Shown one piece after another: positions 1 to 46,275 of a DNA stretch of 46,275 nucleotides; the first letter of the stretch is position 1; every line of letters starts with the position of its first letter. The stretch spans positions 524,853 through 571,127 of the forward strand of contig NZ_GL883086.1 in NCBI RefSeq assembly GCF_000204035.1, given 5' to 3'. Source of the stretch: Brevundimonas diminuta ATCC 11568 (GTDB taxonomy: Bacteria > Pseudomonadota > Alphaproteobacteria > Caulobacterales > Caulobacteraceae). The notes under the pieces were generated by a model that ran no database searches, was not told the DNA's origin, and saw nothing but the letters and a program-made list of their open reading frames with translations. Made by a program: the position numbers and the translations under genes.

Positions 1-60
1 GGCGGCTCCAGCGATCGAGACCAGCAAGGTCTGCAGGATCGACCGTCTTTTCCAGAGCAT
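1..60 (-). CDS. Sensor histidine kinase, N-terminal fragment (cut by window edge)
   Basis: Only the first 20 codons are inside the window. They read MLWKRRSILQTLLVSIAGA plus one alanine: a short basic start followed by a hydrophobic stretch, as in the first membrane anchor of a sensor kinase. The ATG (60-58) overlaps the stop of the upstream winged-helix ORF as TGATG, so translation is probably coupled. The kinase assignment is inferred from this position directly after an OmpR-type response regulator. No kinase domain is visible here. Confidence 0.5.
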   Translation of the reverse strand, partial: MLWKRRSILQTLLVSIAGAA

Positions 61-344
61 CAGGGACGTTCCACCGTTGCGATGTAGCCGATACCGCGCA
101 ACGAATCGATCGTCACGCCGCCCCCTATGGCGACGAGCCGCCGGCGAACACGGTGGATCAAGATGTGGAGCGAGTTTTCGCTGTAATGGCCCTCAAGCGG
201 ATGAAGCGCGTCGCCGAGTTGCTCCTTGGAAAACACACGCTCGGGCCGCCGGAAGAACCGCTCAACCACTATGCTTTCAGCCCGAGACAGCTTTAGCTGG
301 CCCGTGCGGCCGGAAAGCGTCTGGGCTCCGGGGACGTAGGTCAC
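60..344 (-). CDS. OmpR/PhoB-type winged-helix DNA-binding ORF (C-terminal half of a split response regulator)
   Basis: This 94-residue ORF is a complete OmpR-type winged helix. It has the LSRAE...ERFFRRPERVFSKEQL helices, the recognition-helix region SENSLHILIHRVRRRL, and the terminal hairpin IDSLRGIGYIA. It starts with GTG inside the stop of the receiver ORF (GTGA overlap at 341-344). Normally receiver and winged helix are one protein of about 220 residues. Here the two parts sum to 214 and are offset by one frame, so a -1 shift at the junction would fuse them. Either a one-base deletion split a single gene, or two coupled polypeptides are made. As drawn, this part has no phosphorylation control of its own. 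Confidence 0.75.
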   Translation of the reverse strand: MTYVPGAQTLSGRTGQLKLSRAESIVVERFFRRPERVFSKEQLGDALHPLEGHYSENSLHILIHRVRRRLVAIGGGVTIDSLRGIGYIATVERP

Positions 345-703
345 AGGTCCGAGTGTGCAAGCGCGCGAAGTCGTGCAATCAACTCATTGATCGCGAAGGG
401 TTTGACGAGGTAATCGTCAGCTCCACGGTCCAGCCCGCGTACACGCTCGTCTATTTCGCCCAGGGCCGTCAGCACGAGAACTGCAGTCGTCAGCCCGCTT
501 TGGCGCGCACGCGACAAGAGATCCAGTCCATTGTCCTGGCCGAGCATCAGATCAAGGACGACGACATCATGTTCGGTTGAGCGCCACGCGATCCATCCAT
601 CGTCCGCATTGTGGAAGACATCGACCGTGAAGCCGGAAGCAGTCAGTGACCGCGCCGTGCTGCGAGCAAGAAGCACGTTGTCTTCAATAAGGAGAATACG
701 CAT
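341..703 (-). CDS. Response regulator receiver domain (N-terminal half of a split OmpR-family regulator)
   Basis: A 120-residue CheY-like receiver with the full set of active residues: acidic pair E7/D8, phosphoacceptor D51 in VVLDLML, T79 in VLVLTA, and K101 in YLVKPF. It ends at RLRALAHSDL and a TGA, just where the linker to a DNA-binding domain should begin. The winged-helix half follows in the -1 frame with a GTGA overlap, and a kinase gene follows that, giving a two-component operon. It is divergent from the lipoprotein gene at 938, a plausible target. The receiver itself looks intact. Whether it works as a single-domain protein or as part of a broken gene cannot be told from sequence alone. 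Confidence 0.8.
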   Translation of the reverse strand: MRILLIEDNVLLARSTARSLTASGFTVDVFHNADDGWIAWRSTEHDVVVLDLMLGQDNGLDLLSRARQSGLTTAVLVLTALGEIDERVRGLDRGADDYLVKPFAINELIARLRALAHSDL

Positions 704-937
704 TGATCGCCTGTGTGTCTGGCGCGAAACGCCGACTTCGCGTCGTGTCGCCGCGGGCCAAGTCGAGCCTATCCGGCTTTTCCTTGCTGGTCTCCATTCT
801 CGCGACCAAGGCTTTCACCAGTCTTTCATGGCGATGGCCTCGTTGCGATTTGCGAGTCCGCCGTGCCCATCATCCTGAAAGCTTGGCGGAAGAAACGCTC
901 AGCAGTGTGGCGATCTCGCTAGACGGAGACGCCAGCC

Positions 938-1783
938 ATGTTTTCCCCGATCCCCGCACGTAACGCCCGTCGGGCAGGTTCAATAACGGCCAAATTGCTG
1001 ACTGCGGTCCTTCCACTTGCCGCCGCCGCCTGCCAGTCGTCTCCCATAGGTCACTCAGGGTTCCTATCCAGCTACGAGGGACTGGCGGATAGGACGGCGG
1101 GCATAGACGGCCCCCAGTCAATTCGAGACGACGTTCTTTCTGATGAAATTTCAATCGTCTATATACTTCCTAGCGTTCTTGATCTGGAGGAAGAGAGTGG
1201 GATTGCGCTCGAAGACTTGACGCGGGTGCGCAATGAGGTGGATCGCCAGATCTGCTATGAAGTCAGCGAGCGGTTTGACCTGGCGCCTGAACCTGTAGCC
1301 GGCGTCGGCCTGATCCGCAGCGTAATTACCAGGGTGGAACCGACGAGCCGGGTGGGATCGGCAGTCAGCGCCGTAGCCGGCTTCTTTATCCCAGTGCCTG
1401 TCGTGCAATTTCGAGTGCCGTCGGCGACCGGTGGGCTTGCCGTCGAATCGGAATTAATGACGTCGGACGGTCAGCAGGCCGCCGCGATAATCTGGTCGCG
1501 TTCGGTCGAAGTCGTCAGCAGAACGGATCCCTCGCTTTCACCTGTAGGTGATGCGCTTCAACTCGCGGAGCCTTTGGGCGACGCTGTGGGGGACGCCTTT
1601 GCATCAGATGCGAGGAAGGTGAGGTCGATCCCGGAGCCGGATCCCTGCGCCCGTTTCGGCCCCCGCCGCGATGTCCAGCGGTTCATCGGCAGCCGTCTGG
1701 TCGGGGCGGCCACCGGTCTCTACGTTCCATCGGTGGCGGGGAGCGGAAGGCCGGTGAAGGGCGATGAGCAGTCGCCGCGATGA
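938..1783 (+). CDS. DUF3313-type lipoprotein
   Basis: This 281-residue protein begins with a basic segment and a hydrophobic stretch ending LAAAAC, so Cys32 is a likely lipidation site. The mature part opens with SGFLSSYEGL and continues with a region containing RQICYEVSERFDL, then SAVAGFFIPVPVV. This pattern matches my memory of DUF3313 proteins, a family of envelope lipoproteins without known function. The start is supported by GGAG about a dozen bases upstream. The stop overlaps the next ORF as ATGA. It lies divergent from the split two-component system, which may regulate it. Base composition is lower in GC than the core genes. Envelope location is inferred from the lipobox. Confidence 0.65.
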   Translation: MFSPIPARNARRAGSITAKLLTAVLPLAAAACQSSPIGHSGFLSSYEGLADRTAGIDGPQSIRDDVLSDEISIVYILPSVLDLEEESGIALEDLTRVRNEVDRQICYEVSERFDLAPEPVAGVGLIRSVITRVEPTSRVGSAVSAVAGFFIPVPVVQFRVPSATGGLAVESELMTSDGQQAAAIIWSRSVEVVSRTDPSLSPVGDALQLAEPLGDAVGDAFASDARKVRSIPEPDPCARFGPRRDVQRFIGSRLVGAATGLYVPSVAGSGRPVKGDEQSPR

Positions 1784-2148
1784 ATCGGACCGATCAGGCT
1801 GGTGACTTGGCCGTCTTCGTGAATCCGCCTTGGAAGACTTCATTGATTCTCAATGTCAGGCGGACGGCGGATTTCTCCGTTATCCGCCTGTTGGTCGAAG
1901 CCGGGGTAGGGGTGGCTGCTCATTTCAGATGCTGCCCGGCGCAAATGAATGGGTTGGTTGAAGAGCTGTGGGACAGCGGAGGACGTATCGTAGCGCTTCG
2001 GCAGGACGCCGAGGGGCGAGGCGCACACGCGTGGTTGTTGCATAGCGCCGAACAGATGCTTGGTCCTATCGATATTGTGCTCGATCTATGTGCTCATCCA
2101 GATGAAGGGCGCGACGGCCTTTCTTCTCTGGGCGGCGATGATGCTTGA
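1780..2148 (+). pseudogene. Decayed and truncated short-chain dehydrogenase (SDR) remnant
   Basis: The 122-residue ORF follows the layout of the N-terminal half of an SDR Rossmann fold. RLLVEAGVGVAAHFR matches beta2/alpha2, VEELWDSGGRIVALRQDA matches the alpha3/beta3 region, and AEQMLGPIDIVLDLCAH sits where the family has LGPIDILVNNAG. The nucleotide-binding TGxxxGxG motif is gone (LNVRRTADFSVI occupies its place), NNAG is replaced, and the Ser-Tyr-Lys catalytic half is missing because the ORF ends 3 bp from the 3' end of the convergent HxlR gene. It overlaps the lipoprotein stop as ATGA. I read it as a relic. A repurposed small protein is possible but less likely. Confidence 0.5.
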
Positions 2149-2150
2149 AA

Positions 2151-2570
2151 TCACTGTCGATGAAATTCGCGTTGGCTTGCAGTGCAGGCGTCGTACCGCG
2201 CCTGCGCTCGCTCGATTTCCTCGAAATTGGTCGAGGCCCATTGCGCCAATGCCCTAATGGCTGGCGCAAGCGCGAAGCCTAGGTCTGTGCCGCGATATTC
2301 GACTCCGGGCGGCGAGCCGGGGATAATTTGCCGTGAGACAAGTCCGCTTCGTTCCAGCCGGCGCAGGGTCTGGGCCAGAGCCTTGGGCGTTACTGAGCCG
2401 ACGCATCGTCGTAAAGCGTTGAACCGCAGAGGGCCATGGCAAAGCTGCACGAGGATCAGCAGGGTCCATTTTTCCGACAGATGCGCCATCAGGCTCCTTG
2501 CACCTTCCGATAGTTCCGGCGGAGGGCCCTCGTAGGGCGGCGGTATCGTCATGGCTACTATATGATCCAT
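2151..2570 (-). CDS. HxlR-family winged-helix transcriptional regulator
   Basis: 139 residues with the HxlR/DUF24 pattern: EKWTLLILVQLCHGPLRFNAL, then TPKALAQTLRRLERSGLVSR as the recognition region, a wing PPGVEYRGTDLG, and a C-terminal helix LAPAIRALAQWA. Regulators of this family often sense oxidants or quinones through a cysteine. One Cys lies just after the first helix here (QLCHG), but its role is not known. It is divergent from the oxidoreductase at 2643 with only 72 bp between the starts. Known pairs such as YodB/azoreductase and QorR/Qor2 suggest it represses that gene. The start is not well fixed; ATG at 2552 is an alternative. Confidence 0.85.
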   Translation of the reverse strand: MDHIVAMTIPPPYEGPPPELSEGARSLMAHLSEKWTLLILVQLCHGPLRFNALRRCVGSVTPKALAQTLRRLERSGLVSRQIIPGSPPGVEYRGTDLGFALAPAIRALAQWASTNFEEIERAQARYDACTASQREFHRQ

Positions 2571-2590
2571 GGGTGCGTTCTTGTGCGCTT

Positions 2591-2598
2591 AGTATACT
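2591..2598. promoter_or_regulatory. AGTATACT palindrome in the divergent HxlR/oxidoreductase spacer
   Basis: The 72-bp spacer between the two divergent genes is AT-richer than its surroundings and contains the perfect 8-bp palindrome AGTATACT followed by GAATATAG. HxlR regulators commonly bind short AT-rich dyads between themselves and their target, so this is a candidate operator or promoter core. No clear -35/-10 pair could be assigned. Confidence 0.35.
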
Positions 2599-2642
2599 GA
2601 ATATAGCTGGTATCTCGTGTGTCGCTCAAAGGAAAAGCAAAC

Positions 2643-3521
2643 ATGAGAGCCATCGTTTCCAAAGGGGCGCAGGCCGAACTCGTAGCCATGGACATCGCGC
2701 CGCCGACTGCCGGTTCCGGCGAGGTAGTCGTCGATGTGCGCGCGATTGGCGTTGGGCGCGTCGACCTGATCATGCGGCAACTCATGCCTGCAGATTTTAT
2801 CCCTGGGATCGAGGTTGCGGGTATCGTCACGTCTGTAGGGGCGGATGTGGATTCGCGATGGGGCGATCGACGCGTGTTCGCCCGGATGCAAGCGGGCGGC
2901 TATACTGAGCAGGTAGTCGTCAGCGAAGATGACATAGTCGCTTTGCCGGACGGCGTGGCCTTTGAATCCGCTGTGGCTTCGGGCGTTAATGCGCTGGTCG
3001 CTCGCTTTTGCATTGCGAAGGCGCAGTTGATTGCAGGCGAGACTGTTCTTGTGCGTGGAGCCCAGGGCGGCATCGGGCATCTGGTCGTTCAGATGGCGAG
3101 AATCCTTGGAGCTCAGGTAATTGAGGGCCGCAAAAATAGCCCGCCAGTTCCCGCTGATGTGGTGATAGATCTCGTCGCGGGTTCAGGCGCTCGCGCCTGC
3201 ATTGAACAACTGAATGCAAATGGCCGCTATGTCATTGCCGGAATTTCCGCCGGCATGCCGCCTGCGGATTTCGCGGGTCCGCTCCTTACGGACTTCAGGC
3301 GCTCTCGGTCGCTCATGACCCTCAGCCTGGATAGCTATCCTCCTAGCGTTGTGAGCTACGCCGCAAATGAGGTGTTCACCGATGTTGCGGCAGGAAAAAT
3401 CATCCCGATCGTTGCTGAGACCATGTCGCTTAGCCAAGCCAATGCGGCGCATCGCTTGCTCGAAGCGGGCGGGATCGTCGGCAAGGTTGTCTTGCTGCCG
3501 GATCCACGCATGGTTCGATAA
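2643..3521 (+). CDS. Quinone oxidoreductase-like medium-chain dehydrogenase (zinc-free type)
   Basis: 292 residues from the ATG at 2643, chosen because AAAGGA lies about 10 bases upstream; a start at 2619 is also open. The N-terminal GroES-like half contains GEVVVDVRAIGVGRVDLIMR and DFIPGIEVAGIV. The coenzyme half has LVRGAQGGIGHLVVQMARILGA, the AxGGxG-type NADPH-binding turn of quinone oxidoreductases, and ends with AHRLLEAGGIVGKVVL. The cysteine and histidine ligands of zinc alcohol dehydrogenases are absent, which fits the QOR branch that reduces quinones or enones with NADPH. It is probably controlled by the divergent HxlR regulator. The protein is somewhat short for the family (about 320). 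Confidence 0.8.
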   Translation: MRAIVSKGAQAELVAMDIAPPTAGSGEVVVDVRAIGVGRVDLIMRQLMPADFIPGIEVAGIVTSVGADVDSRWGDRRVFARMQAGGYTEQVVVSEDDIVALPDGVAFESAVASGVNALVARFCIAKAQLIAGETVLVRGAQGGIGHLVVQMARILGAQVIEGRKNSPPVPADVVIDLVAGSGARACIEQLNANGRYVIAGISAGMPPADFAGPLLTDFRRSRSLMTLSLDSYPPSVVSYAANEVFTDVAAGKIIPIVAETMSLSQANAAHRLLEAGGIVGKVVLLPDPRMVR

Positions 3522-3693
3522 TCTGTGAGTATCTGATGAGCGCTTGATGACGAGCTTTTCAGATCGACTGACTACCGACGTGGGCGTCGCCTTGACGTTG
3601 ATTTCGGCCTGTTCGCCGACCCTGGCACCCCGCTAGCACCCCCTAAACGGGAACTAATGATCGCCATGACGCTTCGAATTTTAGTTGGAAAAA
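3522..3693. other. Spacer between oxidoreductase and tRNA-Val 3' end; possible island junction
   Basis: No convincing gene is visible in these 172 bp. The stretch contains two direct copies of GCACCCC (3625-3631 and 3636-3642) about 11 bp apart and ends exactly at the CCA end of the tRNA-Val gene. Together with the drop in GC content to its left, it could be the attachment-site side of an element integrated at the tRNA. No integrase gene is seen in the window. Confidence 0.3.
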
Positions 3694-3768
3694 TGGTGGA
3701 CGCGACAGGGATTGAACCTGTGACCCCCTCGGTGTGAACGAGGTGCTCTCCCGCTGAGCTACGCGTCC
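3694..3768 (-). tRNA. tRNA-Val (anticodon CAC)
   Basis: Read on the minus strand, the sequence folds as a full cloverleaf. The acceptor stem GGACGCG pairs with CGCGTCC, followed by discriminator A and an encoded CCA. The D arm is AGCTCAGCGGGAGAGC. The anticodon stem CCTCG/CGAGG encloses the loop TTCACAC, giving anticodon CAC (valine, codon GUG). The T loop is GGTTCAATCC. Length is 75 nt including CCA. Its 3' end faces the low-GC region 1-3693. Confidence 0.95.
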
Positions 3769-3872
3769 GCCTGGAACGGGGCGGTCAGTGACTGCGCCGT
3801 CGGGAGGCGGGGACATAGCCCGCGATTCCGACGACGGCAAGCCTCAATTCATCAAATAGCAGCGTCGCTTGC

Positions 3873-5162
3873 TCAGATTCCCGCCGCCCGCGCGCCTTCC
3901 GGAGTTTCATCCTCCGGATCGCCGGGCAGCCAGGCGACATGGCCGTTGTAGATGTCCTGGTTCAGGATGCCTTCTTCCTTCGCGACCAGGACCGGCACGA
4001 CCATCTGGCCGGTCACGTTGGTGGCGGTACGCATCATGTCGATGATGCGGTCGATGGCGATGATGTAGCCGACGCCTTCCAGCGGCAGGCCCGCCGTCGA
4101 CAGCGTCAGGGTCAGCATGACGATGCTGGTCCCCGGCACGCCCGCCGTGCCCAGCGACCCCAGCACGGCCGTCAGGCCGATCAGGATGTACTGCGTCAGC
4201 GTCAGGTCGATCTGGAAATACTGGGCGATGAAGATCGAGGCGATGGCCGGATAGATGGCGCCGCATCCGTCCATCTTCACATTGGCGCCCAGCGGCACGG
4301 CGAAGGCGGCGTAGGCCTGGGGCACGCCCAGCCGCTCGACTGTCTGGCGCAGGGTGACGGGCAGGGTGCCCAGCGACGACGAGGTGGCGAAGGCCGTCTG
4401 CATGGCTGCAGCTCCGCCTCGGAAGAAGCTGACGACCTTCAGCCCGTGCAGCTTCAGCAGGCCCGAATAGACGACGAAGATGTGGAACAGGCAGGCCGCA
4501 TAAATGGCGAAGATGAACTTGCCCAACGGCAACAGCGCCTCCCAGCCATAGCCCCCGACGACCGAGCCGATCAGGCCGAACACCCCGAAAGGCGTCAGTT
4601 GGATCACCCAGCGGGTGATGCGGAACACCAGGGCCGCGCCTTCATCCACCAGCCTGCGCGCGTTTTGCGCCCGGTCGCCCAGCGCCACCAGGGCCGCTCC
4701 CAGCAAGGCCGAGAAGAAGATGATCTGCAGCACCTTGCCTTCGGCCAGGGAGGCGAAGGGGTTGGTCGGCACGACGCCCAGCAGAACCTGCAGGGGCGAA
4801 GGAATCTCGCGCGCCTTCACCTCGCCCAGCGGCAGGTCGGACAGGCCGACGCCCGGATTGATGATGTGGCCGAACGCGAAACCCACCAGCACGGCCAGCA
4901 GGGAGGTGATGGCGAACCAGACGATCGTTCGCACCCCCAGCCGCACCGCGCCGACCCCTTCGCCCAGCTTGGCGATCGAACTGGCGATGGTGAACAGCAC
5001 CAGCGGCGCCACCACCATGCGGATCAGGTTCAGATAGACGTCGCCGATCGGCTGCAGCCAGATGGTCGCCTGCTCGCGCAGGATCAGACCGGCGATGATG
5101 CCCAGGACGAACCCGGCGGCGGTGCGCTGCCACAAGGGAATGGCGAAGAAGCGACGAAGCAT
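3873..5162 (-). CDS. Dicarboxylate/amino acid:cation symporter (DAACS family)
   Basis: 429 residues of alternating hydrophobic segments typical of GltP/DctA transporters. Signature parts are present: TAFATSSSLGTLPVTL (the serine-rich re-entrant loop), NVKMDGCGAIYPAIASIFIA (position of the family NMDGT motif, here with GCGA), LGSLGTAGVPGTS, and IDRIIDMMRTATNVTGQ. It should move C4-dicarboxylates or acidic amino acids inward with H+ or Na+ across the inner membrane. The MDGCG variant at the usual MDGT position may shift cation or substrate preference. The gene stands alone, downstream of gph on the same strand but separated from it by a 145-bp inverted-repeat element. Confidence 0.9.
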   Translation of the reverse strand: MLRRFFAIPLWQRTAAGFVLGIIAGLILREQATIWLQPIGDVYLNLIRMVVAPLVLFTIASSIAKLGEGVGAVRLGVRTIVWFAITSLLAVLVGFAFGHIINPGVGLSDLPLGEVKAREIPSPLQVLLGVVPTNPFASLAEGKVLQIIFFSALLGAALVALGDRAQNARRLVDEGAALVFRITRWVIQLTPFGVFGLIGSVVGGYGWEALLPLGKFIFAIYAACLFHIFVVYSGLLKLHGLKVVSFFRGGAAAMQTAFATSSSLGTLPVTLRQTVERLGVPQAYAAFAVPLGANVKMDGCGAIYPAIASIFIAQYFQIDLTLTQYILIGLTAVLGSLGTAGVPGTSIVMLTLTLSTAGLPLEGVGYIIAIDRIIDMMRTATNVTGQMVVPVLVAKEEGILNQDIYNGHVAWLPGDPEDETPEGARAAGI

Positions 5163-5272
5163 GACGACCCTGGGAGGAGGAACGGGTCGATCTATGTGTT
5201 TCGCAGGCGCAAAGACCGCAACAGCCGCAGGGGCGGTTGAGGGGTAGAAGTTCTAATGCCGCCTTTAGTTTT

Positions 5273-5416
5273 CCTTCTCCCCTTGTGGGGGAAGGCGGCC
5301 CGTCAGGGCCGGATGAGGGGCCTCTCGGCATAGACTGACGAGCGATGATTTGCGGGTCGGCGCAACCCCTCATCCGTCAGGCTCCGCCTGCCACCTTTTC
5401 CCACAAGGGGAGAAGG
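5273..5416. repeat. Imperfect long inverted repeat, dispersed-repeat type, between gph and the symporter
   Basis: Two arms of about 50 bp face each other. The left arm (5273-5320) begins CCTTCTCCCCTTGTGGG and ends GGATGAGGGG. The right arm (5366-5416) begins CCCCTCATCC and ends CCCACAAGGGGAGAAGG. The central 45 bp carries no symmetry. The outer 17 bp and inner 10 bp match perfectly and the middle is diverged. Such palindromic units recur between genes in Caulobacterales, as I recall. The right arm ends 2 bp from the gph stop, so the transcript hairpin could end or stabilise gph mRNA. Confidence 0.75.
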
Positions 5417-5418
5417 AT

Positions 5419-6105
5419 TCAGCGCATCACCTCGGCCAGCGCCTCTTCAAACCCGTCGTAGTGGTCGATCATCACGTCGCCGCCCAGTTCCGCGTGCGGC
5501 ACGTCGTTGTAGCCGAAGCTGACGGCGATGCAGGGCACGCCCGCATCCTTGGCCGCCTTGGTGTCCGTGGTGCTGTCGCCGACCATGACGCAGCGCGCCG
5601 GGTCGCCGCCCGCCTTCTGCACCGCTTCGATGATGTGGGCGCCGCTGGGCTTGCGGGCCGAGACCGCATCCGGTCCGGCGATGAAGGCGAAATGGCGCGT
5701 CAGCTCCAGCGCCTCGATCAGCGCCACCGACAGGTCGGTGCGCTTGTTGGTCGCCACGCACAGGGTCGCCCCGCGCGCGCTCAGCCGATCCAGCGCGGCG
5801 ACGCAGCCGTCGAACGGGCGGCTCTCATCGGCGATGTGGGCCAGGTAATGCTCGATGAAGCGCTCGAACAGGCCGGGGGCGTGGGCCTCGTCCCAGGCGG
5901 CGCCCGCTTCCACGAAGCCGTGGCGCAGCATGGCCATGGCGCCGTGTCCGACCAGATGCCGGGTCGAGGACATGGGCACGGGCGGCAGTTCATACTCCGC
6001 CAGCATCCGGTTCAGCGTGCCGATCAGATCCGGCGCCGAATCCACCAGGGTGCCGTCCAGGTCGAAGGCGATGGTCCAGCCTTCCAGGTCGCGCTCAATG
6101 CTCAC
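5419..6105 (-). CDS. gph: Phosphoglycolate phosphatase (HAD superfamily)
   Basis: 228 residues with all HAD motifs. Motif I is FDLDGTLVDS (nucleophile D15 and acid D17). Motif II is CVATNK, with a lysine further on in SARKPSG. The acidic motif is VMVGDSTTDTKAAKDAG. It removes phosphate from 2-phosphoglycolate, a by-product of DNA repair and, where present, of Rubisco oxygenation. The start is GTG at 6105; the gene is divergent from glmU with a 75-bp spacer. Among HAD phosphatases, the alpha-helical cap size and the motif pattern fit Gph best. Exact substrate specificity is inferred from family likeness. Confidence 0.88.
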   Translation of the reverse strand: MSIERDLEGWTIAFDLDGTLVDSAPDLIGTLNRMLAEYELPPVPMSSTRHLVGHGAMAMLRHGFVEAGAAWDEAHAPGLFERFIEHYLAHIADESRPFDGCVAALDRLSARGATLCVATNKRTDLSVALIEALELTRHFAFIAGPDAVSARKPSGAHIIEAVQKAGGDPARCVMVGDSTTDTKAAKDAGVPCIAVSFGYNDVPHAELGGDVMIDHYDGFEEALAEVMR

Positions 6106-6180
6106 TCATCTGTCTCCCGGCTCGCGAAGACCCCGGCAATGGGCTAGATCGCAGGCAACGACAAGCCGCCGGATCGATTC

Positions 6181-7545
6181 ATGACCGCACATCATCCCCA
6201 CAGTCATCCGCGAGCCGCCATCATCCTCGCCGCCGGTCAGGGCACGCGGATGAAGTCGCCTCTGCCCAAGGTGCTGCACCCGGTCGGCGCGCGCGCCATG
6301 CTGGACCACGCCATCGATGCGGCCGAGGCTCTGGGCTGCGAGCGCATCGTCGTCGTGGTCGGCGCCCACTCGCCGGAAGTCCGCGCCCATGTCGAAAAGC
6401 GTCTGGGCGCCGACAGCATCGCCGTTCAGGATCCGCCGCTGGGCACCGGCCACGCCGTTCGCGCCGCCGAGGCCGTCTTGGGCGACTTCGTCGGCCATGT
6501 GGTCGTCACCTACGGCGACGTGCCCCTGCTGAAGGCGGCCGACATAGAGCCGGTTTTCGCCGCCCATGAAGGCGTCACCGTCATCGGTTTCGAGGCCCGC
6601 GATCCCGGTGCCTACGGCCGCCTGATCCTTGACGGCGACAGCCTGGTGGCCATCACCGAGGCCAAGGAGGCGTCGGCCGAGGTTCTGGCTGTGACCGCCT
6701 GCAACTCCGGCGTCATGGCGGCCCCGGTCGGCCTGCTGTTCGAGCTGTTGTCCGAGGTGACGAACGACAACGCCAAGGGGGAATACTACCTGACCGACGT
6801 GGTCGAGCTGGCGCGCAAGCGCGGCGCTCCGACCCGCGCCGTCTTCGCTGCTGAAGACTCCGTCATGGGCGTCAACGCGCAAGGCGAACTGGCCCAGGCC
6901 GAGGCCCTGTTCCAGAAGACCCAGCGCGAGCATTTCCTGGCGCAGGGCGTGACCATGAGCGCCCCAGACACCGTCCACTTTGCCTGGGACACGGACATCG
7001 GAGCGGGCGCGACCATCGAACCCTTCGTCGTCTTCGGCCCCGGCGCCAAGGTGGCCGAGGGCGCGCGCATCCGCAGCTTCAGCCATATCGAGGGCGCCAA
7101 GGTCGCGACGGGCGCCGAGGTCGGTCCCTACGCCCGCCTGCGTCCCGGCGCGGACCTGGGCGAGGGGGTCAAGATCGGCAATTTCGTCGAGGTGAAGAAC
7201 GTCCGCATGGATGCGGGCGCCAAGGCCAACCATCTGGCCTATCTCGGCGACGGCGAGGTGGGGGCGAAGGCCAACATCGGCGCGGGCACGATCTTCTGCA
7301 ACTACGACGGCTTCTTCAAACAGCGCACCACGGTGGGCGAAGGCGCTTTTGTCGGCTCGAACTCGTCGCTGGTCGCTCCCGTGACCATCGGCGCAGGCGC
7401 CATGGTCGGCTCCGGCTCGGTGGTGACGAAGGATGTCGCGCCCGGCGATCTGGCGCTCGGCCGCGCGGAACAGACAATGAAACCCGGTTGGGCGGCCCGG
7501 TTTATGGCTGCCATGCGCGCAAAGAAGGCGGCGAAATCCCAATGA
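6181..7545 (+). CDS. glmU: Bifunctional UDP-N-acetylglucosamine pyrophosphorylase / glucosamine-1-phosphate N-acetyltransferase
   Basis: 454 residues, the usual GlmU length. The N-terminal nucleotidyltransferase starts with [20 protein letters not shown] (uridylyl transfer loop) and contains DPPLGTGHA and TYGDVPLL. The C-terminal half is a left-handed beta helix with hexapeptide repeats and ends with the acetyltransferase region [31 protein letters not shown] and [13 protein letters not shown]. It makes UDP-GlcNAc for peptidoglycan and lipid A in the cytosol. The stop overlaps the rpiA start as ATGA, so the two genes are cotranslated. Confidence 0.96.
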
Positions 7546-8225
7546 GCGACCTGCAGAAGAAGAACGCCGGCGAAGCCGCCGCCGCCTACGTCGAGGGCGG
7601 CATGGTTGTGGGCCTGGGCACCGGCTCCACCGCCGCCTGGTTCGTCAAGGCGCTGGCCGCCCGCAACCTGCCGGACCTGCGCTGCGTCCCGACCTCCGAG
7701 CGCACCGCCGATCTGGCGCGCGAGCTGGGCCTGACCCTGTCGACGCTGGAAGACACGCCGAAGATCGACCTGACCGTCGACGGCGCTGACGAGATCGGCC
7801 CCGGCCTGGCCCTCATCAAGGGCGGCGGCGCGGCCCTGCTGCGCGAAAAGCTGGTGTGGGAGGCGTCCGCCCGCTGCATCTGCATCGCCGACGCGGCCAA
7901 GGTGGTTCCGGCGCTGGGAACCTTCCCCCTGCCGATAGAGGTCGTCGCCTTCGGCCACAAGACGACCGCCAACCGCATCGCTGACGTTCTGGCCGATCAC
8001 GACATCGCTTCGCCCGCCCGCGTGCGCGAGGCCGAGCGCGGCCTGATCCGCACCGACGGCGGCAACCTGATCTACGACGCGGCCTGCAAGCTGATCGCGG
8101 ACCCGGCTCGTCTCGCCGCCGACCTGAAAAGCCTGACCGGCGTGGTTGAACACGGCCTCTTCCTCGACCTGACGGACCTAGCCGTCATCGGCACGAACGA
8201 GGGGTTCGAAACGCTTAATCCGTAG
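7542..8225 (+). CDS. rpiA: Ribose-5-phosphate isomerase A
   Basis: 227 residues from the ATG that overlaps the glmU stop (ATGA). Motifs of RpiA are plain: [13 protein letters not shown] for phosphate binding, [21 protein letters not shown] with the catalytic acidic residues, and LLREKLVWE with the conserved Lys and Glu. Near the end lies EHGLFLDL. It interconverts ribose-5-phosphate and ribulose-5-phosphate in the pentose phosphate pathway. An upstream extension inside glmU is open but has no homology. Its 3' end overlaps the end of the convergent gene at 8215 by 11 bp. Confidence 0.96.
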
Positions 8226-9165
8226 TTGTCGGCGCCTCATCGGCCAGTCGGGCGTGCGCGCGACGGATGGAGGACTGGATCTCTGACTTGCCCGCCCGTA
8301 CGTTTTGACGGGTGCGCTCTGCGCCGTAGAGGCCGTGAAGATACGCCTTGTCCCACTCGGTCAGGTGTGGGGCGCTGTCCGGGTCGTCGAAGACGTTCAG
8401 GATCGACGCATAAGCGCTAGTGTCCGCCGTTGGGTCGATCTGCGCCAGCGACACCATAGTGACGTAATCGGCCAGTTGCAGCGAATTGATTGCGCCGGTC
8501 TTGCTGATGTCCACGACGATGATGGCGCGGAAAATGTTGTCGACGATCTGTGTCGTCAGACGTGAAGCCGAGGACACATTGATTACCGGGGCATAGTCCA
8601 TCGGCCCCGAGCAATCGTTCGTACACTCTCCGGGGATGCGAACCGCGCGCTGACCCGTTTCAGAATCGACCGGCATGCTGACCTGCCACCAGCGGACGGG
8701 GCGGCTGGTTTCTTGGAAATCTCTCAGTGCAGCAGCGCCACGATCCATGCCGGAGCCGCCCATGCGTAGGGCCCGACGGCGGCGCTCAACCAGTTCCTGC
8801 GCAAAGGCGTCGCCATCCGTGGTTGCGACGATCAGCAGATTGGGCGTGCACCCGGGATCGCCTGTATTCAGACCAAGATCTTCCGCCACGGTCGAAACAC
8901 GGTCCACCAGATATTGCGCGGCTTCACGACGCAGATTGACGGCGCCGACACAGACGCTGCGATCCCATCGTGCGATGCCGCGACCGCGATTGGGCGCGGC
9001 GACCTCGCTCACAAAGTTCTCTATCAGGGCGTCCAGGCGCCGCCCTGAGACTTGGATGTCCTCCAGGCGAACGGCTTGATCTTCAGCGCTAGAGTTCGCC
9101 TGTGCGGGCGCTTGGTCTAGCGGCATGCTCGCGCTGAGAGCCAGAGCGAAAATTTGAGCAATCAT
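8215..9165 (-). CDS. Secreted or periplasmic protein of unknown function
   Basis: 316 residues beginning MIAQIFALALSASMPLDQAPAQA, a short signal peptide. I do not recognise a characterised family. The body has conserved-looking cysteine pairs (SVCVGAVNL with DPGCTPNLL, and GECTNDCSG). A C-terminal part, LADYVTMVSLAQID then ILNVFDDP then LTEWDKAYLHGLYG, resembles the end of DUF2927-like zincin proteins in layout, but no HExxH zinc motif is present. A start at 9165 is supported by AAAGGG upstream. It has its own sigma70-like promoter overlapped by a perfect 6-bp inverted repeat (9197-9225). GC content is slightly below that of its neighbours. Confidence 0.7.
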   Translation of the reverse strand: MIAQIFALALSASMPLDQAPAQANSSAEDQAVRLEDIQVSGRRLDALIENFVSEVAAPNRGRGIARWDRSVCVGAVNLRREAAQYLVDRVSTVAEDLGLNTGDPGCTPNLLIVATTDGDAFAQELVERRRRALRMGGSGMDRGAAALRDFQETSRPVRWWQVSMPVDSETGQRAVRIPGECTNDCSGPMDYAPVINVSSASRLTTQIVDNIFRAIIVVDISKTGAINSLQLADYVTMVSLAQIDPTADTSAYASILNVFDDPDSAPHLTEWDKAYLHGLYGAERTRQNVRAGKSEIQSSIRRAHARLADEAPTTTD

Positions 9166-9196
9166 GCCGCGCCCTTTGACGTAGTGATGTTCTTTA

Positions 9197-9225
9197 AACT
9201 CTATTCAAGAGTTGTGGTTTGTCAA
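9197..9225 (-). promoter_or_regulatory. Sigma70-like promoter with an overlapping inverted repeat
   Basis: On the minus strand TTGACA (9225-9220) is followed after 16 bp by TAGAGT (9203-9198), about 33 bp before the start codon of the secreted-protein gene. The -10 hexamer lies inside AACTCTTGAATAGAGTT, a perfect 6-bp inverted repeat with a 5-base centre (9197-9213). A repressor binding there would block the promoter. The regulator is unknown. Confidence 0.45.
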
Positions 9226-9346
9226 AGCTTCAAAGTCGCTCGCACACAGACTTGTTCTGGGATTGCTCAACCGTGTGGCGCCCAAGCGCCTTGCCCCCTC
9301 GCGCCCCGGCGCCTAAGTCGGGTCAGCGCCGCGGTTCGGCCGCGCG

Positions 9347-9390
9347 GATTTCAGACGATTCAGACGAATTGGACTCATCTTTTCGGGTCC
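9347..9390 (+). promoter_or_regulatory. 44-bp leader element, copy 1 (upstream of gor)
   Basis: This stretch aligns without gaps to 17155-17198 upstream of ribE with about 36 of 44 bases identical. Both open with GATTTCAGAC, carry a ladder of AGAC-type units every 9 bases, then a T-rich stretch and GGGTCC. Here the element ends 16 bases before the gor ATG. A small CGCGG/CCGCG hairpin precedes it. The equal length, equal spacing and equal position before two start codons suggest a shared promoter or leader; function not known. Confidence 0.55.
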
Positions 9391-9406
9391 ATTGCCGGAG
9401 AGCCCG

Positions 9407-10792
9407 ATGGCCCAATACGACTACGACCTCTTTGTCATCGGCGCCGGTTCGGGCGGGGTGCGGGCGGCGCGGCTGACGGCGCTGGGCGGCAAGAAGGTCG
9501 CCATCGCGGAAGAGTATCGCGTCGGCGGCACCTGCGTCGTGCGGGGCTGCGTGCCCAAGAAGTTCATGGTCATGGCCTCCGAGGTCAGCCACGCGCTGGA
9601 GATCGCCGAGGGCTACGGCTGGTCCTTCGACAATGCGAAGTTCGACTGGCCGACCTTCCTGCAGGCCAAGGACGTCGAGATCGCCCGCCTGTCGGGCATC
9701 TACGCCGCCAACCTGGCCAAGGCGGGCGTCGATCTGGTCCATGGCCGCGCCATCCTGAAGGACGCCCATACCGTCGAGATCGTCGGAAAAGGCCAGACCA
9801 TCACCGCCGAGAAAATCCTGATCGCCACCGGCGGCCGCCCGTGGAAGCCGGAAGGCCTGACGGGCGTCGAACACGCCATCACCTCGGAAGAGGCCTTCCA
9901 CCTGCCGGAACTGCCCAAGCGCATCCTGATCGCAGGCGGCGGTTATATCGCGGTGGAGTTCGCGGGCATCTTTGCAGGCCTCGGCGTCGAAACGACCCTG
10001 ATCTATCGCGGCCCCAACATCCTGCGCGGCTTCGACGACGACGTGCGCGCCCATCTGGCGGGCGAGATCCAGAAGCGCGGCGTCAAGGTCATCCTGGGCT
10101 GCCAGCATTCCTCGATCGAGAAGACCGAGACCGGCCTGGTCAACCACCTCGAAAACGGCATGAAGATCGAAACCGATGTGGTCATGTTCGCCACCGGCCG
10201 CGTTCCCTACGTCAAGGGTCTGGGCCTCGAGACCGCCGGGGTCGAACTGAACGACGACGGCGCCGTCAAGGTCGACCAGTATTCCCAGACCACGGCCGCC
10301 AACATCTGGGCCATCGGCGACGTCACCGATCGCATGAACCTGACCCCCGTCGCCATCCGCGAGGGCGTGGCCTTCCACGAGACGGTCTATCGGAACAATC
10401 CGCAGAGCTTCGACTATGAAGCCGTCGCCACCGCCGTCTTCAGCCAGCCGCCAGTCGGCACCGTCGGCCTGACCGAGGCCGAGGCCCGCCACGCCTGTCC
10501 GGGCGAGGTGGACGTCTATGTCACCCGCTTCCGGCCGATGAAATACGCCTTCACGGGCTCGGACGAACGGGTGCTGATGAAGCTGGTGGTGGATGGGGAG
10601 ACCCAGCGCGTCGTCGGCTGCCACATCGTCGGCCCCGACAGCCCCGAGATGATCCAACTGGCCGCCATCGCCGTGAAGGCGGGCCTGACCAAGGCCCAGT
10701 GGGACGCGACCTGCGCCGTCCACCCGACCATGGCCGAGGAGCTTGTCACCCTGAAAGAGAAGCAGACCCCGGCCTCTATGTCCGCCGGTTGA
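9407..10792 (+). CDS. gor: Glutathione-disulfide reductase
   Basis: 461 residues. FAD-binding GAGSGGVRAAR at the N-terminus is followed by the redox disulfide GGTCVVRGCVPKK (Cys43 and Cys48). The NADPH domain has AGGGYIAVEFAGIFAGLG, and the C-terminal dimer domain ends with CAVHPTMAEE, whose histidine takes part in catalysis. It keeps glutathione reduced with NADPH in the cytosol. ATG 9407 is preferred over an upstream TTG at 9392 because GGAGAG lies about 6 bases before it and the protein family starts there. The leader shares a 44-bp element with ribE, another flavin-related gene, and gor itself needs FAD. Confidence 0.95.
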   Translation: MAQYDYDLFVIGAGSGGVRAARLTALGGKKVAIAEEYRVGGTCVVRGCVPKKFMVMASEVSHALEIAEGYGWSFDNAKFDWPTFLQAKDVEIARLSGIYAANLAKAGVDLVHGRAILKDAHTVEIVGKGQTITAEKILIATGGRPWKPEGLTGVEHAITSEEAFHLPELPKRILIAGGGYIAVEFAGIFAGLGVETTLIYRGPNILRGFDDDVRAHLAGEIQKRGVKVILGCQHSSIEKTETGLVNHLENGMKIETDVVMFATGRVPYVKGLGLETAGVELNDDGAVKVDQYSQTTAANIWAIGDVTDRMNLTPVAIREGVAFHETVYRNNPQSFDYEAVATAVFSQPPVGTVGLTEAEARHACPGEVDVYVTRFRPMKYAFTGSDERVLMKLVVDGETQRVVGCHIVGPDSPEMIQLAAIAVKAGLTKAQWDATCAVHPTMAEELVTLKEKQTPASMSAG

Positions 10793-10800
10793 TCGCACGC

Positions 10801-10824
10801 CGGGGCGGCTTGCCAGCCGTCCCG
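10801..10824 (+). terminator. Possible hairpin terminator after gor
   Basis: CGGGGCGGCT (10801-10810) and AGCCGTCCCG (10815-10824) form a 10-bp stem with one mismatch and a TGCC loop, 8 bp after the gor stop. The following bases are TCTGCG rather than a T run, so termination by this hairpin alone would be weak. Confidence 0.4.
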
Positions 10825-10886
10825 TCTGCGCGCCTTATGCCGTCCGAAGGCCCCGACCGGGGCAGCAAGAGATCAAGGAGTTCATC

Positions 10887-11630
10887 ATGAAGCCGCATCT
10901 GCTCGCCGCCGCCGTCGTCGCCGCCATCCTCAGCACCGCGCCCGCCATGGCCCAGAACGCCGCCGCGCCCGCCTATCAGGCCGCCGTCGCCGACACCTTG
11001 CGCCCGGCCGATGAAGTGGCCCGCGACCCCTTGCGTCATCCGGCCGAGATGCTGGCCTTCGCCCAGGTCAAGCCGGGCTGGCGCATCGCCGACATCCGTC
11101 CCGGCGCGGGCTATTTCAGCCGCCTGTTTTCGCGGGTCGTGGGCGAGGGCGGTCATGTCTACGCCTTCGTGCCGAACCGCACGGCCGAGCGCGAGAATCC
11201 GCGCGCCGACGCCCTGGTCGCCGCCTATCCCAACGTCAGCCGCGTCAACGGCGACCTGGACGCCATGAGCTTCGACCAGCCGTTGGACCTGGTCTTCATG
11301 AGTCAGGAATATCACGACTTCCACATCCCCCGTTTCGGCGTGGACGTGGCCAAGATGAACGCTGACATCTTCAAGGCGCTGAAGCCCGGCGGCCTCTATG
11401 TCGTCATCGACCACCAAGCCGCGCCGGGCGCCGCCAACACCGTGGTCGAAAGCCTGCACCGCATCGAGGGCGCCCAGCTCCGCAAGGAGGTCGAGGCCGC
11501 CGGTTTCGTCTTCGACGGAGAGAGCACAGCCGTCGCCAACCCGGCCGACGACCACAGCCTGAACGTCTTCGACGAGGCGATCCGGGGCAAGACGGATCAG
11601 TTCGTCTACCGCTTCCGCAAACCGAACTGA
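10887..11630 (+). CDS. Secreted class I SAM-methyltransferase-like protein (COG4798 type)
   Basis: 247 residues with a clear signal peptide: basic MKPH, hydrophobic core, and AMAQ cleavage region near residue 23. The mature part has a Rossmann methyltransferase layout: WRIADIRPGAGYFSRLFSR at the SAM-binding loop, GGHVYAFVPNRTA, DLVFMSQEYHDFH and FKALKPGGLYVVIDH. The binding loop is DIRPGAGY rather than DxGxGxG, a version seen in the COG4798 group. A methyltransferase fold outside the cytoplasm is odd because SAM is not expected there, so enzymatic activity is doubtful. AAGGAG precedes the ATG. The substrate and role are unknown. Confidence 0.75.
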   Translation: MKPHLLAAAVVAAILSTAPAMAQNAAAPAYQAAVADTLRPADEVARDPLRHPAEMLAFAQVKPGWRIADIRPGAGYFSRLFSRVVGEGGHVYAFVPNRTAERENPRADALVAAYPNVSRVNGDLDAMSFDQPLDLVFMSQEYHDFHIPRFGVDVAKMNADIFKALKPGGLYVVIDHQAAPGAANTVVESLHRIEGAQLRKEVEAAGFVFDGESTAVANPADDHSLNVFDEAIRGKTDQFVYRFRKPN

Positions 11631-11713
11631 GGCGTCTCGTCTCAAATTGGTGACTGGCGAAGCGGGACGGGCGGCGCTAACCCTCGGCCAAAATCCATAA
11701 GGGAAACGCACAG

Positions 11714-12610
11714 ATGACTCGCATCGCCTTCATCGGCCTGGGCAACATGGGCGGCGGCATGGCCGCCAATCAGGCCAAGGCCGGGCATGACGTGGCCGCC
11801 TTCGACCTGTCGCCCGTCGCGCTGGAGCGCGCCGCCGAGGCCGGGTGCCGCACCGTCGCCTCGGTCGCCGAGGCCGTGAAGGACGCCGAGGTGGTCATCA
11901 CCATGCTGCCCGCCGGGCCGCACGTGCTCGGCGTCTATTCCGACCAGATCATCGGCGTGGCTCCGGCCAGCGCCCTGCTGCTGGACTGCTCGACCATCGA
12001 CGTGGAGACGGCGCGCAAGGTCGCGGGTCTGGCCAAGGAGGCGGGCTACGCCTTCGCCGACGCCCCCGTTTCGGGCGGCACCGCCGCCGCTGACGCCGGC
12101 ACCCTGGCCTTCATGGTCGGCTGCGACGAGGCCGACTTCGCCCGCGTCGAACCGGCGCTGGACCCCATGAGCCGCATCACCATCCGCGCGGGCGACCACG
12201 GCGCCGGTCAGGCGGCCAAGATCTGCAACAACATGCTGCTGGGCATTTCGATGATCGGCACGTGCGAGGCCATCGCCCTTGCCGAGAAGCTGGGTCTGGA
12301 GCCGGAACGCTTCTTCGAGATCGCCTCCAAGTCCTCGGGCCAGTGCTGGAGCGTCAGCAACTACTACCCCTGGCCGGGGCCAGTGCCGACCGCCCCGTCG
12401 AACCGCGAGTATGAAGGCGGTTTCGCGAGCGCCATGATGCTGAAGGATCTGAAACTGGCCCAGGACGCCGCCGCCAAGGCGGGCGCCGCGACGCCGATGG
12501 GCGCCCAGGCCGAGGCTCTCTACGCCCTGTTCAACGGCCTCGGCTACGGCGGCAAGGACTTCTCCGCCATGGTCCAGATGCTGCGCGGCCGCATCGACAC
12601 CCTGGCTTGA
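11714..12610 (+). CDS. mmsB: 3-hydroxyisobutyrate dehydrogenase
   Basis: 298 residues of the beta-hydroxyacid dehydrogenase family. NAD binding is by FIGLGNMGGGMA (residues 7-18). DAPVSGGTAAADAGTLAFMVG is the substrate-binding signature. The catalytic lysine sits in GQAAKICNNMLLG, and SSGQCWSVSNYYPWPGP is typical of the valine-pathway enzyme. It oxidises 3-hydroxyisobutyrate to methylmalonate semialdehyde in valine breakdown. A glyoxylate reductase is the main alternative in this family, but the YPWPG segment favours MmsB. No other mms genes are adjacent. Confidence 0.9.
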   Translation: MTRIAFIGLGNMGGGMAANQAKAGHDVAAFDLSPVALERAAEAGCRTVASVAEAVKDAEVVITMLPAGPHVLGVYSDQIIGVAPASALLLDCSTIDVETARKVAGLAKEAGYAFADAPVSGGTAAADAGTLAFMVGCDEADFARVEPALDPMSRITIRAGDHGAGQAAKICNNMLLGISMIGTCEAIALAEKLGLEPERFFEIASKSSGQCWSVSNYYPWPGPVPTAPSNREYEGGFASAMMLKDLKLAQDAAAKAGAATPMGAQAEALYALFNGLGYGGKDFSAMVQMLRGRIDTLA

Positions 12611-12662
12611 TGCAGGCGTTGATGAAGCTGAGAACCGTTATCAATTAAGGGGTTGGGACGTT

Positions 12663-12686
12663 TTGTCCGGCTCCTGACATGGACAA
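12663..12686. promoter_or_regulatory. TTGTCC-N12-GGACAA inverted repeat upstream of hemA
   Basis: A perfect 6-bp inverted repeat with 12 bases between the arms lies 58 bp before the likely hemA start. It could be an operator or part of a leader fold. If translation began at the alternative ATG 12679, the right arm would be coding. No FNR-type TTGAT-N4-ATCAA box is present. Confidence 0.3.
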
Positions 12687-12744
12687 GACAGGGCGGCGCG
12701 CGCAATTAGGCCGCGAAAGCTGCATAAGCGAAAGAAGCGCCGCC

Positions 12745-13971
12745 TTGTTCGACTATAAGTCCGCCTTTCAGAACTCTGTGGATCAGGTCCGCAGCGAAGG
12801 TCGCTACCGCGTCTTCGCCGATCTGAAGCGGGTGCGCGGCCAGTTTCCTCGTGCGGTTCGTCGTCGCGAGGACGGCGCCCAGCAGGACGTCGTCGTCTGG
12901 TGCTCCAACGACTACCTGGGCATGGGCCAGCACCCGGTGGTGATCGACGCCATGCAGGCCGAGATCGAAAAGACCGGCGCCGGGGCAGGGGGAACGCGCA
13001 ACATTTCGGGCACGACGCGTTCGGCCGTGGATCTGGAAGCCGAGCTGGCCAGCTGGCACCAGAAGGAAGCGGCTCTGCTGTTCACCTCGGGCTATGTGGC
13101 CAATGAGGCGACGCTGTCGACCCTGCAGAAGATCCTGCCGGGCCTGATCATCTTCTCCGACGCCCTGAACCACGCCTCCATGATCGCGGGCATCCGCAAC
13201 GGCGGCGGCGAGCGTCATATCTTCCGCCACAACGACCTCGAACACCTCGAGGAACTGCTGGCGGCGGCGCCTGCCGCTGCGCCCAAGCTGGTCGCTTTTG
13301 AGAGCGTCTATTCGATGGACGGCGACATCGCCGACATCGCCGGCACCATCGCCCTGGCCAAGAAATACGGCGCCCTGACCTATCTGGACGAGGTTCACGC
13401 CGTGGGCCTGTACGGCGAAACCGGCGCGGGCGTGGCCGAGCGTGACGGCGTGCTGGACGGCATCGACATCGTCGAATGCACGTTGGGCAAGGCCATCGGC
13501 GTCATGGGCGGCTACATCGCCGCCGATGCGGTGATCGTGGACGCCGTGCGCAGCTGGGCCTCGGGCTTCATATTCACCACCAGCCTGCCGCCCGCTCTGA
13601 CCGCCGGGGCCCTGGCCTCGGTGCGCCATCTGAAAGCGCACCCTGAACTGCGCGACGCCCATCAGGAGCGCGCCGCCACCCTGAAGCGCCGTCTGTCTGA
13701 GGCGGGCATTCCCGTCCTGCCCAGCGTCAGCCATATCGTGCCGGTTCACGTCGGCAACCCGGTGCACTGCAAGCTGATCTCGGACATGCTGCTGGAAGAG
13801 CACGGGATCTACGTCCAGCCGATCAACTATCCGACCGTGCCCAAGGGGGCCGAGCGCCTGCGCTTCACCCCTTCGCCCGACCATGACGACGCCATGATCG
13901 ACAAGCTGGTCGAGGCGATGGACAAGCTCTGGTCTCACTGCAACGTGGCGCGTCAACCGGCCGCCGCATGA
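12745..13971 (+). CDS. hemA: 5-aminolevulinate synthase
   Basis: 408 residues from TTG 12745. This start is chosen because AAAGAAG lies 7 bases upstream and the family begins with FDYKxAF; an in-frame ATG at 12679 would add 22 residues unlike the family. PLP-enzyme motifs are all seen: [48 protein letters not shown] and [14 protein letters not shown] with the PLP lysine. It condenses glycine and succinyl-CoA to 5-aminolevulinate, the C4 route to haem used by alphaproteobacteria. It overlaps the next small gene as ATGA, so both are translated together. Confidence 0.95.
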
Positions 13972-14153
13972 CGCACGACCCCGAGCTCGGCGAGGTCATC
14001 GTCGAGTTCGTCCGCAACGGCCCCTATGTGAAATGCTCGGCGATCCACGTGGCCACTGGCCGCGAGGTCAGCGCCATGGGGCCGGTCAACGAGCCGAAGT
14101 CCGTCGAACGGGTCGCCCTGGCCAAGTTGAAGCGCGCCTTGACCCAGATGTGA
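13968..14153 (+). CDS. DUF6898-like small conserved protein
   Basis: 61 residues, with [20 protein letters not shown] followed by [13 protein letters not shown] and a C-terminal helix [10 protein letters not shown]. This pattern recalls a small alphaproteobacterial family (DUF6898) of unknown function. Its ATG overlaps the hemA stop (ATGA), and the codon use is like the neighbours, so it is a real gene rather than a chance ORF. Coupling to hemA might hint at a haem-related or stoichiometric role, but that is only a guess. Confidence 0.7.
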
Positions 14154-14216
14154 GCGCCGCTGCCGTTTTCTGACAGCAGAAGGCAGTATCCTCTTGATAT
14201 GAAGGAGGAGCCCCAC

Positions 14217-14618
14217 ATGACCCTGACCGCCGCCTGCCACTGCGGAGCCGTGAAGATCGAGGCGCCGGACCTGCCCAAGCAGGCCGCATCCTGCAACTGC
14301 ACGTGGTGCCATCGGACCGGTGCGGTCTGGGGCTACTACAGTCTGGATGAACTGACGATCACCACGACAGGACCGGTGGGCGACTATGCTCCCAACGGCA
14401 TGAACCACCATCACTTCTGTGCGACCTGCGGCGGCAACACCCACGGCTTCTCGCCGGACTGGGGTTCTGTCTACAACGCCGACGGGACGCCGAAAGAGGG
14501 GCATCAGCCCGGCTCCATGCCCTCGACGCGCATCGCGGCGGTCAATTTGCGCATGGCGCCCGACCTGGACCTGTCCTCGATCAAGATCGAGCAGATGGAC
14601 GGCCGCAACAACTGGTAG
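14217..14618 (+). CDS. GFA/CENP-V family zinc protein
   Basis: 133 residues. The start at ATG 14217 follows a strong AAGGAGGAG eight bases upstream, so the longer frame from 14199 is unlikely. Zinc ligands of the GFA fold are in place: CHCGAV (Cys7, Cys9), SCNCTWCHRTG (Cys26, Cys28, Cys31) and HHFCATCGGNTHG. The fold is that of glutathione-dependent formaldehyde-activating enzyme, but most family members have no proven substrate. It stands alone between the hemA unit and glyA. Confidence 0.85.
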   Translation: MTLTAACHCGAVKIEAPDLPKQAASCNCTWCHRTGAVWGYYSLDELTITTTGPVGDYAPNGMNHHHFCATCGGNTHGFSPDWGSVYNADGTPKEGHQPGSMPSTRIAAVNLRMAPDLDLSSIKIEQMDGRNNW

Positions 14619-14734
14619 GCGATTTTCGCCGCCGTCCGCGATGACGTGGCCTGCGGCCTCGCATCCCCCTAGATGTTGTGGTGTTCGGCGGCGCGGCCTA
14701 GATAGGGGCGCCGTTTTCGCTTTCAGCCTTCGGG

Positions 14735-16027
14735 GTGCCGCCTGTGACCGCCTTCACGCACGATTCCTACTTCTCCAAGAGCCTCGCCGACGCCGATCCG
14801 GCGATCTTCAAGGGCATCCAGGGCGAGCTTGGCCGCCAGAAGGAGCAGATCGAGCTGATCGCTTCCGAGAACATCGTCTCCCAGGCGGTGCTGGACGCGC
14901 AGGGCTCGGTTCTGACCAACAAATACGCCGAGGGCTATCCGGGTCGTCGCTACTACGGCGGCTGCGAGTTCGTCGACATCACCGAAGACCTGGCCCGTGA
15001 GCGCGCCAAGGAGCTGTTCGGCGCCGCCTTCGTCAACGTCCAGCCCCACTCGGGCGCCCAGGCCAACCAGGCGGTCTTCTTCTCCCTGCTGCAGCCGGGC
15101 GACACCTTCCTGGGCATGGATCTGGCCTGCGGCGGACACCTGACCCACGGCTCGCCCGCCAACCAGTCGGGCAAGTGGTTCCGTCCCGTCACCTACAAGG
15201 TGAACGAAGACGACCATCTGATTGATTACGATCACGTCGCTGAGATGGCCCAGAAGGAGAAGCCCAATCTGATCCTGGCCGGCGCCTCGGCCTACAGCCG
15301 CCACATCGACTTCAAGCGCTTCCGCGAGATCGCTGACAGCGTCGGCGCCTATCTGATGGTCGACATGGCCCACTACGCCGGTCTGATCGCCGGCGGCGTT
15401 TATCCCGACCCGATCCCGCACGCTCACGTCGTCACCACCACGACGCACAAGACCCTGCGCGGTCCGCGCGGCGGCATGATCCTGTCCAACGACCTGGATC
15501 TGGGCAAGAAGATCAACTCGGCGGTCTTCCCCGGCCTGCAGGGCGGCCCGCTGGAGCACGTTATCGCCGCCAAGGCTGTGGCCTTCGGCGAGGCGCTGAA
15601 GCCCGAGTTCAAGCTCTACGCCCAGCAGGTCGTCAAGAACGCCCAGGCCCTGGCCGCCGTTCTGGTCGATCGCGGCCTGGCCATCGTCTCGGGCGGCACC
15701 GACAGCCACCTGATGCTGGTCGATCTGCGTCCCAAGGGCGTGACCGGCAAGGCGACCGAGCATGAGCTCGAGAAGGCCCTGATGACCTGCAACAAGAACG
15801 GCGTGCCGTTCGACACCGCGCCCTTCACCGTCACCTCGGGCGTTCGCCTGGGCACGCCGGCGGGCACCACGCGCGGCTTCGGCGAGGAAGAGTTCAAGCA
15901 GATCGGTCACTGGATCGCCGATGTCGTCTCGTCGATGAACGGCGGCGATGAAGCCGATCCGGCCGTCGTCGCGGGCGTGGCGGCTCAGGTGCGCGAACTG
16001 ACCGCGCGCTTCCCGATCTATCGCTAA
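14735..16027 (+). CDS. glyA: Serine hydroxymethyltransferase
   Basis: 430 residues. SHMT landmarks: [59 protein letters not shown] and [14 protein letters not shown], where the lysine holds PLP. It converts serine and tetrahydrofolate to glycine and methylene-THF. The start is GTG at 14735, with another GTG at 14744; neither has a strong ribosome site. The preceding 116 bp shows no riboswitch I could recognise. It runs straight into nrdR with 12 bp between, linking one-carbon and nucleotide supply. Confidence 0.97.
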
Positions 16028-16039
16028 GAGGCCCCTCGA

Positions 16040-16513
16040 ATGAAGTGCCCCTTCTGCGGAAACGCCGACACCCAGGTGAAGGACAGCCGCCCGTCTGACG
16101 ACGGCGCGGCCATCCGGCGCCGTCGGTCCTGCCCGCAGTGCAACGGGCGCTTCACCACCTTCGAGCGGGTGCAGCTGCGCGAACTGGTCATCCTGAAACG
16201 GAACGGCCGCCGCACCCCCTTCGACCGCGACAAGCTGGAACGCTCGCTGGGCATCGCGCTTCGCAAGCGCCCGGTCCAGCCCGATCAGGTCGAGCTGCTG
16301 GTCAGCCGCATCGTGCGCCAGCTGGAAAGCCTGGGCGAGACCGAGATTCCGTCGCACATCGTCGGCGACTTCATCATGAAGGCGCTGAAGTCGGTCGATG
16401 AAGTCGCCTACGTTCGCTACGCCTCGGTCTACAAGGACTTCCGCCACACCAGCGATTTCGCCAAATTCCTCGGCGATGAGGGTTTCGACGAGACCAAGTC
16501 CGGCCAGGACTGA
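16040..16513 (+). CDS. nrdR: Transcriptional repressor NrdR
   Basis: 157 residues. The N-terminal zinc ribbon has MKCPFCG (Cys3, Cys6) and CPQC (Cys31, Cys34). It is followed by RFTTFERV and an ATP-cone domain starting [22 protein letters not shown]. NrdR senses adenine nucleotides and represses ribonucleotide reductase genes. It sits between glyA and the riboflavin genes, the usual place in many proteobacteria. Its TGA overlaps the next ATG as TGATG at 16511-16515. Confidence 0.96.
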
Positions 16514-17139
16514 TGCGCCCGCGCGTCATCCTTAAGCTGGCCACCTCGCTGGACGGCCGCATCGCCACGGCCACGGGCGAAAGCCAGTGGATCACCGGGC
16601 CGGAGGCGCGCCTTCAGGGCCACCGCCTGCGCGCAACCCATGACGCCATCCTGGTCGGCGTCGAGACCGTGCTGGCCGACGACCCGGAACTGACCGTCCG
16701 TCTTCCTGACTACGCCGGGACGCATCCGCTGCGCGTGGTTCTCGACAGCCGCCTGCGGACCCCCGCGACGGCCAAGGTCGCATCCGGCAACACCCTGATC
16801 TTCACAACAGCCCAACCCCATCCCATCGGCCAGGCCGAGGTCGTCGCCGTCGCCCCCAATGACGGCCGTCCCGCTATTTCCGCCGTCCTCGACGCGCTCG
16901 CCGCCCGCAATATCGGCTCCATCCTGATCGAAGGCGGGGGCCGCGTCGCCGCCTCCTTCATCCAGGCGGGCGCGGTGGACGCGATCGAGTGGTTCCGCGC
17001 GCCGATGCTGCTGGGGGGGGAAGGGCGGCCCTGCATCGCCTCCCTGGCGCTTGCAAAGCTGGCCCACGCCCCCAAGTTCCGTCGTCTGGGCGTCGAGCCT
17101 GTCGGAGACGATCTGTGGGAACGCTACGCCCGCGCCTGA
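16513..17139 (+). CDS. RibD C-terminal reductase domain protein (no deaminase domain)
   Basis: 208 residues that begin exactly at the reductase half of RibD: LKLATSLDGRIATATGESQW, ITGPEAR, AILVGVETVLADDPELTVR, ILIEGGGRVAASF and APMLLGGEG. This domain reduces the ribosylamino-pyrimidine intermediate with NADPH in riboflavin synthesis. Classic RibD carries a zinc deaminase of about 145 residues in front. Here the ORF starts on the last base of the nrdR stop codon, so there is no space for one. The deaminase must be encoded elsewhere, or this protein is a RibD-like reductase with another role. The operon position favours the riboflavin role. Confidence 0.88.
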   Translation: MRPRVILKLATSLDGRIATATGESQWITGPEARLQGHRLRATHDAILVGVETVLADDPELTVRLPDYAGTHPLRVVLDSRLRTPATAKVASGNTLIFTTAQPHPIGQAEVVAVAPNDGRPAISAVLDALAARNIGSILIEGGGRVAASFIQAGAVDAIEWFRAPMLLGGEGRPCIASLALAKLAHAPKFRRLGVEPVGDDLWERYARA

Positions 17140-17155
17140 CGCCTCCTCAGGCGCG
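17131..17155 (+). terminator. Hairpin at the end of the RibD-reductase gene
   Basis: CGCGCCTGA (17131-17139) and TCAGGCGCG (17147-17155) form a perfect 9-bp stem with a 7-base loop. The stop codon is in the left arm. No T run follows directly (ATTTCAGAC), so it may attenuate or protect rather than end transcription. It abuts the 44-bp element. Confidence 0.45.
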
Positions 17156-17198
17156 ATTTCAGACGAATTAGACTAATTAGACTCTGTTTTTTGGGTCC
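17155..17198 (+). promoter_or_regulatory. 44-bp leader element, copy 2 (upstream of ribE)
   Basis: Ungapped match to 9347-9390 before gor, about 36 of 44 identical. It contains AGACGAATT, AGACTAATT and AGACTCTGT in register every 9 bases, then TTTTTT and GGGTCC. It ends 18 bases before the ribE ATG. A GGTCC/GGACC hairpin (17194-17206 region) follows only in this copy. It suggests that ribE has its own promoter or leader despite being inside the operon. Confidence 0.55.
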
Positions 17199-17216
17199 GA
17201 AGGGACCGGAGCTTTC

Positions 17217-17807
17217 ATGTTCACCGGCATCGTCACCGACATCGGCCGCGTCCGCAGCGTCCGTGAAACCAACCGCGACCGTCGCTATGAGGTCGAGACC
17301 GTGTGGGACACGGCGACCATCGATCTGGGCGCCTCCATCAGCCACGCGGGCTGCTGCCTGACCGTCACGGAGAAGGGCGAGGGCTGGTTCGCCGTCGAGG
17401 TCTCGGGCGAGACCCTGTCCAAGACCAAGCTGGGCGACTGGACCGAGAACACCCGCGTCAACCTGGAGCGCGCGGCGAAACTCGGCGACGAACTGGGCGG
17501 TCACATCGTTTCGGGTCACGTCGACGGCCTGGGCGAGGTCGTGTCCATCACCCCCGAGGGCGGATCGCACCGCATCGTGATCGAGGCGCCCGCGCCCCTG
17601 CACAGATTCATCGCCCCAAAGGGCTCAATCACGGTCGATGGGGTTTCCCTGACGGTGAATGGGGTGCATGAGCGCCGCTTCGATGTGAACATCATCCCGC
17701 ACACGTGGGATGCGACCACCCTCGGCGGCCTGAAGGTCGGCGAAAGGGTCAATCTGGAGATCGACATGCTGGCGCGTTACCTCGCGCGGTGGCAGGAGAC
17801 CGCATGA
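17217..17807 (+). CDS. ribE: Riboflavin synthase, alpha subunit
   Basis: 196 residues. It starts with the invariant MFTGIV and contains the two lumazine-binding repeats, with SHAGCCLTV and NLERAAKLGDELGGHIVSGHVDG in the first. The second has APLHRFIAPKGSITVDGVSLTVNGV. The enzyme dismutates two 6,7-dimethyl-8-ribityllumazine molecules to riboflavin. It overlaps the next gene by ATGA and lies just after the shared 44-bp element. Length and motifs are standard. Confidence 0.96.
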   Translation: MFTGIVTDIGRVRSVRETNRDRRYEVETVWDTATIDLGASISHAGCCLTVTEKGEGWFAVEVSGETLSKTKLGDWTENTRVNLERAAKLGDELGGHIVSGHVDGLGEVVSITPEGGSHRIVIEAPAPLHRFIAPKGSITVDGVSLTVNGVHERRFDVNIIPHTWDATTLGGLKVGERVNLEIDMLARYLARWQETA

Positions 17808-18940
17808 TGAAACTGGCCGTCCACAACACCGACAGCCCGATCAGCTCGATCGAGGACATTATCGAGGACGCCCGCAACGGCCGCCCCTACATCCTGGTGG
17901 ACGCCGAGGACCGCGAGAACGAGGGCGACATCGTCATTCCGGCCCAGTTCGCCACGCCGGACCAGATCAACTTCATGATCCGCTATGCGCGCGGCCTGGT
18001 CTGCCTGGCCTTGACGGCCGAGCGCGCCAAGCAGCTGCGCCTGCCGCCGATGGCCGCCGAGAACCGCGAGAGCATGGGCACGGCCTTCACCATCTCGATT
18101 GAGGCCAAGGAAGGCGTCACGACCGGCATCTCGGCCGCCGATCGCGCCCATACGGTCCAGGTGGCGGCCGATCCGTCGCGCACTGCCGACGACATTGTCT
18201 CGCCGGGCCACATCTTCCCCCTGGTCGCGCGCGACGGCGGCGTCCTGGTTCGCACCGGCCACACCGAGGCGGCCGTCGACATCAGCCGCATGGCGGGCCT
18301 GATCCCGGCCGGGGTGATCTGCGAGATCATCAAGGACGACGGGACGATGGCGCGGATGCCCGACCTGATCGCCTTCGCCCAGCTGCACGGGCTGAAGATC
18401 GGCACCATCGCCGACCTGATCGCCTATCGCCGCCGCACCGAGCGCTTTGTCGAGCGCGTGATGGAGACGCCGTTCGAAAGCGTCCACGGCGGCGCGTTCA
18501 AGCTGATCCTGTACCGCAACACCATCGAGGGCGCGGAGCATGTCGCCCTGGTGCGCGGCGACATCGATCCGACCAAGCCGACCGTCGTGCGGATGCACCA
18601 GGTCGACTTCGCCGCCGATCTGCTGGGCCATGTCGAGGCCCGCCAGGACTATATTCCGAAGGCGATGCAGGCGCTGGCGGCCCAGGACGGGCCGGGCGTC
18701 GTCGTCTTCCTGCGTGATCCCGACCTGCATGGTCTGGCCGAGCGGCTGGGCGGCGTCGCCAAGCCCGCCGCCGTGGATCGTTCGCTGAAAGCCTATGGCG
18801 TCGGGGCGCAGATTCTGCTCGACCTCGGCGTCAAAGACATGATCGTGATGAGTTCGACGCGACCCAATCCGACGGCGCTGGAAGGCTACGGCCTGCGTAT
18901 CGTCGGCTGGCGCGACATGGACGGAGAAGACCAATCTTGA
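17804..18940 (+). CDS. ribB: RibBX-like protein: 3,4-dihydroxy-2-butanone-4-phosphate synthase fused to a degenerate GTP cyclohydrolase II-like domain
   Basis: 378 residues. The N-terminal half is intact Rib[63 protein letters not shown] and an ending near residue 215. The C-terminal half keeps the outline of GTP cyclohydrolase II but lacks its zinc cysteines: where the enzyme has VHSECLTGDVFGSLRCDC this protein has [20 protein letters not shown]. The usual QEGRGIGL is replaced by [13 protein letters not shown]. It therefore should make the four-carbon precursor but not open GTP. Such proteins are known as RibBX in other proteobacteria. ATG 17804 overlaps the ribE stop; ATG 17807 is next in frame. 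Confidence 0.9.
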
Positions 18941-19398
18941 ACGACCCCACTCGCGTCCTCATCGTCGAGGCGCGCTTCTACGACGAATTGGCCGACGCCC
19001 TTCTGGAAGGGGCGAAGGACGCCCTGCGCGCGCAAGGCGTTCAGTATGACGTCGTGACCGTGCCCGGCGCCCTGGAAGTGCCGACCGTGATCGCCATGGC
19101 CGAAGAGGCCGGACGCTATCCGACCGCGCCGCGCTATGACGGCTATGTCGCCCTGGGCTGCATCATCCGCGGCGAGACCTATCATTTCGAGATCGTCTCG
19201 GATCAGTCGGCGGCGGGCATCACCCAACTGGGCCTCAAGGGCCTGGCCATCGGCAACGGCATCCTGACGACCGAGGACGAGGATCAGGCCTGGGCCCGAG
19301 CCCGTCTCAGCGAGGGCGACAAGGGCGGCTTTGCGGCCCGCGCCTGCCTGGACCTGATCGCCATCCGCAAGCGCCTGCGCGGAGGACTGGCCTCGTGA
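18937..19398 (+). CDS. ribH: 6,7-dimethyl-8-ribityllumazine synthase
   Basis: 153 residues. Family features are [34 protein letters not shown] with the catalytic histidine, and [17 protein letters not shown]. It joins the pyrimidine and the four-carbon phosphate to the lumazine precursor of riboflavin. The start is TTG inside the ribBX stop (TTGA overlap), and its own stop overlaps nusB by GTGA, so expression is tightly coupled along the operon. Confidence 0.96.
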
Positions 19399-19934
19399 GC
19401 GAACCGACCAACACCACCCCGGCGACCGTCGCCGAAGTCATGGCTCAACTGGCCGAGGCTGACAAAGCCCGCGCCGAGCCCCAGCTGACCAGCCGCCAGC
19501 GCCGCGCCCGCACGGTCGCCCGCCTGGCCGCCGTTCAGGCCCTGTACCAGATGGAGATGGCGGGCGAGGGCGTCGACAGCGTTGTGCGCGAGTTCCGCAA
19601 TCACCGTTTTGACGCCGATATCGACGGCGCCCCCCTGGCCGAGGCGGACGAGGACTGGTTCGCCGCTGTCGTGCACGGCGTGGTCGAGGACCAGCGCGCG
19701 GTGGACGAGGCGGTCAAGGCGCGCCTGGCCTCCAACTGGCGGTTGGAGCGTCTGGACGCGACCCTGCGCGCCCTGCTGCGCAGCGGCGCCTGGGAGCTGA
19801 AGCACAAGCCCGACGTGCCGCGTGAAATCGTGATCGACGAATACGTCGAGCTGGCCAAGGCCTTCTTCGACGATGCGGAGGCGAAGTTCGTGAACGCGGC
19901 GCTTGACGGCGTGGCGCGCGATGCCCGCGATTGA
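19395..19934 (+). CDS. nusB: Transcription antitermination factor NusB
   Basis: 179 residues, with a charged N-terminal extension. The NusB fold starts at [23 protein letters not shown] and includes [26 protein letters not shown] and [24 protein letters not shown]. It binds boxA RNA with NusE during rRNA transcription. The start is GTG, overlapping ribH. The ribH-nusB-thiL order is conserved widely in proteobacteria. Confidence 0.95.
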
Positions 19935-20910
19935 CGTCGCAGGCGAATTCGAGACCATCCAGCGGCTGCTGAAGCCGCTGGCGCACCCGGAATGGGCGCG
20001 GGGGCTGGCCGACGACGTGGCCGCGCTGCCCTCGCGTCCGGGACACGACCTCATCCTGACCAAGGATGCGATCGTCGAGGGTGTCCACTTCCTGCCCGAC
20101 GACCCGCTGGATACGGTGGCGCAGAAGCTTTTGCGCGTGAACCTGTCCGATCTGGCCGCCAAGGGGGCCGAGCCGTTCGGCTATCTTCTGGCCTGCCACT
20201 GGTCCCCACGCTGCGGCTGGCCCGAGCGCGAGGCCTTCGTCGCCGGTTTGCGGCGCGATCAGGCCATCTTCGACATTTCCCTGCTGGGCGGCGACACGGT
20301 GAAGACGCCGGGACCGGCCAGCTTCTCGGCCACCCTGCTGGGCTGGGCGCCGTCGGGCGCGGCGGTCAGCCGAGCCGGGGCGCAACCGGGCGATCTGGTC
20401 TTCGTCACCGGTACCATCGGCGACGGCTGGCTGGGCCTTCAGGCCGCCCAGGCGACCCTGAGCCTGGAGCCCGAACGTATGGACGCGCTGGAGGCCGCTT
20501 ATCGCACCCCCATGCCGCGCGTGGAGTTCGCACCTGTCGTTCTGGGCCTGGCGACCGCCAGCGCCGACGTGTCCGACGGCCTTCTGGCCGACGCCGCCCA
20601 TATCGCCGAGGCCAGCGGCGTCAGTCTGGAGATCGACCTGGAGCGTCTGCCCATGTCGGCGGCGGCCCAGGCCTGGTTCGAGGGGCGCGTCGATCCGCAG
20701 GCGGCGCTGGAGCTGCTGGCCGGCGGCGGCGACGACTATGAGATCCTGCTGACCGTCCCGGCGGGCGCCGAAAACGCCCTGCGCCGTGAGGCCGAGCGGC
20801 GCCATCTGCGTCTGACCTGCGTCGGGCGGGTGGTCGAGGGCAGGGGGCTGTCGCCACGCTATCTGGGCCAGGTCATCACCGCGACGCGCACGGGCTGGAC
20901 CCACGGCTGA
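19921..20910 (+). CDS. thiL: Thiamine-monophosphate kinase
   Basis: 329 residues from ATG 19921, which overlaps nusB by 14 bp. ThiL features: [76 protein letters not shown] and [16 protein letters not shown]. It phosphorylates thiamine monophosphate to the active diphosphate. The first acidic motif is ADDVAAL instead of the more common GDDAAV, a small variation near the metal site. The start could also be 19903, but the family begins close to 19921. Confidence 0.94.
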
Positions 20911-20950
20911 GGGCAACGGAATCCTAACGGGACTGGCCCACATTGCCGCC

Positions 20951-21376
20951 ATGAACCGCCGCGCCCTGATCCTCGCCGTCGCCGGCGCCGCCCTGTCGGG
21001 GGCGGCCGCAGCAGCCTCGCCATCGGCGGAGACGCCCGCTCAGCTGGCGAGCTTCAACCTGACCGGGGTGGGCCTGCCGATCATTGTGGGCGGTCGGGTT
21101 CGGAACTACATCTTCGTGGTGCTGAAGCTGCATCTGGGCGAAGGCCACGCTCTGGACGCGGTGAAGGCCAAGGAGCCCTATCTGCGCGACGCTCTGGTCC
21201 GCGCCGGGCATCGCACGCCCTTCGTCCTGGCCGACGACTGGAACCAGTTGGACGCTCAGGCCCTGAGCGCCAGCCTGATCCGCTCGGCCGATGCGCTGAT
21301 CGGCAAGGGCGCGATCGCCCGCGTCGAGGTCGTCAGCCAGGCCGCGCGCCGCCGCACGACCGTTCGCGCCGTCTAA
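20951..21376 (+). CDS. Exported conserved protein of unknown function
   Basis: 141 residues. A signal peptide (MNRRALILAVAGAALSGAAAAA) precedes a body with LTGVGLPIIVGGRVRNYIF, LRDALVRAGHRTPF and a C-terminal basic end SQAARRRTTVRAV. I recall similar proteins next to thiL or hppA in alphaproteobacteria, none characterised. The layout is vaguely like FliL-type periplasmic domains, but that is weak. It probably shares the transcript of thiL (40 bp away) and is followed by a weak terminator. Confidence 0.7.
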   Translation: MNRRALILAVAGAALSGAAAAASPSAETPAQLASFNLTGVGLPIIVGGRVRNYIFVVLKLHLGEGHALDAVKAKEPYLRDALVRAGHRTPFVLADDWNQLDAQALSASLIRSADALIGKGAIARVEVVSQAARRRTTVRAV

Positions 21377-21378
21377 AA

Positions 21379-21408
21379 AGAGCGCTGTTGCGCCACGGCT
21401 CTGCTTTT
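21379..21408 (+). terminator. Weak terminator after the thiL transcript
   Basis: AGAGC (21379-21383) pairs with GCTCT (21398-21402), with A residues before the stem and CTTTT after it. The 14-base loop is long and could form an inner pairing. It follows the stop of the exported-protein gene by 2 bp. Confidence 0.4.
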
Positions 21409-21551
21409 GGCACGATTTAGCCGCAATTCCCGAGGGGCGTGAATTTGCGTCCGTAAGCGCACGGGGGGACCGGAAGGCGGCCGAGAGGCGAAAACGCCCG
21501 TAGCGCAGCCCATGGATCCGCGCGCCCAGTTGCATAGGGCTTGGAAACGCC

Positions 21552-23702
21552 ATGACGTCATATCTTTGGCTGGTCATCGCGGCCGGCGCCTTGGGGGTGC
21601 TTTACGGCGCCGTCCAGACCGCCGCCCTGATGAAGGCCGACAGTGGTAATGAACGGATGCGTGAGATCGCCGCGGCGATCCAGGAAGGGGCATCCGCCTA
21701 TCTGAAGCGTCAGTACACAACGATTGGCATTGTAGGGGTCGTGATCTTGGTCGCGGCCTTTTTTCTTATCGGGATCTGGGCTGCGCTCGGCTTCCTGATC
21801 GGCGCGGTCCTGTCGGGCGCGGCGGGCTATGCGGGGATGCTGATCTCCGTGCGCGCCAACGTCCGTACGGCCCAGGCCGCGTCGCAGAGCCTGTCCAAGG
21901 GTCTGGACCTGGCCTTCCGCTCGGGCGCCATCACCGGCATGTTCGTGGCGGGCGGCGCGCTTCTGGGCGTGTCCGGCTACTACGCCTTCATGACCCAGGG
22001 TCTGGGCCACGCCTCGACCAGTCGCGAAGTCATCGACGGCCTGGTGGCCCTGGGCTTCGGCGCCTCTCTGATCTCCATCTTCGCGCGACTGGGCGGCGGC
22101 ATCTTCACCAAGGGGGCCGACGTCGGCGGCGACATGGTGGGCAAGGTCGAGGCGGGCATCCCCGAGGACGACCCCCGCAACGCCGCCACCATCGCGGACA
22201 ATGTGGGCGACAACGTCGGCGACTGCGCCGGCATGGCCGCCGACCTGTTCGAGACCTATGCCGTCACCACGGTGGCGACCATGGTGCTGGCGGCCATCTT
22301 CTTCCGCAACCAGCCCTATGTCGACGTGCTGATGCTGCTGCCGCTGGCGATCTGCGGCGTCTGTATCGTGACCTCGATCATCGGCACCTTCTTCGTCCGT
22401 CTGGGCAAGAGCGGCAACATCATGGGCGCCCTGTATCAGGGGCTGATCGTGACCGGTCTGCTGTCGCTGGTCGCCGTCTGGTGGGTGATCAACCAACTTC
22501 TGCCGGGGGCGGTCGAAACCTCGGGCGGGCTATTGATCCAGCCCATGAACCTGTTCTGGGCGGGCGTCGTCGGCCTGCTGGTTACGGCGGCCATTGTGGT
22601 GATCACCGAATACTATACCGGCACGGGCTTCCGGCCGGTGAAGTCAGTGGCCAACGCTTCGGTCTCTGGGCACGGCACCAACGTCATCCAGGGGCTTGCC
22701 ATGTCGCTGGAGGCCACGGCGCTTCCGGCTCTGACCATCATCGTCGGCATCGTCGCGGCCTATCAGCTGGCGGGCCTGTTCGGCATCGCCATCGCCACCA
22801 CCACCATGCTGGGCGTGGCGGGGATGATCGTGGCGCTGGACGCCTTCGGTCCGGTCACGGACAACGCGGGCGGCATCGCCGAGATGGCTGGCCTGCCGCC
22901 GGAAGTCCGCGTCTCGACCGACGCTCTGGACGCTGTGGGCAACACCACCAAGGCCGTGACCAAGGGCTACGCCATCGGTTCGGCGGGCCTGGGGGCGCTG
23001 GTCCTGTTCGCCGCCTATGTGGAGGACCTCAAGTTCTTCGCGGCCGAGGCGCAGCCGGGCAGCTTCTTCCACGGACTGGGCGCGGTCGCCTTCGACCTGT
23101 CCAACCCCTATGTCGTGGTCGGCCTGCTGTTCGGGGGGCTGCTGCCCTTCCTGTTCGGCGGCCTGTCGATGACGGCCGTGGGGCGCGCCGCCGAGGCCGT
23201 GGTGGCCGAGGTTCGGCGTCAGTTCCGCGAGAACCCCGGCATCATGACCTTCCAGACCAAGCCCGAATACGGCCGGGCGGTCGACATCCTGACCAGCGCG
23301 GCCATCCGCGAGATGATCGTGCCGTCGCTGCTGCCGGTGCTGTCGCCGATCGTCCTGTTCGTCGTCATCCTGTTCATCCAGCCGGACAAGGCCAACGCCT
23401 TCGCCGCCCTGGGCGCCATGCTGATGGGGGTGATCGTGACGGGTCTGTTCGTCGCCATCTCGATGACCTCGGGCGGCGGCGCCTGGGACAACGCCAAGAA
23501 GGTGATTGAGGAAGGTTTCACCGACAAGAACGGCGTCGTCCACGGCAAGGGTTCTGAAGCGCACAAGGCCGCCGTCACCGGCGACACCGTGGGCGATCCC
23601 TACAAGGACACCTCCGGCCCGGCGGTGAACCCGATGATCAAGATCACCAACATCGTGGCGCTTCTGCTGCTGGCGGTGCTGGCGAGCGGCAAGATCGTCT
23701 GA
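21552..23702 (+). CDS. hppA: Membrane-bound proton-translocating pyrophosphatase, potassium-independent type
   Basis: 716 residues with about 16 membrane segments. The pyrophosphate site is shown by [20 protein letters not shown] and [20 protein letters not shown]. The C-terminal acidic partner is [10 protein letters not shown] with [34 protein letters not shown] carries lysine where potassium-dependent enzymes have alanine, marking the K+-independent class. It pumps protons across the inner membrane by hydrolysing PPi. A 175-bp leader with a possible upstream terminator precedes it. A strong terminator follows. Confidence 0.97.
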
Positions 23703-23723
23703 CTGCGCTTCGCTGAAACTGAA

Positions 23724-23763
23724 AACGCCCCGGAGAGCGATCTCCGGGGCGTTGTCTTTTTTT
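23724..23763 (+). terminator. Strong rho-independent terminator after hppA
   Basis: AACGCCCCGGAGA (23724-23736) and TCTCCGGGGCGTT (23741-23753) make a perfect 13-bp stem with a GCGA tetraloop, followed by GTCTTTTTTT. It ends the hppA transcript 22 bp after the stop codon and may also limit bamE transcription coming the other way. Confidence 0.93.
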
Positions 23764-23820
23764 GCGCCCTACGTTCGCGACGCAGTCGCTCGCGGCTTGA
23801 GGGCGCCTATCTTCTGGAGC

Positions 23821-24300
23821 TTAGTCTGGGCGGCGCTGGCCGGGCACGTCGTCCTCGGTGCGGGGCAGTTGGCCGCGGCCGACGTTGCCGAGCAGTTGTT
23901 CGAGAATGGTCAGCTGACGGCCGCGGGTCGGGGTCTCGCGGCGCTCCATGGCGATCTGGCGGCCGTCTTCAAGTCCCAGGGTACGGACGTTGGCGACCTT
24001 TTCACCGCCGTCGGCGAAGGTGATTTCGGTGACCGTCCGCTGCGACACTTCAGGCTTGTTGTAGGTGTAGCGCTGGGTCGTCTGGGTCAGGTAGTACCAG
24101 ACGTTGTCGGTCTCGAAGGTCGAGGTGGTCGAGGGCGTGCCCAGCTTGGCCAGGACGGTTTCGCGGGTGTCGACGCCCGCCTCGATGTCCTGGGGCTTGG
24201 CGTCCACGGCCTGGAAGCCCTGGGTGGCGACGACCGGGGCGCAGGCGCCTGCAGCGGCGGCGAGCGAGGCGGCGATGATGAGCGACGTAAAACGGGGCAT
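23821..24300 (-). CDS. bamE: Outer membrane assembly lipoprotein BamE (SmpA/OmlA family)
   Basis: 159 residues. A signal sequence ends AAAAGAC, making Cys20 the lipidated residue. The BamE fold is shown by the helix-turn DIEAGVDTRETVLAKLGTPS, then STFETDNVWYYLTQ and TEITFADGGEKVANV. BamE supports the Bam complex that inserts beta-barrel proteins in the outer membrane. The C-terminal tail, rich in R, Q and E (TPTRGRQLTILEQLLGNVGR), is longer than in E. coli BamE and typical of alphaproteobacteria. It is divergent from the bc1 chaperone gene, as in related genomes. Confidence 0.9.
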   Translation of the reverse strand: MPRFTSLIIAASLAAAAGACAPVVATQGFQAVDAKPQDIEAGVDTRETVLAKLGTPSTTSTFETDNVWYYLTQTTQRYTYNKPEVSQRTVTEITFADGGEKVANVRTLGLEDGRQIAMERRETPTRGRQLTILEQLLGNVGRGQLPRTEDDVPGQRRPD

Positions 24301-24389
24301 CGGCGATGGGCCTCTAGAAACAAGGTCTTTGACCTAACCGTCGCTGCGTCCTAGTGCAACGGCGCGGCGGAAAAGGGGCCGTAAAACCT

Positions 24390-24917
24390 ATGTTCAAGAC
24401 ACTCTTCAGACGACAGACGCAAGAGCGCCAGGCGCAGGGCCTATACGCCCTGGCGGTGGAACAGGCGCGTCAGCCCGATTTTTACGCCCGCCTGGGCGTG
24501 GCGGATCGAATCGATGCGCGGTTCGAGCTCTACACCCTGCACGTCCTTCTGCTGTTCGTGCGGACCAAGGCCGAGGGCGAGCGCGGGGCCGATCTGGCCC
24601 AGAAGATGTTCGACACCTATGTCTCGGCTCTGGACAACGTTCTGCGTGAACTGGGCGTCGGCGACGTGTCTGTCGGCAAGAAGATGCGCAAGTTGGGTGA
24701 GGCCCTTTATGGCCGTATGAGCGCCTATGAGAAGGCGCTGCGCGAAGGCGACCGCGACGGCTTTCAGGCTTCGATCGCGCGCAATGTGTTCGAGAGCGAC
24801 GATCCCGCCGCCGGCGCTGAACTGACCCGTTATGCGCTGGAATCGCACGAACGCCTGGCGCGTCAGCCTATTTCCGCCGTGGAAAAGGCGCCTGACTGGG
24901 CCATGATCGTCGCATGA
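24390..24917 (+). CDS. Ubiquinol-cytochrome c chaperone family protein (CBP3/UQCC1-like)
   Basis: 175 residues from ATG 24390. The domain is helical, with ARLGVADRIDARFELYTLHVLLLFVR, QKMFDTYVSALDNVLRELGV, GDVSVGKKMRKLGEALYGRM and the C-terminal YALESHERL. The yeast and human relatives (Cbp3, UQCC1) help assemble cytochrome b of the bc1 complex. The bacterial role is inferred. The stop overlaps the yceD-like start as ATGA. An earlier in-frame start at 24354 would add 12 residues without family likeness. Confidence 0.85.
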   Translation: MFKTLFRRQTQERQAQGLYALAVEQARQPDFYARLGVADRIDARFELYTLHVLLLFVRTKAEGERGADLAQKMFDTYVSALDNVLRELGVGDVSVGKKMRKLGEALYGRMSAYEKALREGDRDGFQASIARNVFESDDPAAGAELTRYALESHERLARQPISAVEKAPDWAMIVA

Positions 24918-25441
24918 CGATTCCCGCCCTGCCTTACAGCGACCCCGTCCGCCTGCATCAGATCGGGGCGAGCCTGTCCCGGCGCCTGGAGCCGGACGCC
25001 GAGGCGCGTCAGCGCATTGCGCGCGCGCTGAACCTGAAGTCGCTGGACCGTTTCGAGGCGGATCTGGAGGTGACGGCGACGGTTTCGGGCTGGCGCCTGA
25101 CCGGGCGTGTCGTTGCCGATGCGGTCCAGTCCTGCGTGCTGACGCTGGAGCCTCTGCCCGTTCATGTCGACGATCGATTCGAGATCAATCTGGTCGAGGC
25201 CGTGGATACGGCGCCTTCGGACGAAGGGGAGATCGACCTGGAGCTGGACGACGATTCGCCCGACGTGGTGGAAAACGGTCAGATCGACCTGGGCCAGTAT
25301 GCGGTCGAGCAACTGGCGCTGCATCTGGATCCCTATCCCCGCAAGGATGGCGCGGTGTTCGAGCAACCGCCTGAGCCGGGCGAGATCTCGCCTTTCGGCG
25401 TGTTGCGGGCCTTGAAGCCGAACGACGGCGACAAGAGTTGA
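24914..25441 (+). CDS. YceD/DUF177 family protein
   Basis: 175 residues. It shows the DUF177 pattern: GRVVADAVQSCVLTLEPLPV, an acidic middle with EGEIDLELDDDSPDVVEN, then IDLGQYAVEQLALHLDPYPR and KDGAVFE. In plants and bacteria, relatives act in 23S rRNA accumulation. Only one of the usual CxxC cysteines is present here (SCVLT). The gene precedes plsX, matching the common yceD-plsX-fabH order. Confidence 0.85.
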   Translation: MTIPALPYSDPVRLHQIGASLSRRLEPDAEARQRIARALNLKSLDRFEADLEVTATVSGWRLTGRVVADAVQSCVLTLEPLPVHVDDRFEINLVEAVDTAPSDEGEIDLELDDDSPDVVENGQIDLGQYAVEQLALHLDPYPRKDGAVFEQPPEPGEISPFGVLRALKPNDGDKS

Positions 25442-25541
25442 CCTAAGGGCGCCTCGGTTGCATCCACAGGGTGCGACATTTGCGTCTGCACGCCCTAACA
25501 TTGAAGCGCCGCGACAAGACGGCGACGGAGTCGATTTCCAC

Positions 25542-26612
25542 TTGGCATCATCCACATTGATCTCGCTCGACGCCATGGGGGGCGACCACGGTCCTGCCGT
25601 CGTGGTCGGCGGCGTGAAGGCTTATTATTCGCTGTATGGCGGCGACGGCGTGCGCTTCCTGCTGCACGGAGACGAGGCGGCGATCCGCGCCGAGATGGCG
25701 CGCCTGCACGTATCGGACGACCTTTGCCAGGTCCGGCACACCGACAAGGTCGTCGCCATGGACGAAAAGCCTGCCCAGGCCATGCGTCGAGGCAAGGGCT
25801 CCAGCCTCTGGAACGCGATCGAGGCGGTCAAGACGGGAGAGGCCCAGGCCGCCGTCTCGGCGGGCAACACCGGCGCCTTGATGGCGATCTCCAAGCTGGT
25901 TCTGCGGATGGCGGTCGACGGGCTGGAGCGCCCGGCCATCGTCGCCAGCTGGCCGACCAAGCGCGGTTTCACCGCCGTGCTGGACGTCGGCGCCAACATC
26001 GGCAGCGATGCGCGCCAGTTGGTCGAGTTCGCCATCATGGGCGAGGCCTTCCAGTCCGCCGTGCATGGCGTGGCGCGGCCGACGGTCGGCCTGCTGAACG
26101 TCGGCTCCGAAGAGATGAAGGGCCACGAAGAGGTGCGCGAGGCCCACGCTGTGCTGCGCACCGACGCCGTGCCTGTGAACTACACCGGCTTCGTCGAGGG
26201 ACATGACATCGCCGCCGGAACCGTGGACGTGGTGGTGACGGACGGATTCACCGGCAATATCGCGCTGAAGACGGCCGAAGGCACGGCCCGCTTCATCTCG
26301 GGCCTGCTGAAGGAAGCGCTGACCTCCGGGCCGCTGGCCAAGCTGGGCGCTCTGATCGCCATGCCTGCCCTGAAGAAGATGGCGCGCCGCATCGACCCCA
26401 GCAGCGTCAACGGCGGCCCCTTGCTGGGTCTGAACGGCATCGTCGTAAAAAGCCACGGCGGCGCCACGGCCGAGGGTTACGCCAACGCCATCCGCGTGGC
26501 TGTCGAACTGGCCCGCAGTGACTATCTGACCAAGGTCAGCGCCAATTTCGCGCGTCTGGCGGCCGCGATGGACGAACCCGCGCCCGTCGTCATGGGAGAG
26601 ACCGAACAGTGA
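25542..26612 (+). CDS. plsX: Phosphate acyltransferase PlsX
   Basis: 356 residues from TTG 25542, chosen because ACGGAG lies about 12 bases before it and the family starts near ISLDAMGGDHGP. Other motifs are AMRRGKGSSLWNAIEAVKTG, AAVSAGNTGALMAIS, LNVGSEEMKGHEEV, DVVVTDGFTGNIALK and LGLNGIVVKSHGGAT. It makes acyl-phosphate from acyl-ACP, the first step of phospholipid synthesis with PlsY. The frame is open upstream to 25458. The stop overlaps fabH by GTGA. Confidence 0.95.
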   Translation: MASSTLISLDAMGGDHGPAVVVGGVKAYYSLYGGDGVRFLLHGDEAAIRAEMARLHVSDDLCQVRHTDKVVAMDEKPAQAMRRGKGSSLWNAIEAVKTGEAQAAVSAGNTGALMAISKLVLRMAVDGLERPAIVASWPTKRGFTAVLDVGANIGSDARQLVEFAIMGEAFQSAVHGVARPTVGLLNVGSEEMKGHEEVREAHAVLRTDAVPVNYTGFVEGHDIAAGTVDVVVTDGFTGNIALKTAEGTARFISGLLKEALTSGPLAKLGALIAMPALKKMARRIDPSSVNGGPLLGLNGIVVKSHGGATAEGYANAIRVAVELARSDYLTKVSANFARLAAAMDEPAPVVMGETEQ

Positions 26613-27586
26613 GCGTCATCCGCAGCGTCGTTACCGGGGTCGGCTCCTTCCTGCCCGAGCAGGTCGTCACCAACGCCGACCTGACCAAGATCGTCGACAC
26701 CTCCGACGAATGGATCATCGAGCGCACCGGCATCCGCCAACGCCACAAGGCCCGCGACGACGAGCCGACCAGCGATCTGGCGCTCAAGGCGGCCGAGCGC
26801 GCCCTGGCCGACGCGGGCAAGACGGCGGCGGACGTCGATCTGATCATCGTCGCCACGACCACGCCGGACCAGACCTTCCCGGCGACGGCGGCCATCGTGC
26901 AGCGCAAGCTGGGCGCGCCGGTGGGCATCGCCTTCGACGTTCAGGCGGTCTGTTCGGGCTTCGTCTACGCCATGAGCGTGGCTGACGGCTTTGTCGCGCG
27001 CGGTCAGGCCAAATGCGCCCTGGTCATCGGCGCCGAGGAAATGACCAAGCTGATGGACTGGACGGATCGCACCACCTGCGTCCTGTTCGGCGACGGCGCC
27101 GGAGCCTTCGTGCTGGAGCCGGGCGAGGGGCAGGGGACCAAGGATGATCGCGGCGTGCTGGGCTTCGCCCTGCGCTGCGAAGGCGCCAAGGCTGACATGC
27201 TCTATGTCGACGGCGGCCCGGCCACTACCGGCACGGTCGGCCATCTGCGGATGCTGGGCAATCAGGTCTTCCGCCACGCCGTCGTGAACATCGCCGAGGC
27301 CATCACGGCCGCCGCCGAGGTCGCGGGCGTCGACATTCCCGAGATCGACTGGTTCGTGCCTCACCAGGCCAACCAGCGCATCATCAAGGGCGTGGGCGAT
27401 CGCCTGGGCCTGGACGAGGACAAGGTCATCTCGACCGTGGCCATGCATGCCAACACCTCGGCCGCCTCCATCCCGCTGGCGATGGACGTCGCCATCAAGG
27501 ATGGGCGAATCAAGAAGGGCGATCTGGTCCTGGTCGAAGCCATGGGCGGCGGCCTGACATGGGGCGCGTGCGCCTTCCGATTCTAG
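26609..27586 (+). CDS. fabH: 3-oxoacyl-ACP synthase III
   Basis: 325 residues, starting with GTG inside the plsX stop. The catalytic cysteine is C115 in FDVQAVCSGFVYAM. The histidine is in DWFVPHQANQRII, and the asparagine in MHANTSAASIP, completing the Cys-His-Asn triad. It starts fatty acid chains by condensing acetyl-CoA with malonyl-ACP. Length and motifs are standard. Confidence 0.96.
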   Translation: MSVIRSVVTGVGSFLPEQVVTNADLTKIVDTSDEWIIERTGIRQRHKARDDEPTSDLALKAAERALADAGKTAADVDLIIVATTTPDQTFPATAAIVQRKLGAPVGIAFDVQAVCSGFVYAMSVADGFVARGQAKCALVIGAEEMTKLMDWTDRTTCVLFGDGAGAFVLEPGEGQGTKDDRGVLGFALRCEGAKADMLYVDGGPATTGTVGHLRMLGNQVFRHAVVNIAEAITAAAEVAGVDIPEIDWFVPHQANQRIIKGVGDRLGLDEDKVISTVAMHANTSAASIPLAMDVAIKDGRIKKGDLVLVEAMGGGLTWGACAFRF

Positions 27587-27660
27587 ATTTGCATTGAGGA
27601 CTTTGATTTCCGGCCGTTTTGCCCTTCAATGCCCCGCCAATTGATTGCGGGGAGATGCAA

Positions 27661-27969
27661 GTGGCCGGACATCAGACGCTTACCCGTGCGGATTTGTGCG
27701 AAGCGGTCCACGAAGAGGTCGGGTTGTCCCGGCAGGAATGCTCCGGACTGGTCGAGCGCACGCTGGACCTGATCGTCGACTCTCTTGAGCAGGGCGAGAC
27801 GGTCAAGCTGTCGGGCTTCGGCGTCTTCCAGGTCCGCGAGAAACGCGCCCGCATGGGCCGCAACCCCAAGACCGGCGAACCGGCCGCCATCAACCCCCGC
27901 CGCGTCATCAGCTTCCGCGCCTCACAGATCATGAAGAGCCGGGTGCACGACGCCGTCGTCGAGACCTGA
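27661..27969 (+). CDS. ihfA: Integration host factor, alpha subunit
   Basis: 102 residues from GTG 27661, which follows GGGGAG by 7 bases; ATG at 27655 overlaps that site and is less likely. The HU/IHF fold is clear: [60 protein letters not shown] and [17 protein letters not shown] bends DNA at promoters and recombination sites. It lies in the conserved fabH-ihfA-merR order. Confidence 0.95.
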
Positions 27970-27974
27970 GACCC

Positions 27975-28391
27975 TTGGCCAAAAGCCCCAAAGCCTTCCG
28001 CACCATTTCTGAAGCGGCCGATGAAGTCGGCGCCCCCCAGCATGTGCTGAGGTTCTGGGAGACGAAGTTCGAGTTCGTCGCCCCGGTGAAGCGTGCGGGC
28101 GGCCGCCGTTTCTATCGCCCCGACGACGTCATGGTGCTGAAGGCTGTGCGGCGGCTGTTGCACGACGAGGGGCTGACGATTCGCGGGGTGCAACGCCTGG
28201 TGCAGGATCAGGGTCTGGCGCGCCTGACGGCCTATGCCGACCCGGCCTCGACGCTCGAGATCGATTCGGGGGATCGGGCTGAAACGGTGTCGCAGGCGGC
28301 GGCGATTCCGGCGGCTCCGGCGCGCCTTGAGGCTCTGTTGAGCGAACTGGAAGCGGCCAAGGCCCGGTTGGAGGGCGTTCTGCGCCGCTAA
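27975..28391 (+). CDS. MerR-family transcriptional regulator
   Basis: 138 residues, starting with TTG 5 bp after ihfA. The MerR winged helix reads FRTISEAADEVGAPQHVLRF, WETKFEFVAPVKRAGGRRFY and RPDDVMVLKAVRRLLHDEGL, then TIRGVQRLVQDQG. The C-terminal part is a helix rich in A, E and L without metal-binding cysteines. This gene follows ihfA in most alphaproteobacteria; its targets are not known to me. The next gene is tRNA-Pro. Confidence 0.9.
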   Translation: MAKSPKAFRTISEAADEVGAPQHVLRFWETKFEFVAPVKRAGGRRFYRPDDVMVLKAVRRLLHDEGLTIRGVQRLVQDQGLARLTAYADPASTLEIDSGDRAETVSQAAAIPAAPARLEALLSELEAAKARLEGVLRR

Positions 28392-28463
28392 GACGGAAGT
28401 TGTTGTCGATAGAGCGTTTTAGGGTTTGCGGAGCACCGAACCGCCGTCTATACGGAGCGCCTT

Positions 28464-28540
<77 letters not shown>

Positions 28541-28568
28541 TCTAAATCTTTGATTTGGAATGGTTTTG

Positions 28569-28595
28569 AAGGGGTCGCCGTAAGGCGACCCCTTT
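28569..28595 (+). terminator. Rho-independent terminator after tRNA-Pro
   Basis: AAGGGGTCGCC (28569-28579) and GGCGACCCCTT (28584-28594) form an 11-bp perfect stem with a GTAA tetraloop, ending in TTT. It closes the tRNA transcript. The arms would also form a stem for minus-strand transcripts, flanked by an A/T-poor sequence. Confidence 0.88.
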
Positions 28596-28662
28596 GCAAT
28601 TGGGCGCTAGCGCGCTTCGCGTAAAAGACGAGTCTTCCAGTCGGAACTGTGAACAGGGCAGC

Positions 28663-29967
28663 CTACTGCTGACTGGCGCTGCGGCCGGGACCGAAACGAG
28701 CGCGGAAGTCCTCCAGGCGGATGGTGAACTCGTCCTGCGCTAGGAATTCCTCGTCGGTCATCTGAGGCTGCTCGTTCGGCTTGTACCAGAGTGCGTAGTT
28801 CGGCTCATCCGAGGCGTAGCGTTTGAAGTGGGTCGAATAGGTGCGGACGCGCACGGTCGGAACCTCGCCCGTCATGTCGAAGGCCATCAAACGCAGCCAG
28901 CCATCGCCCAGGCCCGGCGCCTTGGCCGCATCCAGCCCGGCGCCGACGGCGGCGCGGTTGCGGTCCTGATAGTCGGACAGCAGCTGATAGACGGCGCCGC
29001 CCTGGCGGTTCGGGTCGGTGCGGAAGGCCTGGCCGTTGTGATGGCCGCTCAGGACCATGAAGATCTGCGGGTTGCGGCTGATCAGCTTGTCCCACACGCC
29101 CTGGGCGCTGTTGTCGAAGGGATCGAGGGCGTTGATGTCCACGACCGGATGGGCGCGGCGCTGTCCGGTCTTGTCCAGGAAGTCGTGGGTGCTGATCAGG
29201 GTCGGCAGGCCGGGGTGGGCGTGGATGACGGTCTCGGCCCATTTCAGACTGGCGTCGGAAGGGGCGAACTGCAGGCCGATGTGCAGGAAGCGGTAGCCGC
29301 CGGCCTCGAACACCTGGGCGCTGTCCGCGCCGCCGTCGTGCGATCCGACGTACCAGGGGCGGTCCTTGAAGAAGGGCGAGGCGGCGCCGAAGACGCGGAC
29401 CCATTCGGTCAGCCCGCCGACATGGATCATGCCCAGGCGACGCAGGTCGCCTTCAGGCGCGGTCAGGTCGCGCGGCCAGGACTCTTCCCACCACTGGGCG
29501 TCATAGTCGTGATTGCCGGGCACGGCCGAGAAGGGCAGGGCGCCGTCCAGAAGGCGATAGGCGGCGATGGAGGCGGGGATCTCCACCTCGCGGACGCCCG
29601 GCGCCCATTTCGCCGGTCCGACGTCGGAGGGCAGGGCGCGGGGACTGAAGCCGCGCGCGGCGTGATCCGGGTCGATGTCGATGACGGGGTGCTGCCATAC
29701 GTCGCCCGCGCCGGTGGCGAAGACGATGTCGCCGCCGCGCGAGGCGGCGTTGTCGGCGATGAAGCGGAACTGCTCGGTCATCATGTCCCGCGCGTCGAAC
29801 GGAAAGCCGGCCGCGCGCTGGCGCGTGTGATCGACATAGTTCTGAGTGTCGGGGATCACGGCGATGGTGAAACGGGCGTCAGTCGCCTGCTGGGCCAGGC
29901 TGGGGGAGGCCGCCAGAAGGCCGAGGGCCAGGACGGTAGAGCGGAACAGCTTACGCATCATCGACAT
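28663..29967 (-). CDS. Secreted calcineurin-like metallophosphoesterase 1
   Basis: 434 residues. A signal peptide (basic start, hydrophobic core, SPSLAQ near residue 25) sends it to the periplasm or outside. Metal-site motifs in order are IPDTQNY (the usual DxH has Gln for His), ATGAGDVWQH, PGNHDYD, STHDF and LSGHHNG. A second gene of the same type lies at 33837-34976, and the two share segments throughout (SGH, RTYSTHFKRY versus FYTYSTLLGRY). It presumably splits phosphomono- or diesters; the substrate is unknown. It lies last in a minus-strand row after the TonB receptor, with a terminator hairpin between them. Confidence 0.88.
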   Translation of the reverse strand: MSMMRKLFRSTVLALGLLAASPSLAQQATDARFTIAVIPDTQNYVDHTRQRAAGFPFDARDMMTEQFRFIADNAASRGGDIVFATGAGDVWQHPVIDIDPDHAARGFSPRALPSDVGPAKWAPGVREVEIPASIAAYRLLDGALPFSAVPGNHDYDAQWWEESWPRDLTAPEGDLRRLGMIHVGGLTEWVRVFGAASPFFKDRPWYVGSHDGGADSAQVFEAGGYRFLHIGLQFAPSDASLKWAETVIHAHPGLPTLISTHDFLDKTGQRRAHPVVDINALDPFDNSAQGVWDKLISRNPQIFMVLSGHHNGQAFRTDPNRQGGAVYQLLSDYQDRNRAAVGAGLDAAKAPGLGDGWLRLMAFDMTGEVPTVRVRTYSTHFKRYASDEPNYALWYKPNEQPQMTDEEFLAQDEFTIRLEDFRARFGPGRSASQQ

Positions 29968-29989
29968 GGACGCATCTTTCTTCGCGAGG

Positions 29990-30027
29990 AAAAGCGCGAG
30001 GCTTCGGAGCCAAGTCCGAAGCCTCGC
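29990..30027 (-). terminator. Intercistronic terminator between TonB receptor 1 and phosphoesterase 1
   Basis: GCGAGGCTTCGGA (29996-30008) and TCCGAAGCCTCGC (30015-30027) form a perfect 13-bp stem with a 6-base loop. In the minus direction the stem is followed by GCTTTTCC. It should end most receptor transcripts, leaving phosphoesterase 1 to readthrough or a weak promoter in the 69-bp gap. Confidence 0.75.
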
Positions 30028-30036
30028 AGGCAGAGA

Positions 30037-32265
30037 TCAGTAGCGATAGCTAACTCGGGCGCCCCAGGTGCGCGGGGCGTTGGGCGAGCCGGTGGACGCT
30101 GAGATGAAGCGGTTGCGCGACTCTTCCGAATAGGCGTTCGTCAGGTTGTTGACGAAGAAGCCGAAGGCATAGCTGCCGTTCATCGGGCGGAACGTCAGGT
30201 TGGCGTTCATCAGCCAGTAGTCGCCGATGACCGAGTTGGACGAGGTGCTGAACTTCTCGCTGCGGTAGGCGTAGTTGGTTTCCGCCTCGACGCCCCAGTC
30301 GCCGATCTGGTGCTCGTAGGCGATCGAACCCTTGTAGTCGAAGCGCGGGAAGGGCAGGCGCTCGCCTGCACGATCGCTGTAGATGATGGTGTTGTATTCG
30401 CCCGTCACCGGATCCTTGGCGGCTTCGGTGGCCGAGGCGTTGACGAAGAAGAACTCGTCATACTCCCCGTATTTGTAGCCGACCGCCTGGGTGATGGTCA
30501 GGTTGTCCAGGGGCTGCCAGCGCAGCTCCAGCTCGGCGCCCTGGATATGCGACTTCGGCACGTTGATCATGCGGCCGACGCGCCCCGTCTGGGTGTAGAG
30601 CACGCCCTGAAGTTGCTGGTCGCGGTAGTCGTAGTAGTAGATCGCCGCGTTCGCCTGGAGGCGGTTGTCGAACAGGCTGGCCTTCACGCCGGTCTCATAG
30701 GCGATCAGCTCCTCGAACTTGAAGGGCTCCAGCTGATCGGGCAGGCCGCTGTTGTAGGTAGTGAAGCCGCCGGACTTCACCCCGCGCGAGACGTTGGCGT
30801 AGGCCAGGACGCTGTCGCTGAAGGCGTATTCAGCGCCGATCTTGCCAGTCCATTCGCCCATGCTCTGAGACTTGGAGGCGGTGGCGTTGACGCGCGGGAC
30901 CGGAGCCAGAACCTCGGTCTTGAAGTCGTTCAGCTCGCGGGTCTCATCCTCGTAGCGCAAGCCGCCGATCAGGGTCAGGCGATCGGTCAGGCGGTAGTCC
31001 ACATTGGCGAAGGCGCCTGTCGTCTGGACCTTCTGGCCGTAGGTGGTGCTCATCCAGAAACGGAGGCTCTTCGCTTCCGAGAAGTCGGAGTAGAAGCCGC
31101 CGTCGATGTCCTCGGTCGCGTGGTAGAGACCGGCCAGCCATTGCAGACGACCGTCGCCGTTCGAGGCCAGGCGCACTTCCTGCGAGATCGTCTCGATGTC
31201 GTTGAAGAAGTAGGTGCCGGCTTCGTTCGAGGCCGTGGCGTCCCAGTCGTTGAACTCCTTGCGGTCGAAGGACTCATAGGCGGCGACGGCGGTCAGGGCG
31301 GCCCAGCCGAGGTCGTGGTTCAGGCGCAGGCTGACGCCCTTGCCCTCGTTGTCGCGGAACGGCTTGGTGTTGGGCGAGACGCCGATCAGCTGGGCGAAAT
31401 AGGGGGAGATGCCCCAGCCGGTGATCCGGTGCGCCGTATCGATCGGATAGACCTTGCCGCCGCCCGAGGTGAAGGGGGTGGTGATCAGGCGCAGGCCCCG
31501 ACCGTCCGACTTGTCCTGGCTGTAGTGGACGTTAAGGTCGAGGTCGGTCAGGTCGCTGGGGCGCCAGTTCAGGCGCAGGCGCAGGGCCTTGGTGTCCTTG
31601 TCGCCCAGGGTTTCGCCCGTGTCGCGGTGGTATTGCCAGCCGCCGCCCGTCTCGGCCGCGACGGCCAAGCGGGCGCTCAGGGTTCCGGCGACCGGACCCG
31701 AAACAAAGCCCTCGAACTTGGCGGCGTCATAGCTGCCGTAGCTGGCGTTGAAGCCGGCCGCGACATAGTCCGTCGGCGCTCCGGTGACGACGCTGACCGC
31801 GCCGCCGGTGGTGTTGCGGCCGTACAGCGTGCCCTGCGGCCCGCGCAGAACCTCGATGCGGGCGATGTCGAACAACTGGCCCTGGGTCATCACGCCGTAG
31901 GGATAGGCGACTTCATCGATATAGACGCCGACGGTCGAGGTGTTGTTGGCGGCGTAGTCCGTCAGGCCGACGCCGCGGATGCGGAACTGGGGCTGGCCGC
32001 CGCCCAGCTGGCTGTCGACCTCCATGCTGGGGACGGCGTTTTCCAGGTCGTTGACCGTCTGGATGTTGCGCTTGTCCAGGTCTTCGCCCGATACGACCGT
32101 CAGGGCCAGGCCGACCTTCTGCGCGGATTCCTCGCGGCGCTGCGCGGTGACGATGATGTCCTGAACGGAGGTGGCCTGAGGCTCGGTCGCGACCTCGGCC
32201 GCCGCGGGCGCGGCCGCCGCAAGGAGCAGGGCGGCGCTCGAGGCGCCGAAAAGAAGACGGTTCAT
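30037..32265 (-). CDS. TonB-dependent outer membrane receptor 1 (no STN domain)
   Basis: 742 residues from ATG 32265 (ATG 32277 is also in frame). The signal peptide ends AAAAPAAAEV. Then comes the TonB-box region DIIVTAQRREESAQKV, a plug with NIQTVNDLENAVPSM, FRIRGVGLTDYA, VGVYIDEV and [20 protein letters not shown], and a beta-barrel ending in VSYRY with a terminal aromatic. It imports an unknown ligand using TonB energy. The plug style is that of Caulobacterales and sphingomonad receptors, which take up sugars, aromatic compounds or phosphorylated compounds as well as iron. The upstream region with GTTC-type repeats separates it from the double TetR gene. Confidence 0.93.
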   Translation of the reverse strand: MNRLLFGASSAALLLAAAAPAAAEVATEPQATSVQDIIVTAQRREESAQKVGLALTVVSGEDLDKRNIQTVNDLENAVPSMEVDSQLGGGQPQFRIRGVGLTDYAANNTSTVGVYIDEVAYPYGVMTQGQLFDIARIEVLRGPQGTLYGRNTTGGAVSVVTGAPTDYVAAGFNASYGSYDAAKFEGFVSGPVAGTLSARLAVAAETGGGWQYHRDTGETLGDKDTKALRLRLNWRPSDLTDLDLNVHYSQDKSDGRGLRLITTPFTSGGGKVYPIDTAHRITGWGISPYFAQLIGVSPNTKPFRDNEGKGVSLRLNHDLGWAALTAVAAYESFDRKEFNDWDATASNEAGTYFFNDIETISQEVRLASNGDGRLQWLAGLYHATEDIDGGFYSDFSEAKSLRFWMSTTYGQKVQTTGAFANVDYRLTDRLTLIGGLRYEDETRELNDFKTEVLAPVPRVNATASKSQSMGEWTGKIGAEYAFSDSVLAYANVSRGVKSGGFTTYNSGLPDQLEPFKFEELIAYETGVKASLFDNRLQANAAIYYYDYRDQQLQGVLYTQTGRVGRMINVPKSHIQGAELELRWQPLDNLTITQAVGYKYGEYDEFFFVNASATEAAKDPVTGEYNTIIYSDRAGERLPFPRFDYKGSIAYEHQIGDWGVEAETNYAYRSEKFSTSSNSVIGDYWLMNANLTFRPMNGSYAFGFFVNNLTNAYSEESRNRFISASTGSPNAPRTWGARVSYRY

Positions 32266-32370
32266 GTGTCGATCCATCGGGCAGCGCGGGCGATCCAGTC
32301 GCTCAGGCTGGAAAGTTGGGGAATGTCGCGATCAGCCGTAGTTCTCACGCCGTGTGACCGGCCTTAAAAA

Positions 32371-32491
32371 AACAACTGTTCGACAACATTTCCGCTGTAG
32401 GAGATGGTCGTGATGCTTTGGTGAAGCTTATTTGAAGTGTTGCTGTCGCGCTGCCTGTCGATGACTGTTCCGAATAAGGAACGATTGTTCG
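32371..32491. promoter_or_regulatory. Control region between the double TetR gene and TonB receptor 1
   Basis: This spacer is AT-richer than the flanking genes. It contains GTTCC-GAATAA-GGAAC, a perfect 5-bp inverted repeat (32467-32482), with a further GTTCG at 32487-32491. TGTTCGACAACA at 32378-32389 has TGTT/AACA ends. Several half-sites of the GTTC type on both strands fit binding by a TetR-family protein, most simply the one encoded next door. Confidence 0.4.
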
Positions 32492-32493
32492 AT

Positions 32494-33753
32494 TCAGTCG
32501 CGCTGGGTGACCAAGGTCTTGGCGACGGTTTGCAGGCGCGCGGCATCGGGCGCATCACCCGTCGCCGCCGCCATGATGGCCGCGCCCTTGATCCATAAGG
32601 CGAAACGGGTGGCGGCGCGGCGCGTCAGGTCGAATTGAGGCGGCCAGAGTTCGCCGCGGTTGGTGTAGTTGCCGCCGCCTTCAGGCCCGCGCAGGATCAT
32701 CGCCAGTTCCTGGAAGGACGGATCGCGACGCGCCTGCAGGCAGACCTGGGCGATCAGACGGGCGTACTTGACGTAGAAGCCGCGTTCGCCGCCCGCAGGC
32801 GTCTCCAGGGTAAGGGCCATCATCTCGCCCCACCGCTGCATATCCGGAGGACCGGCGCCCAGCGGATGGCGGTAGTCGAGGTAGCGGGGCATCTCGCGGA
32901 AGACCGCGTGCCAGACGGCGTCGATCACGAACCGCCGCATATCCGTCCAATGGTAGGCGATGGTGGAGGTCGAAGTGCCGACCTCCGTGCTGACCGAGCG
33001 GTTGGTGACGATCCCGACGCCTCCGCTCAGGATCTGGTCTGCGGCGACGTCGAGCAGACGCCGCTTGATGGAATCCGGTTCCAGTCCGTCGCTCGGCGCC
33101 TTGGGGATCACCATCCGATCGACATAGCTTTCGGTCGCTGAGGCCGGATCGTCGGGGCGGCCGAAGGCCCGATCGATCAGGCCGCCCAATCCCTCGGCCG
33201 CAATCGCCTCATAGTCCGAGCGACCGCCCAGGGCGCCGACGTAAAACTGCTCGATGATCAGGTAGGTGGAGATCGCCTCGCCGAACGCTTCCAGGCCGGG
33301 GCGACGCGCCAGGAAGGCCGTCCAGGCGTCGCGCCGCATGAGATCCCAGCGTCGCAGCAGGGGAGGCAGGAAGGCCGCCGGGTCGGGGCTGACCAGCAGT
33401 TCTTCCCACACCCGGGCGAAGTCGGCAGAGGACGCGGCGCGTTCTCGCAAGTAACGGGCGGTCAGGGCCAGCAGGCTGTCGCGGCTGAGGGCCAGGTCGT
33501 CGGCGGCGGCGAAGAAGGCCTCGTGGTAGGCCTCGTCCTGCTCGAACGCCCTGAAGGCGATGGCTTCGATAAGCCCCGCCTTGGCGCCGAACAGATTGAC
33601 GATGACGGTCGTGCTCTTGCCGACGGCCTGGGCCAGGTCGCGCATGGTCAGGCCGCCCAGGCCGACGTCCGTGACCAGGGTCATGGCCGCGGCGACGACG
33701 CGGTCGGCCTCGAGCGAGCGTGATGAAGCGATCGTCGTCATCGCAGCGTGCAT
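32494..33753 (-). CDS. Double-headed TetR-family regulator (two TetR domains in one chain)
   Basis: 419 residues from ATG 33753, about twice a normal TetR protein. The first DNA-binding domain (about residues 15-60) reads RVVAAAMTLVTDVGLGGLTM, RDLAQAVGKSTTVIVNLFG and KAGLIEAIAF. The second (about 228-276) reads KRRLLDVAADQILSGGVGIV, TNRSVSTEVGTSTSTIAYHW and DMRRFVIDAVW. Each is followed by about 150 helical residues like a TetR ligand domain. TetR proteins work as dimers, so this chain may be a built-in pseudo-dimer or may bridge two operators. The frame is open to a TTG at 33840 that overlaps the phosphoesterase 2 stop (TTGA), so coupled translation from there is possible. It lies directly upstream of TonB receptor 1, its likely target. 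Confidence 0.85.
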   Translation of the reverse strand: MHAAMTTIASSRSLEADRVVAAAMTLVTDVGLGGLTMRDLAQAVGKSTTVIVNLFGAKAGLIEAIAFRAFEQDEAYHEAFFAAADDLALSRDSLLALTARYLRERAASSADFARVWEELLVSPDPAAFLPPLLRRWDLMRRDAWTAFLARRPGLEAFGEAISTYLIIEQFYVGALGGRSDYEAIAAEGLGGLIDRAFGRPDDPASATESYVDRMVIPKAPSDGLEPDSIKRRLLDVAADQILSGGVGIVTNRSVSTEVGTSTSTIAYHWTDMRRFVIDAVWHAVFREMPRYLDYRHPLGAGPPDMQRWGEMMALTLETPAGGERGFYVKYARLIAQVCLQARRDPSFQELAMILRGPEGGGNYTNRGELWPPQFDLTRRAATRFALWIKGAAIMAAATGDAPDAARLQTVAKTLVTQRD

Positions 33754-33836
33754 GGCCGCCTGAAACGGTCGTGTCGAGGCCTGATCGCTTTCTTGGGCAA
33801 GGCCTGCGACGAAAAACGGCGGATCGCGTCGCGGAC

Positions 33837-34976
33837 TCAATCCTGAAGCTGCGGCGGGAAGGGCAGCACGAACTCGGACCGTTCGGGCGCGACGCCGAAA
33901 GTCGCTTCGCCGTCGCGACCAGCATACCGGCCCAGCAGGGTTGAATAGGTATAGAAGCGGATGGTCCGGGCCTCGGTGTCGAAGGCCATGAAACGCAGCC
34001 AGCCTGCGCCGCCGTTGGCCGAACCGGCCTGTCCGTCCGGGCCGACGGTGTTGCCCTGATAGTCTTGGATCAGCTGATAGACGGGACGCCCGGCGTCGTT
34101 ATGGTCGATGCGCAGGTTCTCGCCGTTGGATACGCCCTCGATCGGGCGGGTGTAGTTGTGGCCGCTCAGGACCATGAAGATCATCGCGTTCTTGCGGATG
34201 AAACGGTCCCAGACCTGATCGGGCGGCAGGTTGTCTGCGCCCGCGAAATAGCTGTCGTAGCCGTTGGAGCGTTCCTGCACGTCAGGCTTCAGCCATTCAT
34301 GGGTGGTGACGATGACGGGCGTGTCCGGATGGGCGTCGATCACGCCCTGGGCCCAGTCCAGCGCCGCCTGGGGCGGCTGCATCTCCAGCGACAGGTGCAG
34401 GAAGGACAGGCCGCCGGCCGTGAAGGTCTGGAAGCTGTTCAGACCGTTCGCCGAGGCGCCGCCATACCAGGCCTTATCCGTGAAATGGCGCGACTGGGGG
34501 CCGAAATAGAAGTTCCAGGCGCGGCCGCCCGACAGGGGTTCGGAGACGCCGTCGTAGCCGCGCCATGCATAGTTGTCGTAGTCGTGGTTGCCGGGAACCA
34601 TGCCGAACGGCAGGCCGCTGTCGGTCAGGATCGAGAGGGCGCGGTTGGCGATGTCCCATTCCTCGCGCGTGTCGAAGAGCTGGTATTCGCCCTCTGCGTC
34701 TGGAATGGCGCGTCGGAACTGGCCGTCGCCATGCTGGACGATGTCGCCGACGAAGGTGACGAAGGCCAGGTTCTTGTCCTGGCGGGTCTCGACCAGATAA
34801 CGCATCTGCTGGTCGAAGGTGTCGGCGCCGCGCGGCTGGGGCAGGGTGACGTCGGCGTAGTTCTGGGTGTCGGAGACGACGGCGATGGTGAAGACCTCGG
34901 CCCAGGCCGGAACCGCCGCGCCCAGCAGCGCCGCGCTGAAGGCGACCGCCGCGCCCAGGTGTTTGAACATCGTCAT
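33837..34976 (-). CDS. Secreted calcineurin-like metallophosphoesterase 2
   Basis: 379 residues from ATG 34976, which has AGGA about 8 bases before it; ATG 34985 is an alternative. The signal peptide ends VPAWAE. Motifs are VVSDTQNYAD (Gln again in place of the first His), TFVGDIVQHGDG, VPGNHDYDNY, TTHEW and LSGHNYTR. It is a paralogue of the enzyme at 28663-29967 with a shorter C-terminus. It is the first gene of the minus-strand row and divergent from the sigma factor at 35132, with 155 bp between. It is probably a periplasmic phosphoesterase serving the adjacent receptors. Confidence 0.88.
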   Translation of the reverse strand: MTMFKHLGAAVAFSAALLGAAVPAWAEVFTIAVVSDTQNYADVTLPQPRGADTFDQQMRYLVETRQDKNLAFVTFVGDIVQHGDGQFRRAIPDAEGEYQLFDTREEWDIANRALSILTDSGLPFGMVPGNHDYDNYAWRGYDGVSEPLSGGRAWNFYFGPQSRHFTDKAWYGGASANGLNSFQTFTAGGLSFLHLSLEMQPPQAALDWAQGVIDAHPDTPVIVTTHEWLKPDVQERSNGYDSYFAGADNLPPDQVWDRFIRKNAMIFMVLSGHNYTRPIEGVSNGENLRIDHNDAGRPVYQLIQDYQGNTVGPDGQAGSANGGAGWLRFMAFDTEARTIRFYTYSTLLGRYAGRDGEATFGVAPERSEFVLPFPPQLQD

Positions 34977-35131
34977 ATGCGTCATCCTGAAACCGATATG
35001 CAGCCGCCCTTAGCGACGCTGTGTGACGCTTTGGCTGCGATGACGCGCCTGAACGCATCGGGGATGCGCTGATACGGAAATGTCGTGCGACCGACATGAG
35101 GCGGTGACGATGCGGCGTCATTGGGCGCGCG

Positions 35132-35692
35132 GTGAACCGACAGCCAAGCCAGCCTTTCGACAGGGACGACGCGACGTCCGCCCTGACGCGCGACGAGGGA
35201 TTCGCGGCGTTGACGCGGCGGTTGCGGGCGCCGTTGACGCATTTCTTCCTGCGGCGGTCGAAATCGTCGGCGGATGCGGAGGAGATGGTTCAGGATTTGT
35301 TCCTGCGCCTAATGCGCCGCGCGGACTTGATGAGCCTGCAGAACATCGACGGTTATGTCTTTGAGGCGGCGGCCAACATTGCGCGGGATCGGGGGCGCTA
35401 TGAGCAGGCGCGGGGTCGAGGCCTGCATGTCGAGATCAACGACGCCGTGGCCGAGTATGACGCGCCTGACGCCGAACAGATCATCGCGGGGAGGCAGCGT
35501 TTGAAACGGATGCTGGCGGCGCTGGACGCCCTGCCGCCGCGTGCGCGGGCCGTGGTGATCCTGCGTCGGTTCGAGAACCTGACCTATCCGCAGATCGCCC
35601 AGCGTCTGGGCATTTCGGTCAGCGCGGTCGAGAAGCACATGGTGCGAGCCATGTCCGCGCTGAGGGTCGACCTGGTCGAGGGGGATCGCTGA
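35132..35692 (+). CDS. ECF sigma factor (FecI-like)
   Basis: 186 residues, starting with GTG. Region 2 reads LTHFFLRRSKSSADAEEMVQ, DLFLRLMRRADLMSLQNIDG, YVFEAAANIARDRGR. Region 4 reads LDALPPRARAVVILRRFENL, TYPQIAQRLGISVSAVEKHM. It pairs with the FecR-like gene that overlaps its stop as TGATG, and with the STN-type receptor after that, the standard iron-starvation type signalling trio. It should direct RNA polymerase to the receptor promoter when the ligand binds outside. TGTCG/CGACA inverted arms (35081-35096) precede the gene. Confidence 0.93.
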   Translation: MNRQPSQPFDRDDATSALTRDEGFAALTRRLRAPLTHFFLRRSKSSADAEEMVQDLFLRLMRRADLMSLQNIDGYVFEAAANIARDRGRYEQARGRGLHVEINDAVAEYDAPDAEQIIAGRQRLKRMLAALDALPPRARAVVILRRFENLTYPQIAQRLGISVSAVEKHMVRAMSALRVDLVEGDR

Positions 35693-36699
35693 TGTTTCCG
35701 GTTCACCCCCGATTAAACGACGAGGAAGCGGTCGATCCGGCCGCCTTCTGGTTCGCGCGAATGAACGGCGGCGATACGCCCTGCCCTCAAGACGAGATCG
35801 CCTTCCGGCGGTGGTTGGATGAAGATCCTGGCCATATCCGCGACTATCGAGCCTGTCAGCAGGCGTGGAGAATGCTGGAGCTTGAGGCGGGGCAGCCCGA
35901 GGTGTTGGCCCTGAGGGCGGCGGCGCTGGGGCGTGCCGATTCAGGCGCGACGCGACGGCGGGCTCTGCTCGGCCTGACCGGCGGGGCCATTGCGGCGTCC
36001 TGCGGCGGGCTGTGGGTGATGACGGCGTCGTCACCGGCGCGGGCGCTGATCGCGACCGAGGCGGGGCAGCGACTGACCGCGCCCCTGCCGGACGGGTCGG
36101 AGGTGACGTTGGCGCCGTCTTCTCGACTGCGCCTCGATTACGGCGCCGAACGTCGCGCGGCGGTGCTGGAAGCCGGTCAGGCCTATTTCCACATTCAGCC
36201 CGACGCCGAGCCCTTCGTCCTGCGCGTCGGCGATCGCTTGATGGCGACCGCGCAGGGGCGCTTCCAGGCGACCCACGCAGACCGAGGGCCGGAGGCGCTG
36301 GTCGAACAGGGACGGCTGAGGGTGGTTCAAAGAGGCGGCGCTGGCGCGCCTCTGATCCTGACGGCGGGGCAGGGCGGGCTGGCGCGCGGCGATGAACTGC
36401 GGGCCGCGCCGGCAGACGTCGAGGCCGAGACGGCCTGGCGGATGGGGCGTCTGGTCGTGCGCGACCGTCCGCTGCGCGAGGTGGTCGAACGCTTCAATCG
36501 CTATTCGGCGGAGCGGTTGACGCTGACGGATGCGGCGGCGGGGGAGGTCCGCATTTCAGGCTCGTTCCGCTATGACGGCGGGCAGGAGTTCGCCCTGGCT
36601 CTGGCGCGCGGGTTCGGCCTGTCGGTGCGGCGCACGACGGACGGGGACTGGCGCATCGGATCGCCCGAAAAAACGTCTGACGAAACGGCTGCGCTTTGA
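35692..36699 (+). CDS. FecR-family anti-sigma factor
   Basis: 335 residues. The cytosolic N-terminal domain (DUF4880 type) has AAFWFARMNGGDTPCPQDEI and AFRRWLDEDPGHIRDYRACQ. A single membrane segment follows RRRALLGLTGGAIAASCGG (about residues 83-105). The twin arginine there fits the Tat-dependent insertion known for FecR proteins. The periplasmic FecR domain has GQRLTAPLPDGSEVTLAPSS and RRAAVLEAGQAYFHI. A C-terminal STN-like unit is shown by LREVVERFNRYSAERLTL and LARGFGLSVRR. It holds the sigma factor until the receptor signals. Confidence 0.92.
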   Translation: MFPVHPRLNDEEAVDPAAFWFARMNGGDTPCPQDEIAFRRWLDEDPGHIRDYRACQQAWRMLELEAGQPEVLALRAAALGRADSGATRRRALLGLTGGAIAASCGGLWVMTASSPARALIATEAGQRLTAPLPDGSEVTLAPSSRLRLDYGAERRAAVLEAGQAYFHIQPDAEPFVLRVGDRLMATAQGRFQATHADRGPEALVEQGRLRVVQRGGAGAPLILTAGQGGLARGDELRAAPADVEAETAWRMGRLVVRDRPLREVVERFNRYSAERLTLTDAAAGEVRISGSFRYDGGQEFALALARGFGLSVRRTTDGDWRIGSPEKTSDETAAL

Positions 36700-36700
36700 T

Positions 36701-36750
36701 GAAATTTCCACGACGGGGTGGGGGTCTGCGCAGGCGCTTCCGTTTCTGAG
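36701..36750 (+). promoter_or_regulatory. Candidate ECF-dependent promoter of TonB receptor 2
   Basis: Directly after the fecR-like stop, GAAATTTCC, then GGGGTGGGGGTC (36715-36726), then CGTTTC (36741-36746) recalls the conserved spacer between fecR and receptor genes in this bacterial group. I suggest a -35 in the G-run and a -10 at CGTTTC. A CCGCCG/CGGCGG hairpin (36757-36773) follows in the leader. Confidence 0.35.
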
Positions 36751-36793
36751 GGGGAGCCGCCGACGAGCGGCGGACCAGATCTCAGGGGCTACC

Positions 36794-39307
36794 ATGTTCA
36801 TTTCCAAGCCGCGCGCCGGCGCCTTCAAGCGCATGCTGCTGGCCTGCTCGGCCGTCGCTGCGGTCGCAGCGGCGACGCCGGCTCTGGCCCAGTCGCCGAG
36901 CGGCGGCGCGGCCGTCTCCTTCGCCATTGAAAGCCAGTCGATGGAAGAGGCGCTGACGACGCTGGCGCGCACCGCCGACGTGCAGGTGCTGTTCGCGCCG
37001 GAAGCCGTGCGCGGTCGCCGCGCCAATCGCGTGGTCGGCGTCCTAGCGCCCGCCGAGGCGCTGCGCCGCATGGTGGAGGGCACGGGCCTGACCGTGACGC
37101 CGGTCGGCGCGCGCACCTTTTCTGTTGCAGTCGCTCATGCCGATCTCGGATCCGACGGCGTCACCGCGATCGAGGACGTGATCGTCACGGCTCAGAAGCG
37201 CGCCCAGCGCATCCAGGACGTGCCGCTGGCCGTCACCATGCTGAACGGCGAAGACGCCCTTCGTCGCGGCATCGACAGCGTGACCGACCTGGTGGACGAA
37301 GTTCCAGGCGTGTCGGTGAACTACGCCTTCGGCGGCACCAACTACGGCCTGATCAGCATCCGCGGCATCGGCGGCGCCGATGACTACAAGCCTAACGGCA
37401 ATCCCTCGGTCGCCCTGCACGTCGACGGCGTCTATCAGACCTCGAACGCCTATCTGGGCATGCCTCTGTTCGACCTGGACCGGGTCGAGATCCTGAAAGG
37501 ACCGCAAGGCACCCTGTACGGCCGCAACACCACGGCGGGCGTCATCAACGCCATCACAAAGGGGCCGGGCGAGGCGGTCGAAGGTTCGGGCCGTCTCGAG
37601 TTCGGCAGCTATGACTATCTGGCGATGGAGGCGGCCGTCGGCGGTCCCCTGAGCGACACGGTCGGCGTGCGGCTGGCCGTGCTGGCCGAGCAGGGCGGCG
37701 GCTTCATGACCGGGGCGGGCGCGGGCGACCTGGCGGGCTTCCAGCCGGTCATCGCAGGCGTGACCCAGGCCCAGGTTCCGCCCATCGTCGATCCGGGCCG
37801 CCGTGAAGGTTTCGGCGACAAGGATCTGTTCGCCGGCCGGGCCACGGTCGCCTTTGACTTTACGCCGGACACCAACCTGACCGTGAAGCTGTTCGGCAGC
37901 CGCGACCGGGGCGACACGCGCCAGTACGACCGCATCTCGACGACGCTGGACAGCAATATCGCCAATGCGGGCGAGAACGACGACCCGTACGAGTTCTATT
38001 CGTCGGAGTATCCGACCCACAGCATCGACATCTATGGCGTGTCGGCGGCGTTGCAGCATCGTCTGGGCGATGACCTGAATCTGGCGGTGATCGGCAACGT
38101 CCAGGGCACGACTCGCTCGGTGCAGGGCAACGGCGACGGCTCGCCCTATCCGGCCTCGCGCTTCGATGCCGATGAGACGCTGAACCAGACCTCGCTCGAA
38201 ATGCGCTTGAGCGACGACAACGACGGTCGTCTGGACTGGATCGTGGGCGCCTTCTACGTCTCGGACGATATCGACTTCGACACCCACTGGACCAGCTATA
38301 CGGCCCGGACCCAGTACGACAACCTGCACAAGCAGACGCGCAACAGCTTCGCCGTGTTCGGCCAGGTCGACTATGACCTGACCGACAAGCTGACCCTGTC
38401 GGGCGGCCTGCGCTACACCCGCGACGAGGCGACCTTCAGCGGGCGCAACGACGACCTGGACCCGTGGGGCATCTCGACCTTCACCAAGACCTTCGCCACG
38501 ACCGATCCCTTTGTCTGGGACCGCGCCTTCGAGGACGACAACGTGTCGGGTCGGGTCACGGCCAAATACGCCTTCACCCCGAACCTGAACGTCTTCGTCT
38601 CGGCGGGGACCGGCTATCGCGGCGGCGGCTTCGACGGCACCTCGATCTTCACCCAGGCCGAGACCCTGCCGTTCGATTCCGAAACCGTCACCGCCTATGA
38701 GGCCGGGCTGCGCTGGACGACGAACCGTCTTCGCCTGTCGGTGGACGTCTTTTCCTATGAGTTCAAGGAACTGCAGGCGACGACCCGTCTGGCCAACGAC
38801 ACCAACGGCCGCGCCAACGTCGGCGAGGCCGAGAGCAAGGGGATCGAGTTCGCGCTCAACGCCGTCCTGTTCGAAAGCGCGAACCAGAGCCTGGATCTAG
38901 ACGTCGCCGCCGCCTTCCTGGACACGGAGATCATCTCGTTCAGCTCGGCGCGCGTGGCCGAGGTGCTGTCGACCGTCGGCGACCCCCTGCCGGGTGCGCC
39001 GGACGTGACGGCGACGGTTTCGCTGAACCACGGTCTGGTGCTGGCCAACGGTTGGCGTCTGGACAGCCGCTTGTCGGTCTCGCACCACGGCGAGGAGAGC
39101 AACCGCCTGAACGCGGCTCCGGGCAATACGGCGGACGCCTATACCCTGCTGAACGCCCGCGTGGAACTGCAGACGGCGGCCGATTGGGCGGTCTACGCCT
39201 ATGGCCGCAACATCACCGACGAGGTGTATTTCCCTGAAAAGAACGGCGCTTCGCGTCTGGTCGGGGCGCCTGCGACCTATGGCGTGGGCCTGCGCTACAG
39301 GTTCTGA
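36794..39307 (+). CDS. TonB-dependent receptor 2 with N-terminal STN signalling domain
   Basis: 837 residues from ATG 36794 (CAGGGG 6 bases upstream). The signal peptide ends TPALAQ. The STN domain spans about residues 37-115: [40 protein letters not shown] and [20 protein letters not shown]. Then come the TonB box [17 protein letters not shown], a plug with [16 protein letters not shown] and [20 protein letters not shown], and a barrel ending GLRYRF. The STN domain would signal ligand binding to the FecR-like protein. The ligand is unknown; neighbours suggest phosphoesters or an unusual iron complex. Confidence 0.95.
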
Positions 39308-39367
39308 CGACACTGAGGTCGCGCCGTCTCTCGCGTGTTGGAGCGGCGGCGCAACCTCACCAGCGCG

Positions 39368-39383
39368 TGCCCGCTAGCGGGCA
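39368..39383. repeat. 16-bp perfect palindrome after TonB receptor 2
   Basis: TGCCCGCTAGCGGGCA reads the same on both strands and lies 61 bp after the receptor stop, in a 228-bp spacer with no gene. It could be a terminator-like hairpin (no T run beyond GGTTTG) or a protein-binding site. The rest of the spacer shows no clear features. Confidence 0.55.
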
Positions 39384-39535
39384 GCGGGGTTTGCCTACGA
39401 CAGCGAGCAGGAAGGTTTGTAGGTTGGCAGCCGGACGTGGCTATGGAAGGCCGCAAGCCTAGGTCGGCTTCGGCCCTGATGTCCGTCGAGGGAGGTTGAT
39501 TGGCTTTGACGCGCGAGGCGTGATTAAACCAACTC

Positions 39536-40084
39536 ATGCGCCAGATTTCATTGACCGTCATCGCCGTGTCCTTGTTGCTCGCCGGTTGCAACGCCGGCGC
39601 TTCCGCTCGGGACGGCGTGGATCAGGTGGGCACGGGATTAGGCGACGCCGTTACCGCGCCGCTTGAGGATCTGAATCTCAAGCGTCAGGAAATCCCAACC
39701 ATTCTGCTTCAGGCGGAATCCAATCCGTATGACCTGCGCAACATGACGCGATGCTCGGTGATCGCTGCCGAAATCGGGCGATTGGATGAGGCTCTGGGCC
39801 CGGATACGGACGTTGCGCCCACCGACGATGGAACCTTCATGAGCGAGCGCGCTGCCGACGCTGCGGCAGGCGCGACGCTGGACGCCGTGCGCGGCACGGT
39901 GACGGACTTCATTCCGGCTCGCAGCTGGGTGCGCCGTCTGACCGGCGCCGACGCGCACAGCAAGCACGTTCAGTCAGCCATTCAGGCGGGCCTGCGTCGC
40001 CGCTCCTTCCTGAAGGGCGTGGGAATGCAGCGGAATTGTGCGCCTCCGGCGGCTCCGGCGGGCTTCGTTCCGCGTAGAGGCTAG
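39536..40084 (+). CDS. Small lipoprotein of unknown function
   Basis: 182 residues. The signal sequence ends SLLLAGC, a good lipobox (Cys18). The mature part starts [20 protein letters not shown], with [20 protein letters not shown], then [20 protein letters not shown] and a basic tail. I do not recognise the family; the amphipathic pattern suggests helices at the membrane. Its TAG stop shares CTAG with the stop of tgt on the other strand (40081-40084). No strong ribosome site is visible. Confidence 0.75.
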
Positions 40085-41193
40085 GCCTTCAGGTGCCGCG
40101 CGCGGAAGTCGCGGCGGAACTGCTCGAACCGCCCCTCGGCGATGGCCGCGCGCATGGCGGCCGTCAGGGCCTGGAAGAAGGCGATGTTGTGCCAGCTCAG
40201 CAGGATCTTGCCGAGAATCTCATCAGCGCGGATCAGGTGGTGCAGGTAAGCCTTTGAATAATCTTGTGAGGCCGGGCAGGGAACTTCGGGGTCCAGAGGA
40301 TCCTGATCCTCGGCGAAGCGCGCGTTCTTGAGATTCAGCGGGCCGTCCCAGGTCCAGGCCTGACCATGGCGCCCCGCGCGCGTCGGCAGGACGCAGTCGA
40401 ACATGTCGACGCCGCGATAGACCGCTTCGACCAGGTCGATCGGCTTGCCGACGCCCATCAGATAGCGTGGGCGGTCCTTGGGCAGGAACTCGGGCGCATA
40501 GTCCAACACTTCGCACATGGCTTCATGGCCTTCGCCGACCGCCAGGCCGCCGAGGGCGTAGCCGTCGAAACCGATCTCCTGCAGGCGTTCTGAGGATTCA
40601 CGGCGCAGGTTCTCATAGGTCGAACCCTGCTGAATGCCGAACAGGGCCTGCGCATCGCGCGTGCCGAAGGCGTTCTTGGAGCGCTGGGCCCAACGCGCCG
40701 ACAACTCCATGCCTTCGCGCGCGCGCTTTTCCTCGGCGGGCCAGGCGACGCATTCGTCCAACTGCATGACAATGTCGGAGCCGAGGCGGTCGGCCTGGAT
40801 CTGAATCGAGCGCTCCGGCGTCAGGACGTGTTTGGAGCCGTCGATGTGGCTGGAGAAGGTCACGGCCTCCTCGGACAGCTTGGAGATGCCCGACAGGCTC
40901 ATGACCTGGAAGCCGCCTGAGTCCGTCAGGATCGGCTTGTCCCAGCGCATGAAGTTATGGAGGCCGCCCAGGCGCTCCATCCGCTCGGGACCGGGCCGCA
41001 GCATCAAATGGTAGGTGTTGCCCAGTATGACGTCCGCGCCGGTCTGCTTGACCTGATCCACCGTCATCGCCTTGACCGTTGCGGCGGTGCCGACGGGCAT
41101 GAAGGTGGGGGTGCGGATATCGCCGCGCGTGGTTTTCAGCACGCCGGTGCGGGCGCGGCCTTCGACAGCGGAGATCTCAAATGGAAAAGGCAT
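40081..41193 (-). CDS. tgt: Queuine/preQ1 tRNA-ribosyltransferase
   Basis: 370 residues from ATG 41193 (AAGGAA 6 bases upstream); longer starts have no support. Tgt features: [23 protein letters not shown] with the catalytic region, [43 protein letters not shown] and [17 protein letters not shown]. It exchanges guanine 34 for preQ1 in tRNAs with GUN anticodons. The usual zinc site CxCxxC is reduced to PCPASQDYS, with only one of the three cysteines left before AYLHHL. It belongs to an operon with queA. Confidence 0.95.
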
Positions 41194-41246
41194 GGGCGTT
41201 CCTTGCAGGGAGGCGCGTCTTAGGCCGTCTGCTCCGTAACCGCCAG

Positions 41247-41723
41247 TCAGCGCAGTAGCGTCTCGAGGCGCTCCGCGCGCTGCAGATCCTTCGGGCGACC
41301 GAACAGGCGGCATTTCTCGATCTGTTCGGAGACGGTGGGGATGTAAATCGTCCCCCCGTCCAGTTCGACACCCTGGCGCGTGGTGAAGATGACCGGAGTC
41401 CAGTCCGCGCCCGCGCGGACGTCCATCATCGCCATGACCTCGATTGGAACCGGCGTGGTCAGGATTTCGCCGAACACCTGCGACCGGAACAGGCCTTCGC
41501 CGGGGTCTTCGATGGCTTCGCCGTGCAGGGCCTCGATCAGGCGCCGCGCGTCGCGCGGGCTGGTCATGACGTCGACGTCAGGCACGTGCCACTCCGACAG
41601 GCCCGACAGGGCCATGCCGGCGCCGCCGAACACCCACCAGGGATCCTGAAGCTCACTGGCCGCCGAGGCCAGGATGTCGAAGGTCGCGGCCAGATTTTCG
41701 GGCAGGTCGTCGATGTGGCTCAT
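41247..41723 (-). CDS. Nucleotidyltransferase-like protein within the queuosine operon
   Basis: 158 residues. [25 protein letters not shown] shows the GG-x10-DxD pattern of minimal nucleotidyltransferases (split here: [13 protein letters not shown], then VPDVDVM). Later parts [20 protein letters not shown] and [20 protein letters not shown] fit the fold with a third acidic strand (IEVM). It overlaps the queA stop as ATGA and lies 53 bp before tgt on the same transcript. It may be a kanamycin-type or MNT-like transferase or a nonenzymatic relative. A role in tRNA modification is a guess from position alone. Confidence 0.65.
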
Positions 41724-42814
41724 TGGGCGTTTTCCCGAAACAGCAGGCTTCCGTCGCCATAAGAATAGAAGCGGTAGCCGCTGTCGATGGCGTGGGCGTA
41801 GGCGGCGCGCATCGTCTCCAGCCCGGCGAAGGCGCTGACCAGCATGAACAGCGTCGATTTCGGCAGGTGGAAGTTGGTCATCAGCACGTCGCAGGCGCGG
41901 AAGCGATAGCCCGGCGTGATGAAGATGGCCGTGTCGCCGTGGAAGGGTTGGATCACGCCGTCCTCACCCGTCGCGCTTTCCAGCAGGCGCAGCGAGGTGG
42001 TGCCGACGCAGACGATGCGCCCGCCCGCCGCGCGCACGGCGTTCAGGGCGGCGGCGGTTTCGGCAGAGACCTCGCCCCACTCGGAGTGCATCTTGTGATC
42101 GGCCGTGTCGTCCGCCTTGACCGGCAGGAAGGTGCCCGCCCCGACGTGTAGAGTCACTGCGTGGGTCGTCACGCCCCTCGCGCGGATGGCGTCCAGCAGG
42201 GCCGGGGTGAAGTGCAGACCCGCCGTCGGCGCCGCGACTGAGCCGTCGTGCTCGGCGAAGACGGTCTGGTAGTCCTTCAGATCCTGATCGTCCTCGGCCC
42301 GTTTGGCCGCGATATAGGGGGGCAGTGGCATGACCCCGACTTCGCGTATGGCGTCGTCAAGCACAGGGCCTGCCAGATCGAAACGCAGGGTGACGAGGCC
42401 GTCCTCGCCCTTGGCGGTGATTTCGGCGTCGACTTGACCCAGAAGGCAGGCGTTGTCTTCCTCGCGACCGAAACGGACGCGGTCGCCGACCTTCAGCCGC
42501 TTGCCGGGCTTCATGAAGGCGCTCCAGACATCGGGCGCGTCGCGGTGGTGCAGGGTAGCCTCGACCGGCACCGACAGCAGCTCGCCCTCCGGCGCGGTGC
42601 GGTGGCGCACGCCCGACAAACGGGCGGGGATCACGCGAGTGTCGTTGAAGACCAAGGCGTCGCCCGGTTGCAGAAAATCCGGCAGGTCGCGGATGATCCG
42701 GTGCTGAAGATCGCCGCCCTTCACGACCAGAAGGCGGGCCGAGTCGCGCGGGTCGGCGGGACGCAGGGCGATGCACGCCTCGGGCAGGTCGAAGTCGAAA
42801 TCGGATGTCCGCAT
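41720..42814 (-). CDS. queA: S-adenosylmethionine:tRNA ribosyltransferase-isomerase
   Basis: 364 residues from ATG 42814 ([20 protein letters not shown]); GTG 42832 with AAAGG before it is an alternative start. QueA motifs: [48 protein letters not shown] and [13 protein letters not shown] in similar form ([19 protein letters not shown]). It turns preQ1 at tRNA position 34 into epoxyqueuosine using SAM. It opens the operon queA - nucleotidyltransferase-like gene - tgt. Confidence 0.94.
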
Positions 42815-42929
42815 GGAGCGGGGAATGCTCACGCCCCGCCTTTGCGGTCAAGCGAGACCCGGCGGAAAGTCGACTGGCGAAAACCGCTCCAGCCGCTATG
42901 TCAGACGCAGCCCATGGGAGTTTGAGTGC

Positions 42930-43388
42930 ATGACCGACCGCTATCTGGACGACCTGACCGTCGGCGAAAGCTGGGACAGCGAACCCTTCACCATGACCGA
43001 AGCCGAGATCATCGCCTTCGCGACCGAGTTCGACCCCCAGCCCATGCATATCGACAAGGCGGCCGCCGAGGCGGGGCGGTTCGGCGGCCTGATCGCCAGC
43101 GGCTGGCACGTCTGTTCGCGCGTGATGCGGCAGTTTGTGGATGAAGCCTATTTCGGCCAGACGCCTTTGCTGGGCATGAACGTCGACGCGCTGTGGTGGG
43201 TGCGGCCCGTGCGGCCCGGCGACACCCTGACGGTGCGCCGCGAAATCATCGAGATCCGCCCGTCCAAGAGCCAGCCCGATCGCGGCGTCGTGCGCACCAA
43301 GACGACCGTCACCAATCAGGACGGCGATCTGGCCATGAGCTTCGAGAACCAGATGCAACTGCCGAGAAACGCTGAAGCGCGGCTCTAG
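42930..43388 (+). CDS. MaoC-like hotdog dehydratase
   Basis: 152 residues from ATG 42930, which has GGGAG 9 bases before it. The hydratase 2 motif is clear: FATEFDPQPMHIDKAAAEAG, with catalytic Asp and His, then FGGLIASGWHVCSRVMRQF. The fold handles acyl-thioesters. It could be an enoyl-CoA hydratase, but many members have no set substrate. It is divergent from queA and converges on the GNAT gene with a shared CTAG at the stops. Confidence 0.88.
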   Translation: MTDRYLDDLTVGESWDSEPFTMTEAEIIAFATEFDPQPMHIDKAAAEAGRFGGLIASGWHVCSRVMRQFVDEAYFGQTPLLGMNVDALWWVRPVRPGDTLTVRREIIEIRPSKSQPDRGVVRTKTTVTNQDGDLAMSFENQMQLPRNAEARL

Positions 43389-43813
43389 GCGTCGTTCGGG
43401 CGCAGGAATAACGCCATGCCGATTGAGGCGGGCGCCGTGGGCTGAAAGCCGTATTGGGCATAGAGGCGATGGGCCTCTCCGTCGGCGATTAGGCTGATGT
43501 AGGCCTCTGCGGGCACGGCGGCGCGCAGGTGTTCAACCAGAGCCTTCATGATCGCCTTGCCCAGACCGCGTCCCTGGTGGACGGGATCGACGGCGATGTC
43601 GACGATCTGGAAGAACAGCCCTTTGTCGCCGATGACCCGTCCCATGCCGACGACTTCGCCCGACTGGTTCTCAATCACCACGGCGAAGACAGTGTTAGGC
43701 AGGCCGGCGGCCGCTGCTTCTGCGCTACGCGGGGTTAGACCTGAGATGGCCCTGAGGCGACGGTAGTCGTCGATGACGGGCGTGCGGGCGACAAGGCGGT
43801 AATCGGGGCTCAT
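43385..43813 (-). CDS. GNAT-family N-acetyltransferase
   Basis: 142 residues. FQIVDIAVDPVHQGRGLGKAIMKALVEHL contains the acetyl-CoA P-loop (VDPVHQGRGLGK) and its flanking strand and helix. The end HRLYAQYGFQPT is the usual family closing pattern. The substrate cannot be told from sequence. Its TAG stop lies in the CTAG (43385-43388) shared with the MaoC gene. It is divergent from lysK. Confidence 0.88.
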   Translation of the reverse strand: MSPDYRLVARTPVIDDYRRLRAISGLTPRSAEAAAAGLPNTVFAVVIENQSGEVVGMGRVIGDKGLFFQIVDIAVDPVHQGRGLGKAIMKALVEHLRAAVPAEAYISLIADGEAHRLYAQYGFQPTAPASIGMALFLRPNDA

Positions 43814-43901
43814 TACCTCCTGATATTGGATGCGCGGTCAGGGCGACAGGGAGAGTCATCAAAAGTTGACCTCGCGCGCTCAAGGCGTCAAAGCCCGGTG
43901 C

Positions 43902-45575
43902 ATGCTACAGAACCTCGAAACCCTGTCCCGTGAGGCCCGTTCGTGGCCGTTTGAGCAAGCGCGCAATCTGCTGGCCCACGTGCTCAAGAAACGGCTGTCG
44001 GATGCGGAGCGCGATGCGGCCAAGCTGCTGATCGACGCGGGCAAGACGGACGAGGCTCTGGTGACCTTCGAGGCGCTGAACCGGCCGGTGATCCTGGAGA
44101 CGGGTTACGGCCCGTCGGGCCTGCCGCACATGGGCACCTTCGGCGAAGTGGCGCGCACGACCATGGTGCGCAACGCGTTTCGCGCCCTGACCGGCGACTA
44201 CTGGCGCACGCGACTGATCGCCTTCTCGGACGATATGGACGGCCTGCGCAAGGTGCCCGAGGGCGTGCCCAACCCCGAGATGCTGCGCGAAGACCTGCAC
44301 CTGCCGCTGACCAAGGTGCGCGATCCGTTCGGCACGCATGACAGCTTCGGCGCGCACAACAACGCTCGCCTGCGCGCCTTCCTCGACAGCTTCGGCTTCG
44401 ACTATGAGTTCATGTCCTCGACCGAGACCTATCGGTCGGGCCGGTTCGACGCGACCCTGATGACCCTGCTGGAACGCTTCGACAAGGTCATGGGCATCAT
44501 GTTGCCGACCCTGGGCGAAGAGCGCCGCGCCACCTATTCGCCCTTCCTGCCGATCAGCCCGATCACCGGCCATGTGCTGCAGGTGCCGACGCTGGAACGC
44601 AATGTCGAGCGCGGGACTATCGTTTTCGACGACCCGGCCGGCGGCCGCACCGAGGTTCCCGTCACCGGCGGCCATGTGAAGCTGCAGTGGAAGCCCGATT
44701 GGGCCATGCGTTGGACCGCGCTGGACGTCGACTACGAGATGTCGGGCAAGGACTTGATCGAGAGCGTGCGCGAGAGCGGCAAGATCTGTCGCGCCCTGGG
44801 CGGCACGCCGCCGGAAGGCTTCAACTACGAGCTCTTCCTCGACGTTGAGGGCAAGAAGATCTCCAAGTCCAAGGGCAACGGCCTGACGATGGAGGAGTGG
44901 CTGCGCTACGGCACGCCTGAGAGCCTGAGCTGGTACATGTTCCAGTCGCCGAAGTCGGCCAAGAGCCTGCACTTCAATGTCATTCCGCGCGCGACGGACG
45001 ACTATCTGTCCTTCATCGAGCAGTACAAGACGCAGGAACCGGCCAAGCAGATCGACAACGCCGTCTGGCATATCCACTCAGGGACTCCGCCCGAGAGCGT
45101 CTCGCCGGTGTCCTTCGCCCTGCTGCTGAACCTGGTGGGCGTGGCCAACGCCTCGACCAAGGAACAGTTGTGGGCCTATTTCGCCAAATACCTGCCGGAC
45201 GCCACGCCCGAGAATGAGCCGGTTCTGGACCGGTTGATGGGCTATGCGCTGAACTACTACGAGGACTTCGTGAAGCCCTCGAAGACCTATCGTCTGCCCG
45301 ACGACAAGGAGAAGGCGGCGCTGCTGGATCTGGCGGAACGTCTGAAGGCCCTGCCGGCCGACACGACCGACGGAGAGATCATCCAGGGCGAGGTTTACGC
45401 CGTGGGCAAGGCGCACGAGTTCGAGCCGCTTCGGGCTTGGTTCCAGGCGCTGTATGAAGTGCTTTTGGGCGCCTCGCAGGGGCCGCGTTTCGGTTCGTTC
45501 GCGGCCATCTACGGCCTGTCCCAGACAATCGAACTGCTCGAGAAGGGCGCTGCAGGCGGCTTGGTCGAGGGGTAG
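43902..45575 (+). CDS. lysK: Class I lysyl-tRNA synthetase
   Basis: 557 residues from ATG 43902; the frame is open upstream but without likeness. It has the class I signatures: [13 protein letters not shown] (HIGH-type) and [11 protein letters not shown] (KMSKS). [13 protein letters not shown] and [13 protein letters not shown] are typical of the archaeal-type enzyme, in contrast to the class II LysS of most bacteria. It charges tRNA-Lys with lysine. Alphaproteobacteria commonly carry this form. A hairpin terminator lies 14 bp after the stop. Confidence 0.95.
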
Positions 45576-45588
45576 GGACTGAAAGTTA

Positions 45589-45615
45589 CGGGCCGCTGAT
45601 CTCATCAGCGGCCCG
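45589..45615 (+). terminator. Terminator hairpin after lysK
   Basis: CGGGCCGCTGA (45589-45599) and TCAGCGGCCCG (45605-45615) form a perfect 11-bp stem with a 5-base loop, followed by TCTTCGTTCT. The T content after the stem is moderate, so it is a likely but not ideal terminator. Confidence 0.8.
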
Positions 45616-45633
45616 TCTTCGTTCTGGATCTGA

Positions 45634-45750
45634 TCAGGAGACGAAGACGGCGCCGGCCAGGGAGGCTAGAGCCAGCATCAAGAGCAGACTCTCAAACGGG
45701 GACGGCAGCCAGATTGATCGGCGATGGCGTCGGCGGGTGCTGGAGACCAT
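45634..45750 (-). CDS. Possible 38-residue single-span membrane protein
   Basis: The frame reads MVSSTRRRHRRSIWLPSPF, then a hydrophobic segment ESLLLMLALASLAGAVFVS and stop. A strongly basic N-terminus before one membrane helix is a common form of real small proteins, and third codon positions are mostly G or C. There is no good ribosome site, and another minus-strand frame overlaps it. It may be a true small gene or chance. Confidence 0.35.
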   Translation of the reverse strand: MVSSTRRRHRRSIWLPSPFESLLLMLALASLAGAVFVS

Positions 45751-45887
45751 GATTTTCGCTCACATTCCATAATGACCTGCAGGGCGAGCTCAGCAGAGCC
45801 GGAGATCGGCAGCGGTTGGCCGTAAAGGCTGCGCCACAGCACATCCAGAGCCACGTCTGCTTTTCCAAGTGCGCCCATGGATGCCAT
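45678..45887 (-). CDS. Possible small protein of unknown function
   Basis: About 69 residues from ATG 45887 (TTG 45899 and ATG 45878 are alternatives). It includes MGALGKADVALDVLWRSLYG and PLPISGSAELALQVIMECER, which look like ordered amphipathic helices rather than random translation. The last part overlaps the basic membrane ORF in another frame and looks less natural (CRPRLRVCS). I do not recognise it. The perfect palindrome at 45915-45930 lies just upstream, where a promoter or operator would be. Confidence 0.35.
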   Translation of the reverse strand: MASMGALGKADVALDVLWRSLYGQPLPISGSAELALQVIMECERKSWSPAPADAIADQSGCRPRLRVCS

Positions 45888-45914
45888 AGCGCACGACAAT
45901 GCGGCCTCTGCCCA

Positions 45915-45930
45915 TCCCCCGTATGGGGGA
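45915..45930. promoter_or_regulatory. TCCCCC-GTAT-GGGGGA palindrome in the intergenic region before the glycine-zipper gene
   Basis: Two perfect 6-bp arms flank GTAT. The site lies between the small minus-strand ORF (start near 45887) and the plus-strand gene at 46100. It is a likely protein-binding dyad. No T run follows on either strand, so it is not a terminator. The rest of 45931-46099 holds no gene I can support apart from the GGAG-type site before 46100. Confidence 0.45.
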
Positions 45931-46099
45931 GGAAATGAACAATATCTGTTTTTTCATACGAACTTGGGCGGGGCCGGAGCGTCAGGCGGCTCTGCGTCCG
46001 ACAAGAAAGATGAACGGCACATAACGACAAGGCTGGGGGAGCCTTCAGCTTGGGCGAGGCATTCTCACTCCATCGACAACTCGATGACAGGAGAGCCAT

Positions 46100-46275
46100 A
46101 TGTCGAAGACCTTCAAGGCGGGTTTGGCCGCCACCGCCATGTTCACCGCGCTGGCCGCCGCCGCTGCGCCCATGACCGCCAGCGCCATGCCTCAGGCCAA
46201 CGGCATCACCAACTGTGACGCGCCGGGCGGCCGTCAGCAGGCGGGCGCCGCAATCGGCGCCGTGCTGGGCGGTCT
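46100..46275 (+). CDS. Glycine-zipper envelope protein, N-terminal part (cut by window edge)
   Basis: 58 codons are inside the window. They give a signal peptide (MSKTFKAGLAATAMFTALAA, then APMTASAMPQ), a short mature segment with one cysteine (GITNCDAPGG), and the beginning of a glycine-zipper membrane motif (QQAGAAIGAVLGG). Such 2TM glycine-zipper proteins of the 17-kDa surface antigen type sit in the envelope. AGGAGAG lies 6 bases before the ATG. The rest is beyond the window. Confidence 0.75.
   Translation, partial: MSKTFKAGLAATAMFTALAAAAAPMTASAMPQANGITNCDAPGGRQQAGAAIGAVLGG

Follow-up and report, generated by a model that had tools for sequence, protein, structure and literature searches.

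The window analysed here, a 46,275-nucleotide stretch of the Brevundimonas diminuta ATCC 11568 genome, carries two adjoining sets of genes, each with a TonB receptor, a phosphoesterase with a secretion-like N-terminus and a regulator of its own. The first set in window order, module 2, lies entirely on the minus strand and consists of the phosphoesterase MPE-A (28663-29967), predicted from its fold to be calcineurin-like, the TonB-dependent receptor TBDR-B (30037-32277) and the tandem, or double-headed, TetR protein TetR-C (32494-33753). Module 1 begins with a second calcineurin-like phosphoesterase, MPE-D (33837-34985, minus strand), and continues on the plus strand with an ECF sigma factor (35132-35692; Pfam sigma-70 regions 2 and 4), a FecR-like anti-sigma factor (35692-36699; PF04773 and PF16220) and TBDR-G, a TonB receptor with an STN-like N-terminal signalling domain (about 36788-39307, in a reading frame open from 36530). 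An earlier note on this DNA had described two phosphoesterases, two TonB receptors, a double TetR and an ECF/FecR pair, and all seven genes were found as open reading frames at the positions claimed. The divergent spacer between MPE-D and the ECF gene, put there at 155 bp, comes to 146 bp with the starts used here. For TetR-C the ATG start was used; a longer alternative begins with TTG at 33840, and the orthologues start near the ATG.

The ligand set of calcineurin-like metallophosphoesterases comprises the motifs D-x-H, GD, GNH[DE], H and GHxH. MPE-D was recognised by the Pfam Metallophos profile (PF00149) at 36.9 bits, with a cut-off of 21.5, and MPE-A had no Pfam match at E 0.01. The predicted fold of MPE-A (model pLDDT 91.5) is nevertheless calcineurin-like, matching Lmo2642 (Foldseek E 1.5e-8; VIA Z 21.2 over 278 residues, rmsd 3.9) as well as purple acid phosphatase (Z 19.8), GpdQ (Z 19.6) and SMPDL3A (Z 19.0). 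Since MPE-A has this predicted fold and is 36% identical to MPE-D over 400 columns, the earlier description of the two enzymes as paralogous holds, and their description as secreted agrees with the signal-peptide-like stretches that we read by eye at both N-termini. In MPE-A, motif I reads DTQ, and D-x-Q replaces D-x-H in all 39 aligned sequences, across which GD, GNHD, H and GH are invariant; the last His of motif V is kept in 20 of the 39, and is N in MPE-A and Y in MPE-D. Given the exchange of the motif I His for Q and of the last motif V His for N or Y, one metal site in these enzymes may be weakened. A sequence search of the PDB with MPE-A and MPE-D returned no match up to E 1, and no PHP domain was found by Pfam in either protein. 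The calcineurin-like fold sets them apart from the opd enzymes, assigned to the amidohydrolase superfamily in PMC13418517, and from Sb-PDE, for which PMC5460133 gives a PHP domain.

Pfam Plug and barrel domains were found in both receptors. TBDR-B shares 77-97% identity with 14 of the 15 further copies in the genus and 52% with the last one. The ECF sigma factor, the FecR-domain protein and TBDR-G form one run, an arrangement conserved in 7 genomes and resembling FecI-FecR-FecA signalling; these three genes are the surface-signalling trio of the earlier note, with a candidate STN domain (PF07660) in TBDR-G that scores 26.2 bits, just below the cut-off of 28.4. An ECF-FecR-STN receptor set is typical of ferric siderophore systems, and the best NCBIfam match of both receptors is TonB-siderophor, with scores of 152.6 and 141.5 bits that fall short of the cut-off of 223.5, so that one could read the trio as a siderophore system for iron or another metal chelate with the phosphoesterases as incidental neighbours. 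Unlike the Fec system, however, module 1 has a divergent secreted phosphoesterase adjoining the trio in the 7 genomes (the trio having been counted at MPE-D loci), and PhoD and PhoC-like enzymes follow MPE-A in most genus copies, which makes metal uptake a very improbable account.

In the case of TetR-C, Pfam identifies a TetR_N domain, and the second head is weak by sequence, falling below the Pfam TetR_N cut-off of 24 with 13.2 bits in the window copy and 18.0 and 22.9 in two orthologues, and a comparison of the two halves with each other gave a probability of 37%. An AF2 model, built without DNA or ligand, contains two HTH units, in agreement with the double-headed TetR of the earlier note. 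The best fold match is Mce3R of Mycobacterium tuberculosis (PDB 9b7y), a loose superposition at 12% identity and TM 0.40. According to PMC11667970, Mce3R also has two TetR units per chain and two conserved sites that precede a transport operon, and its double TFR subfamily is characterised by intramolecular asymmetric assembly and one ligand pocket. Its sites, in the same account, are asymmetric, 25 bp long and 53 bp apart, whereas those of TetR-C would be two partly palindromic GAAC-N4-GTT sites 98-112 bp apart, and the predicted target is a receptor and phosphoesterase operon of an alphaproteobacterium.

These predicted operators lie on the minus strand between the tandem TetR gene and the receptor, one promoter-proximal (32370-32381) and one distal (32479-32490, a perfect palindrome here), and both are kept in 16 of 16 genomes. 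In module 1, a candidate control site of a different sequence, the palindrome TGTCG-N6-CGACA (35081-35096, no strand assigned), occupies the spacer between MPE-D and the ECF gene in 7 of 7 module 1 genomes. Within the window alone these motifs are unexceptional: GAAC-N4-GTTY has 4 matches, a number reached by 13 of 100 shuffles, and TGTCG-N6-CGACA has 1, reached by 7 of 100. From sequence we infer that TetR-C would bind its operators and what would induce the two modules. A tandem TetR with such short predicted operators is a possible phosphate-ester biosensor. PhoB control was also considered and rejected. Against a Pho-box consensus, the best scores of seven intergenic regions were 7 to 10 of 14, all inside the spread of 7 to 11 given by 260-bp pieces of the window, and the region upstream of TBDR-B scored 8 or 9 in 15 of 16 genomes and 11 in one. 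A role in phosphate starvation is therefore not supported, as no Pho box stands above background.

The two sets of genes are separately inherited cassettes and not one locus. Among 131 genomes of the same genus, a D-type phosphoesterase occurs in 15 and a clear A-type in 16 (leaving out G185, whose partial relative is 44% identical to MPE-A), with both types in 9. The types are adjacent in only two of these nine, the window genome and G078 (two overlapping pieces of which, L027 and L028, were counted once), and there the modules differ in order and orientation; in the other seven they lie more than 100 kb apart on one contig (2 genomes) or on different contigs (5). Moreover, window positions 28661-33788 match G188, which has only the A type, and positions 33845-39328 match G156, which has only the D type, each at about 92% DNA identity and with sharp ends. 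The earlier note had proposed one integrated locus, in which both receptors and both esterases serve a single ligand and TetR and ECF provide two inputs to one regulon, and had looked to clustering of the halves in relatives; this clustering largely fails. Some benefit of keeping the modules together is hinted at by their joining in two different arrangements, and the types occur together more often than the 1.8 genomes expected (Fisher p 2e-6, ignoring kinship), as do the A type and the ECF-linked D type alone (4 genomes against 0.85 expected, p 0.004). Yet the types are non-adjacent in 7 of 9 genomes, the conserved sites of the modules differ, and MPE-D stands with another partner receptor and no adjoining ECF trio in 8 of its 15 copies (the remaining 7 being beside ECF-FecR-TBDR-G). 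For the non-adjacency above all, we reject the single locus as the main explanation and consider it unlikely. The gene content of the earlier note stands, then, with two cassettes in place of its single locus. What also survives is the pairing of a receptor with a periplasmic phosphoesterase as a unit, each half being conserved by itself with its own receptor, esterase and regulator, and the presence of two regulators of different kinds, TetR in module 2 and ECF/FecR in module 1.

The surroundings seem to have been rearranged in the window, because tRNA-Pro (28464-28540 here) and tgt are separated in the eight relatives searched: three have them more than 100 kb apart on a single contig, and five have them on different contigs. 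That the genes arrived as a single island inserted into tRNA-Pro was considered as a possible origin. Module 2 of the window is itself what is left of a longer operon. In 13 of the 16 genus copies PhoD comes after MPE-A, and in 12 a PhoC-like acid phosphatase (PAP2) does, a complete module 2 being present for example in Brevundimonas strain NBRC 12165; G188, the closest copy, has only deleted remnants of the two genes, and no such remnant was found in the window. The host has a PhoD/PAP2 pair elsewhere, at 1419 kb, behind a TBDR-B paralogue (53%).

Considering these findings, the window probably holds two independent, portable modules for organophosphate-ester utilisation side by side. Most likely their proteins import organic phosphate esters by way of TonB receptors and hydrolyse them in the periplasm, functions that we infer, with expression controlled by the specific substrate; the esters may be di- or triesters, and the ligand is probably phosphorylated, as the earlier note also had it. 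In each module, the TonB receptor would carry the ester across the outer membrane and the periplasmic metallophosphoesterase would then cut it. In full-length copies of module 2, PhoD and the PhoC-like acid phosphatase would strip the remaining esters to give phosphate and alcohol, a final step that the PhoD-PAP2 pair at the other locus may perform in the window host. The tandem TetR would keep module 2 off from its two sites and release it once the ester, or a product of it, has entered the cell, and module 1 would be turned on by an outside signal passing through TBDR-G, FecR and the ECF factor.

To our knowledge, the outer-membrane step of phosphate ester uptake is little known outside Bacteroidetes, and the present gene sets and candidate enzymes may serve such uptake and cleavage in alphaproteobacteria. 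Our literature search, mostly outside subscription journals, found no publication on this gene set, which is a variant of a known TonB/phosphoesterase organization. The Flavobacterium PUS loci, described in PMC8115612, likewise serve the use of organic phosphorus and combine a TonB transporter with neighbouring periplasmic phosphodiesterases, a PF00149 protein among them; they have SusCD-type pairs and are induced by phosphate depletion. Here, in a host from a different phylum, no SusD family member was found among the eight proteins scanned, no Pho box is conspicuous, and TetR or ECF/FecR would be in control. An ester hydrolase is also linked to a TonB system in the case of the sphingomonad OPH (PMC7142613), and the stepwise pathway from triester to phosphate proposed here has a likeness in that of the TCM1 phosphodiesterase (PMC5460133).

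The relatives of MPE-A bear on the substrate. From one set of 17 matches, six weak ones (E 1e-4 to 1e-3) were set aside. In the best 80 of at least 159 confirmed relatives (named loci; counts from stop-to-stop frames), a TonB-dependent receptor lies directly upstream in 32, in favour of the proposed pairing, and no receptor does in 48, which speaks against it; an ECF gene was found near at least 1 and a FecR gene near at least 3 of the 80, lower bounds because the profiles were built on the window type. Some relatives have other settings, with L,D-transpeptidase, RtcB-like or acyl-CoA dehydrogenase genes, and a tandem TetR also adjoins the relatives on plasmids pAKD18 and P. aeruginosa LYT4. 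A matching Methylobacterium locus has a Ugp-like ABC transporter, resembling those for glycerol phosphate, and an SpdA-like phosphodiesterase. This transporter, together with the nearness of the MPE-A fold to GpdQ and SMPDL3A and with the Flavobacterium PUSI loci, whose periplasmic diesterases are proposed in PMC8115612 to act on substrates of this kind, makes it a real possibility that MPE-A acts like GpdQ or acid-sphingomyelinase-like enzymes on phospholipid head groups, glycerophosphodiesters or nucleotides. The fold Z scores are, however, close together, giving no choice of substrate, and the tributyl-phosphate and plasmid settings point, indirectly, to alkyl or xenobiotic esters. Within the reading of two independent modules, we regard alkyl or other xenobiotic di- or triesters as quite possibly the substrate class.

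A bolder and rather doubtful extension is that phosphoesterases with the DTQ motif are an unrecognised class of di- and triesterases, mobile in two forms, on chromosomes as TonB-linked cassettes and on plasmids as genes flanked by IS elements. Its member on the Sphingobium RSMS plasmid CP053224 would then be the tributyl-phosphate hydrolase that had no assigned gene in 2020, and the tandem TetR would correspond in proteobacteria to Mce3R, sensing such esters or their alcohols as a heterodimer built from one chain. Sphingobium RSMS degrades tributyl phosphate (PMC7561683), and PMC13173872 credits a metallo-phosphoesterase of this strain with degradation of di- and tributyl phosphate, leaving unspecified which one. 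The question can be tested with one cloned gene. The plasmid enzyme is 54% identical to MPE-A and has a signal-peptide-like start; in contrast to the MPE-A locus, its neighbours are genes of alcohol oxidation, encoding a PQQ alcohol dehydrogenase, an aldehyde dehydrogenase and an AMP-binding enzyme, and no TetR or PhoD is annotated within 10 kb of it in an incomplete gene table. This neighbourhood may be incidental, since a 1.8-kb block common to the RSMS and EP60837 plasmids includes the phosphoesterase gene and excludes those of alcohol oxidation.

The window is best read as carrying two independent phosphate-ester utilisation cassettes: module 1, with MPE-D and the ECF-FecR-TBDR-G trio, and module 2, with the tandem TetR gene TetR-C, the TonB receptor gene TBDR-B and MPE-A. 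All seven genes of the earlier note were found in place by open reading frames and family profiles, and the two secreted phosphoesterases (MPEs) are paralogous as it had claimed (36% identity between MPE-A and MPE-D); the divergent spacer between MPE-D (33837-34985, minus strand) and ECF (35132-35692, plus strand) measured 146 bp rather than 155 bp. The proposal of a single locus is unlikely as the main explanation, since among the 131 same-genus genomes searched (MPE threshold E <= 1e-20) the two halves cluster in only two of the nine genomes that have both, and each half stands alone elsewhere. Twenty-three genomes bore an MPE, 15 being D-type (MPE-D-like) and 16 clearly A-type (MPE-A-like), with nine having both, and the sole MPE of G185 was a divergent partial one. 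The two adjacent cases are the window genome and G078, which differ in the order and orientation of the modules. Window 33845-39328 aligns at 92%, with sharp ends, with DNA of G156, which has the D type only, and window 28661-33788 aligns, also at 92% and with sharp ends, with DNA of G188, which has the A type only. The co-occurrence of both types in nine genomes exceeds the 1.8 expected, uncorrected for kinship. Seven of the 15 D-type genomes have MPE-D divergent from the trio; in the other eight it lay downstream of a different receptor (cluster c7), with no such trio seen beside it. The order TetR-C, TBDR-B, MPE-A was found in 16/16 A-type genomes, counting G209, where TBDR-B was called as two pieces; the receptor in the TBDR-B position of G178 has only 52% identity. 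In a family sample of 149 genomes, 17 had a match, six of them weak, and the six stronger matches outside the genus comprised one D-like and five genomes with A-like genes. The D-like MPE of G071 (79%) has only distant ECF-, FecR- and receptor-like genes nearby.

Both modules are flanked by tRNA-Pro (28464-28540) and tgt (40081-41313). Of eight relatives compared, three have these two genes separated by more than 100 kb and five have them on separate contigs, so a rearrangement point probably lies within the window. A gene matching PhoD over its full length (PF09423; one copy at E 1.6e-104) follows MPE-A in 13 of the 16 module 2 copies, including that of G179 in two pieces, and a PAP2 protein, whose single NCBIfam match was the acid phosphatase PhoC under the cut-off, is also downstream in 12 of the 16; the MPE-A neighbourhood in G122 includes a remote PhoD-like gene (34%). 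In G188, closest to the window copy, fragments of PhoD and PAP2 are left and the middle is deleted, and in the window no match to either is left between MPE-A and tRNA-Pro. At 1419 kb the host genome (3.37 Mb, 8 contigs) encodes a PhoD (77%, aligning along most of the protein except for ~70 residues) and a PAP2 protein (70%), both downstream of a TBDR-B paralogue (53%) and an AptA-like aminotransferase gene. This second phosphatase cluster (L098; G000:C5:1408000-1427999), with two TonB receptors (45% and 53% to TBDR-B), might act on an amino-alcohol phosphate ester. By eye, aldehyde dehydrogenase-like and SDR-like genes precede it.

TetR-C has two helix-turn-helix units in its model (pLDDT 84.8), the second head being weak at sequence level (window copy 13.2 bits, two orthologues 18.0 and 22.9, against a cut-off of 24), and comparison of the protein's two halves gave a 37% probability. 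In the PDB, TetR-C matched a single entry below E 0.001, Mce3R from M. tuberculosis, which is a double TetR repressor; identity was 12% over 430 alignment columns and the superposition loose (TM 0.40, rmsd 13.7). Mce3R has two binding sites upstream of a transport operon (PMC11667970). In 16/16 genomes a pair of GAAC-N4-GTT sites, separated by 98-112 bp, lies in the spacer between TetR-C and TBDR-B; the motif had 79 matches on both strands of 499 kb of related loci, spacer sites included. We regard these sites as meaningful because they are conserved, their frequency in the window being unexceptional (4 against 1.6 expected, reached by 13/100 shuffles), and from their position they are the predicted operator of TetR-C. 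In module 1, TGTCG-N6-CGACA is present in the MPE-D/ECF spacer of 7/7 genomes; of its 9 copies in the 499 kb, 8 are these spacer sites, one double-counted, and for the window alone it was present in 7/100 shuffles. A second palindrome, TGACG-N6-CGTCA (35105-35120), lies just 5' of the ECF start and is partially conserved in other genomes, as judged by eye from the alignment. No Pho box stood above background when seven intergenic regions were compared with window pieces.

MPE-A had no Pfam match, and its predicted structure (pLDDT 91.5) is calcineurin-like, nearest in fold comparison to Lmo2642 (Z 21.2), human purple acid phosphatase (19.8), GpdQ (19.6) and SMPDL3A (19.0); Foldseek TM values were low, 0.44 at best within the top three. 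GD, GNHD, a single His and GH are unchanged across 39 aligned relatives. Because motif I reads D-T-Q in 39/39 and the final His of GHxH is retained in 20/39 (Asn in MPE-A, Tyr in MPE-D), the DTQ enzymes are, judging by their sequences, a subfamily with a putatively altered metal site.

For the cassettes we infer transport, hydrolysis, operator binding and inducers, and the leading candidates for substrate class are dialkyl or trialkyl phosphates and glycerophosphodiesters. The cassettes are analogous to the Flavobacterium PUS loci (PMC8115612) and do not belong to that group; unlike those loci, no SusD was found among the eight window proteins scanned. They also resemble in principle the OPH-TonB link of Sphingobium fuliginis, where the hydrolase differs in fold from the cassette MPEs (PMC7142613). 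Sphingobium RSMS degrades tributyl phosphate, the genetic basis being described in 2020 as not elucidated (PMC7561683), and a 2026 meeting report ties a metallo-phosphoesterase of this strain to di- and tributyl phosphate degradation (PMC13173872). That enzyme may be the one encoded on RSMS plasmid CP053224, which is 54% to MPE-A and adjoins genes for a PQQ alcohol dehydrogenase, an aldehyde dehydrogenase and an AMP-binding enzyme; a TonB receptor gene is found 9 kb from it. A plasmid of Sphingobium EP60837 shares a 1.8-kb block with this MPE (435/439 residues the same), beside IS21-type genes and near GMC oxidoreductase and aldehyde dehydrogenase genes; the common block excludes the alcohol-oxidation genes.

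Among the best 80 of at least 159 confirmed loci with MPE-A relatives (6/80 Brevundimonas), 32 have a co-directional TonB receptor gene immediately upstream; the other 48 lack one there, some of them being in other settings. Within ~5 kb there are TetR (24/80), PhoD (12/80) and PAP2 (7/80) genes and, by window-type profiles, FecR in at least 3/80 and ECF in at least 1/80. A tandem TetR, with two TetR_N stretches, adjoins the MPE on both the P. aeruginosa LYT4 plasmid and pAKD18, whose MPEs are without a signal peptide (by eye); profile search found two heads also in Methylobacterium DB0501 and an Oceanospirillaceae bin. The MPE neighbour is an MFS transporter gene on the LYT4 plasmid, and an ABC system and a phosphatase on pAKD18, which Methylobacterium L187 matches with UgpC/A/B-like and SpdA-like genes (under NCBIfam cut-offs). 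The LYT4 locus, on an IncP plasmid (L065), looks catabolic; its tandem TetR, signal-less MPE and MFS genes are accompanied by genes for YCF48-like and MMPL proteins, beyond which come a transposase gene and genes of the DUF1302 and DUF1329 families. Eight mostly Hyphomonas loci (L131, L134, L138, L141, L143, L145-L147) have MPE-A relatives in a common neighbourhood without an adjacent TonB receptor, with an RtcB-like gene next to the MPE in L131. On Sphingomonas MM-1 plasmid pISP2 (L024, 11943-16011), the gene of an MPE-D relative (67% identity) and one of the endonuclease/exonuclease/phosphatase family are divergently oriented, and a CHAD-domain gene comes after the latter. On a Novosphingobium MBES04 plasmid (L066, 6949-15300), MPE, MFS and TonB receptor genes stand in a row with IS6-family transposase genes on both sides, an arrangement like a composite transposon.
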